The translations under genes and the position numbers were made by a program. Below, in pieces: positions 1 through 38,074 of a DNA stretch of 38,074 nt (position 1 is its first letter; each line of letters begins with the position of its first letter). The notes under the pieces were generated by a model that saw only the letters and a list, made by a program, of their open reading frames with translations, did no database searches and was not told the DNA's origin. Source of the stretch: a virus; the IMG/VR virus record IMGVR_UViG_3300025085_000073, positions 1-38,074 of that record, one strand, 5' to 3'.

Positions 1-2675
1 TAAGATCCCGTAGAAACCCAGCCATTATGATTACTAGTTGTTTGAGATTGTACAGATGAATTTCTAAATACATAACTCATTCCACTTGAAGATGTACCAA
101 CTTCTTCACCATTAACAACTGCTTTAGTAAACTTTAGTTGTCTACGAACACCATTTAATAATTTTTCATCTGAATAGCTAAGAAACTTATCAAGGTCTTC
201 CATTATTTTTACAGGCCTATATTTGTAAGAAATATATGTACCTGTACCCCTTATATTTGCTCCACTTACATACGGGTCATTTGTAGCTCCACCAGAATTA
301 AAAGACATACCAGACCAATCTTGTCTAGTATCTAATAATCTTTGTACATTATTATTTGCGCTAGAAGTATAGTTGTGGGTAGTATTTTCCCCCCACAATT
401 CACTCCTTCCTTGTACGCCCTCGTTGTTTGTTACGCTAGGATCAGCAGAAATACCAATGTGTTCGCCTGACTCGTCTTGATACCAATTTAAACCACCCAT
501 ATCCATTTCTACAGGATATATTACTTTTAAATCAAACCCAGAACCATAAGAGAGAGGGAGGCCGCCAAAAGTAGCGTCAGGAGTATCAAGAGTATATCCG
601 TATTGTTCCATAGCTCCAGCAGCCCAAGTCGCGTTACTTCCATCAGTATCGCTTTTATTTAAGTTATGCGGCACATACCCAACACCAACCTTGTTTTTCA
701 TATCAGTAGGTGTGTTCGAATCATTTTTATACCTCATAATAGGATTTAACAACCCTTGAGTCATTACCATTCTATCGTTTTCCAGCATTTCTACTTTAAC
801 TATTTTATAGCCAGATATTTGGTTTTTTATAGAATCTGGAAATCTAACTTCGACTCTAGGTATTAAAGCGTGAGCCCAAGTTTTATTATAATCTTTACCT
901 CGAGATGTTACTGGTTGCCAACCTTTATTTAATTTATTTGTCAAGTAATTGACATTAGTATCTTCTGTAAAATTAATTTCTGTGTCATCTGCAGCTGAGT
1001 TAAGAACTAAATTGTTAGGATCCATTGCGTCTGGCATTTTTATATCACCAATATGATGTACAAAACCAGGAACACCCTTTAGGTCAAAACAAACTATACC
1101 AAACCTGTAACACTCACCTCTTTTAAACCCTCTAAATTCATTATCCCATAAAGGATTAGAAGGTCCTGGTTTTCCTCCACCATATGCATTGTCATTATAC
1201 TCTGATCCTACACGATAAGGCCTTGACTTGTGATTAACATAATAAGAAGGATTTTGACCATTAAGCCATCCTGACATTCCAGTGTCAACGGTTCCGCCAA
1301 CTGTCATAGACCACCTATCGTCTATAACATAACTTTTATGTGTAAACGTAATCCTATAGCCGTCACCTCCAGCACTATAACCTGGGGTCTCAGCGCCTAA
1401 AACAAATTTAGGTTGACCTTGACTGGTATTATCTGAGTTAAAATTTTTATTTATAAACTTAAGAACGTTTTTGTCTGCAGCATCATTAGAAATGCTATAA
1501 CTATTATTTGATCCGCTACCATTATAATGCCTGTGCGGATTATGAACATCTGCGTGAGTAAAAGAGTTCCAAGAACCATTTGCATATACCCATTGGTAAG
1601 ATTTAACCCTATAAGAACTAAGATCTAAATCCATCAAAGAGCTTGTTAGATTTCCAGCATAAAGTTTATTATCTTTTTGCGCTAAAGTTTTACAAGAATC
1701 CCAAGTTAAATTACTTATTAAAACATCTGCAATACCACCAGAAATAAGTGTTTCTGTTTCAAATCCACTATGAATAAAACTGTATGAAGTTCCATCTAAA
1801 TCTCCCTGCTCAATTAATGAAACTGTATTTGAATTATTTGTAACGTAATGTATAGCTGCAACCTCTATTATCTCATATTCAGTAGGTATATCTGTTATAT
1901 TTACAGTTATTGTTGATGTAGAAAAATTAGATGAAGTGTCGCCTTCAATAAATAAAGAGTCCATACTACTTAAGTCTCCTTGTACAATATTTATGGGAGA
2001 ACTTATTGAAGACCAATCTGACCAATTTGCTTGATTCTTAGAAGCTAATCTATATACATAACTATAAGATCCGCATAATAACTTTCCTCCAGTATCGCTA
2101 TAATTACCAATAGAAGCTTGTGCTCCTACCTCTGGTTTAAACGCTGTAAAATCAGTAACATCATTTGATGATATATTTTCTTTTACATTTATTGATTTTA
2201 AACTGGTTATGCCGTCTGTACAGTAAACCCTATGAACTGTATCCGTCTCTACAGCAGATTCCATCTCTATTTCACCAGCGTCATCACTAAACAAACCAGC
2301 TCCACTCCAAAGACGGGAATCTAAACTACCATCTATAACTAAATCACCCTGGTGGTCTATTGTATATTTTCTTATTTTCCAGGTTTTACCTGATGATACT
2401 AGCTTTCCTTCTATGGTTATTACATAATCATCAACAACTACAGCACCATGTATTACATACCTATTTGTACCAGTATAATAAACACCGTCAGAATGTGTAT
2501 TTAAATTCCATTCAAGCTTAGGTCCTTTAATGTTTTCTAATGAGTATGAATTGTCACCATTAGTTATTACCCTAATATTTAAGCCTGTAAAATATGTGTC
2601 TTTTGGTTGGTACCCTGGATCTAAATCCGTAACCATTCCACCGCCAAAAGTATTAGGTTTAGACTGCTCCGCCAT
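1..2675 (-). CDS. Large tail stabilisation / tail hub protein, C-terminus cut by window edge
   Basis: The reading frame is open from an ATG at 2675 to the left edge, giving at least 891 codons with the end missing. Seen: an N-terminus of the form MAEQSKPNTFGGGMVTDLDP and, near residues 515-550, the segment GECYRFGIVCFDLKGVPGF followed by GDIKMPD; further on GYKIVKVEMLENDRMV then TQGLLNP. From memory, blocks like these are conserved in the large tail stabilisation protein of crAss-like phages, which sits directly after the connector genes as here. The role would be closing the portal channel and forming the tail hub. The start overlaps the upstream connector gene by 17 bp, suggesting coupled translation. 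Family assignment is from remembered motifs, not a search. Confidence 0.72.
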   Translation of the reverse strand, partial: MAEQSKPNTFGGGMVTDLDPGYQPKDTYFTGLNIRVITNGDNSYSLENIKGPKLEWNLNTHSDGVYYTGTNRYVIHGAVVVDDYVITIEGKLVSSGKTWKIRKYTIDHQGDLVIDGSLDSRLWSGAGLFSDDAGEIEMESAVETDTVHRVYCTDGITSLKSINVKENISSNDVTDFTAFKPEVGAQASIGNYSDTGGKLLCGSYSYVYRLASKNQANWSDWSSISSPINIVQGDLSSMDSLFIEGDTSSNFSTSTITVNITDIPTEYEIIEVAAIHYVTNNSNTVSLIEQGDLDGTSYSFIHSGFETETLISGGIADVLISNLTWDSCKTLAQKDNKLYAGNLTSSLMDLDLSSYRVKSYQWVYANGSWNSFTHADVHNPHRHYNGSGSNNSYSISNDAADKNVLKFINKNFNSDNTSQGQPKFVLGAETPGYSAGGDGYRITFTHKSYVIDDRWSMTVGGTVDTGMSGWLNGQNPSYYVNHKSRPYRVGSEYNDNAYGGGKPGPSNPLWDNEFRGFKRGECYRFGIVCFDLKGVPGFVHHIGDIKMPDAMDPNNLVLNSAADDTEINFTEDTNVNYLTNKLNKGWQPVTSRGKDYNKTWAHALIPRVEVRFPDSIKNQISGYKIVKVEMLENDRMVMTQGLLNPIMRYKNDSNTPTDMKNKVGVGYVPHNLNKSDTDGSNATWAAGAMEQYGYTLDTPDATFGGLPLSYGSGFDLKVIYPVEMDMGGLNWYQDESGEHIGISADPSVTNNEGVQGRSELWGENTTHNYTSSANNNVQRLLDTRQDWSGMSFNSGGATNDPYVSGANIRGTGTYISYKYRPVKIMEDLDKFLSYSDEKLLNGVRRQLKFTKAVVNGEEVGTSSSGMSYVFRNSSVQSQTTSNHNGWVSTGS

Positions 2676-3279
2676 CTTCTCTTTCTGGTATTAAGGTGTT
2701 CCAATATTTTGCTATGTTTCTCATCTCTGCCTCAGAAGGTAAATTATCATTACCTCTTGCTTGCGCGCATAACCAGTACCATCGCTTTTCTAAGTCTTGG
2801 ACTATATATCTAGCAATTTTACCATTATAGTATTCTATAGATTTATGTCTCCACATTATATATTGAGCAACAGCATCTTCGTGTCCCTGCTTGATAGTTG
2901 GAAAACCATCAGCATCTGTTGTTAAGGCTTTATATGAAATATAAGCTGTCCCGCTAGATATATTAACAAAGTGTATATAACTACCAACTATCCAGTATTT
3001 AGAACCTGACGCATCACCTTTAAAAGTCTTTTGCGTAGGCTCCATTAAGACATCATTATCACCCTTAACGTCTACTAGCTTTACTAAATCTGTTGGCAAT
3101 AAAGCCTTGTTAGCAGAAACAGCTAGCGTAGCTTCTTTATCTTTAAAGGTGCTAAAGCTTCCAATTTTTTGTTCAGCCTCAAAAGCCCATTCTATGAATG
3201 ACTCTAAATGCTCTGAAGGATTGTTAAGCCCTAGATTACGAGCTACATTTCCAATTATTCTTTTAACGCTAATTTGCAT
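2659..3279 (-). CDS. Tail adaptor / ring protein (P22 gp4-like position), 206 aa
   Basis: The 206-aa protein has a helical N-terminus (IIGNVARNLGL, then an acidic helix FIEWAFEAEQKIGSF), a central beta-rich part around residues 50-120 and a helical C-terminus with WYWLCAQARG. This helix-beta-helix arrangement, a length near 200 aa and the position just before the large tail protein fit the head-tail connector proteins that stack below the portal. It is the third of three similar-sized proteins in this operon (with those at 3682 and 4376) and probably forms one ring of the neck. It overlaps the IHF-like gene by 11 bp upstream and the large tail gene by 17 bp downstream. The exact ring position is inferred. 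Confidence 0.6.
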   Translation of the reverse strand: MQISVKRIIGNVARNLGLNNPSEHLESFIEWAFEAEQKIGSFSTFKDKEATLAVSANKALLPTDLVKLVDVKGDNDVLMEPTQKTFKGDASGSKYWIVGSYIHFVNISSGTAYISYKALTTDADGFPTIKQGHEDAVAQYIMWRHKSIEYYNGKIARYIVQDLEKRWYWLCAQARGNDNLPSEAEMRNIAKYWNTLIPEREDGGAV

Positions 3280-3682
3280 TATATGTATCTTTTAATAGTT
3301 CTCTAACTTTTTTTGCTGGATACAGTTTGCATTTATGCAAGCTCTTACCACCTTTAGCCCAGCTTATTTTGTAGTAATAATTATCTAGTATAGGAACCTT
3401 ATATCTAACAGGTTCACCTTTTAGCTTAGACTCTACAACATCTTTTCGTATATGGAAAGCTCTAGTATGCTCTTTCTTTTCTACATACAAAAATCCTAAA
3501 TTCAAAGGTAAGAAAATTCTCTGTTTTCTTATTATTAAATCCCTAACTAGGATTTCAAAAAATTTAGTGACTATTTTAAAATACAAAGAGTAAGGTATAG
3601 ATTTAGTCTTTTTCCTGCCAGACGCTTCTACTCTTACTCTTTTAGATATTTTATTGTAAATATCTTTATATGTTATATACAT
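3269..3682 (-). CDS. IHF/HU-like DNA-binding protein within the late operon, 137 aa
   Basis: The protein is very basic (137 aa). Residues about 30-70 resemble the HU/IHF core: a helix (YFKIVTKFFEILVRDLI) followed by RIFLPLNLGFLYVEKKE, matching the family pattern of a helix, a turn and a strand carrying 'lG.f.v..r'. The N-terminus (MYITYKDIYNKISKRV) fits the first HU helix pair. The C-terminal half is lysine/tyrosine rich and unlike HU. An IHF-like gene among connector genes is a recurring feature of crAss-like phages, which supports the reading. A role in genome packaging or late expression is inferred. Start and stop overlap both neighbours (1 bp and 11 bp). Confidence 0.58.
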   Translation of the reverse strand: MYITYKDIYNKISKRVRVEASGRKKTKSIPYSLYFKIVTKFFEILVRDLIIRKQRIFLPLNLGFLYVEKKEHTRAFHIRKDVVESKLKGEPVRYKVPILDNYYYKISWAKGGKSLHKCKLYPAKKVRELLKDTYNAN

Positions 3683-4305
3683 TATTGCTTACCTGTTTGT
3701 ACCTCTCTATCTCCTTCCACCTCATTATTAATTAAATCTCCAGGAGTCTTAAGAGTAATATTAAGTTCTACTTCAGCAACCATTTTAATTAATGGAGTAA
3801 CCAACTGAGAAGGTAAAGGGTATTCAGCATCATCGCTAGTCCATGTAGACAAAGATGTAGGATCTTCTAACACCCCAACTATCTTAACAGACTCACCACT
3901 ACCAGAGCCATAAAAATAAAGCTTAGTTCCTTCCTCTAAAAAAAACTTAGATATACCTGATGTAAATCTACTTTGCTCTTGATAAGTTATTTTATCACGC
4001 GTTGTTCTAGCAAACATCATATTACCATCTACTGATGTAACGCTAGTTATTGCTCTTGTGTTTCCAAAAGAAGCTACTCTTGGTAATATTAAAGCTTGAC
4101 CTTCATCTGGCACAGTAAAATTCCCTAAGTTCTGTGTAGCGCCTGTAGGTATATCTTTACCATTATTAGTGTATGACTCTAAGATATTCATCCTATGATA
4201 GTTTACCCAAGCTTTAATTTGACGAGTACTAAGTTTGTTGTCGTCAGTTGAATAACCACCTTCGGCTAAATTTTTAATGTTGTAAACAATTTCGTTTAAA
4301 GTCAT
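3682..4305 (-). CDS. Head-tail connector / ring protein, 207 aa
   Basis: The N-terminus is helical (TLNEIVYNIKNLAEGG, then RQIKAWVNYHRMNILE) and is followed by a long beta-rich, glycine/serine-rich middle (residues 55-165) and a C-terminal helix (PLIKMVAEVELNITL). The middle contains an LYFYGSGSGESVKIVGVLEDP segment split over two strands, typical of connector beta sandwiches. Size and order match the second neck ring in crAss-like podoviruses. Ends at 3682, sharing its last base with the IHF-like start codon. The 70-bp gap upstream carries a hairpin (4326-4348), the only real break between connector genes. Function inferred from position and fold pattern. Confidence 0.55.
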   Translation of the reverse strand: MTLNEIVYNIKNLAEGGYSTDDNKLSTRQIKAWVNYHRMNILESYTNNGKDIPTGATQNLGNFTVPDEGQALILPRVASFGNTRAITSVTSVDGNMMFARTTRDKITYQEQSRFTSGISKFFLEEGTKLYFYGSGSGESVKIVGVLEDPTSLSTWTSDDAEYPLPSQLVTPLIKMVAEVELNITLKTPGDLINNEVEGDREVQTGKQ

Positions 4306-4325
4306 ATTCTATTTTTTAAAAGAAT

Positions 4326-4348
4326 GGGGGTAGATTACTCTACCACCC
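4326..4348 (-). terminator. Hairpin between two connector genes (attenuator or weak terminator)
   Basis: On the minus strand a perfect 6-bp stem GGTAGA/TCTACC with a GTAA loop is extended by further G-C pairs and followed by ATTCTTTT. It lies 21 nt upstream of the next start codon. The T-run is interrupted, so partial termination or mRNA-end protection is more likely than a full stop. Confidence 0.45.
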
Positions 4349-4375
4349 AATCTAACGCAGGAAAAAAGAGAGTCA

Positions 4376-5038
4376 TCAACGCTTGTCAGCGGTCAACTCA
4401 TTTATTTGAAGCTGATACCGTGGATCTTCCAACGATAACATCATCTTTCTAACTGCAATATTTACTATTTCCTCCGAAGAGTTTTCTGCATAATCACCCA
4501 AAGGGTAATCAACTGCTTCTCCATTGTATTGATAAGTTGTAGTTGTTCCATTAGTCATGTGAGGTGTTCGAATGTATTCAATTGCAATTTGATTACTATT
4601 ACCCTGAACAACCAAATATCTACCTGCAGTTGCACCCCTGAAATAACCTACAGGATGAGATGAATCTGGTTTATGAAAAGGATCATTTTTTGCTGCGCCA
4701 TACTCATTTTGGCTTATTATATTTATATTATAATCACCAATTTCAGTATAAGCCCTTACTAAATGATACAGATCAGTTGGTAAATTCCATCTCGTCCCTC
4801 CTTCTACTGCAACCCCATCACCCATTGGAGAAGTGGCACCACTAGATTTTAACACAGTCATAAGAGGCGCTAACTTATTCATAGACTCTGAATCTGACTC
4901 TAAAGTATTTATCAAACCTTTAGTGTACTCCATTACAGCTAAATCAAGAAACAGATTTTTTTCAGTTGCAGTGAAATATGCTGTACCTGTTTTATCTAAC
5001 AAGTTATCTATGTGTGTTTGCGCCTGTGCGTATGTCAT
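4376..5038 (-). CDS. Head-tail connector / ring protein next to capsid genes, 220 aa
   Basis: The N-terminal part is helical (TYAQAQTHIDNLLDKTG, then NLFLDLAVMEYTKGLIN), the middle is beta-rich with conserved-looking RWNLPTDLYHLVRA near residue 83, and the C-terminus is helical (EIVNIAVRKMMLSLEDPRYQ). The pattern 'P.dl.....v' after a helical start is common in phage neck proteins. It is encoded 4 bp overlapping the end of the 222-aa gene and is the first of three similar connector genes. The likely role is the ring that docks on the portal. The stop at 4376 precedes the only sizeable intergenic gap of the connector block. Confidence 0.55.
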   Translation of the reverse strand: MTYAQAQTHIDNLLDKTGTAYFTATEKNLFLDLAVMEYTKGLINTLESDSESMNKLAPLMTVLKSSGATSPMGDGVAVEGGTRWNLPTDLYHLVRAYTEIGDYNINIISQNEYGAAKNDPFHKPDSSHPVGYFRGATAGRYLVVQGNSNQIAIEYIRTPHMTNGTTTTYQYNGEAVDYPLGDYAENSSEEIVNIAVRKMMLSLEDPRYQLQINELTADKR

Positions 5039-5703
5039 TTCTTAGCTTTTGCTTTTGTCTTTTTATTACCAGACATTTCTTTTCGCAATAACGCGTGAAT
5101 GTCTTTATTATCTTTAAGCCACAATACTACTTGGTCTTCTGTTAGACCTATAGTTTCAGTGTTGTACTTATAAGTTCCATTTACAAAGTTAATCTTTTTT
5201 GCGTCAATAGCAGTCTCAATAAACACTCTATAATCCTTGTCTCTATCATTTATTATTTTAGAAAATCTATTAGGATCATCATTAGCTAATTTAATAACTT
5301 GAGCTTTAACAAATTCAATAGAGTTATCTTTAGTTCTAATACCTGTTAACTTACAAAAATCTAATATTTCTTTATCTGACATACCAACAGCAATTTGAAT
5401 TGCTTCAGCTGATTCAACCATTTTTTCTGTTTGAACCAGTTGTTTTTCATAGGTGTCTTCAAAAATTAATTGATTAGTTATATTAGGATAACCTTTTAAC
5501 CAATCATGACATTTTTTGTCAAACTCATCATTAAGATCAAAAACTATTGCTGGCTGTCTAAGAATAAAATCTTCTACTTCACCATTTATATTTACAAAGT
5601 CTTTATACCTTCCTCTGTCTTTAGGGTCTTTATATCTAGAACCTAAATTTAAATAACAAAACCTTTTAGGTTTTCTTGCTCTTACAATTACTGCGTGTTT
5701 CAT
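5035..5703 (-). CDS. Unknown virion-region protein following the major capsid gene, 222 aa
   Basis: Not recognised. The 222-aa protein begins with a basic strand-like segment (MKHAVIVRARKPKRFCYLNLG), has a central acidic/helical region with KIVESAEA-like helices and ends in a lysine tail (KKTKAKAKK). The residues GMSDKEILDFCKLTGIRT look like a small helical DNA- or protein-binding unit. Position immediately after the capsid gene suggests a capsid accessory protein, head-completion protein or head fibre anchor. Its start lies 75 bp below the capsid stop, beyond a hairpin that may lower its expression relative to capsid. Overlaps the next connector gene by 4 bp. Confidence 0.5.
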   Translation of the reverse strand: MKHAVIVRARKPKRFCYLNLGSRYKDPKDRGRYKDFVNINGEVEDFILRQPAIVFDLNDEFDKKCHDWLKGYPNITNQLIFEDTYEKQLVQTEKMVESAEAIQIAVGMSDKEILDFCKLTGIRTKDNSIEFVKAQVIKLANDDPNRFSKIINDRDKDYRVFIETAIDAKKINFVNGTYKYNTETIGLTEDQVVLWLKDNKDIHALLRKEMSGNKKTKAKAKK

Positions 5704-5741
5704 TTTTCTCTTTTTTTAAATTACTTATTTGCGTTCTAAAG

Positions 5742-5759
5742 GGAGAGATTTCTCTCTCC
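5742..5759 (-). terminator. GAAA-tetraloop hairpin directly after the capsid gene
   Basis: On the minus strand this reads GGAGAGA-GAAA-TCTCTCC, a perfect 7-bp stem capped by a GNRA tetraloop, 20 nt after the capsid stop codon. It is followed by only CTTTAG, so it is a weak terminator at best. Such an element can protect the 3' end of the capsid message or cut downstream transcription, giving capsid excess over connectors. Confidence 0.6.
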
Positions 5760-5778
5760 TCTTATAGTATATAATCTA

Positions 5779-7254
5779 TTATGCTCCAGATAAAACTCCG
5801 CAAGATAATGGATTACGAACAATGACAGCTGATTCAGACATAATCTGACATTCAAATTGATCGTCACCGTTAGCAGCAAGCATTGAATTTTGGTCGTAAG
5901 GGTTAACCATACCAGGAATATATTTCTTGATATAGTTACGGTTATGACCATCGTACCCTTTAGCAACTAATTGGATGTTAGGTACACCATCTACAGACGA
6001 AAAGTCTAAGAATACCATAGTACCTGACATTGTACCAGTACCAGAGCTTGTGTACTCACCTTTAGAAGCATTTCCAAAAGCATTAACATCATCAAATACA
6101 GGGCAGTAAGCAACAGTCATTTTGTTACCCAACACATTGTAAGAAACATAGTTAACACCTAAAGATACATCAGATCCAGACTTCATAGACTGCATAGATC
6201 CACCAGTAGCAGCAGTTTCACCTACAGAGATGTCTTTCATAGCTTTGTGGAATTGGTATCTACCTTCAGTACCAGTAAATACTACCCACTCGTTTCCTTC
6301 AGGAGACTTAGCGTTACGAGAGAGCTCTGCAATAAATTGAGCAAGCTTATCTTCAGTTAAACCAGTACTAACAGTATAAGTATCTTTATTAGCACCATCA
6401 ATTTGAGCTAAAATACCGTCACCCATTAAGTTACCACCACCAGAAGCAACAGCACCAGATTGACCAGGGAATCCATCAGCATCAGCAGCAGCCATGTTTG
6501 TTTCACCAAACCATCGTTGCATTTCTAACTGATACATAAACTCATCAGTAAACAATTTCTCTGCAGTAAAGTACCACAATTTAGATCCATTGTTTTCAAT
6601 CCAAGTAACATCAGTTAACGCAGAACCAGAAATAGATAATTTACGTCTGTTAAGAGTTAACCAGTTCTTGTGAGTTTCTGGGTATGTAGTGTGTTCAGAA
6701 ACGTGAGCACCTTTTGACGCTTCACCGAAAGCAGAACCAATACGAGCTACAGCAGCAGCAGCAGCAACAGCTTTACAGCCAGTTGGCCAATAAACTTTAT
6801 AAGTATAACCTGTTGCGCTTGTAGCAGTAGAAAGTACACTAGCAGAAGGCTTTAAAACTCCAGCAGCATCATCAGTAGCGTCTACAGACTGAGTACCGAT
6901 AATTTGACCTACATCTGATCCTACACGAATTACATCATGTAAAGAAAGGTAAGTATTGTCTACTGTAATTACGCCTGTAGCTGCATCAGGATAGTTAGAA
7001 GTTTCACCAACGTTATGACTAGCTGGAGTCACAACTGGTTGACTTGAACGACCTAAAACTTTCCACTCGAAAGATTTATCACCTAAAATTTTTACGTTAG
7101 CATAACGACCTGTTCTTTCTAATAGGTATGTCAATGCGTAACGAGGGTATTGCTGAATTAAAGTACTTGAAATTTCAGGGTGCTTTAACATAGCATCTAC
7201 CAAGGAGTTCGACATCTGAGTGTCTTGTCCAAAAGTTGCATTTGTTGTTTTCAT
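5779..7254 (-). CDS. Major capsid protein (HK97-fold type), 491 aa
   Basis: A 491-aa protein rich in Ala, Gly, Ser and Thr, with a helical N-terminus (MSNSLVDAMLKHPEISSTL) and several Phe/Trp segments. Its size and place, after portal and scaffold, are those of the coat protein of crAss-like and related Bacteroidota podoviruses, which has the HK97 fold. Residues near 160-166 contain a run of alanines encoded by GCN repeats (KAVAAAAAVARIGSA), a possible flexible insertion. The gene is set off on both sides by gaps of 75 and 90 bp, unlike its overlapping neighbours, and is followed by a stable hairpin. No SD is visible. Fold assignment rests on context and composition. Confidence 0.78.
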   Translation of the reverse strand: MKTTNATFGQDTQMSNSLVDAMLKHPEISSTLIQQYPRYALTYLLERTGRYANVKILGDKSFEWKVLGRSSQPVVTPASHNVGETSNYPDAATGVITVDNTYLSLHDVIRVGSDVGQIIGTQSVDATDDAAGVLKPSASVLSTATSATGYTYKVYWPTGCKAVAAAAAVARIGSAFGEASKGAHVSEHTTYPETHKNWLTLNRRKLSISGSALTDVTWIENNGSKLWYFTAEKLFTDEFMYQLEMQRWFGETNMAAADADGFPGQSGAVASGGGNLMGDGILAQIDGANKDTYTVSTGLTEDKLAQFIAELSRNAKSPEGNEWVVFTGTEGRYQFHKAMKDISVGETAATGGSMQSMKSGSDVSLGVNYVSYNVLGNKMTVAYCPVFDDVNAFGNASKGEYTSSGTGTMSGTMVFLDFSSVDGVPNIQLVAKGYDGHNRNYIKKYIPGMVNPYDQNSMLAANGDDQFECQIMSESAVIVRNPLSCGVLSGA

Positions 7255-7344
7255 TTCTTTTTACAATTTAGAAATATTAATAATTATTTAAAAATTGCAT
7301 TTACTTCTTTATTCTTTTAAAACGTAACCTTGACAGCATTAAAA

Positions 7345-8379
7345 TTATTCTCCCATAAATGCTGAAGCATCGAACCCAGTACCTGTATTTCTTTTAGGTT
7401 TACTGTTTCCTCTACCTCCTCTGTTTGAAAGGTTGTCTAAGACACTACCCTTTCCGTCTTCGAAGCCTTGCGACCTCAACATTTTCTGTATTTGTTTTCT
7501 GTTCTTCCAAAGAAAAGCAGCCTCCGCAACATTGGCATGAGTCTTATAAATGTCTTCGTTGAAATTCCCAGTTGTTATATATTTATACAGATCTTTTCTT
7601 TGTTCTACTGTTACCTTGCCTCCAAGGTAATTCTTAAATCCTTTTAACTCAGTTTGCAAATCTTTTCTTGCTTGCTCTTGAGCTTGGGCTTTTTCTTGCG
7701 TTTCAGTTTCTTGCTTATTCTGAATAGAAGTCTTTTCAGTTCGAATAGCATTTCTTAATTGCTTTCTAATTTTAAGAGCTTCATGCTTTAGCATTCCAGA
7801 ATCTTCCATTCTATCTAAAGACTCATCTACGTCATACTCATCCATACCTGTAGCTTTCATGTCAGCCGACAACAGTTCTCTGTCTGTTAGTTTAAGGTAT
7901 CCTTCGTACTTTTCTGTAGTATCATTGCTAGCTTCAGGTTCGTTCTTAGAACTTAAAGCTTTAACAATATCTTCTTTAGACGCTCCTTCTATTCCAAGTT
8001 GTTCTGCTACTGCATCCCAATTAACCTCATTGGTTTCTGTAGTTTTTTCTTCAGTTTCTTCTTTAGCTTCTGGCTTATCTTCAAAATCCCAGTCATCTTC
8101 TACTTCCTCTACTTCAGCTTTAGTTTCTTCTTCAGTTTCTTCTACTCCCCAATCAAAATCTGAATCATCATCTTCTTCAACTTCTTGAGTCGCCTCTTCT
8201 GTTGTTTCAGTTTCTGCTTCAGTTTCATCTACTAGAGCTGTAGGCTCTTCTTTAGTAGATTCTTGCTCATCAACTTGACCTACTTGTTCTACTAAGTTGT
8301 CAAGCCCAGCAAAGGCTTCAGGATTAAATTCCTTTACTTCTTCGCTTAATGTCTCTTTTTTTTCCATTGTTTCTTCCAT
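7345..8379 (-). CDS. Acidic scaffold-like protein between portal and capsid, 344 aa
   Basis: The N-terminal ~130 residues are extremely acidic (repeated EET, EVEE, DDDSDFDW and DWDFEDKPE stretches), followed by a helical, charged region with a glutamine-rich coiled-coil segment (residues about 215-245: TEKTSIQNKQETETQEKA) and a basic, glycine-rich tail (GRGNSKPKRNTGTGF). Placement between portal and capsid, acidity and helicity are typical of phage scaffolding proteins that assemble the procapsid and are expelled. The basic C-terminus would contact the capsid. The start at 8379 is chosen as the first ATG; a second lies four codons downstream (8367). No protease motif recognised. Confidence 0.65.
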   Translation of the reverse strand: MEETMEKKETLSEEVKEFNPEAFAGLDNLVEQVGQVDEQESTKEEPTALVDETEAETETTEEATQEVEEDDDSDFDWGVEETEEETKAEVEEVEDDWDFEDKPEAKEETEEKTTETNEVNWDAVAEQLGIEGASKEDIVKALSSKNEPEASNDTTEKYEGYLKLTDRELLSADMKATGMDEYDVDESLDRMEDSGMLKHEALKIRKQLRNAIRTEKTSIQNKQETETQEKAQAQEQARKDLQTELKGFKNYLGGKVTVEQRKDLYKYITTGNFNEDIYKTHANVAEAAFLWKNRKQIQKMLRSQGFEDGKGSVLDNLSNRGGRGNSKPKRNTGTGFDASAFMGE

Positions 8380-8402
8380 TTTGCAATATTACGAATTTTT
8401 TT

Positions 8403-10580
8403 TTAATTCTTAATCTGTCCTTTAAGTTGACCTTCCATTTGATTCAGAGCAGCATCAGCTTTTCTTGTACCATACTGGTCATCAGAAAGTATTTCTGCTG
8501 TTTCTAATTTAGATTGATGTTGTATTTCGGCAACCTTAATTCTAGTATCATTATCAAGCTGATTCATTTCAACTTCTATTTGTAATTCACGCTCTTTAAC
8601 TTCAGCTTCTGCTTGAGCTTGCTCTTGCATTGCTTGCTGCTGTTGAGCTTGCATTTCTTTTGCAGCTTCTAAACCTTTTTCTAATATATGCTCCGCCTCA
8701 GTTAAAGTATCAGATTTAAATATTCTTACAACATCTAACATATCTATTTGACCACCTTGAAGAGCGGATTGAGCTAATTGAGTTACAGCTTCTTTCATTC
8801 TTTCGTCTTTACCTCCATCACCTAAGAATACACCATAGTCATTTAAGGATACTTCTGGTAATATAGATATAAACTTATAAGTTCCATCACCAAATACTGT
8901 TGCAGTTTTTTTGCCTGTACTCCAACATATTTTCATAAGGTTAGCGCAACGCATTAATACATCTTGTTTAACCATGTCATGTGACCAAAACCAAGATCGA
9001 GTAATAGTTGCGGATTGTACAACAGCTCTTTGTTGATTGCCAACTTGCTCGTATTGCTCTACCTGACCTTCACGCTGTCTAGTAACACCAGAAACTTGAC
9101 CAGCCATATCTTCCAGCATAACTTTTAAATTTATAAGTTGCTGTACAGAATTAGACAATGTAAAGTCTATTTGCTGGAATTGATTAAATGTTTGCGCCTG
9201 TAAACCCTCATCCTTAGAATTAATAGGTATAATACCATCATTTTTAATATGATACATTATATCCTGCATATTCATTCCAAGATTGGCTGGCATTTGAGCT
9301 ACATCATAAACAACTGCTTTACCACCTGATCTAGCCATAGATAATTCTATGTGATACATAGTAATATTATAAAGCATTTGCACATTTTTAAGTAAGTCAA
9401 CCATAGAAACAGGATTACCTGTTGTATGATTTCTTACTACACCAATATAACTTAAGTTAGCCGCACTAGGGTCATCTAAAGAACGTACTTGATTAGGAAC
9501 TCGCTGACAATTAACCATAATCGAACCACCAATCTTTGTAGCCTGCCAAATGTCATCAACAACAACTTTACGAACTTTTTCACCTTTACGTTTTCTATAT
9601 TTATCAGAAACCATCTTTCTAAACGGCTTCTCATTATCATGTTTGTTAGGGCTTAACTTATACTGTATCTTTCTTAAAGATCTCCATTCAGCATGAACAA
9701 CTTTTACCCTAAGTTCACCCGACTCACCTCTAGCATACCAATTTCTATATTCAGAATGCTGATCTATTTTGTTTTGCTGAGACATAGATTCTATAAGACG
9801 TATTTGCTTATCATCTAACTGCTCGCCAAACTCATCTATAATATCACTGGGTGATAACCACCTTTCTTCTGTTACCCAGTTAGCCTCACCTAAATCGTCA
9901 GTCTCACTAGTCAAGTCATAACAGAGTGACCTTGGGTCTACACGCCTAACCTGTGGGTCGCCATCCTTAATTTCCACGCGATAGCACTCCTTACCAGTTA
10001 TTAGTAGATCCCTAAAGCCCTCCTTGAATTTGTTTTTAATCTTATATTTATTAGTTAAAAACTCTAATCCATCTTGAACAGCTTCTTCTATAGACTCTCT
10101 GTAGTTGTACCTCATAAAGGTATCGATGTCATCTGGGATAGGAATTTCCTGCCCTTCATTTTTAACATCCATACCTAACTTCTTCATCTCCTCTTTAACC
10201 TCACCTAAAAGCTTATTCATGACCATAGTTACTTTCTGGTCTTCTTTTCTATTAATAGCTTCTTGGTTTATGGTTACGACTTTGGTATCTAAAGGTCTAT
10301 GTAAATCTTCACCTAATAATAAATCTATTTTAGGTTGTACTATTGGGTAATTAACTAGTCGAGCTGGATAGTTATACCCATATTGCTCTGTAAGGTATTT
10401 ATAATCATCTCGATTAAAGTCACCATTATATATGTCGTAATTTCTTACATCTTTTAATTGATACCTGTTCTCAGGACTATCTACATGACCAGTGTGATTA
10501 ACAATTGCATCAAGCATATGTTCACACCACTTCTTATCTTTTTTAGAATCAGGTAGTAGTTGACTAGGAAAGTTCTTCAT
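8403..10580 (-). CDS. Portal protein, 725 aa
   Basis: A 725-aa protein directly after terminase, where the portal vertex protein is expected. Seen: an N-terminal helical part with YNGDFNRDDYKYLTEQYG, a middle with RQREGQVEQYEQVGNQQRA (near residues 495-515, resembling the portal segment before the stem helix) and a long glutamine/glutamate-rich coiled coil at residues about 630-690. It forms the dodecameric channel for DNA entry and exit. The coiled-coil C-terminus resembles the barrel of large podovirus portals. The start shares its A with the TerL stop (TAATG), a classic coupled junction. Confident from length, order and composition. Confidence 0.8.
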   Translation of the reverse strand: MKNFPSQLLPDSKKDKKWCEHMLDAIVNHTGHVDSPENRYQLKDVRNYDIYNGDFNRDDYKYLTEQYGYNYPARLVNYPIVQPKIDLLLGEDLHRPLDTKVVTINQEAINRKEDQKVTMVMNKLLGEVKEEMKKLGMDVKNEGQEIPIPDDIDTFMRYNYRESIEEAVQDGLEFLTNKYKIKNKFKEGFRDLLITGKECYRVEIKDGDPQVRRVDPRSLCYDLTSETDDLGEANWVTEERWLSPSDIIDEFGEQLDDKQIRLIESMSQQNKIDQHSEYRNWYARGESGELRVKVVHAEWRSLRKIQYKLSPNKHDNEKPFRKMVSDKYRKRKGEKVRKVVVDDIWQATKIGGSIMVNCQRVPNQVRSLDDPSAANLSYIGVVRNHTTGNPVSMVDLLKNVQMLYNITMYHIELSMARSGGKAVVYDVAQMPANLGMNMQDIMYHIKNDGIIPINSKDEGLQAQTFNQFQQIDFTLSNSVQQLINLKVMLEDMAGQVSGVTRQREGQVEQYEQVGNQQRAVVQSATITRSWFWSHDMVKQDVLMRCANLMKICWSTGKKTATVFGDGTYKFISILPEVSLNDYGVFLGDGGKDERMKEAVTQLAQSALQGGQIDMLDVVRIFKSDTLTEAEHILEKGLEAAKEMQAQQQQAMQEQAQAEAEVKERELQIEVEMNQLDNDTRIKVAEIQHQSKLETAEILSDDQYGTRKADAALNQMEGQLKGQIKN

Positions 10581-12409
10581 TATCTTGTGTGTTTAACAGG
10601 TATTCCATTATTATCGTATTTATAATATACAAATCCGCTTTCTTTTATAGATTCTTTTTCTCTATCTTTAACTTCAATTGCAAAGTTATCATTTTCGTGG
10701 ATTAAACACAAACCAAATGCAATTGCTCTATCCGTGTTGCGTGAACCCCAATCACATAGCTCATCTAATAGGTCTATAAACCAGATTTCGTCTCCTCTTT
10801 CTTTTATGTAGTCATACATTAACGACTCCATATATGCTTTAACTTGCTTATTCATATGCACACCATAATTGTTTCTGGTTTTAGTACCAGGTGAATGTGC
10901 TGATCTAGGTTTAGTCTTGAGATACTTTTGAGCTCTATTTCTCAAAAAGTAGTCCAATATACCAATTTTTGTATATTCAACTAGCATTTTTGCATTATAA
11001 TACACTGCAAGCTTTAAGCAACCCTCATAAAATTGATCTGCTGTTTCAGGTCTATCAGTATATTCAGCTATTGGTAATCTATAAGGTTGATTAGTGTCTG
11101 CTATTCTTCTAAATATAATTGCAGAACCCATTGATTCTGATGCCCCAGCCTCGTCTTGATCATACGAGTCAATACCACCAACATCTAATCCCTGAAGGTG
11201 AGGTTGTGGTTCGTGTAATATTTTATAAGGACCATGAGGGTGGGGCGTAAACTTAACTTCATTAGTTAATCCATTATCGTCTATTACCCAATCAAGACAT
11301 CCAGTTGTAATGTGTTGTTCTGGATGCGCTAGTGTTTGCACCCTAGCCCTCTGCTGATTAAGCAATGCTATGTCAAACCTAGAACCTTTTGTTTTCAGGA
11401 AAGCTTCCTGTACAGTTAAGGGGTAGTTTTGTAAATGCAAATTGTATGCCTTACTATCCCCACCACCATCTAATATCTTTTGACGCTCTCCTTCTATATA
11501 CTCATAAGCCTTTCTTTCATCATCAACTCCAGTCTTAGGGCTAAAGAATCCGTGTAATGCCCTTGATGCAGGAATAAACATCGGAATAAGATTAAATGCA
11601 TCAGCATTATAATACATATCCATAAAGTCAGCAGATGCTGCATCAATATCACCACCAGTACCACCCACTACAGGTACTCCGTACTGCATTGCTCCATCCA
11701 TGAAGCAAGCTTTCGATGACATGTATGCATTCTTCAGTCTCTTAAACTCCCCTGCCTCTTCAAATATCATTATAGATAAACGCTCACCTTTATACACCTC
11801 TGGATCATCCATTGTTCTACAGTGTATCACAGACTGATAGCCTCCTATCTCCCAACGCCCTTCAGCGTTCTTCTGCCTATACCCTGCCCGTAACACATCC
11901 TTAGTATCCTTTAACCACCCGTGCCGAAAATTCGGATGTTGATTCATCAACCCTTTTTTTGTTTTCTCAAAAAACGAGTTAGCTGTCACACCGAGTCCAG
12001 CCGCAATTCCTACTTCGGAATGCGGAAAGAAAGTAAATTCATGACCTACTAGTCCAGAGTTCATATAAGAGAACCCTTTATCTCTAGCTTTAATAACGAT
12101 CATTCCTTTACCTTCCTTACGGCAAGTATCAAATAGCATAAAGTACTCCTTATCCATATCCCGATACCATGGATATATAAGAGATTTACGGTTTGAATCA
12201 GTACCATCATTCCCAAGAATCATGTAGTAATTCAGATACCAGTAATAATTACCAGGTATCCACTCCCCACCAGGGGGTTTATAACCGTGAATGCACCTAT
12301 GCATCTCCTCTTCCCAATAATCTTGATAAGCAAGACTACTTACATCTAGATTGGGGTGCCCGTTATTGGGTATGGGCCTGTAATGTTGTACGTTGAATTT
12401 CTTAGGCAT
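10580..12409 (-). CDS. terL: Terminase large subunit (packaging ATPase and nuclease), 609 aa
   Basis: This is the DNA-packaging motor. A Walker A-like segment IKARDKGFS (residues 106-114) is followed by the Walker B motif LSIMIFEEAGEF (211-222) with its catalytic glutamates. The C-terminal RNase H-like nuclease domain starts near residue 405, with Asp409 in LQGLDVGGIDSYDQDE, and later acidic residues in WFIDLLDELCDWGSRNTDRA. The P-loop departs from the usual GxxxxGK[ST] form (KARDKGFS), as in some other TerL proteins that use a deviant loop. An HYRPIP / NYYWYLNYYMIL N-terminus is shared by large Bacteroidota phage terminases. Overlaps the upstream gene by 8 bp. Confidence 0.9.
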   Translation of the reverse strand: MPKKFNVQHYRPIPNNGHPNLDVSSLAYQDYWEEEMHRCIHGYKPPGGEWIPGNYYWYLNYYMILGNDGTDSNRKSLIYPWYRDMDKEYFMLFDTCRKEGKGMIVIKARDKGFSYMNSGLVGHEFTFFPHSEVGIAAGLGVTANSFFEKTKKGLMNQHPNFRHGWLKDTKDVLRAGYRQKNAEGRWEIGGYQSVIHCRTMDDPEVYKGERLSIMIFEEAGEFKRLKNAYMSSKACFMDGAMQYGVPVVGGTGGDIDAASADFMDMYYNADAFNLIPMFIPASRALHGFFSPKTGVDDERKAYEYIEGERQKILDGGGDSKAYNLHLQNYPLTVQEAFLKTKGSRFDIALLNQQRARVQTLAHPEQHITTGCLDWVIDDNGLTNEVKFTPHPHGPYKILHEPQPHLQGLDVGGIDSYDQDEAGASESMGSAIIFRRIADTNQPYRLPIAEYTDRPETADQFYEGCLKLAVYYNAKMLVEYTKIGILDYFLRNRAQKYLKTKPRSAHSPGTKTRNNYGVHMNKQVKAYMESLMYDYIKERGDEIWFIDLLDELCDWGSRNTDRAIAFGLCLIHENDNFAIEVKDREKESIKESGFVYYKYDNNGIPVKHTR

Positions 12410-12938
12410 CCTTAAGTCTTACAGCTCTATCCTCTAAAAAGCTCAGAGTCTGTTCACCACTAATTGTTTTTCTTTCTCCTCTACGCTCAATGGCCTCTAA
12501 GAGAACAGTTCTTGTTCCCAACAGCTTCTCTATACCAATCATAACCTTCTGCAACTCCTCTGCAGTCTCCTGATCCAAGTGCCAATTATTAATTAATGTA
12601 GTATACTGGTCTATCTTTTTATTGAACGCCTCTAACTGATCGTCAAGAGGATCTCTCTGTAGTGCTCTATACTTATCTATACCTGCCTGCACTAAAGGAT
12701 GTTTAATGTCAGCCCATTTGGGCTTCCCAAAGATGTCTGATATAATCTGCCGATAACGGTCTTTCTCATTTAGATACCTATAAGGTGAATCGTAGTCCTG
12801 ACTCAAAGCTATAAACTTCATAGCCTTCTGCCCTAACTTCTTTTCCTTTAATATCTTTTGGAACTCTGGAACAGCTAATACACCGTTATCCTCATCCACT
12901 ATGTCCTCTCCTTTCTTACTTATCTTTAATAGATACAT
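12402..12938 (-). CDS. Candidate terminase small subunit, 178 aa
   Basis: A helical 178-aa protein directly upstream of TerL. Residues 20-60 (GVLAVPEFQKILKEKKLGQKA and following) and 85-140 form predicted helices; the latter (QLEAFNKKIDQYTTLINNW, then EELQKVMIGIEKLLGT) looks like an oligomerising coiled coil. The C-terminus SGEQTLSFLEDRAVRLKDA ends within the TerL gene. Small terminases are short, oligomeric and encoded immediately before TerL, so position and architecture support the call. No clear helix-turn-helix was identified, so this remains a candidate. It follows the 114-aa gene with zero spacing. Confidence 0.5.
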   Translation of the reverse strand: MYLLKISKKGEDIVDEDNGVLAVPEFQKILKEKKLGQKAMKFIALSQDYDSPYRYLNEKDRYRQIISDIFGKPKWADIKHPLVQAGIDKYRALQRDPLDDQLEAFNKKIDQYTTLINNWHLDQETAEELQKVMIGIEKLLGTRTVLLEAIERRGERKTISGEQTLSFLEDRAVRLKDA

Positions 12939-13283
12939 TTATGCTCTCTCTAATTTATATATAAGCATAAAACTTCCTACGTCCATGCTACTAGAATAAC
13001 CAACAGGTACCTCTACCTCTTCATAGTCATTTGTCTTCTCATTATAATATATATAGTTTAAAGTCTCCACTATCGGATCATTAAAATATATACCTCTTTC
13101 TAATATCTTCCAGTCATGATCTATCAACCAAACATCTATCTCATTGTCGATAGCTATACTTGGTGCGAAATCCGAAAAATCATCTGTTACATATACTAGT
13201 TCTAAGTCTCCCTGCTCATTTCTCTCTATATCCCCAAACGGAGTCTCTATAAAACTTTTCACGATGTCTTTTAGTTTTGGCAT
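12939..13283 (-). CDS. Unknown acidic protein at the head of the late operon, 114 aa
   Basis: Not recognised. The 114-aa protein is acidic, with alternating strand-like stretches (FGDIERNEQGDLELVYV; EIDVWLIDHDWKILERGIYF) and no Cys pairs, signal peptide or membrane segment. Its ATG overlaps the stop codon of a 22-aa micro-gene (TAATG) and its own stop lies flush against the next ATG, so it is part of one translationally coupled late message. Packaging-related or late regulatory roles are possible but unsupported by sequence. Confidence 0.7.
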   Translation of the reverse strand: MPKLKDIVKSFIETPFGDIERNEQGDLELVYVTDDFSDFAPSIAIDNEIDVWLIDHDWKILERGIYFNDPIVETLNYIYYNEKTNDYEEVEVPVGYSSSMDVGSFMLIYKLERA

Positions 13284-13351
13284 TAATACTTCTTTTTTGG
13301 CTTAGTCTTAGGCTTTGTCTTTGTCTTTGTCTTTGTTTTTGAATACCCCAT
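13283..13351 (-). CDS. Micro-gene: 22-aa Lys/Thr/Pro repeat peptide
   Basis: The ATG at 13351 sits in a TAATG overlap with the preceding 24-aa gene, and its own stop overlaps the next start in a second TAATG. The product is MGYSKTKTKTKTKPKTKPKKKY less its punctuation of any domain: a run of Lys-Thr dipeptides passing into Lys-Pro. Net charge about +10. The flanking coupled junctions argue that it is a real gene rather than chance. Similar basic low-complexity peptides neutralise nucleic acid, but function here is unknown. Confidence 0.62.
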   Translation of the reverse strand: MGYSKTKTKTKTKPKTKPKKKY

Positions 13352-13425
13352 TAGTATGTGAATTTAGGATTAGACTTACGAGCTTTGCACTTTTTACACT
13401 TGCAACCCTTTTTGCATTTCTTCAT
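13351..13425 (-). CDS. Micro-gene: 24-aa Cys/Lys-rich basic peptide, first gene of the late operon
   Basis: The first ATG downstream of the late promoter (13442-13449). It encodes 24 residues starting MKKCKKGCKCKKCKARKS: four cysteines spaced C-x3-C-x-C-x2-C among lysines, so a single metal-binding knuckle is conceivable. Its stop is fused to the next start (TAATG). The predicted transcript start near 13,435 leaves a leader of only about 10 nt. No homologue recognised; nucleic-acid binding is an inference from charge and cysteines. Confidence 0.62.
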   Translation of the reverse strand: MKKCKKGCKCKKCKARKSNPKFTY

Positions 13426-13441
13426 AATAGTATTGTTTCAG

Positions 13442-13449
13442 CAAATATA
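13442..13449 (-). promoter_or_regulatory. Late promoter -7 element (Bacteroidota type)
   Basis: The minus strand reads TATATTTG, an exact match to the Bacteroidota -7 consensus TAnnTTTG. Upstream lies a run of seven A and seven T (13,449-13,462). No clear -33 TTG is seen. It points into the late operon, with the first ATG 17 bp beyond. Confidence 0.6.
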
Positions 13450-13460
13450 AAAAAATTTTT

Positions 13461-13508
13461 TTAGTTGTGAGGAAGTGATACCCTATGCTGTACACCCCGT
13501 GTGCTTCC
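13461..13508 (+). promoter_or_regulatory. Divergent control region between early and late operons
   Basis: The plus strand has TAGTTGTG at 13,461-13,468, one mismatch from TAnnTTTG, a possible early promoter. Just after it a composite hairpin forms: GGAAG (13,471-13,475) pairs with CTTCC (13,504-13,508) and encloses ACAC-CCC-GTGT (13,492-13,502). The motif AGTGATAC inside recurs in the inverted-repeat cluster at 13,827. This could be the early 5' leader or an operator. The rest of the 142-bp gap shows nothing else distinct. Confidence 0.4.
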
Positions 13509-13567
13509 CAAACTTTTAGGCTCCGCCACCTAACAATCAAAATTAATTAACTAAATTCATTTCAATC

Positions 13568-13822
13568 ATGAACATTGTATCTAAAGAAACATTCGAACAG
13601 ATCAAGGCAGGTGTAAAACTTGCAGGTAGAGTAACTAAGCACACTGCTAACCAAGCAGTACACACAGTGCAAAGAAAACCACAACACAAACAGATCGCAA
13701 AGCATGCGCGTCAAATGGAGTGGAGATGTGCAACTAAAGTAGCTAAAACAACTGCTAAAGTAACTGCAACATGTGCTGTTGCGTTAGTTGGTGGACTATT
13801 CACTGCTATTATTGCAGATTAA
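13568..13822 (+). CDS. First early gene: small basic tail-anchored membrane protein, 84 aa
   Basis: The first 60 residues are strongly basic and helical (GVKLAGRVTKHTANQAVHTV, RKPQHKQIAKHARQ). The last ~22 form a single hydrophobic segment (VTATCAVALVGGLFTAIIAD), so the protein is probably C-terminally anchored with a positive cytoplasmic part. As first gene of the early operon it is likely to act on the host envelope or cytosol soon after infection, but no family was recognised. The same layout, and a similar end (GGLFxxI), recurs in the 77-aa protein at 20096. No SD; A/T-rich leader. Confidence 0.72.
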   Translation: MNIVSKETFEQIKAGVKLAGRVTKHTANQAVHTVQRKPQHKQIAKHARQMEWRCATKVAKTTAKVTATCAVALVGGLFTAIIAD

Positions 13823-13826
13823 ACAC

Positions 13827-13870
13827 GAGTGTAAACGAGTGATACACTCTAATTACCCAAAATATCACTC
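13827..13870. repeat. Nested inverted repeats (GAGTGTA/TACACTC and GAGTGATA/TATCACTC)
   Basis: Four related half-sites: GAGTGTA (13827-13833) pairs with TACACTC (13843-13849), and GAGTGATA (13837-13844) pairs with TATCACTC (13863-13870). The forward copies share ACGAGTG. A fifth match, AGTGATAC, lies in the divergent region near 13,474. The interleaving excludes both pairs forming at once as one hairpin and looks like a binding site array or a switch. Located 5 bp after the first early gene. Confidence 0.6.
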
Positions 13871-13922
13871 AAAAACAGTTAAAACAATCACAGAACTATT
13901 ATTTATAGACGCTGACTAGAGT

Positions 13923-13958
13923 ACGGTGCGGAAAAGAGATGTATCTCATTCTACCCGT
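13923..13958 (+). other. Hairpin in the untranslated leader of the 120-aa early gene
   Basis: ACGG (13923-13926) pairs with CCGT (13955-13958) and encloses the perfect hairpin GAGAT-GT-ATCTC (13936-13947). It sits 54 nt before the SD-led start at 14012. The remaining sequence of this 189-bp gap (13,823-14,011) contains the inverted repeats described separately and an AT-rich TATATATTTAG stretch. Confidence 0.4.
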
Positions 13959-13998
13959 TGTAAACAGTGCTATATATTTAGTAGTTCATTAAATCATT

Positions 13999-14003
13999 GG
14001 AGG
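13999..14003 (+). promoter_or_regulatory. Shine-Dalgarno site GGAGG
   Basis: GGAGG lies 8 nt before the ATG at 14012 and decides this start over an upstream in-frame TTG at 13997. Strong SD sites are rare in this window, so it is notable. Confidence 0.75.
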
Positions 14004-14011
14004 ACAATAAA

Positions 14012-14374
14012 ATGAACACAGAAGATAAATTAATTCAAGAGTCGTTAGACATTAAGAAAGTATTAAATGTTCTTGAAAAGGACAAAATGGATCATCAAGA
14101 TTCACTTGTCACTTGCATTGTTCATGGTGAAGAATCTGTTAACAAATGGAATATAAAAGCTGACAGATTAAACTATGAAATAGAAGAAAAAGAACGCAAA
14201 TTAGAAGAACTGATAGCATTTATTGCTGTTGGTTATCCTGCGTATAAAACTGTAAACGCATCGTCTGTATTAGATGTGTACAAGGAAAAAGTGTGGGAGT
14301 ATAAAATCAAGAACGGTTTAACAACTGCTAAAGAAAGAAGAAATTTAGATTTCGACTGGAAAAGCAGTATGTAA
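14012..14374 (+). CDS. Early coiled-coil protein with strong SD, 120 aa
   Basis: Not recognised. The first ~75 residues are charged and helical (ESLDIKKVLNVLEKDKMDH; RLNYEIEEKERKLEELIAFI), a likely coiled coil; the C-terminus (AYKTVNASSVLDVYKEKVW, then LDFDWKSSM) looks globular. The ATG at 14012 is preceded at 8 nt by GGAGG. The gene stands alone, with non-coding structured DNA on both sides, unlike the overlapping genes downstream, suggesting independent control. Probably cytoplasmic. Confidence 0.7.
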   Translation: MNTEDKLIQESLDIKKVLNVLEKDKMDHQDSLVTCIVHGEESVNKWNIKADRLNYEIEEKERKLEELIAFIAVGYPAYKTVNASSVLDVYKEKVWEYKIKNGLTTAKERRNLDFDWKSSM

Positions 14375-14381
14375 TACAAAA

Positions 14382-14411
14382 ACAAGTAATAACTACCGAC
14401 TATTACATTGT
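14382..14411 (+). other. Hairpin between the two SD-led early genes
   Basis: ACAAGTAATA pairs with TATTAC-A-TTGT around a 9-nt loop ACTACCGAC, giving about 10 bp with one bulged A. It starts 8 nt after the stop codon and ends 16 nt before the SD at 14428. It has no T-run, so an mRNA processing or stability element is more likely than a terminator. Confidence 0.5.
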
Positions 14412-14427
14412 ATAACTAAAAGGTAAA

Positions 14428-14434
14428 AAGGAGG
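14428..14434 (+). promoter_or_regulatory. Shine-Dalgarno site AAGGAGG
   Basis: AAGGAGG lies 8 nt before the ATG at 14443, the same spacing as the SD at 13999. It is the strongest SD in the window. Confidence 0.78.
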
Positions 14435-14442
14435 ATACAAGT

Positions 14443-14634
14443 ATGAACTATGAAGTTTTAGCTAAGAAAGGAGATAGTACTATAGTATTAATCTCTGGAT
14501 GTTCTGAATCAGCAGCACTTACAACTGTTGCTGAAGCATTAACAAACGACTACTTTAAAGGTAGAACGTTTAGTGTAGAACCTATTCTTGCAGGAACTAT
14601 TCCTGTAACAAAACACAGCTTATTAAAGAAATAG
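14443..14634 (+). CDS. Small early protein with strong SD, 63 aa
   Basis: Not recognised. A compact 63-aa protein with strand and helix pattern: EVLAKKGDSTIVLISG, a helix ESAALTTVAEALTND, then a strand RTFSVEPIL. It resembles small alpha/beta proteins that pack as a single domain. Translation should be efficient because of AAGGAGG at optimal spacing. Its stop codon (14632-14634) touches the first base of a long structured RNA region, so its message end may be shaped by that RNA. Confidence 0.7.
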   Translation: MNYEVLAKKGDSTIVLISGCSESAALTTVAEALTNDYFKGRTFSVEPILAGTIPVTKHSLLKK

Positions 14635-14850
14635 GCTGCCATCTACAACTTTAAATTCTGCTTGCTCACTGTGAACTAGTCACTACGATTAGTATACAGC
14701 TGGGCAGCCAGAAAGTTGTAAAGACAACTGTGCTATCTCGTATGGAGCAAAGTATCTGATCCAAATACATTCCTGTATAAGTCGTCAACTATTTCCGTTG
14801 GGAAAACAAATGTATAAAATTATTTACTAACTCGCAAAGAATTTTGCGGC
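14634..14850 (+). ncRNA. Structured non-coding region with alternative helices (candidate RNA or leader)
   Basis: About 220 nt without a convincing gene, packed with perfect helices. GGCTGCC (14634-14640) pairs with GGCAGCC (14703-14709). AAAGTTGT (14712-14719) can pair either with ACAACTTT (14645-14652), giving a pseudoknot with the first helix, or locally as AGTTGT-AAAG-ACAACT (14714-14729). Then come ATACA-TTCC-TGTAT (14765-14778), TTTCC-GTTG-GGAAA (14792-14805) and CGCAAA-GAAT-TTTGCG (14833-14848). It ends 14 nt before a membrane-protein start. It is not a tRNA: no T-loop motif. It may be a switching leader for the downstream genes or a stand-alone RNA. Confidence 0.5.
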
Positions 14851-14864
14851 TGGAGAAAACTATT

Positions 14865-15023
14865 ATGAAAAAACTTATCGATTTATTCAAGTTCATTGGT
14901 ATTCTATCAATCAACGTTATATTACTGTTTATGTTCGCATTAACAGGTTCACTGAGTATGCTATTCTTATTACCATTCGGTATATTTTGTATGGCATTAA
15001 TCCTAAATGATTCATCGCTATGA
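14865..15023 (+). CDS. Small two-helix membrane protein, 52 aa
   Basis: Begins MKKLIDLFKFIGILSINVIL and continues with a second hydrophobic stretch (SMLFLLPFGIFCMALIL). Almost the whole protein is two transmembrane helices with a short loop (TGSL). The stop overlaps the next start as ATGA. A weak GGAG lies 10 nt before the ATG. The cysteine/glycine-free first helix and lysine N-terminus suggest an inner-membrane protein with both ends inside. An early host-takeover role is possible. Confidence 0.65.
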   Translation: MKKLIDLFKFIGILSINVILLFMFALTGSLSMLFLLPFGIFCMALILNDSSL

Positions 15024-15244
15024 ATGCAGGAAAATTAAACACAAAAATGCAGGATGTAACATTCCCTGTAGAGCTAGATGTTGAAATATATGTCAACACA
15101 GAAATTATCAACGAACAAGTAATCCTTGAAAATCAAGACGATTATCTTGATTATGTTGAAGAAATGTCTAACAATATCTTATTTAAGAATTGGCATTACG
15201 ACTTTCATGTAAAAGAATTAACCGTAAACAACTCAATGTTATGA
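15020..15244 (+). CDS. Small acidic protein, 74 aa
   Basis: Not recognised. Beta-rich first half (QDVTFPVELDVEIYVNTEII) and an acidic helix (NQDDYLDYVEEMSNNILF), ending in a mixed FHVKELTV strand. Joined by ATGA overlaps to a membrane protein upstream and a very basic protein downstream, so the three are made together. Opposite charges of this and the next product would allow them to bind each other, though this is conjecture. Confidence 0.65.
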   Translation: MNAGKLNTKMQDVTFPVELDVEIYVNTEIINEQVILENQDDYLDYVEEMSNNILFKNWHYDFHVKELTVNNSML

Positions 15245-15405
15245 AAAGAAAAGCGATACTCGTAGGCTCTAAAGATAGAGCTAAAGTAAAGAAGCGTAGA
15301 AGACGCATCGGAACGTTCACCTCTGAGGCAATTAAATTGCAAAGAGAAAAGTTTAACGCTATGTCAACATGGGATAGAATCCTTGCTGACGTATCAAACC
15401 TGTAG
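15241..15405 (+). CDS. Very basic small protein, 54 aa
   Basis: Starts at the ATG overlapping the previous stop (ATGA). Residues 1-25 carry a dense basic cluster (DRAKVKKRRRRIGTF) followed by a helix (SEAIKLQREKFNAM) and a tail WDRILADVSNL. Nucleic-acid or ribosome binding is plausible from charge. Its last codons and stop lie inside the first strand of the structured RNA element at 15399, so translation termination and RNA folding may interfere with each other. Confidence 0.65.
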   Translation: MKRKAILVGSKDRAKVKKRRRRIGTFTSEAIKLQREKFNAMSTWDRILADVSNL

Positions 15406-15443
15406 GCCTTGAGGCTGTTAGACAGTTCGTTGCTGTCTACAGG
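15399..15443 (+). ncRNA. Structured RNA repeat, copy 1 (three-way junction with covarying stem)
   Basis: Closing stem CCTGTA/TACAGG (15399-15404 with 15438-15443), hairpin 1 GCC-TTGA-GGC (15406-15415) and hairpin 2 GACAG/CTGTC with loop TTCGTTG (15421-15437). The stop codon of the 54-aa gene is within the closing stem. Followed by TACTATTA, not a T-run, so it is not an ordinary terminator. Compare copy 2 at 15716. Confidence 0.75.
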
Positions 15444-15503
15444 TACTATTATTAACCAAATCAATCAAACGGAGCGGAGCCTACCTTAGTGACTCAAAAC
15501 ATT

Positions 15504-15707
15504 ATGAACAAGAAAAATATATTCGACAACATCTCAACTGAAGATGCACAAATGTTACAGCAGTATGCTGAACAATTAGCTAAAGACAAAGCAGAGTCAA
15601 AGACTAAATACACACTTAACCATATGGTGCGTGATGTTGCAAAGACTATGACTGTAACAACTACTGCATTGTTTACTTTATTATTGTTCTGTGGAACATC
15701 TGAGTAA
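15504..15707 (+). CDS. Small tail-anchored membrane protein between the two RNA elements, 67 aa
   Basis: ATG at 15504 (an earlier in-frame GTG at 15489 is less likely). The N-terminal ~40 residues are charged and helical (STEDAQMLQQYAEQLAKDKA); the C-terminus is hydrophobic (VAKTMTVTTTALFTLLLFCG, then TSE). It has the same layout as the proteins at 13568 and 20096: soluble part plus C-terminal membrane helix. It is the only gene between the paired RNA elements, which therefore bracket it exactly. Confidence 0.65.
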   Translation: MNKKNIFDNISTEDAQMLQQYAEQLAKDKAESKTKYTLNHMVRDVAKTMTVTTTALFTLLLFCGTSE

Positions 15708-15715
15708 ACAAATAA

Positions 15716-15760
15716 CCTGTAGGCCTTGAGGCTGTGAGGTGACTCGTTGTCACCTACAGG
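15716..15760 (+). ncRNA. Structured RNA repeat, copy 2
   Basis: Same closing stem (CCTGTA/TACAGG, 15716-15721 with 15755-15760), same hairpin 1 (GCC-TTGA-GGC, 15723-15732) and hairpin 2 with stem AGGTGA/TCACCT (15737-15742 with 15750-15755) and loop CTCGTTG. Relative to copy 1, four stem pairs change on both sides while everything else stays the same apart from one linker base and one loop base. Followed again by TACTATTA and an A-rich leader. Confidence 0.75.
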
Positions 15761-15785
15761 TACTATTAACTAAACTTAAATTATT

Positions 15786-15965
15786 ATGGATAAGAAATTC
15801 ATAGCACAGTGCAAAGAGCACTCAACAAGAAGCCAATGTTATACACCAGACAACTGGTTAAGTACAATTGGAGCTCATTTATGTGAGCTAGGTGTTTTCG
15901 TTCTAGGAGCTTACAGTGAGCTACCTAGAAAAGAACCAAGAACTAGTAATTGGATAATTAACTAA
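15786..15965 (+). CDS. Small unknown protein, 59 aa
   Basis: ATG at 15786 follows the A-rich leader AACTAAACTTAAATTATT. The 59-aa product has three cysteines (Cys9, Cys18, Cys33), a hydrophobic central helix (TIGAHLCELGVFVLGAYS) and a basic tail. Not recognised. The next gene has an almost identical leader (AACTAAACTTAAATATT), which overlaps this gene's stop. Confidence 0.6.
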   Translation: MDKKFIAQCKEHSTRSQCYTPDNWLSTIGAHLCELGVFVLGAYSELPRKEPRTSNWIIN

Positions 15966-15976
15966 ACTTAAATATT

Positions 15977-16249
15977 ATGCCACTGTATAAGCATCCTTGT
16001 AAAGATTGTACGTTTATAGGTACATTCAAAGAACTCTCTGAATATGGAGATAAACAAACAGAAGATGGTGTTAAGTATTTTGATGTTGATGTTTACATCT
16101 GTCAAAAGAAAAACATTCTTCGATCTTATGTTATGTGTAGATACTCTGACAGTGTATCAGATGAAACGGCATGTATGCTGCATGACTGGATAAAAACCAT
16201 GTTTGCACAAAATAACATGTCAATATTAAATTCTTATCACTTATTATAA
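15977..16249 (+). CDS. Small zinc-ribbon-like protein, 90 aa
   Basis: Seen: an N-terminal CKDC pair (residues 8-11) and later single cysteines (CQKKN at about 42, MCRYS at about 54, CMLHDW at about 66), enough for one zinc site but not in a standard spacing. The rest is mixed strand and helix (KYFDVDVYICQ; HDWIKTMFAQNN). No family recognised. It is led by a copy of the AACTAAA leader and is separated from the next gene by 55 bp that contain a weak GTCTT/AAGAC hairpin (16,264-16,287). Confidence 0.62.
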   Translation: MPLYKHPCKDCTFIGTFKELSEYGDKQTEDGVKYFDVDVYICQKKNILRSYVMCRYSDSVSDETACMLHDWIKTMFAQNNMSILNSYHLL

Positions 16250-16304
16250 ACTAAATAACTAATGTCTTACAGGTTAAAACAAAAGACGTAAACTAATCCT
16301 GAGA

Positions 16305-16568
16305 ATGCGTATGAGTACAATTAAAATTAACAAGTGGAACGATAGAAATATTGTTAACATGAAAGCAAAGAATGGTAAACGCGTTGTAGTGTTTACTAAC
16401 AAGTGGGCTAAAGTTCCTGCTAACATATACAACCTTGGAGCCAATGCTTTTAGAGGTTGGATGAAAAAGCAAACAAATTTACGACTCGTTAAAGTGTATG
16501 AGAACGATGAAGTAATGAACTTTAGTCTTGTAACAAAATCATACTATAACAAATATAATAAACTATAG
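16305..16568 (+). CDS. Basic small protein, 87 aa
   Basis: Not recognised. Strongly basic, with an N-terminal strand region (TIKINKWNDRNIVNMKAKNG), KRVVVFTNKWAKVPANIYNLG, a helix (NAFRGWMKKQTN) and a strand RLVKVYENDEVMNF. The beta-turn-beta pattern with many Lys/Arg/Asn suggests nucleic-acid binding. Two in-frame ATGs (16305 and 16311) are possible starts. It shares composition with the following 68-aa protein and may be related in function. Confidence 0.62.
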   Translation: MRMSTIKINKWNDRNIVNMKAKNGKRVVVFTNKWAKVPANIYNLGANAFRGWMKKQTNLRLVKVYENDEVMNFSLVTKSYYNKYNKL

Positions 16569-16573
16569 AAACT

Positions 16574-16780
16574 ATGGCAAACATTCAAGAATTACTCGGA
16601 GCAAAAGCTAAAGCTGTTACAACTAACAGTTACATTGTTGTAAACAACAACAAGAGAAATGGTAAACGATTCAAATCTAAAAGAGTTGTTAGGTTTGAGC
16701 GTAAAAAGTATGCAACTGAGAAGTTTGCAAATGCAATATTAAACTATTGCTTAGGATATAAACTTAAATACGCAAAATAA
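16574..16780 (+). CDS. Basic small protein, 68 aa
   Basis: A short Lys/Asn-rich protein: helix (NIQELLGAKAKAV), strand (SYIVVNNNKRNGKRFKSKRV) and helix (EKFANAILNYCLGYKL). Charge near +14 suggests RNA or DNA binding. The start lies 5 bp after the previous gene and the stop overlaps the next start as TAATG, so it is coupled to a membrane protein. No homologue recognised. Confidence 0.62.
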   Translation: MANIQELLGAKAKAVTTNSYIVVNNNKRNGKRFKSKRVVRFERKKYATEKFANAILNYCLGYKLKYAK

Positions 16781-16962
16781 TGGACAAACAAAACTTAGTA
16801 GACAAGGCGTTTAACCTGTGCATAACAGGTTTTGCTATTGCATTGGGTACTTTGCTCTTCGCCTCAATTGTAGGCGTTGTAGCATCGTTCCTAATAGGAC
16901 TTGCACCTGTAGTAGCTGGTGCGATAGTAATAGGACTAATATATTATAGATTTAAAGAATAG
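16780..16962 (+). CDS. Two-helix membrane protein, 60 aa
   Basis: Two long hydrophobic segments: ITGFAIALGTLLFASIVGVV, then a second (ASFLIGLAPVVAGAIVIGLI) split by a short turn, with a charged N-terminus (MDKQNLVDKAFNLC) and a KE tail. Gly/Ala-rich helices could pack tightly. Coupled by TAATG to the basic gene upstream. A holin-like or superinfection-related membrane role is possible but unproven. Confidence 0.65.
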   Translation: MDKQNLVDKAFNLCITGFAIALGTLLFASIVGVVASFLIGLAPVVAGAIVIGLIYYRFKE

Positions 16963-16971
16963 TCAATAAAC

Positions 16972-16995
16972 TTGACTTTTCGTTTATTTAATTTG
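16972..16995 (+). promoter_or_regulatory. Possible early/middle promoter before the 164-aa gene
   Basis: TTGAC at 16972-16976 is followed, 12 bp on, by TAATTTG (16989-16995), one base short of TAnnTTTG, in the largest gap of this stretch. An ATG follows at 17010. The spacing is not canonical, so it is a weak call. Confidence 0.3.
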
Positions 16996-17009
16996 TAAAA
17001 ACAATAGTT

Positions 17010-17504
17010 ATGAAACAATACATTGAGAATGAAGACGGATTAAAAACACATATACTTTACAATGGTAAAATGTGTAAACTGCATCATCCTAAAGGATGGA
17101 GAGAAGTAGAATATTCAACATATTTAGGTCCTTTTACAGACTCTAATGGACATAGCTATGACTTAGGTGTTTATAAAAGGGTTAGAACTTTTGATTCTGG
17201 AACAAAATATGTGCAAATTTCTGATGCTATAGTATATGCTGATGAAGCACCTTTTTATTCGTCAGACAATGCTAAATCCTTATGGGAAGACGTAACATGT
17301 CTAGAGATTAGACATCTCCCTAAAAAATACAATTCAGTTGAAGAGTATTACAAATCACATGAGTCTTCATGGGAATGTTATCAAAGAGCGTTAAAGGCTG
17401 GTATATTCGATGACATTGAGTCTATAGAAAAACCATGGAAATCATTTGAACAACAGAGAAAAGAAAACAAATTAAGAATCGAAGAAATGAAAAAATGGGG
17501 ATAA
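17010..17504 (+). CDS. Unknown protein, 164 aa
   Basis: Not recognised. Seen: YNGKMCKLHHPKGWREVEYS at the start, then aromatic/beta segments (GSKYVQI-type KYVQISDAIVYADEAPFY), and an acidic helical end (KSFEQQRKENKLRIEEMKKW). The product is likely a soluble small domain. It heads a set of four consecutive genes (17010-18856) whose ends overlap or nearly touch, following a possible promoter, so they may be expressed as a unit. Confidence 0.62.
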   Translation: MKQYIENEDGLKTHILYNGKMCKLHHPKGWREVEYSTYLGPFTDSNGHSYDLGVYKRVRTFDSGTKYVQISDAIVYADEAPFYSSDNAKSLWEDVTCLEIRHLPKKYNSVEEYYKSHESSWECYQRALKAGIFDDIESIEKPWKSFEQQRKENKLRIEEMKKWG

Positions 17505-17776
17505 CTAAAGAAGAATTTTACGAGAGCTTAGAAGAAGCAAGACGACCAAAAATTGGTATAGATCCTAACGACTTACCAGAAGGTATATATCAATACGCAA
17601 AGAATTTGTGCGAGTCTGAATTGGCAGGAGATTGTTTCCTTACAATATTACCTCTTACACCTGAAGGTGAAGAAGAAAGACTAGAAGAAATAAAATGGCT
17701 AGACTTTGGCCACATAGATCATAACTTTTATTACAAAGGAGAAATGTTTAACCTAATGCTTATTTATCATGACTAA
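17495..17776 (+). CDS. Unknown acidic protein, 93 aa
   Basis: Overlaps the preceding gene by 10 bp. The acidic product has an N-terminal helix (ITKEEFYESLEEARR), a proline turn (IDPNDLPEGIYQYAKNL), LTPEGEEERLEEIKW and a strand end NLMLIYHD. No motif recognised. The close overlap and shared acidity suggest it works with its neighbours, but nothing in the sequence shows a reaction. Confidence 0.6.
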   Translation: MGITKEEFYESLEEARRPKIGIDPNDLPEGIYQYAKNLCESELAGDCFLTILPLTPEGEEERLEEIKWLDFGHIDHNFYYKGEMFNLMLIYHD

Positions 17777-18341
17777 AGATTTAGAATTTAAACCTACAGA
17801 CTGGGGCGGACACGCAGCTTATGTAGATGTTGTAAACAATTATGCATTAAGCATTGTATACGGTGGTATTGCAAAATGTGATGAAAACACTTTTGAAGTA
17901 GCCGTAATGTATAAACATGAAATAGACTATAAAGGATTTGGTGATCCTTTAGGTTATCAAACTCCTGAGCAAATAGAACAATTAATTCAAAAGATTAAAA
18001 ACAAGTATATGGAAAATAAGGTAGATTATATTACACCTATTAAAGATCAACTAGACGAAAACATGCATTTGCATTGCTCTGTCTTTATAACAATAGGCAG
18101 TCAAATAGAGACACCAAGATATTACAACTACGGTGGTTATGACGAAGAAACTAAAAAAATAAAAATAAGAAGCACTCAAACAGATAGATTATTCTTTTGG
18201 GTAGACATTAGTGACCAATCAGAAGAATATATTAATGATTTCATGTATACAATAGATATAGTAAGTGAGTTCTGGGCTCAATTCAAAGAATACAGAACAA
18301 ACTTTTTAAAAGAAAATTATCCAACTATAGACAGAAACTAA
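17769..18341 (+). CDS. Unknown protein, 190 aa
   Basis: Two parts are visible. Residues 1-80 (FKPTDWGGHAAYVDVVNNYA, then FEVAVMYKHEIDYKGFGDP and GYQTPEQIEQLIQKI) look like a small alpha/beta domain of a type common in phage accessory genes. Residues 95-190 form a second acidic/aromatic part with FWVDISDQSEEYINDFMYTI. Overlaps the preceding gene by 8 bp. I do not recognise the family. Confidence 0.6.
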   Translation: MTKDLEFKPTDWGGHAAYVDVVNNYALSIVYGGIAKCDENTFEVAVMYKHEIDYKGFGDPLGYQTPEQIEQLIQKIKNKYMENKVDYITPIKDQLDENMHLHCSVFITIGSQIETPRYYNYGGYDEETKKIKIRSTQTDRLFFWVDISDQSEEYINDFMYTIDIVSEFWAQFKEYRTNFLKENYPTIDRN

Positions 18342-18343
18342 TT

Positions 18344-18856
18344 ATGGAAATGACTAACGCAGATTATTTTAACGAAACGAAAAGAAAAATAGCAGAAGAA
18401 ATAAGAATAAAAAAAAGAAATGAAGAAAAAGCATACAAAGAACCAGAACAACATTATGTTGCAAGAGATCTTTTAGAGGTCAAAGAAGAAATAGGTAAAC
18501 TAATAGATAAACAATTACAAGACATCATAGATCAATCTAATTATATTGCAAAGAAAAATCTTGGCTTAATTAGATATACAGCAGGTTATCATCATGGTCA
18601 TAATATACCAGATAATATGACATATGATGAAGCAGTAGAGTTTTACCACAAATACAAACATAAAGCTTACTTATCTATATATCCAGTAAACGATGAAAGA
18701 GGCGTTGAAGGTCCTTTATTTTGTTATGGAGGACATACTGGGTATGTTAATAGAATAGATCCTGAACTAGAAATAGCATGTCCTAGACACTATCCTCGTA
18801 AAGCCGTAGAACAACTAATAAAACAATTAAAAGAACAACAAAAAGAAGAAGTATGA
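18344..18856 (+). CDS. Unknown helical protein, 170 aa
   Basis: The N-terminal 70 residues are charged helices (FNETKRKIAEEIRIKKRNEE; VKEEIGKLIDKQLQDIIDQ), followed by a beta-rich segment with AGYHHGHNIPDNMTYDEAVE and HYPRKAVEQLIKQL at the end. The paired histidines (YHHGHN) could bind metal. The start could be either ATG at 18344 or 18350. Overlaps the downstream coiled-coil gene by 4 bp (ATGA). Confidence 0.58.
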   Translation: MEMTNADYFNETKRKIAEEIRIKKRNEEKAYKEPEQHYVARDLLEVKEEIGKLIDKQLQDIIDQSNYIAKKNLGLIRYTAGYHHGHNIPDNMTYDEAVEFYHKYKHKAYLSIYPVNDERGVEGPLFCYGGHTGYVNRIDPELEIACPRHYPRKAVEQLIKQLKEQQKEEV

Positions 18857-19263
18857 GCACACAAGAATTTTTACTAGCAAGAGTTGAGGCTTTTCAAAAC
18901 AAAGTTATACAACTTGAAGAAGAGTTAAAGTTAGAAGGCCAAAAAAGAGGAAGTCTTGAATGGCACTACGAAAAGAAAAAGAAATTAGAATTAAATGAGA
19001 TTAAACAAGAAGTTGAAAAATTTAGAAATAAACTTTTTTATACTGAAAGAGAGAGAGATGCATTAATATTAACTATGAAAAAGAATAAAAAGCGTATCGA
19101 AGAGCTTGAAGCAGAAGTTAAATTAGAAAACGAAAACAAACGAAGTCACGTTGTAGGCTTACAATTACAAATTGATGACTTACAAGAAGACAACAACAAG
19201 TTAGTAGAAGTAATCAAAGGGCTTGACCCTACAAATCCAATTTTACAACATCTTACACTATGA
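18853..19263 (+). CDS. Long coiled-coil protein, 136 aa
   Basis: Almost entirely heptad-patterned charged helix (QNKVIQLEEELKLEGQKRGS; KKNKKRIEELEAEVKLENEN; LQIDDLQEDNNKLVEVIKG). Such proteins serve as spacers, dimerisers or decoys. ATGA overlaps both ends, coupling it to the 170-aa gene and a tiny zinc-ribbon gene. No family recognised beyond the coiled coil. Confidence 0.62.
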   Translation: MSTQEFLLARVEAFQNKVIQLEEELKLEGQKRGSLEWHYEKKKKLELNEIKQEVEKFRNKLFYTERERDALILTMKKNKKRIEELEAEVKLENENKRSHVVGLQLQIDDLQEDNNKLVEVIKGLDPTNPILQHLTL

Positions 19264-19394
19264 TAGATCCAACAGAAATTAAAGACGTGCCCTGCAGTTG
19301 TTGTGGGGCATTTGTATCGGAAGACGATTTACAAAATACAGACCACGACTGGGGTGTGTGTTACGAATGTGAAAAAGAACTAGAGAAATTATGA
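19260..19394 (+). CDS. Tiny zinc-ribbon protein, 44 aa
   Basis: A 44-aa acidic protein with CSCC (residues 12-15) and CYEC (34-37), the two knuckles of a zinc ribbon about 20 residues apart. Linked by ATGA overlaps on both sides (19260 and 19391), which strongly supports it as a gene. Many Bacteroidota phages encode such minimal zinc ribbons; function is usually unknown. Confidence 0.68.
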   Translation: MIDPTEIKDVPCSCCGAFVSEDDLQNTDHDWGVCYECEKELEKL

Positions 19395-19630
19395 ACAAAG
19401 ACTTAATAATGGACTGGGATATTGCTGTCACAGAATACTACAATCAATTTAATAGGCACGAACTAGAGCTTATATACTTTGATTGGTTTGCAGAAGCTGG
19501 AAAAGAAGGCTTAGACAAAGACACTATGATGAAAGAACTTATCGAAGATGAGTATAATTATAGGATAAACGACACTGTCGAAGATTTAAAAGAAGAAATA
19601 GAATACTTACAAGAATATACAATATTATGA
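19391..19630 (+). CDS. Acidic small protein, 79 aa
   Basis: Not recognised. Acidic and helical, with aromatic-rich helix (AVTEYYNQFNRHELELIYFD), GKEGLDKDTMMKELIEDEYN and a helical end (LKEEIEYLQEYTIL). ATGA overlaps on both sides place it in a strictly coupled series of five genes (18853-20093). Strong negative charge could mimic DNA, but that is guesswork. Confidence 0.6.
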   Translation: MNKDLIMDWDIAVTEYYNQFNRHELELIYFDWFAEAGKEGLDKDTMMKELIEDEYNYRINDTVEDLKEEIEYLQEYTIL

Positions 19631-19800
19631 CAATTAAAGAATACGACAATTTTATCAAGCAGATGAACGAGCTGCGTAGAGAACTAGTATCTATTATAGA
19701 AATGTATCAAGAATTAACAGGAGAGTATGTCGATCCTGATGACGTATGTTTATTGGATATGATAGATGAATTAAAAACTAAATTTAAAAAGATAGCATGA
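19627..19800 (+). CDS. Small helical protein, 57 aa
   Basis: An ATGA-coupled gene too short to be noticed by most callers. Helical throughout (KEYDNFIKQMNELRRELVSI, then VCLLDMIDELKTKFKKIA), with a central turn GEYVDPDD. Not recognised. Its stop overlaps the start of the 98-aa gene. Confidence 0.62.
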   Translation: MTIKEYDNFIKQMNELRRELVSIIEMYQELTGEYVDPDDVCLLDMIDELKTKFKKIA

Positions 19801-20093
19801 AAGGCAATAAACTTATAGCAGAATTTATGGGGTTACGAATAAACCATTACGGAGACTACAACATAGATAAAAAGATTATGGGCTTCGATATGATTGTATG
19901 CTCACTTGCTGATACAAAGTTTCATTCCTCTTGGGATTGGCTTATGCCAGTAATTGAAAAGATACAAGACATATTTGTTGACGATCCTGAATTAGATTGG
20001 CAACTTTATGATGACATTAGATTTAATGTACCGTATTTAGACGATACATATAACTCAGTATTGCATGCTATTAATCAATATAACAACAAATAA
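19797..20093 (+). CDS. Unknown protein, 98 aa
   Basis: Seen: LIAEFMGLRINHYGDYNIDK, then FHSSWDWLMPVIEKIQDIF and a C-terminal helix with SVLHAINQYNNK. The pattern 'NKLIAEFMG...YH.SWDWLMPVVEKI' is frequent in small phage and Bacteroidota mobile-element proteins of unknown function. I recall the type but not its role. Coupled upstream by ATGA; 2 bp gap to the next gene. Confidence 0.66.
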   Translation: MKGNKLIAEFMGLRINHYGDYNIDKKIMGFDMIVCSLADTKFHSSWDWLMPVIEKIQDIFVDDPELDWQLYDDIRFNVPYLDDTYNSVLHAINQYNNK

Positions 20094-20095
20094 TT

Positions 20096-20329
20096 ATGAA
20101 AAAAACAGTAAAGAAATTGTATGAAAGTCAAACACAAGACGTAAAAGATTTACGAAACTTTATGTTTGCAAAAGATTATAATAAATACATAGACAAGTAT
20201 AGTCAATCTAAAAAAGATGGCATTGAAAATACTATGTCAATAGGTAGAAAATGTGTAAAAACAGCAACCGTTCTAGCAACTGGCGTTGGTATGATTATAG
20301 GTGGTTTGTTTGGAACTATATTAGAATAA
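20096..20329 (+). CDS. Small basic tail-anchored membrane protein, 77 aa
   Basis: Residues 1-50 are basic and helical (KKLYESQTQDVKDLRNFMFA; KYSQSKKDGIENTMSI), and the C-terminus is a single hydrophobic helix (TATVLATGVGMIIGGLFGTI) ending LE. Its end resembles the first early gene (13568): hydrophobic helix, GGLF, then I and acidic end. Probably a related tail-anchored membrane protein. Two base pairs separate it from the next, also membrane-spanning, micro-gene. Confidence 0.65.
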   Translation: MKKTVKKLYESQTQDVKDLRNFMFAKDYNKYIDKYSQSKKDGIENTMSIGRKCVKTATVLATGVGMIIGGLFGTILE

Positions 20330-20331
20330 TT

Positions 20332-20433
20332 ATGGACCCAGTATTTTATTATGCTTTAGCAGGAAATGTAGTAGCATTTCTAACTATATACTTTTTGTAT
20401 AGAGATAAACCAGAAGATAACTTTAATGATTAA
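20332..20433 (+). CDS. Single-helix membrane micro-protein, 33 aa
   Basis: ATG at 20332, 2 bp after the previous stop. Begins MDPVFYYALAGNVVAFLTIY, one transmembrane helix, followed by a charged tail (RDKPEDNFND). Its last 8 bp overlap the radical SAM gene. The compact spacing argues for a real gene. It would lie in the inner membrane, tail inside. Confidence 0.55.
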   Translation: MDPVFYYALAGNVVAFLTIYFLYRDKPEDNFND

Positions 20434-21280
20434 ACAAGTTAAAAGAAAAGCCATGACTATTAGACCTAGTGGTAGGTCAACAGACTATATCACACCGTCT
20501 TTTGGTCACGGCTGTTTGTACAATTGCAGTTATTGTTATATGAAGCGTCACAAACCAAAAGGTTTAGACGTTGCTAGCAATCACAAAGACATATTAGAAA
20601 ACATATTAGTACACAGTAGATTTTCAGATGCAGAAAAGCCTAATCAAACACATCCTGTGTACACTACATACGATGTTAGCTGTAACGAAGATTTTGCTCT
20701 TCACGCAAAATATCATAAGTGGCAAGAAATATTTCAGTTTTTTGTAGATCAACCTGACCTTATGGGCTCGTTTGCTACAAAATATGTAAACCCTAAACTA
20801 CTTGACTTTAACCCAAAAGGTAAAATCAGGATAAGGTTTAGTTTAATGCCACAAAGATTGGCAGATATACACGAACCAGGAACATCTAAAATAATTGATC
20901 GCATAAAAGCTATAAATCCTTTTATAGAAGCAGGATATGATGTTCATGTAAACTTTAGCCCAGTAATATTATATAGAGATTGGGAAAAAGATTATTCAGA
21001 ATTGTTTGATATGCTTAATGATTATGTAGACTACAAAAATCAAGTGTATGCAGAAGTTATATTTCTGACACATAACGAAGGTAGGCACGAACATAATCTT
21101 AAAGATAATCCTAAAGCAGAGCAACAGCTGTGGGTTCCACATCTGCAAGAAACAAAAACATCACAATACGGTGGTAAAAACTTAAGGTATATAAGAAGCT
21201 TAAAAGCAAGATACATTAAACGATTTAAAGAGATACATGGCTCTATAATTCCGTGGAACAAGATAAGATATATCTTTTAA
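20426..21280 (+). CDS. Radical SAM protein, spore photoproduct lyase-like, 284 aa
   Basis: The [4Fe-4S]-cluster motif is clear: Cys30-Cys34-Cys37 in GHGCLYNCSYCYMKRHKPKG. The organisation, with an N-terminal RPSGRSTDYITPSFGHGC lead, resembles the spore photoproduct lyase family (COG1533 type), which uses S-adenosylmethionine radical chemistry to reverse UV-linked thymines. Later parts (VYTTYDVSCNEDFALHAKYH; RFSLMPQRLADIHEPGTSKI; DVHVNFSPVI) follow the SPL-like barrel. Length 284 aa is a little short of bacterial SplB. Repair of phage DNA after light damage is an inference; relatives with other substrates exist. It overlaps the membrane micro-gene by 8 bp. Confidence 0.82.
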   Translation: MIKQVKRKAMTIRPSGRSTDYITPSFGHGCLYNCSYCYMKRHKPKGLDVASNHKDILENILVHSRFSDAEKPNQTHPVYTTYDVSCNEDFALHAKYHKWQEIFQFFVDQPDLMGSFATKYVNPKLLDFNPKGKIRIRFSLMPQRLADIHEPGTSKIIDRIKAINPFIEAGYDVHVNFSPVILYRDWEKDYSELFDMLNDYVDYKNQVYAEVIFLTHNEGRHEHNLKDNPKAEQQLWVPHLQETKTSQYGGKNLRYIRSLKARYIKRFKEIHGSIIPWNKIRYIF

Positions 21281-21291
21281 ATCCGTCACAA

Positions 21292-21462
21292 ATGACAGTA
21301 ACAGTTTGGTTAAGGGAAGAAATTGTCCTAAATTGGGCACATTACAAAAACGACCTGCAAAGAATATTTCACATGACCACAAGAGAGCCAGGCGATCTTG
21401 ATATGGTTCAAGTAAATATAACATTAGAAGAGTATAAAAAAATTAAATCACACTTATTATGA
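21292..21462 (+). CDS. Small unknown protein, 56 aa
   Basis: The ATG at 21292 lies 11 bp after the radical SAM stop and is preferred to an earlier GTG at 21253, which would overlap that gene by 28 bp. Begins MTVTVWLREEIVLNWAHYKN and ends VQVNITLEEYKKIKSHLL, an alpha/beta mini-domain. Coupled by ATGA to the next gene. Not recognised. Confidence 0.58.
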   Translation: MTVTVWLREEIVLNWAHYKNDLQRIFHMTTREPGDLDMVQVNITLEEYKKIKSHLL

Positions 21463-21746
21463 AAAAAGGGTATCACGATTATGTTCCAGAAGTAAAGGTT
21501 GAAAAGAAAGCACCTAAAAAATACAAGAGCGGATCAAGCTCGTTAACAGTTCTTAATACAATACCTAAAAAACCTGTAGGCTATTTAATGCATATGGGAA
21601 ACATTGTGCAGACAACAGACAAAAAAGGCAATATTAATGTTGACAGTTTTGTCTTACAGTTTGGAACACAGGCACCAAAGCCTGGTCCAAATAAAGTACA
21701 TATTAATCCTGCAACAGCTCACGCATCAAGGTTACTTGACAAGTGA
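21459..21746 (+). CDS. Basic small protein, 95 aa
   Basis: Lys/Pro-rich N-terminus (VPEVKVEKKAPKKYKSGSS), then strands (VLNTIPKKPVGYLMHMGNIV; INVDSFVLQFGTQAPKPGPN). Looks like a basic, partly disordered protein with a small beta core. No motif recognised. Stop overlaps the GTG start of the next gene (GTGA). Confidence 0.58.
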   Translation: MKKGYHDYVPEVKVEKKAPKKYKSGSSSLTVLNTIPKKPVGYLMHMGNIVQTTDKKGNINVDSFVLQFGTQAPKPGPNKVHINPATAHASRLLDK

Positions 21747-22030
21747 AAGAACGCAAAACTCTATGGTGGTGTAAATATAAAATAAGAGTTTGGAAAGAAG
21801 TTTACTCTAATAAAACTAAATCCACTAAACTTTCACATTTACATAGAGATTATAACGTAGAGGGATTTTTAAAAGGTAATTGTCCTAATGACCTTACCGA
21901 CACAAAAATAAACTCTAGAGCTATGAGTAAACACATAGAAAAATATAAAGGAAAGTATTCCTGCAAAGTAGAAATTGTAGGAGAAATAGAACGGCTTTCA
22001 TCTCATGGCCGAACAACTTATGAGATATAA
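21743..22030 (+). CDS. Basic protein with GTG start, 95 aa
   Basis: Starts at GTG in a GTGA overlap with the previous stop, the same coupling as the many ATGA junctions. The product is basic with a Trp-rich start (KERKTLWWCKYKIRVWKEVY), KLSHLHRDYNVEGFLKG and a strand end (KYSCKVEIVGEIERLSS). The alternation of strands and basic residues suggests nucleic-acid binding. Not recognised. Confidence 0.55.
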   Translation: MKERKTLWWCKYKIRVWKEVYSNKTKSTKLSHLHRDYNVEGFLKGNCPNDLTDTKINSRAMSKHIEKYKGKYSCKVEIVGEIERLSSHGRTTYEI

Positions 22031-22053
22031 CCAAATCAATTAATAACACGCTT

Positions 22054-22980
22054 ATGAAAAACACACAGTTAAAAGAAATCGGATTAGATTTTACAGTATC
22101 AAAAAGACCTTTATGCAGAATAGACAAACAAGTGTCTGTTAATGAATTAGGTCAATTAGCAACACATGATAAACTTGTGGAAACAAATTGGTATGCAACA
22201 ACTAACGACTCAACAGATGAGTCGCTTGGTGTTGTTGGTAACCAATACACTGTTACACAAAACGAACAAATTATGGAAACATTAGAAGAAATAGCTAAAG
22301 ACAATGGCTTTACAATTAGTCATTCAGGTCCACTAAACGGTGGTAGACAATGCTTTGCACAGCTTAGGCTTAACGAATCTAAAATCGTTGGGCCAGACGA
22401 GCTTATAAAGTATGTAGTTGCAACGTGGGGTCACGATGGCAAACACGGAGTTAGAATAGGATATGGTAACAGAGTAGTTAGTTGCTCTAATCAATTCTAT
22501 CAATTCCACAATAAAGCTCAATACAAGCTTAGACACAACTCAACTATTGAGGAGTCTTTGCGTGCTATACCTATCATTATGAACGAATACAAAGATTTTG
22601 AAGATGATATGTATAGAAAGTTTGAAGAGTGGACTAAAGTTCCTATCTGGACTGACAGAAAGATTATGGATTTTAGAAATGATTTATGGAAAGACTTGTT
22701 AGATATAGACAAGAAACTATCTATAGAAGAATCTAGAGAGAAATACTCTACACGCAAATGGAATGCTGCAATGGATTTACAGCAATCTATTAACACAGAA
22801 ATGCAAGTCCATGGTGATACACTATGGGGTTTGTTTAACGGTGTTACACACTTTGTAAACCACAAGAAATCTGTGCCTAACAGACCGTTTGGTAGAGATG
22901 AATCACTTATTATAGGTGGTGGTGCAAAACTTGCAAACAAAGCCTACAAGATGATAGACGCATTTGCTGAAACACTTTAA
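22054..22980 (+). CDS. DUF932-type phage/plasmid protein, 308 aa
   Basis: Matches the well-known DUF932 (TIGR03299-like) family: an N-terminal part ending GVVGNQYTVTQNEQIMETLE, then HSGPLNGGRQCFAQLRLNE, VVATWGHDGKHGVRIGYGNR, VVSCSNQFYQFHNK, and a C-terminal DTLWGLFNGVTHFVNHKKS. The 'G.VG..Y...qN.e' and 'gs.dG......r.V.C.N' patterns are its hallmarks. Members occur widely on phages, plasmids and integrative elements; their biochemical function is not known to me, though co-occurrence with replication and defence-related genes is reported. It ends 7 bp before a strong terminator, so it closes a transcription unit. No SD. Confidence 0.85.
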   Translation: MKNTQLKEIGLDFTVSKRPLCRIDKQVSVNELGQLATHDKLVETNWYATTNDSTDESLGVVGNQYTVTQNEQIMETLEEIAKDNGFTISHSGPLNGGRQCFAQLRLNESKIVGPDELIKYVVATWGHDGKHGVRIGYGNRVVSCSNQFYQFHNKAQYKLRHNSTIEESLRAIPIIMNEYKDFEDDMYRKFEEWTKVPIWTDRKIMDFRNDLWKDLLDIDKKLSIEESREKYSTRKWNAAMDLQQSINTEMQVHGDTLWGLFNGVTHFVNHKKSVPNRPFGRDESLIIGGGAKLANKAYKMIDAFAETL

Positions 22981-22986
22981 TTAACA

Positions 22987-23009
22987 GGGGGGCTTCGGCC
23001 TCCCTTTTT
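22987..23009 (+). terminator. Rho-independent terminator after the DUF932 gene
   Basis: GGGGGGC-TTCG-GCCTCCC forms a 7-bp stem (one G-T) with a stable TTCG loop, followed by TTTTT. It is the strongest terminator of the early region and divides it into a first and a second half. Confidence 0.9.
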
Positions 23010-23032
23010 AACCTTTAACTAAAACTAAAACT

Positions 23033-23254
23033 ATGGGAAACATGAGTTACTGCAGGTTTGAAAATACCCTGCGAGATTTAGAAGACTGCCACAGTGCATT
23101 AAATCGTATTTATGATGAAGTAAATGAAATGTCTAAATACGAAAAGAATGCAGTAGTAGAGCTTGTTGATTTATGTAAAATAATATCACACGAGTGGGCT
23201 GTAGATGAAATCGAAGAAATAATTAAAGACGCAGAAACTAATGAAGATAACTAA
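23033..23254 (+). CDS. Widely found small phage protein (MGNMSYCRFENT type), 73 aa
   Basis: Its N-terminus, MGNMSYCRFENTLRDLEDCH, matches a small protein I recall from many phages and mobile elements of Bacteroidota and others, function unknown. The rest is acidic helical (MSKYEKNAVVELVDLCKIIS; DEIEEIIKDAETNEDN). Invariant-looking Cys7 and Cys19 may bind metal or heme-like ligands, unproven. It follows the strong terminator and the A-rich leader AACTAAAACTAAAACT, so it likely begins a new unit. Confidence 0.72.
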   Translation: MGNMSYCRFENTLRDLEDCHSALNRIYDEVNEMSKYEKNAVVELVDLCKIISHEWAVDEIEEIIKDAETNEDN

Positions 23255-23396
23255 AGAAATTGTTGAACGCTTAGAATGGTATGATGGCGGAGACGGCATC
23301 GAATATGAGAAATGGATAGATCCAGAAACAAACAAAATATGGACAGTACCAATAGAGATTATAAGAGACTTTTATGAATCATACAAAGAAGACTAA
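23241..23396 (+). CDS. Small acidic protein, 51 aa
   Basis: ATG at 23241 overlaps the previous gene by 14 bp. Begins MKITKEIVERLEWYDGGDGI and ends IEIIRDFYESYKED, with a central EYEKWIDPETN. Acidic and helical, no motif. The overlap and continued open frame to TAA at 23394 (two bases before the next ATG) support it as a real gene. Confidence 0.6.
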   Translation: MKITKEIVERLEWYDGGDGIEYEKWIDPETNKIWTVPIEIIRDFYESYKED

Positions 23397-23397
23397 T

Positions 23398-23901
23398 ATG
23401 AGTAACGTAATAACACAAAGAATAGCAGAGTACGACTTAAGCGACTTTATGCATTATGAAATTAAAATGTATTTAGAAAACAAAGATGAATTTCTAGAAA
23501 GATATGAGTTTTATAAACTTGACGGAGAAGAAGCCAATAGAGTTGGTGATTTAAAAGAATCAGAAGTCACACAAGAAATAATAGAAGATGTGGTATGGCG
23601 TGACGAACTGTTACCTGGCGATGCTTGGGAAACATTTGAGCACGACATGGGGTATTTTGACCAATATATAGGAGAAACTTTTTCCGTTATTGGAACCAAC
23701 ATGGGTTGGCAAAATAGAACAGGACAAAAAGACGTAGAAGTAACAGGCGGCATGGATTTATTTGAAGCTATACAGCTTAACACTGATTTTACTGTTAGAT
23801 TTTGGAGAGACTCTGATGACGAGCCTGGCGTTTACCGTGCAAGCATGTCACATCACGACTCACCTACGGGAGAATATTATGAATTTTCACTAAAACAATA
23901 A
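23398..23901 (+). CDS. Unknown acidic protein, 167 aa
   Basis: The ATG at 23398, one base after the preceding stop, is preferred over one at 23374. Two parts: helical N-terminus (VITQRIAEYDLSDFMHYEIK; NKDEFLERYEFYKLDGEEAN) and a C-terminal beta-rich domain (FSVIGTNMGWQNRTGQKDVE; NTDFTVRFWRDSDDEPGVYR) ending HHDSPTGEYYEFSLKQ. The last segment resembles small phage domains of unknown role. No catalytic motif identified. Confidence 0.65.
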   Translation: MSNVITQRIAEYDLSDFMHYEIKMYLENKDEFLERYEFYKLDGEEANRVGDLKESEVTQEIIEDVVWRDELLPGDAWETFEHDMGYFDQYIGETFSVIGTNMGWQNRTGQKDVEVTGGMDLFEAIQLNTDFTVRFWRDSDDEPGVYRASMSHHDSPTGEYYEFSLKQ

Positions 23902-23903
23902 CT

Positions 23904-24077
23904 ATGAAAAACTACAAATTAATTTACATTCCTCACGGGCATGAAAATGCAGAAGATCCATCTGACTATAAACAATGGATTGACATAGAAGCAGAGTGTA
24001 TAGACGATGCTATAGAAGATGCTCAAAAATATGGGCAAATGGTTAATATATTTGAAGATGCAAAATATGAAAACTGA
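23904..24077 (+). CDS. Small acidic protein, 57 aa
   Basis: ATG at 23904, 2 bp after the preceding stop. Contains a strand (YKLIYIPHGHENAEDPSDYK) then acidic helices (DIEAECIDDAIEDAQKY), ending DAKYEN. Not recognised. Its last 11 bp overlap the start of the next gene. Confidence 0.6.
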   Translation: MKNYKLIYIPHGHENAEDPSDYKQWIDIEAECIDDAIEDAQKYGQMVNIFEDAKYEN

Positions 24078-24249
24078 TAGATTATACATTATATACTACA
24101 CAGAAAGTAGTGGCAACAGATATGCTGAAGCTGTTACTGACAACCTTGATGGGTGGATTAAATATCATAATTCAGGAAGGGAAGAAGAAGATAAAGAAGA
24201 GTTAGATGATTTTGAAATAGAAATAATAAATTATTTTAAACACAATTAA
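24067..24249 (+). CDS. Small acidic protein, 60 aa
   Basis: Start placed at ATG 24067, inside the end of the previous gene, since the earlier ATG at 24019 would overlap it by 59 bp. Begins MKTDRLYIIYYTESSGNRYA with a helix GWIKYHNSGREEEDKEELDD. Resembles in layout the preceding 57-aa protein (strand then acidic helix), so the two may be diverged relatives. No function recognised. Confidence 0.55.
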   Translation: MKTDRLYIIYYTESSGNRYAEAVTDNLDGWIKYHNSGREEEDKEELDDFEIEIINYFKHN

Positions 24250-24250
24250 T

Positions 24251-24487
24251 ATGATAGGAAAAATGTTTAAACCAAAAGATAAGATTGTAATACTTGACAG
24301 TGAAACATCAAGTGTTGTAATATTAGAAAACATTCCTGAACAGGAAGCTATAAATAATTATTACGATGGCGATTGGGAACTTTGGCTTTATGATCTATCT
24401 AAAGATAGAGATGATATGCCAAACATACTAAATTGTAATTGGCAGTGGATTACAGGTAAAAACGCAATAGAAACAATTAAACTTTAA
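24251..24487 (+). CDS. Small acidic protein, 78 aa
   Basis: One base after the previous stop. Beta-like start (KDKIVILDSETSSVVILENI), a helix (EQEAINNYYDGDWELWLYDL) and Trp-rich end (NCNWQWITGKNAIETIKL). Not recognised. Acidic, probably cytoplasmic. The 3-bp gap to the next gene fits one polycistronic message. Confidence 0.6.
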   Translation: MIGKMFKPKDKIVILDSETSSVVILENIPEQEAINNYYDGDWELWLYDLSKDRDDMPNILNCNWQWITGKNAIETIKL

Positions 24488-24490
24488 ACT

Positions 24491-24832
24491 ATGGGAGCAG
24501 AATCTTTTGAAATTCTATCAGTAGGTAGATTTAAAACAGCAGGCGAAGCTTATTCGCATGAATGCGCAGAAGCAGAGTATGAATGTGGACATGACCCTTA
24601 CAATGGTACAATTAGCACAACAGACGGATGCTATAGGAGAACAGGTTTTCCAAGATACGGAACCAGGAAATTTGATGGCTGGATTGGAAGAGAAATAGAT
24701 GAAATGGACAAACGAGATTGTCGATTTATAGAGCTCGAAGGAGCTGCATTAAAAAAAGCAAAAGAAAGGTACGGATATAAAGGTAAGAAAGGCATTAAAG
24801 CTTTCTACTTTTATGGATGGGCCGCATGTTAA
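24491..24832 (+). CDS. Unknown Cys-containing protein, 113 aa
   Basis: Five cysteines (HECAEAEYECGHDPYNGTIS; GCYRRTGFPR; DCRF; WAAC at the end) in a beta-rich, aromatic context. The segment AYSHECAEAEYECGHDPYNGT followed by GCYR recurs, as I recall, in small phage proteins of unknown function. The metal-binding possibility is unproven. Overlaps the next gene by 7 bp if that begins at 24826. Confidence 0.62.
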   Translation: MGAESFEILSVGRFKTAGEAYSHECAEAEYECGHDPYNGTISTTDGCYRRTGFPRYGTRKFDGWIGREIDEMDKRDCRFIELEGAALKKAKERYGYKGKKGIKAFYFYGWAAC

Positions 24833-25245
24833 ATTTAAAACCAAGAAAAATGAGAACAGAAGAACACCAAAAGTTTCTAATTGAACAGTACAATAGAAAC
24901 AGACCTGCTGAAAAACAGGTTACAGATATGGGTGAGCTTAATAGAGCTTTACTTACTACTGAAATTAAATATGTAGGTAGAAACGTTACGCTTAGTGAAA
25001 GACGGGTATTTCATAAGTATGGCGAAATTACAATCAACATACCTAAAGACATACCTCAAGATGATGTTCATCAATGGCTTATGGATAATGAGCATACATG
25101 GGAAAAGGATCTTGATAAAGCTTTGGCAGAATCTAACTATGAATTTGGATTTGGCTTTGAAGACCGTAGAGGTATGGAAGAGCATGACCAACCAACAGAA
25201 TCAAGATATGATATTAACGGAGAAAACTATGGAGGGCACTTATAA
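24826..25245 (+). CDS. Unknown protein, 139 aa
   Basis: Candidate starts are ATGs at 24817, 24826 and 24850; 24826 gives a short overlap as elsewhere, 24850 has an A-rich lead. The product has a helical start (RTEEHQKFLIEQYNRNRPAE), a strand region (GRNVTLSERRVFHKYGEITI), and acidic end (NYEFGFGFEDRRGMEEHDQP). Not recognised. The stop overlaps the next start as TAATG. Confidence 0.58.
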   Translation: MLNLKPRKMRTEEHQKFLIEQYNRNRPAEKQVTDMGELNRALLTTEIKYVGRNVTLSERRVFHKYGEITINIPKDIPQDDVHQWLMDNEHTWEKDLDKALAESNYEFGFGFEDRRGMEEHDQPTESRYDINGENYGGHL

Positions 25246-25514
25246 TGAATGAAAAAGATTTAACACAAAAGCAAAATTCTATAGAGTTGTTAGAAAAACA
25301 AAGAGCTATAGAAATGTTAGAAAAGCAAAATGTAATTTATACAATTGCTTTAGATCAAGTCTGGGACAATCTATATGATGAAGAAAAAGATAGATTAGAG
25401 TGGGCTTGGGAACAAATGGAAAGTGAACTAAACACATTGCAGAATGAAAACACAGGAAAAGTACTTAAGCGGTTATTCGATCAGTGGGGACACGACAATA
25501 GCGAAAGTAAATAA
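25245..25514 (+). CDS. Helical protein with internal repeat, 89 aa
   Basis: A repeat is visible: IELLEKQRAIEMLEKQNVI, the hexad LEKQ-xx twice, followed by acidic helices (WDNLYDEEKDRLEWAWEQME). Probably a coiled coil. The last 71 bp overlap the start of the DnaA-domain gene, which reads in another frame; the large overlap suggests linked evolution or that the DnaA-like start lies further in. Confidence 0.62.
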   Translation: MNEKDLTQKQNSIELLEKQRAIEMLEKQNVIYTIALDQVWDNLYDEEKDRLEWAWEQMESELNTLQNENTGKVLKRLFDQWGHDNSESK

Positions 25515-25944
25515 AGGAAAACTAAACAAGGTCTATGGCGATGCTGTAGACTTTGTTTCTAACCTTGTTGGAGTAGATCCTATTGAAATGATAAAGCAGA
25601 ATAGACGCAGAGATTTATCTACAGCTCGTCACGCATTAGCATACTATATGAGAAAGCATACAGATTTAAGCCTTCAGCATATAGGAAAATTAATGGGCGG
25701 TAGGCATCACGCAACTATACTACATAGCTGTAAGTTGATAGAGGAATCTGCTCCTTATAATTTTTACATAAGAACTATTAAAGAATCTATAGATTGCTTA
25801 GTTGTAGAGCAAAATAGAACTTTAAGACAAGAAATATTGCGATGCTTAAAAGTTTATACTACAGATAACACAAGAGCAGAAGCGATAATAAAGGTAATCA
25901 ATCAATATGTTAAACCAAATCAATTAGAAAATGAGAGACACTAG
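25444..25944 (+). CDS. Stand-alone DnaA domain IV (DNA-binding) protein, 166 aa
   Basis: Residues 28-101 match the C-terminal domain of DnaA: AVDFVSNLVGVDPIEMIKQN, then RRRDLSTARHALAYYMRKHT, LSLQHIGKLMGG and the signature RHHATILHS (87-95), where DnaA has R-D-H-T-T-V-L-H. The AAA+ ATPase domain is absent. Such proteins can bind DnaA-box-like sites, for phage origin recognition or to disturb host initiation. The changes D to H and T to A in the signature suggest an altered site. The start at 25444 overlaps the preceding gene by 71 bp; the only in-frame ATG further in (25590) would cut the domain. Confidence 0.85.
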   Translation: MKTQEKYLSGYSISGDTTIAKVNKGKLNKVYGDAVDFVSNLVGVDPIEMIKQNRRRDLSTARHALAYYMRKHTDLSLQHIGKLMGGRHHATILHSCKLIEESAPYNFYIRTIKESIDCLVVEQNRTLRQEILRCLKVYTTDNTRAEAIIKVINQYVKPNQLENERH

Positions 25945-26218
25945 TTTAATGGCTTACTCTGAACTTATGGAAAGTGGTAAGCTACAGAAAATGGAGAAAT
26001 TAGTATTACAAGCTTTTGCAGACTTAGGAGGTAAGGCTACTAATTATCAAGTATCAGAACATTTAAAATTACCTATAAACCAAATCACAGGTAGAACAAA
26101 TTCATTAGTAAAGAAAAGTGCAGTTTACGCTTACGACAGGGTAAAGAATAAAGCAACTGGTAAGCTTAACTGGGAGTTTAGAATTTACCCTGATTTATTT
26201 AATTCAATTAATAACTAA
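25931..26218 (+). CDS. Winged-helix-like small protein, 95 aa
   Basis: Residues 20-75 have a winged-helix pattern: MEKLVLQAFADLGGKATNYQ, VSEHLKLPINQITGRTNSLV (recognition region) and a wing AVYAYDRVKNKATGKLNWEF. This 'l....f...g.~T~~eiae.l.l..~tv.~r...L' form is typical of phage wHTH proteins that bind DNA. It overlaps the DnaA-like gene by 14 bp, so both DNA-binding proteins are made together. Confidence 0.68.
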   Translation: MRDTSLMAYSELMESGKLQKMEKLVLQAFADLGGKATNYQVSEHLKLPINQITGRTNSLVKKSAVYAYDRVKNKATGKLNWEFRIYPDLFNSINN

Positions 26219-26229
26219 AACTAAAAACT

Positions 26230-26952
26230 ATGCCAAATCATTGTAGTAATTACCTGACAGTATCAGGTAAAAAAGAAGACATGAAAAAGTTTTACGACAG
26301 CTTATCAGCTATGCCTGAAAAAGACGCTTCTGATAGTTATGACGAAGAAGGTAGAGTATTTGACTTTAACGACTTTATCTTTAGACCTAAGAGCTTAGAT
26401 ATAACATCTGGCTCTGGCGTAAAAAGAGCTTTAGAGGTCTTGGAAGGTAAAGCTAATATGGGTCCTGGAGGAGACTATCCTAATCTTACAGAAAAAGATC
26501 TTGAAGAAGCTAAAATCTACAAAAGCAATGTAGAAAAATATGGCTTTGGAGATTGGTATGAATGGTCTTATCATTACTGGGGAACTAAGTGGAATGCTTA
26601 TGACGGTTATATAAGCAATGTAGAGCCTGAATGCTTTCAAGTTAGCTTTAGTACGGCTTGGTCACCGCCAACACCTGTAATAATGGCAATATGCAAAAAG
26701 TTTCCTGAGCTATACATAGAAATGGAATACCAAGAAGAAGGTATGGGCTTCGCAGGAACTATGGGTTCTGATCCAGACAGTGAGTTTTATGACCACGAAG
26801 GTGAGCTAATCTACTTAAGCGAATGCTGTAACGAGGATGTAAACGGCGACAGTCACGAAGAGTGGTGTGAAGAAAACGATAAAGAAACCTGGGAAACCTG
26901 CCCCAAATGTAAGCAGGAATGTGAATCAATAACTGAAATTAAGTATAACTAA
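26230..26952 (+). CDS. Api92/YubB-like ferredoxin-fold protein with C-terminal zinc ribbon, 240 aa
   Basis: The N-terminus MPNHCSNYLTVSGKKEDMKK is characteristic of the Api92-like / YubB family, in which a ferredoxin-like domain begins with MPNHC-N-L. Then comes WYEWSYHYWGTKWNAYDGYI and QVSFSTAWSPPTPVIMAICK, also typical. The C-terminal 55 residues have Cys/His clusters (LSECCNEDVNGDSHEEWC; TCPKCKQECE), a zinc ribbon not seen in the short members. The family occurs on phages and plasmids; its function is unknown to me. Led by the A-rich AACTAAAACTAAAAACT leader. Confidence 0.78.
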   Translation: MPNHCSNYLTVSGKKEDMKKFYDSLSAMPEKDASDSYDEEGRVFDFNDFIFRPKSLDITSGSGVKRALEVLEGKANMGPGGDYPNLTEKDLEEAKIYKSNVEKYGFGDWYEWSYHYWGTKWNAYDGYISNVEPECFQVSFSTAWSPPTPVIMAICKKFPELYIEMEYQEEGMGFAGTMGSDPDSEFYDHEGELIYLSECCNEDVNGDSHEEWCEENDKETWETCPKCKQECESITEIKYN

Positions 26953-26964
26953 AACCAAAATCAA

Positions 26965-27360
26965 ATGAACAAACAAATCAAATTTTCAAAAGGAATTGTT
27001 AATCCTGTAATGGATAAAAACAATAACGCTGGTATTGACATATTGTTAACACCAGAAGACATAAAAAACTTTTCTACACCGAAAGGTTATTTACCCGTAT
27101 CTATAAGAATAGACGAGAAAGGTAAATACTATGCGTATAGATCAAACCATAGGATTGCACCACTTGCAACTGACTTAGTAGATGATGTATACGATTTAGC
27201 TCGTATTGCAGTAGAAGAAGTACCGCATCACGATTTGGATGCTGTATCTGAAGCTTTACATATGGAAGAATATAAAGAGGTTAACGACCACCTTAATAAA
27301 GAGTCGGTACATATTAACACAATAATAAATAAAGTAAACGAAGAATGGAAATCACGATAA
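26965..27360 (+). CDS. Unknown protein, 131 aa
   Basis: Beta-rich start (IKFSKGIVNPVMDKNNNAGI; GYLPVSIRIDEKGKYYAYRS) and helical C-terminus (VDDVYDLARIAVEEVPHHDL; HINTIINKVNEEWKSR). No family recognised. Its leader (AACCAAAATCAA) belongs to the A-rich type. The end overlaps the following membrane-protein gene by 16 bp. Confidence 0.62.
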   Translation: MNKQIKFSKGIVNPVMDKNNNAGIDILLTPEDIKNFSTPKGYLPVSIRIDEKGKYYAYRSNHRIAPLATDLVDDVYDLARIAVEEVPHHDLDAVSEALHMEEYKEVNDHLNKESVHINTIINKVNEEWKSR

Positions 27361-27545
27361 ACGCAATTTTTTGTTTAGTATTGGCTCTTGCTATATACCA
27401 AACAATGATGTTTCTAGTAGACGTATCTAACGCTACAATAGACGGAATAAACGAAGGTGAAGGTTACATAGATAACAGGCATTTTATATTAAGCTGGAGT
27501 CTTGTAATAGTAGCTTATTTTATTAAATCAACACTTTTATTATGA
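27345..27545 (+). CDS. Two-helix membrane protein, 66 aa
   Basis: Hydrophobic N-terminal helix (INAIFCLVLALAIYQTMMFL) and a second near the C-terminus (ILSWSLVIVAYFIKSTLLL), with a polar loop between (DVSNATIDGINEGEGY). Both ends probably lie inside the cell. Overlaps the previous gene by 16 bp and the next by 4 (ATGA). Not recognised. Confidence 0.62.
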   Translation: MEITINAIFCLVLALAIYQTMMFLVDVSNATIDGINEGEGYIDNRHFILSWSLVIVAYFIKSTLLL

Positions 27546-27760
27546 AAATAGGAACAAAATTAGTAGATGTCAGAAACATGACACAAAAGGAAATAGACAA
27601 CGAAGGTTGGGATTATTATTCCCAGTCAGACAATATTAAAGCTTTAGTGTTTGATGACGGGAGTGTAGTATATCCATCTATGGATTACGAAGGTAATGGT
27701 CCTGGAGCCATATTTGGCTATAAAAATGTTAAGGGTAAACCTGAACACTTTGCCTTTTGA
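27542..27760 (+). CDS. Small protein, 72 aa
   Basis: Beta-rich: MKIGTKLVDVRNMTQKEIDN, GWDYYSQSDNIKALVFDDGS, VVYPSMDYEGNGPGAIFGYK. I recall this 'G~.l.dVR.MT..E....GW' type from small phage and plasmid proteins of unknown function. Linked upstream by ATGA and downstream by a TTGA overlap. Confidence 0.62.
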   Translation: MKIGTKLVDVRNMTQKEIDNEGWDYYSQSDNIKALVFDDGSVVYPSMDYEGNGPGAIFGYKNVKGKPEHFAF

Positions 27761-28110
27761 TAATAGAAGCTATTGCTTTGACATATGAAGCAGCGTTACG
27801 CCAAGCAGAAATCCCAGAAGGAGCATTACTGTTCGATTCAAAGATTCCTGCTAAGGCTAACTCTGATATATGGATAAAGCGTCTAGAGCGAATGTATCAG
27901 AATAAAGGGATGACTAATCGATTAAAAGGTATACATGGTGAAATAAAGAAACGCCATGGAAAATCCCTGTTAAGAGATTTGAATCGTGCCTTATCTGGTG
28001 TGTTAGTAATAGAATTGTCAGGTGCTGAACTGAAGCGGCACAGAGAGTCCAATAATATGAAATGGACTAGAAATAAAGTCTTCAGATTTATAACCTTTAA
28101 TGATATATAG
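27757..28110 (+). CDS. Basic helical protein with TTG start, 117 aa
   Basis: No in-frame ATG lies near the upstream end; a TTG at 27757 overlaps the previous stop as TTGA, mirroring the ATGA and GTGA junctions, and gives the full protein. It is basic and helical (ALTYEAALRQAEIPEGALLF; YQNKGMTNRLKGIHGEIKKR; HGKSLLRDLNRALSGVLVIE). No motif beyond a basic helix cluster. The next in-frame methionine (27895) would lose the first 46 residues. Confidence 0.55.
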   Translation: MIIEAIALTYEAALRQAEIPEGALLFDSKIPAKANSDIWIKRLERMYQNKGMTNRLKGIHGEIKKRHGKSLLRDLNRALSGVLVIELSGAELKRHRESNNMKWTRNKVFRFITFNDI

Positions 28111-28111
28111 T

Positions 28112-28300
28112 ATGTTTAAGAAAATTATGGAAAATCCTGTATCAAAACTTTTGTTTCAAGCAGGTGTAATTTATGCAGGTTTAGCTTTTATGAGTCAAAT
28201 GATTATGGTAATTACAGCTATGTATGCACCCTATGTTATAGGTGCTTTATTAGTAATAATTTCCATACTAAATGTAAAGCTAAAAGACTTGTCTAACTAA
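28112..28300 (+). CDS. Two-helix membrane protein, 62 aa
   Basis: Start placed at ATG 28112 just after the previous TAG; an ATG at 28100 is also possible. Hydrophobic segments: SKLLFQAGVIYAGLAFMSQM joined to IMVITAMYAPYVIGALLVII. The tail NVKLKDLSN is charged. Not recognised; a small inner-membrane protein. Confidence 0.6.
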   Translation: MFKKIMENPVSKLLFQAGVIYAGLAFMSQMIMVITAMYAPYVIGALLVIISILNVKLKDLSN

Positions 28301-28303
28301 CTC

Positions 28304-28311
28304 TAAATTTG
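28304..28311 (+). promoter_or_regulatory. Bacteroidota -7 element before the HU-like gene
   Basis: TAAATTTG, an exact TAnnTTTG match, ends 9 bp before the ATG at 28321. A start site near 28,318 would give a nearly leaderless message. No -33 TTG at standard spacing. Confidence 0.5.
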
Positions 28312-28320
28312 TATCTTCAC

Positions 28321-28602
28321 ATGCCAATGAAAAAATCAAAAATTGACCAAATTTGCGAAGAAGTTGCATACGATTTACAGCTTGATAAAAAGCTTGTAAA
28401 AGAAGTAGTGCAAGAATTATTTGTAGAAGTAGCGTCATCACTTGTATTTAAAAAACAGCATGTTCTGTTAAGGGGTTTTGCTAAAATAGTAATAAGCGGA
28501 ATAGCAAAAAGTAAATATAAATCTTTCAATCCAATGCAGTACGAAACTCGTGCTGAAGAGGAATGGAAAAAAACTGAAACAGATGAGCAAAGAAAAGCAT
28601 GA
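28321..28602 (+). CDS. HU-like DNA-binding protein, 93 aa
   Basis: Residues 5-60 follow the HU/IHF core: KSKIDQICEEVAYDLQLDKK, then LVKEVVQELFVEVASSLVFK, then QHVLLRGFAKIVISG, aligned with HU's helix-helix-'V.L.GFG.F.v..R'. The C-terminus (YETRAEEEWKKTETDEQRKA) is helical and charged, unlike the DNA-bending arm of HU, so it may have lost the arm or be specialised. Nucleoid-type or origin-assisting DNA binding is expected. ATG at 28321 (or 28327) is chosen over an upstream TTG at 28309. Promoter element directly upstream. Confidence 0.7.
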   Translation: MPMKKSKIDQICEEVAYDLQLDKKLVKEVVQELFVEVASSLVFKKQHVLLRGFAKIVISGIAKSKYKSFNPMQYETRAEEEWKKTETDEQRKA

Positions 28603-28732
28603 AGCTTGGAGAGAAATGTTAAAAAGATCTAACGAATCAAGAGATGATACGTTTGAATCTTGGATTATTGATTCTACAGATCCCGAAGAGTGTTGCGAAG
28701 AACAAGAAGACTGCGAAAACTGTGAGTCTTAG
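28583..28732 (+). CDS. Small protein with Cys/Glu C-terminus, 49 aa
   Basis: The ATG at 28583 lies inside the end of the HU-like gene. Helical start (SKEKHEAWREMLKRSNESRD) and unusual acidic tail with four cysteines (PEECCEEQEDCENCES). The tail could hold metal. Overlap of 20 bp with the HU-like gene suggests a pair. Not recognised. Confidence 0.55.
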   Translation: MSKEKHEAWREMLKRSNESRDDTFESWIIDSTDPEECCEEQEDCENCES

Positions 28733-28787
28733 TGCTACCGCACAACTATTTATTTAACCATTTATTAACCTTCCTAAAAACTAAATC

Positions 28788-29324
28788 ATGGGAAAAACCA
28801 AAGCCGAGGTCTTAAACGACCTATTCAAAAAGTGTAACCTCACCACAGAGGATGTACACAAGCACAAGTTCTATACTATTATAACTCGATCTGGAATTGA
28901 AAAAGTTCAGGCGGCTTATAATATAGATGTAAACTACGAGATAGTTAACCTCTCAGACGACCACAAACATTGCTTAATTAAAGCAGTTGGCATTATGGGA
29001 GAGTCTCGTACAGAAACATTTGGAGAGTGTGCTCCTTCTAATAATAGCAACGCTTATCCTGTTGCTATGGCAGAAAAACGTGCATTATCTCGTATTGTTC
29101 TAAAACTTGCAGGATTATATTCTCAAGGGGTATTTGGCGAAGATGAGGCACCGTCCTTTTCTGCGTCACAGAATCCTAAAAAGAAACTTGACCCTGCAAC
29201 TTACAAGTCTATGATGGATATTGTTAAGTCAGATCCTGAAAGAGTTTTAGATGCATTGCCTAAATACCAACTAACACCTCAACAAGAAGAGGATTTAGTA
29301 AGTGCGGCTAACGCTGCGATATAG
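28788..29324 (+). CDS. Candidate recombination-mediator-like protein, 178 aa
   Basis: The segment NNSNAYPVAMAEKRALSRIV is the conserved signature seen in phage single-strand-annealing and related recombination proteins ('.y...maekra..R.il.l.g.~g'), and it sits next to SSB and RusA genes. The N-terminal half (EVLNDLFKKCNLTTEDVHKH; KVQAAYNIDVNYEIVNLSDD) is mixed alpha/beta. The C-terminus (PATYKSMMDIVKSDPERVLD) is helical. Exact family uncertain: a DNA annealing or pairing protein is the best guess. It opens with the leader AAAACTAAATC and is followed by a strong terminator. Confidence 0.5.
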   Translation: MGKTKAEVLNDLFKKCNLTTEDVHKHKFYTIITRSGIEKVQAAYNIDVNYEIVNLSDDHKHCLIKAVGIMGESRTETFGECAPSNNSNAYPVAMAEKRALSRIVLKLAGLYSQGVFGEDEAPSFSASQNPKKKLDPATYKSMMDIVKSDPERVLDALPKYQLTPQQEEDLVSAANAAI

Positions 29325-29374
29325 TAGATTTCGAGAGCACCAAGCGTGAGTTGGGCAATTTCTTTTACTGTAAT

Positions 29375-29430
29375 AGGAGGGGACCTTTATATTCTTGGTC
29401 GTTTATGCAGTCCTCTCCTGTTATTTTTTT
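29375..29430 (+). terminator. Strong Rho-independent terminator before the SSB gene
   Basis: AGGAGGGGAC (29375-29384) pairs with GTCCTCTCCT (29410-29419) over 10 bp with one G-T, loop 25 nt, then a T-run TTATTTTTTT ending at 29430. It lies between the recombination-like gene and SSB, so the two belong to different transcripts or read-through is limited. A short GAGTC/GACTC repeat (29435-29454) follows. Confidence 0.88.
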
Positions 29431-29469
29431 AACCGAGTCGAATATAACAGACTCAAAAATCAATTAATT

Positions 29470-29826
29470 ATGAGTAATTTACAAATCACAGGAACAATTA
29501 AAGTTATTACAGAAGTACAATCAGGAGTTTCTAAGTCCTCTGGAAAAGAGTGGAAGAAACTAACATTTGTTATTGGTACAGGTGGTGAATATCCAAAGGA
29601 TGTTTCATTCACGGTATTTGGTAACGAAAAAGTAGACAACTTTGTTAAATATAATAAAGTAGGTCAGATGGTTGATGTAAGCTTTGAACCAGAATCAAGA
29701 GAGTATAAAGGTAAGTATTATACAGACCTTAATGCTTGGAAAGTCTTTACTAATAAAGATGGTGCTACAGCCTCTACCGAGCCTGCTACTACCACAACAG
29801 AAGACGCTGGTAACTTACCATTCTAG
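29470..29826 (+). CDS. ssb: Single-stranded DNA-binding protein (SSB), 118 aa
   Basis: The product has the OB-fold pattern of SSB (MSNLQITGTIKVITEVQSGV, then EWKKLTFVIGTGGEYPKDVS, FTVFGNEKVDNFVKYNKVGQ, MVDVSFEPESREYKGKYYTD), a Thr-rich linker and the acidic tip DAGNLPF, a version of the SSB tail (D-D-I-P-F). It coats single strands during replication and recombination and recruits partners through the tip. The start at 29470 is chosen over upstream frames: it follows A/T-rich leader TCAATTAATT. A terminator precedes and another follows, so the gene is monocistronic. Confidence 0.9.
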   Translation: MSNLQITGTIKVITEVQSGVSKSSGKEWKKLTFVIGTGGEYPKDVSFTVFGNEKVDNFVKYNKVGQMVDVSFEPESREYKGKYYTDLNAWKVFTNKDGATASTEPATTTTEDAGNLPF

Positions 29827-29834
29827 ATAATAAT

Positions 29835-29876
29835 GCATCCCTGAAAAGCTCGCTAAGTAGGGGATGCTTTTATTTT
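29835..29876 (+). terminator. Rho-independent terminator after SSB
   Basis: GCATCCC (29835-29841) pairs with GGGATGC (29861-29867), loop of 19 nt, then TTTTATTTT. It is 3 bp before the next promoter element. Confidence 0.85.
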
Positions 29877-29878
29877 CC

Positions 29879-29886
29879 TATATTTG
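29879..29886 (+). promoter_or_regulatory. Bacteroidota -7 element before RusA
   Basis: TATATTTG, an exact TAnnTTTG match, 3 bp after the SSB terminator and 16 bp before the RusA start. Terminator followed at once by a promoter is a clean unit border. A start near 29,893 would leave a leader of about 9 nt. Confidence 0.68.
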
Positions 29887-29901
29887 TGCAAACGCAAATA
29901 G

Positions 29902-30336
29902 ATGGAAAAGAGAACATTTTTTATTCCATTCAGTACACCATCATCTAAAAATGGTAAACGCTGGACTGGAAAACACATGATCCACTCTAAGACAGTTATG
30001 AATTACATAAAGAATACTAAGCCATATTGGCAAGAGTATGCTGAGGAATTTAGGTCTGTTATAGATGGGTTGCAAAAACCTGTAAACATATCGTTTAAAT
30101 TTATACGAGGAACAAGACATAAGTTTGATTACGTTAATCCACTACAAACCGTGCAAGACCAAATGGTAATACATGGGTGGATTGAAGATGATAACTGTGA
30201 TGAGATTATTCCTAAGTTTAAAAAGTATGAATACGATAAAGAAAAGGCAGGATGCTTTATAACCATTGATAAAAACAATAAACCAAACAACAATGGATCG
30301 GGAGTTGATAATGAAAACGTTAGGGAAAATACTTAA
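29902..30336 (+). CDS. rusA: RusA-like Holliday-junction resolvase, 144 aa
   Basis: The RusA-type pattern is visible: a Lys/Asn-rich start (PFSTPSSKNGKRWTGKHMIH), the catalytic region with Asp76 in RHKFDYVNPLQTVQDQM and Asp86, and IEDDNCDEI with Asp96 and Asp97. RusA dimers cut four-way DNA junctions, here presumably resolving recombination intermediates before packaging. Compared with E. coli RusA (120 aa), it has a basic, Asn-rich C-terminal extension. The end overlaps the next gene by 26 bp. Preceded by a TATATTTG element. Confidence 0.85.
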   Translation: MEKRTFFIPFSTPSSKNGKRWTGKHMIHSKTVMNYIKNTKPYWQEYAEEFRSVIDGLQKPVNISFKFIRGTRHKFDYVNPLQTVQDQMVIHGWIEDDNCDEIIPKFKKYEYDKEKAGCFITIDKNNKPNNNGSGVDNENVRENT

Positions 30337-30697
30337 AGATGTTGAATTTTTAATGGATGCTGTGGTTAATGACTACCAGCCAAAAGAAAAAAAAACATCT
30401 GAGTACACACCTGATTTTATGGCTTTCTATAAATTATATGGTATTAATAAGACTAAGCACAATGCTTTTACTAAATGGAAAAAATTAAATAATCAACAAA
30501 AAGATACGATTATGCAATTAGTTCCTTTATATCATAAAGCTTTTGAGGTTAGGTACAGAAAATACCCAAATAACTTTCTCGCAAATAATTGCTGGGAAGA
30601 TTACTTGTATTTATTAGAAAATAATGCGCAAGCAGAAGATAGAGCTAAAAAAGTAGCTCAAGCTCAGAAAAATCGATTAGACTCTTATAACTTTTAA
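30311..30697 (+). CDS. Helicase-loader / replication-organiser-like protein, 128 aa
   Basis: The region TPDFMAFYKLYGINKTKHNA and FTKWKKLNNQQKDTIMQLVP, then YRKYPNNFLANNCWEDY, matches a pattern common in phage replication proteins and DnaT/DnaD-like loaders ('f...Y......A...W.kL......i...~p.Y......ryi....w'). It sits next to the helicase gene, as expected for its loader. The start at ATG 30311 has GGAG 6 nt upstream; an earlier ATG at 30293 is also in frame. N-terminal part helical and charged. Stop to next ATG: 2 bp. Confidence 0.6.
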   Translation: MKTLGKILKDVEFLMDAVVNDYQPKEKKTSEYTPDFMAFYKLYGINKTKHNAFTKWKKLNNQQKDTIMQLVPLYHKAFEVRYRKYPNNFLANNCWEDYLYLLENNAQAEDRAKKVAQAQKNRLDSYNF

Positions 30698-30699
30698 TT

Positions 30700-31674
30700 A
30701 TGGATTATAAGATAAATTCTAAGAAAGAAATTTCAGAGTATGTAAATCACGTCTATAATAATGGATACAACAAAGGTCTATCTACTGGTATACCTTGGCT
30801 TGATAAACATTATACATATAGAAAGGGTGAGTTAGATGTAATAACAGGATTTGCCAATATTGGTAAAACTACTGCTATATTTTATTTAATGATGCTTGCA
30901 TCTGTTAAGTATAAATGGAAGTGGTTATGTTATTGCCCAGAGAATGAACCCGTAGGTGAAATGGTTATAGACCTTGCAGAGATGTTTATAGGAATGACTG
31001 CCGACAAAACAAAATCCGAAAGGATGGACAGGTCAGTATTTGATGCCGCCTGTGAATGGGTAATGAAACACTTTAAAGTAGTATCATTTCCTAACACTCC
31101 AACTATTTATGATGTAATGGATGTATTCCAGGACGAATTAGATAGCGGAGAGTTTGACGGATGTTATGTTGACCCTATGAACGACCTTGCTATAAATAGG
31201 TCTATGAGTAAATACGACTACTACTATCAAGTATTATCTGATATTCGTAGGTTTAAGCAGAAGAACTTTGTAAAGTTTATTTTAGTAACACATGCTGTAA
31301 CTAAAGCTGCAAGAGAAAAAAGCGATGACGGCACCGTACCTGCTCCCTCTCATTACGATGTAGAAATGGGAGGTATGTTCGCCAACAGAACGGACAACTT
31401 TATAGTTGTACACAGGAATCCTAACTCTGAAGATTGGAGTGATACACAACTGCATGTAAGGAAAATCAAGTTCCAAAAGCTTGTTGGTATTCCAACTCAG
31501 GATCATGAACCTGTGATTCTTAGATTTGAGCCTAGACTATGTAGGTTTAAATCTTTAAACAAACAAAAAATGGTGTGGGAAGATGTTCTACAACAGAATA
31601 CCATGGATTTTATTGACTCTCATAAAGCCAATATTACTCCAGAAATCTTCGATTCTAACAATTTACCTTTTTAA
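30700..31674 (+). CDS. RecA-fold replicative helicase (DnaB C-terminal-like), 324 aa
   Basis: One ATPase domain, about residues 25-240. Walker A GFANIGKTT (50-58), acidic residue in CPENEPVGEM (80-87) and Walker B GCYVDPMNDL (154-163), His198 in ILVTHAVT. This is the DnaB/KaiC-like type, with IPWLDKHYTYRKGELDVITG as its opening. It lacks the DnaB N-terminal domain and primase, so it resembles single-domain phage helicases. The C-terminus ends NNLPF, like the SSB tip. It should unwind phage DNA in the replisome, with the preceding gene as loader. Confidence 0.83.
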   Translation: MDYKINSKKEISEYVNHVYNNGYNKGLSTGIPWLDKHYTYRKGELDVITGFANIGKTTAIFYLMMLASVKYKWKWLCYCPENEPVGEMVIDLAEMFIGMTADKTKSERMDRSVFDAACEWVMKHFKVVSFPNTPTIYDVMDVFQDELDSGEFDGCYVDPMNDLAINRSMSKYDYYYQVLSDIRRFKQKNFVKFILVTHAVTKAAREKSDDGTVPAPSHYDVEMGGMFANRTDNFIVVHRNPNSEDWSDTQLHVRKIKFQKLVGIPTQDHEPVILRFEPRLCRFKSLNKQKMVWEDVLQQNTMDFIDSHKANITPEIFDSNNLPF

Positions 31675-31677
31675 ACA

Positions 31678-32049
31678 ATGGAAAAAGTAAAAGAAATCTC
31701 TCAAGAAGAGAAACAAATGGAAGCTGAAAAAGCTTTTAGAGAAACACCTTTAGGTAAAAATATTACACAGCTTGAAGGTCATGTAGAAAATCATTTAGTT
31801 GATATGTTAAGCGTCGTTGGTATTAATGTAACCGATGAGCAACGAACTGACATGATGACTAATTTCATTGCTGCATCTCACGCTGCTGGTACAATTCAAA
31901 GATTAGTTTGGCAACAAATGGACTTTGAAGCAAAGCAACGAGAGGCTGTGCAAACAACTAAAGCTGAAAAGGCTGTAAAGAAAGCAGCTAAAAAAGAAGC
32001 CACTAAGAAAAATCGCTCTCGCGGAAAAACTTCTATGAAAAAAGCATAG
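31678..32049 (+). CDS. Unknown helical basic-tailed protein, 123 aa
   Basis: Helical N-terminus (KEISQEEKQMEAEKAFRETP; GKNITQLEGHVENHLVDML), a middle (RTDMMTNFIAASHAAGTIQR) and strongly basic C-terminus (KAVKKAAKKEATKKNRSRGK). The tail would bind nucleic acid. It directly follows the helicase gene (3 bp) and ends before a promoter/terminator pair. Not recognised. Confidence 0.62.
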   Translation: MEKVKEISQEEKQMEAEKAFRETPLGKNITQLEGHVENHLVDMLSVVGINVTDEQRTDMMTNFIAASHAAGTIQRLVWQQMDFEAKQREAVQTTKAEKAVKKAAKKEATKKNRSRGKTSMKKA

Positions 32050-32065
32050 ATTAAAATAAAACCAT

Positions 32066-32073
32066 TATATTTG
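32066..32073 (+). promoter_or_regulatory. Bacteroidota -7 element upstream of a small transcript
   Basis: TATATTTG, an exact TAnnTTTG match, 17 bp after a stop codon. It is followed by about 58 bp without genes and then a terminator hairpin. Confidence 0.55.
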
Positions 32074-32077
32074 CAAC

Positions 32078-32152
32078 GATTTGGTTACATTGTTCATACG
32101 ATGGTTTAGTTATTAGTTGGTTAAAAAGATAGAGGCTTCGGCCTCTTTCTTA
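32078..32152 (+). ncRNA. Candidate small RNA or attenuator leader
   Basis: From the expected start near 32,080 to the end of the hairpin at 32,152, about 75 nt with no gene longer than two codons, followed by a stable hairpin. Such a promoter-to-terminator unit could be a small RNA. Alternatively the hairpin is the 3' end of the upstream gene or an attenuator for the nuclease gene at 32170. Confidence 0.4.
32131..32152 (+). terminator. Rho-independent terminator before the RecE-like gene
   Basis: AGAGGC-TTCG-GCCTCT, a perfect 6-bp stem with a stable TTCG loop, followed by TTTCTTAATTT. It lies 18 bp before the RecE-like start. Confidence 0.85.
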
Positions 32153-32169
32153 ATTTAAAAACAATTCTT

Positions 32170-32973
32170 ATGACAAAATTACTAGAATCATTCCGTGACG
32201 ATAAAATATATTATGCAGATTCATCGCATGTTACATGCTCAATGCTTAAGTATTTATTAAAGTCACCAGCACACCTTAGATCTTATTTAGAAAACAGGGA
32301 AAAATCTACACCCGCAATGGTATTTGGTAGTGCATTTCACTGTATGGCTTTAGAGCCAGAAAAGTTTAACGAAAGATTTTACATATTTGACACAAGCCTT
32401 AGACCTGAAAAGGAAAAAGGTATGACATCTAAAATAAATAAAGCCTGGAAGCAAGAAGAGTTAAAACACGCAGAGTTAGAAGGTAAAGATCTTATTACCG
32501 CAGATGAGTTAGATAAAATAGATAGAATGTGTAATTCTTTATTTAATCACAGCAAGGTTAGAGATTTAGTTAATACATCAAAAAGAGAGCAACCTTTTAT
32601 TTGGCATATAAACAGAATGCACTGTAAGGATATTATAAACGCTAAAGGTAAAGTGGATTTGCAATCTTTTGACTTTATAGCTGACATTAAAACTACAGCT
32701 GAGTTTGGTGGCATAGATAAGTTTAAGTATGATTGCAAGAAATATCACTATGATATGCAAGCAGCATTTTATTGTGATGCTCTTGGATTAGATCAATTTA
32801 AGTTTATTGTAATCGGAAAAGAAAATCCTCATAGTGTTGGTATTTACGATGTTTCACCTGAGTTTCTGGAGTCTGGAAGACGTAAGTACCACTACGCCTT
32901 AGACTTATATGAGAAATATTTCTTATCTTGCGAGGAAAATATAGATTCCTATATAGAGGAAGGTATACTATAA
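32170..32973 (+). CDS. PD-(D/E)XK exonuclease, RecE-like, 267 aa
   Basis: The PD-(D/E)XK-type nuclease is visible: FGSAFHCMALEPEKF with His57, KVDLQ (161-165), the catalytic pair ADIKTT with Asp172 and Lys174, and YHYDMQAAFYCDALG (from residue 192). This set, with a SPAHLRSYLENREKSTPAMV start, is typical of the RecE/DUF3799 phage exonucleases that make 3' single-strand tails for annealing. Partnering with the candidate annealing protein and SSB is an inference. Length is within the family. It is preceded by a terminator with a promoter element before it. Confidence 0.82.
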   Translation: MTKLLESFRDDKIYYADSSHVTCSMLKYLLKSPAHLRSYLENREKSTPAMVFGSAFHCMALEPEKFNERFYIFDTSLRPEKEKGMTSKINKAWKQEELKHAELEGKDLITADELDKIDRMCNSLFNHSKVRDLVNTSKREQPFIWHINRMHCKDIINAKGKVDLQSFDFIADIKTTAEFGGIDKFKYDCKKYHYDMQAAFYCDALGLDQFKFIVIGKENPHSVGIYDVSPEFLESGRRKYHYALDLYEKYFLSCEENIDSYIEEGIL

Positions 32974-32983
32974 GCAAGAGAAA

Positions 32984-34099
32984 ATGACCAAAAAATCTAT
33001 GCGCCTTACTCCTCAAGAAATGGACATCGTTCTAGAGAGGAGAGCTGAAGAGGTAGCCTTAAACACAAACGACAACGATCAATTATCATCAGTATATTTA
33101 GATTATCTTAAAGAAAGAGGTATACAACCAGAAGAGGTTGTCTCCTGCAAGCATTGGCAATCTGCTAATGGTGAGCCTAGATTTTCTATTGTAACAAAGA
33201 ATGATAACTCTATTATGACTACTTACGATAGAGAGGTTCTTTTAAATGATATAGCTGATGTAGTTGCAAACCATAAAATCTCATACCCCCGTACCTCAAA
33301 AGAACTACTTGGAAACCACTTATTAGTTGTTAATCCTGCTGATATTCATATTGGTAAATTGGCTTTAGCCAAAGAAACTGGTGAAGAATATAACACGGAG
33401 ATTGCAAGATTAAGGGTCCTCCAAGGAGTTCAGGGTATAATAGATAGAGCTCAAGGATATGATGTAGAAAGAGTTTTATTCTGTATCGGTAATGATGTTC
33501 TCCATGTGGATAATGTTTTTAACACTACAACCAAAGGAACGCCACAAGATCAAGATGATAAATGGTGGAAATCATTTGGTGTAGCATTAGAGGTTTATGT
33601 AGCTTGTGTAGACATGCTTATGCAGGTAGGACCTGTAGATTGCGTTCACTCAATGAGTAATCACGACTACCAGTCTGGGTATCATTTAGCTCATTGTTTG
33701 AAGGCTTGGTATAAAGGAAATAAAAAAGTAACCGTAGATGAGGGTCCTGCTTATCGTAAATATTATAAGTATTATAATAATATGATAGGTTTGGAGCATG
33801 GTGACGGTGCTAAGATGCAAGATATACCGCTACTTATGGCTCAAGAAGAACCTAAGATGTGGGCAAGCTGCAAGTATCGAACTATGTTTCTACATCATGT
33901 ACATCATAAGATAAAAACTAAGTTTCAATCTGCTAAAGATTATATAGGTGTAACTGTAGAGTATATGCGTAGTCCGTCTGGAGCTGATTCTTGGCATGCT
34001 CGCAAAGGATACAAAGGAGCACCTAAAGCTGTGGAGGGATTTTTATTCCATAGAGATCATGGTAGGGTTGCAAGTTTAGTGCATAATTTTGATGAGTAG
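32984..34099 (+). CDS. Calcineurin-type metallophosphoesterase, 371 aa
   Basis: The metal motifs of a metallophosphoesterase are seen: DIH (Asp120, His122) in NPADIHIGKL, GND (169-171), SNHD (225-228), H272 in GLEHGDG and HHVHH (304-308). These are the D-x-H, G[DN]xx, [GS]NHD and [GH]HxH blocks that bind two metals. Phage members are often described as SbcD/Mre11-like nucleases, and placement next to a RecE-like nuclease fits a role in DNA processing. The first 110 residues are helical, extra to the core. The end overlaps the next gene by 8 bp. Confidence 0.82.
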   Translation: MTKKSMRLTPQEMDIVLERRAEEVALNTNDNDQLSSVYLDYLKERGIQPEEVVSCKHWQSANGEPRFSIVTKNDNSIMTTYDREVLLNDIADVVANHKISYPRTSKELLGNHLLVVNPADIHIGKLALAKETGEEYNTEIARLRVLQGVQGIIDRAQGYDVERVLFCIGNDVLHVDNVFNTTTKGTPQDQDDKWWKSFGVALEVYVACVDMLMQVGPVDCVHSMSNHDYQSGYHLAHCLKAWYKGNKKVTVDEGPAYRKYYKYYNNMIGLEHGDGAKMQDIPLLMAQEEPKMWASCKYRTMFLHHVHHKIKTKFQSAKDYIGVTVEYMRSPSGADSWHARKGYKGAPKAVEGFLFHRDHGRVASLVHNFDE

Positions 34100-34319
34100 T
34101 ATAGAAAAAAAACTTTGCCTTAAAATATTAGGTAGAGCAGAGATAGGTAAAAAAAAGTATAAAACCACAATGGATCGAAATGATCTTACTGAGTTAGAGT
34201 GGTTAATACACGCCCAAGAAGAAGCTATGGATTTAGCTGTTTACTTAGAAAAACTTATACAAATCAAAAAAAATGAAAGGACTAATAGCTCTTGTTGTGG
34301 GAAAAGCAATAAAAAATAG
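34092..34319 (+). CDS. Small MazG-like helical protein, 75 aa
   Basis: The segment KKYKTTMDRNDLTELEWLIH then AQEEAMDLAVYLEKLI resembles the 'K.G.t~.r.dl...eWl.Ha.EE.~D...Y~...i' motif of short MazG-like phage proteins; the EExxD arrangement is the metal-binding part of that family. A nucleotide pyrophosphatase role would be consistent but only half of a MazG domain is present. Ends with a CC-rich basic tail (SSCCGKSNKK). The ATG at 34092 is used in place of an earlier TTG. Confidence 0.55.
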   Translation: MSSIEKKLCLKILGRAEIGKKKYKTTMDRNDLTELEWLIHAQEEAMDLAVYLEKLIQIKKNERTNSSCCGKSNKK

Positions 34320-34419
34320 AAAATCGTTACATGTTGTTAAACGATTTCTTAAAATGAAATACAATATAGAAATATCTGTAAACGCATTAAAAAGAAGATT
34401 TTATCATGGCCAAAACTAG
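34273..34419 (+). CDS. Overlapping micro-gene: 48-aa basic HTH-like protein
   Basis: An ATG at 34273 opens a frame of 48 codons that overlaps the preceding gene by 47 bp and the next by 14. The product is basic (MKGLIALVVGKAIKNRKSLH), then KRFLKMKYNIEISVNALKRR, with a helix-turn-helix-like end (ISVNALKRRFYHGQN). It fills an otherwise empty 86-bp gap, which supports it as a real gene. DNA binding is an inference. Confidence 0.5.
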   Translation: MKGLIALVVGKAIKNRKSLHVVKRFLKMKYNIEISVNALKRRFYHGQN

Positions 34420-34612
34420 ACTACAAGTATTAATGGATGAATACGCCTTGTGGTATCACGCTTGTTTATTAAATAAAGATAGAGATACAGAACCGACATT
34501 AGGCGAGTGGGTTGAAGCTAAAATAAAGCAAACAGAAGACGCTGGAGAATTAATTTTAATGCCAGAGGAATTATCATTAATTAAAAAACTAAAACCAAAT
34601 GGAGATAGCTGA
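34406..34612 (+). CDS. Small helical protein, 68 aa
   Basis: Helical and acidic: RLQVLMDEYALWYHACLLNK, then DTEPTLGEWVEAKIKQTEDA and MPEELSLIKKLKPNGDS. Not recognised. Overlaps the micro-gene before it by 14 bp and the next gene by 14 bp. Confidence 0.6.
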   Translation: MAKTRLQVLMDEYALWYHACLLNKDRDTEPTLGEWVEAKIKQTEDAGELILMPEELSLIKKLKPNGDS

Positions 34613-34919
34613 AAAAGCCTTAGAGTTAATAAGAGAACAAAATACTACTTTAGCTGAAAATAAATGTATGCAAGATTATTGCGAAGCATTAGTTGAAATA
34701 GAGGGTATGAAAAAAGAATTATCTCAGTTTAAAGGGCAAATGACTAAATCATATAAATTAAAAAAGAAAAGAACTGAAATATTAGATAAAGCAGTTCATA
34801 GTTTTTACGACTCTTATTTTAACATGGCTAAGTATAAGCAAATGTGGAGTCAAGAAAAACAAAAATGTATAGAAAAAGAAATAGAGTTTATAAACGCTAT
34901 GACAAAAGCGTCTAAGTAA
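34599..34919 (+). CDS. Last early gene: coiled-coil protein, 106 aa
   Basis: Almost all helix with heptad character (EKALELIREQNTTLAENKCM; EIEGMKKELSQFKGQMTKSY; EKQKCIEKEIEFINAMTKAS). It is the last plus-strand gene, and its stop codon directly abuts the stop codon of the facing holin-like gene with no spacer. Function unknown. Confidence 0.62.
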   Translation: MEIAEKALELIREQNTTLAENKCMQDYCEALVEIEGMKKELSQFKGQMTKSYKLKKKRTEILDKAVHSFYDSYFNMAKYKQMWSQEKQKCIEKEIEFINAMTKASK

Positions 34920-35306
34920 TTACTTTTTCTTGATCTTTTCTATAGACCTTCCTGCAAAGTAAGCTCCGTAAACAGTAATAAGTAAAGTTTGATATATTGG
35001 TACATAAGCTGGGGCTATTTGAAAGCCTCCAGCATTACCATCGAATATAGATATAACAACAAACATTGCTGTTAAGAATATACAAATTAAAGGTCGTATA
35101 TTTTTAGAGAGCCAGTTATCAGACTTCATGTCTGCTTCCCATCGTTTAGTAACTTGTGATTGAGCATCTGACTCAGCTTTCATCATTACCTCTTTGATAG
35201 CTTTTTTAGCTACCATAGCCTCTTCTTTAGATGTAGATAGATTATCTATTACGTTACCTACCTTCTCTATTACACCTCCACTTAAAAAACTTAATAGTTT
35301 ACTCAT
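34920..35306 (-). CDS. Holin (3TM-type) candidate, 128 aa
   Basis: Amphipathic, charged N-terminus (SFLSGGVIEKVGNVIDNLST; KKAIKEVMMKAESDAQSQVT), then hydrophobic segments LICIFLTAMFVVISIFDG (near residue 73) and YQTLLITVYGAYFAGRSIEK at the end. This matches the phage 3TM-holin/GTA-holin pattern ('W..rn~RP~~~~~~~~~~...'): here KSDNWLSKNIRPLICIF. Holins make the inner-membrane hole that releases the endolysin. Its start is TAATG-coupled to the M15 endolysin upstream. It is the last gene of the late operon in this window. Confidence 0.72.
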   Translation of the reverse strand: MSKLLSFLSGGVIEKVGNVIDNLSTSKEEAMVAKKAIKEVMMKAESDAQSQVTKRWEADMKSDNWLSKNIRPLICIFLTAMFVVISIFDGNAGGFQIAPAYVPIYQTLLITVYGAYFAGRSIEKIKKK

Positions 35307-35773
35307 TATAATATAATTATGTCATCAGCATATTTATAAGAAGTATCTCCGTCATCATTCTTATAAGCTTCTAATACCTCTTTTCTGTTACTTTTCTCTT
35401 TAAGGGATAGGTGAATCCAAGCAAAATCAAATTCATTAATCATTTGATCAAACTCTAAATGAGAATTTATAATCCAGTCATAAATTTCTTTATTACACAT
35501 CTGACCATTTTTCCAAAATTGCAGATCCAAAGCTTCACCTTTACAATGCTGCGAAGAACGACTTCCACCAATAGCTCGATTGAGTGACGGGTTGCGATAA
35601 CCACTACTGATCCTGATAGGACCCAGCTCGTCACGCATAGGCTGTATAAGATTAGATATAAGCCTTTGCATATTTTCCAAATGTTTTTTTGTCGGCTCAT
35701 TACTTATGCCTAATCTTGTTGCTGTGTTACTTCGAGTGATCTCCGATAACACAAAGTTTTTACTTAGTCTCAT
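35306..35773 (-). CDS. Endolysin: M15-family D-Ala-D-Ala carboxypeptidase-like, 155 aa
   Basis: Peptidase M15 signature visible: SGYRNPSLNRAIGGSRSSQH with His76, KGEALDLQ with Asp83, and WIHLS with His121. These are the three zinc ligands of VanY/M15_3-type peptidases, with the family start LSKNFVLSEITRS. It cleaves cell-wall peptide bonds at lysis. Length 155 aa is standard for the single-domain form. No signal peptide, so it depends on a holin, which is encoded just downstream. The start overlaps the stop of the upstream gene (ATGA). Confidence 0.9.
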   Translation of the reverse strand: MRLSKNFVLSEITRSNTATRLGISNEPTKKHLENMQRLISNLIQPMRDELGPIRISSGYRNPSLNRAIGGSRSSQHCKGEALDLQFWKNGQMCNKEIYDWIINSHLEFDQMINEFDFAWIHLSLKEKSNRKEVLEAYKNDDGDTSYKYADDIIIL

Positions 35774-35994
35774 TTCTCTTTGATTTGATTAGAGGCTAAC
35801 AATAATTCTATTGCGTGTAATCTAGCAGATATTTCAACTAGTGTGGTTTTTAAGTCTGTGTCGGACTTTTCTAGTTGATACACTCTAGATTTTAACTTAG
35901 TGTATTCATTATTTAAATTAATCCACAAACCTAGTGCGGTAGCTAAAATTGCAGCCACACTTATAATTAATTCTACTACTCCTATTGGCATCAT
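35770..35994 (-). CDS. Single-helix membrane protein with coiled coil (spanin- or holin-accessory-like), 74 aa
   Basis: N-terminal hydrophobic helix (MPIGVVELIISVAAILATAL), then a coiled coil (NEYTKLKSRVYQLEKSDTDL; VEISARLHAIELLLASNQIK). Position directly before the endolysin in a lysis cassette matches the inner-membrane spanin component or a hemolysin XhlA-like protein. Start at ATG 35994, just one base after the previous stop, rather than the TTG at 36012. Not fully resolved, as no lipoprotein partner was seen. Confidence 0.58.
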   Translation of the reverse strand: MMPIGVVELIISVAAILATALGLWINLNNEYTKLKSRVYQLEKSDTDLKTTLVEISARLHAIELLLASNQIKEK

Positions 35995-35995
35995 A

Positions 35996-36211
35996 TTATT
36001 TTTTATTAGCAAATTTTTCTACACCAGAAATACCAAACGAGCCCAACACAACCCACACGAAGGAGTCGTATACAAACTCGTTTATTATTAGGTCTGACCC
36101 TACCCATCCAGTAACAAGGTCAGCAACCATTATAAGGCACATTATAGCAAATGCTATAAACCCTACAATTGCTTTCTCGTTCCAGCTATTATCGTTTTTA
36201 AATATTTCCAT
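35996..36211 (-). CDS. Two-helix holin-like membrane protein, 71 aa
   Basis: Hydrophobic segments AIVGFIAFAIMCLIMVADLV and YDSFVWVVLGSFGISGVEKF with short polar ends. Small two-helix proteins in the lysis cassette are often holins; the first of two candidates in this operon. The pinholin or antiholin possibility cannot be separated by sequence. Start is TAATG-coupled to the upstream gene. Confidence 0.6.
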   Translation of the reverse strand: MEIFKNDNSWNEKAIVGFIAFAIMCLIMVADLVTGWVGSDLIINEFVYDSFVWVVLGSFGISGVEKFANKK

Positions 36212-36546
36212 TACGAAACTTTAACTGTACCTCTATCGTTCCATAATAAACCACGAGTACTAGGGCGTGAAGTAGGTAAGCCACTACCAACACTATTTGC
36301 ATCTAAAGATATGGTGTCATCACTACTATTTTGAACAGACTTAACCATGATGTGTAAGAAAGCTCTAAGCTTGTCAGCTGTTATACTCTTGTTACCATCT
36401 CTAAAAAGATCTTCTATTATATCTAGTAACTCTGCTCTTTTTCTTTTCTCATCAGCTGCTACAGCTACTTTAGTATCCGTATTAGTTTTAACTAGAGCTT
36501 TGTATCTAGTTTTCCTTGTTGAATCTTTGTAATTTCCTTTTGCCAT
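36211..36546 (-). CDS. Unknown protein between tail fibre and lysis genes, 111 aa
   Basis: Basic N-terminus (AKGNYKDSTRKTRYKALVKT), a helical middle (ADEKRKRAELLDIIEDLFRD; TADKLRAFLHIMVKSVQNSS) and a beta-like C-terminus (GSGLPTSRPSTRGLLWNDRG). The C-terminal part resembles the short repeated segments of tail-fibre tips ('T....kGLLWN.nGtv.vs'), so it may be a virion protein rather than a lysis protein. It is separated from the LamG fibre gene by a (TAAA)4-type tract. Not otherwise recognised. Confidence 0.58.
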   Translation of the reverse strand: MAKGNYKDSTRKTRYKALVKTNTDTKVAVAADEKRKRAELLDIIEDLFRDGNKSITADKLRAFLHIMVKSVQNSSDDTISLDANSVGSGLPTSRPSTRGLLWNDRGTVKVS

Positions 36547-36559
36547 TTTATTTATTTAT

Positions 36560-38074
36560 TTATATGAAACCATCACTAAAATCATCCGACCAACTAGAGG
36601 TAGACGAATGCTTAGACTTTGTTGCTTTATGATTCTTTTCTATTTCACTTAACGATAAAGCTCTGTTATACCACTTAACCTCGTCTACAACTGATCTTGT
36701 CCTTCCAGAGTAGTAGTTTTTATCAGTTCCTATAGTGATAGGGTATGCCTCAGCTGTAGCACTAATAGATCCTGTTACAGCTCTAGTATCTATACTTACA
36801 GCGTCAACATAAAGCTCAAGCTCATCACTACCATTATAAGTTGCAGTAATATAATACCAAACAGGACTTGAGGACGAAGCAGCACCGATAGGATGATTTA
36901 TACTAAATCTAGCATCACTTGTGTTTAAATCCGCATATATTTTATTATTATAAACAGATGCTGCAAAACCATAATCTACATCTAAACCTAAACCAGTACC
37001 TTTAGCAACTAAGTAAGAATAATTACTAGTATCAATATCTTCAAAATGTCTATACCAAAAAGCACAAGTGAAACCATCATCATCATCCATAGCACCTAAA
37101 GAACTATCATCATCTATCTTTATATAGCTATCCCCATCTAAATTTAACCCTTTCTGTCTTACTCTATTCATAGGTAGACCAAAAGTATCTTTCTTGAAGT
37201 AAGGAACTTCTTGAAGTTGTATTGTAGTAGGTGATCCACTAACTGTACCGTTGTTTCCGTATGGTGATAGATCAGTCCAAGTGTCAACACCGTTATTTCT
37301 CCAGTAACCCTTTAGATCTATATTTTTAGCACTAATACTACTTATGGTTCCAATAAAACTAGAGTTACTTTGTAAGTATAAAACCTGTGATATATCAGCT
37401 GTATCTACATACGTGTAAGTACCATTACCACTAAATGGCGGAGCGTCACCAGTTTGACCCAGATAAGTCCTAAACTCACCACTAACGTAATTTGATATAG
37501 TAAAGGTTATTAAAACTACATCACCTTGAGATGTTCCAAAATTATTTATATATACATACTCCTTATTAGTACTAGAGTTTTTAGAAGAATCAATATTTAA
37601 ACCACTATTAGAAAATACAAAAACGCCAGGTGTATATGCAGAACCTTGGTATGTTCCCTCAGTCCAATAAGTTGAATCATTAAGATCTGTATCTGTAACT
37701 AATTCACTACCTAAATAAGCACTATGATCTCTACAATCTAAAGCTATACCAGCGTTAAATATTTCTTGGACTTCAGTTGCAGAAAGCTCTTTACTAAAAT
37801 GAGCTAGTTCATCTATAAATCCTTTACCATATAACGAAACACTTTTACATATATGCCTAAAACTAAAGTCTGTGTTTAAAGAGTTTTTTGTGTCAGATTG
37901 AAGGACACCGTTGACATAACACTTTAAACCACCTGTTGTTGAGCCTCCCGCGTTGGTTAAAACTATGTGGTTTAACTTACCTTTTGTTAAGTCATTATCA
38001 AAATCAAGTTTTGCATCAGTAGGTGACGATACTTTAAATCTTATACCTTTGTTTCCATTGTAAATAGATATTAG
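36560..38074 (-). CDS. LamG-domain tail fibre, C-terminal part (N-terminus beyond right edge)
   Basis: The frame is open from the right edge to the stop at 36560, 504 codons with no in-frame ATG until 37171; that ATG is internal. Two LamG/concanavalin-A-like domains are seen: one ending near 37,750 (GLKCYVNGVLQSDTKNSLNT; LYGKGFIDELAHFSKELSAT; EVQEIFNAG) and one from about 37,165 to 36,610 (GLNLDGDSYIKIDDDSSLGA; DDGFTCAFWYRH; YNGSDELELYVDAVSIDTRA; VVDEVKWYNRALSLSEIEKN). Between them is a WRNNGVDTWTDLSPYGNNGT linker. LamG folds on phage fibres bind sugars, so this is a likely receptor-binding protein. Ends SSTSSWSDDFSDGFI. Confidence 0.82.
   Translation of the reverse strand, partial: LISIYNGNKGIRFKVSSPTDAKLDFDNDLTKGKLNHIVLTNAGGSTTGGLKCYVNGVLQSDTKNSLNTDFSFRHICKSVSLYGKGFIDELAHFSKELSATEVQEIFNAGIALDCRDHSAYLGSELVTDTDLNDSTYWTEGTYQGSAYTPGVFVFSNSGLNIDSSKNSSTNKEYVYINNFGTSQGDVVLITFTISNYVSGEFRTYLGQTGDAPPFSGNGTYTYVDTADISQVLYLQSNSSFIGTISSISAKNIDLKGYWRNNGVDTWTDLSPYGNNGTVSGSPTTIQLQEVPYFKKDTFGLPMNRVRQKGLNLDGDSYIKIDDDSSLGAMDDDDGFTCAFWYRHFEDIDTSNYSYLVAKGTGLGLDVDYGFAASVYNNKIYADLNTSDARFSINHPIGAASSSSPVWYYITATYNGSDELELYVDAVSIDTRAVTGSISATAEAYPITIGTDKNYYSGRTRSVVDEVKWYNRALSLSEIEKNHKATKSKHSSTSSWSDDFSDGFI

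Follow-up and report, generated by a model that had tools for sequence, protein, structure and literature searches.

Organization of the E1 locus

The stretch of DNA analysed here (38,074 nt, hereafter the window) is a 38-kb record of an uncultured virus, with PHROG matches for its terminase, portal and major head protein. The terminase was nearest to those of the crAss-like phages cr118_1 and cr113_1 among named phages (~28–30% identity), and many IMG/VR contigs matched it closely. The phage group that bears the RNA element described below, E1, is presumably marine. Structural genes extend leftward up to ~13.3 kb, and dense small genes run rightward from ~13.6 kb, with E1 among the latter. 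No Bacteroidota-type promoter stood out from the chance level near E1. The region contains the following features.

15241 to 15405, plus strand: F0, small basic protein of 54 aa (16 K/R, 5 D/E)
15398 to 15448, plus strand: E1 copy 1 (17 of 17 pairs; among the training copies of the covariance model)
15504 to 15707, plus strand: F2, a protein of 67 aa with a hydrophobic (membrane) helix predicted at its C-terminus
15715 to 15765, plus strand: E1 copy 2 (17 of 17 pairs; tail ACUA)
15786 to 16249, plus strand: cassette genes (59 and 90 aa) after copy 2, in a variable slot occupied by other genes in most relatives
16305 to 16568, plus strand: F1, conserved gene that bounds the variable slot on the right

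F2 showed no Pfam match above the cut-off and no PHROG match. The TAG stop codon of F0 falls within copy 1, toward its 5' end, and runs from the end of the 5' strand of the closing stem (P1) to the first base of the first hairpin (P2). All 15 compared phages had F0 and F1, whether they carried E1 or not.

Fold of E1 and comparison of its two copies

E1 is a three-way junction of 17 pairs, consisting of P1 (6 pairs) and the hairpins P2 (4 pairs) and P3 (7 pairs), which carry UUGA and UCGUU loops, respectively, and are joined by a GUN linker. On the 3' side, P3 is stacked on P1 without a gap, and unpaired ACUA follows. The parts of the two copies are located as follows.

15398-15403/15439-15444, plus strand: copy 1, P1
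15405-15408/15413-15416, plus strand: copy 1, P2, with the UUGA loop
15420-15426/15432-15438, plus strand: copy 1, P3, with the UCGUU loop
15445-15448, plus strand: copy 1, tail ACUA
15715-15720/15756-15761, plus strand: copy 2, P1
15722-15725/15730-15733, plus strand: copy 2, P2
15737-15743/15749-15755, plus strand: copy 2, P3

The original prediction from the window had placed two elements here, and both the parts they share and the parts that differ were as it described, the copies being 82% identical over 55 nt and 317 nt apart. The length it gave (45 nt) was too short: with a 6-pair closing stem and a 7-pair second hairpin, the junction measures 47 nt, or 51 nt with the ACUA tail. Its count of four compensated pairs in the second hairpin was correct, as A-U/C-G/A-U/G-C of P3 in copy 1 is replaced by G-C/U-A/G-C/A-U in copy 2; in addition, the seventh pair, which closes the UCGUU loop, is U.G in copy 1 and C-G in copy 2. 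The tails downstream of the elements read TACTATTA and AACTAATC. Within the window, all 17 pairs at this spacing were present only at the two copies, and none of 100 dinucleotide shuffles of the window reached 17 pairs (shuffle maximum, 16).

As had also been predicted, E1 does not resemble an ordinary terminator. Neither copy has a T-run or was called terminator-like, so an intrinsic (Rho-independent) terminator was rejected and such a role appears unlikely. Further candidates were set aside. For stop-codon readthrough, the frame remains open for a stretch past the copy 1 stop, but the frame that runs through E1 is not constant among copies and phages. By eye, E1 was also examined for a tRNA-like T-loop and for pairing of its loops with the neighboring noncoding RNA; the loop of L037 is changed without a matching change.

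Conservation of E1 in related phages

IMG/VR was scanned with a DNA pattern and relatives were also retrieved through their terminase, which yielded single E1 copies, and a covariance model was built from seven copies belonging to one close group. When related phages were searched with the model, a check named beforehand by the original prediction, further copies were recovered with the stems kept and with new compensatory changes. The held-out copy of L040 scored 51 bits (E 2.6e-12), and those of L037/L038/L041 scored 46 bits (E 1e-10). Among the held-out copies of two more divergent phages, the compensatory changes affected all three stems, which bears out the prediction that RNA structure rather than sequence is selected. 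In the L040 copy (AGCUGUAGAACUUGAGUUCGUUGGGCUAUUCGUUAUAGCCUACGGCAACUA), every stem is partly rewritten with its pairing kept; the UUGA and UCGUU loops are unchanged, and the outermost P1 pair alone is lost. The second loop of L037 reads UCACU. The copy of L122 was found later via a neighboring element. Among nine distinct copies, 98.7% of pair cells were standard and 8 of the 17 pairs had changed on both sides, counts that were matched by 0 of 500 shuffles, and slid registers paired at 29–43%. Both hairpin loops and the GU linker were conserved.

The pairing was specific to one strand. Only 2 of 153 cells were unpaired when E1 was read on the sense strand, as against 16 of 153 on the antisense strand. 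The sense strand holds 14 G.U cells, which would be mismatches on the other strand, indicating that selection acts on the sense RNA and that the transcript of the coding strand is the conserved one. Compensatory changes and strand-specific pairing together strongly support E1 as an evolutionarily conserved structured RNA.

Several weaker matches were discarded. L127–L130, from a relaxed-loop scan, held only 8–12 of the 17 pairs and were rejected as chance; L009 was a chance match to the first pattern, with high GC and no structure; and 14-bit matches in L036, L037, L040 and L041 were too short to hold the hairpins.

E1 was carried by 10 of the 15 compared phages and was missing from L108, L125, L027, L029 and L031. 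The original prediction had listed absence from homologous phages as evidence against the elements; what these five phages indicate is dispensability within the clade rather than unreality of the element. These close relatives keep F0 and F1. In whole-record searches each relative had one copy, even where the record was 64.7 or 49.9 kb long, and only the window had two. E1 was not found in terminase large subunit (TerL) relatives at 63–66% identity, in the bacterial or archaeal genomes searched, or in named phages by nucleotide search.

Position of E1 relative to neighboring genes

In every E1-bearing phage, E1 was located -8 to +15 nt from the stop codon of the upstream gene. Its immediate neighbor is the F0 stop in L005, L032, L037, L040, L122 and window copy 1; window copy 2 and the copies of L003, L004, L007 and L012 come right behind F2. 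In the first set, the TAG stop falls within CTGTAG of E1 in L005, L037, L040, L122 and window copy 1, and the F0 frame of L032 enters E1 and stops at the TGA of the UUGA loop. The upstream genes vary (three F0 types, or F2), and the downstream genes differ in nearly every phage. Because E1 remains anchored to a stop codon while the flanking genes differ, a generic mRNA function is favored over regulation of one gene, to which, by this comparison, E1 is not tied.

The surroundings of E1 also bear on whether it is an operator for a phage RNA-binding protein, perhaps F0 or another early protein, providing autogenous or timed operon control. In favor are the small size and strongly basic character of F0, the end of the F0 gene within E1 in six phages, and the conserved hairpin loops and GU linker, which are as expected of a recognised surface. 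However, F0 is present in all five E1-less phages, and the E1 sequence does not follow the F0 type, since an almost unchanged E1 follows each of types A, B and C. Each type also occurs without E1 directly behind it (L125/L029, L003 and L031). We regard the operator function as a real possibility, though one that we would not expect to prove correct.

Position can likewise be judged with respect to the following gene, whose translation E1 would control if it were a leader. The next ATG lies ~20 nt after E1 in six phages, several of which have a conserved AACTAAACTTAAATTATTATG leader before different genes, but the spacing from E1 to this start varies more than the spacing to the upstream stop, and in L004, L005 and L122 a pseudoknot leader element separates E1 from the next start. 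A leader function is unlikely on this evidence.

Integron attC sites are folded elements that border exchangeable gene cassettes, with core sites GTTRRRY / RYYYAAC, and E1 likewise is a folded element at the borders of exchangeable cassettes; in E1, integrase-type core sites are not conserved, GTTAGAC being present in copy 1 only. Genes on both sides vary sharply at the E1 borders, which are places of gene exchange, and E1 stands at the left border in 7 of 7 phages with cassettes between F0/F2 and F1, while E1-less phages have no cassettes there. E1 might be a DNA-level recombination linker or attachment site for cassette exchange, its hairpins mattering as DNA or not at all. Against this, neither target duplication nor a recombinase was seen. 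Selection on a linker would favor sequence identity rather than paired change, whereas sense-strand G.U pairs and compensatory changes in all stems point to a single-stranded sense RNA as the object of selection. This function is accordingly quite improbable.

Origin of the two-copy arrangement

The arrangement F0-E1-F2-E1 is unique to the window. That the copies bracket exactly one gene, as originally claimed, is true here but is particular to this genome, its relatives being single-copy. As a general feature, two copies acting as a pair around one membrane-protein gene did not hold up, since the relatives have one copy with other neighbors. F2 in the window retains the upstream leader (with the TACCTTAGTG motif) that is seen where F2 lies elsewhere, which suggests a recombination product; F2, together with its own leader, was probably placed between two E1-bearing arrangements. 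The leader occupies 15465-15503 (plus strand), and its conserved TACCT(T/C)AGTG motif may be part of a small hairpin. The motif is kept where F2 lies elsewhere (L005, L032, L037 and L040) and is lost where F2 directly follows F0.

Co-occurrence of E1 and F2

F2 was present in all 10 E1-bearing phages and was found in none of the 5 E1-less ones (whole records), and it was the only gene family of the region with perfect co-occurrence. The region family table splits F2 into fam5 and fam13, and L040, which is outside the table, was covered by the whole-record search; the record of L125 covers ~830 nt upstream, including both usual F2 places, and has no F2. Across the phages, F2 has 59–68 aa and a C-terminal hydrophobic segment, and E1 is always downstream of it on the same strand. 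In five phages, other genes intervene and the distance from F2 to E1 is 0.8 to 2.3 kb, so simple adjacency does not explain the link. The E1-less phages fall in two places on the tree of the neighboring noncoding RNA, which, on this weakly resolved tree, suggests that F2 and E1 were gained or lost together more than once.

The link comes from 15 related, mostly incomplete contigs, and is regarded as a lead from a small sample of fragment records. E1 and F2 could form one two-part system in which the RNA controls the F2 message and both are gained or lost together, the three-way junction blocking exonucleases or capturing a factor; we consider this a long shot.

Other RNA elements and hairpins in the region

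A second unreported noncoding RNA of ~220 nt was observed between two genes at 14634-14850 (plus strand). It was 79–96% identical in all 14 relatives compared, had a folding z-score of -4.0 and showed no Rfam match. Its crossing stems, GGCUGCC/GGCAGCC and ACAACUUU/AAAGUUGU, each have one compensatory pair, and a pseudoknot is thereby supported.

Directly before the F1 start, 16264-16301 (plus strand) resembles a short H-type pseudoknot leader (GUCUU/AAGAC and CAGG/CCUG). It was conserved in 15 of 15 phages, and L037 has three copies before three different genes. The fold is plausible; sequence conservation is high and one pair alone covaries.

A hairpin inside a small gene at 16813-16831 (plus strand; AACCTGTGCATAACAGGTT) was called terminator-like. 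Its CCTGT/ACAGG arms are in common with the E1 closing stem, and it has no other E1 feature. Further along the rightward gene set, GGCTTCGGCC hairpins were present at 22987-23003 and ~32128-32145 (plus strand), the first followed by TTTTT. Both are likely internal terminators, which suggests that the set comprises several transcription units.

Proposed role and comparison with known systems

The comparative sequence data establish the fold of E1 together with its selection, strand, stop-codon anchoring and independence of flanking genes. As to function, we hold with about even confidence that E1 is a cis-acting intercistronic mRNA element that serves processing, stability or the binding of a factor, and that it belongs to the early rightward message of a clade of presumably marine crAss-like phages. 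Just ahead of the variable slot, where the last gene reaches its stop codon, the sense transcript would adopt a compact three-way junction whose two hairpin loops are conserved. A nuclease or an RNA-binding protein may recognise this fold, and E1 may thus act as intercistronic punctuation that sets the end, stability or output of the F0 and F2 segment relative to the following genes. Because P1 would be covered while a ribosome completes the upstream gene, the fold may form only after that translation slows. The fact that the five E1-less phages keep F0 and F1 counts against this explanation, because the process in question is then independent of the presence of E1.

The early mRNA of phage T7 has intercistronic RNase III processing sites, which are irregular long hairpins. 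Like E1, these are structured RNAs between early genes, near stop codons and independent of the following gene; unlike them, E1 is a short junction of three stems whose loops are conserved, and it is at most a putative cleavage site.

In phage HK022, the put RNA (~70 nt, two stem-loops) is located downstream of early promoters and suppresses termination without a protein (PMC9378689). It shares with E1 that it is a structured phage RNA in early operons, and two put sites occur in one genome (PMC9378689). E1 might be an antitermination site like HK022 put or lambda nut, whose nascent RNA modifies RNA polymerase so that it reads through later terminators. A structured nascent RNA in an early-type operon would suit such a site, as would the terminator-like site with a TTCGG loop further down at 22987-23003. 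However, E1 lies 1.4–3 kb into the operon, at a stop codon; its architecture, a 47-nt three-way junction that is normally single-copy, is unlike the two stem-loops of put (PMC9378689); and five relatives have no E1. Antitermination is therefore very unlikely.

Cluster K mycobacteriophages carry extended start-associated sequences (ESAS), 17-bp inverted repeats that occur in many copies and are linked to start codons (PMC3203893). They resemble E1 as clade-specific repeated elements with inverted repeats in intergenic phage positions and of unknown function (PMC3203893), but E1 is tied to stop codons and is single-copy.

Novelty and implications

Nothing in the window reached the gathering threshold of Rfam 15, including its self-cleaving ribozymes and riboswitches, and a permissive search gave no credible match. 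By this comparison, E1 is a new RNA family, of a kind, the structured intercistronic phage mRNA element, that is already known. A full-text search of open-licence literature for crAss-like phages and pseudoknots returned only group II intron work, and a search for phage three-way junction RNAs with covariation returned no description of E1.

Conserved RNA structures have hardly been described so far in crAss-like phages. An alignment and a model now define the E1 family, its phylogenetic range is clear, and two more unreported conserved RNAs lie in the same 2 kb. Should E1 and F2 prove to be a two-part system, these phages would have an RNA-controlled accessory module of a new type. E1 offers a testable entry to post-transcriptional control in crAss-like phages, with the co-occurring gene F2 to test it with.
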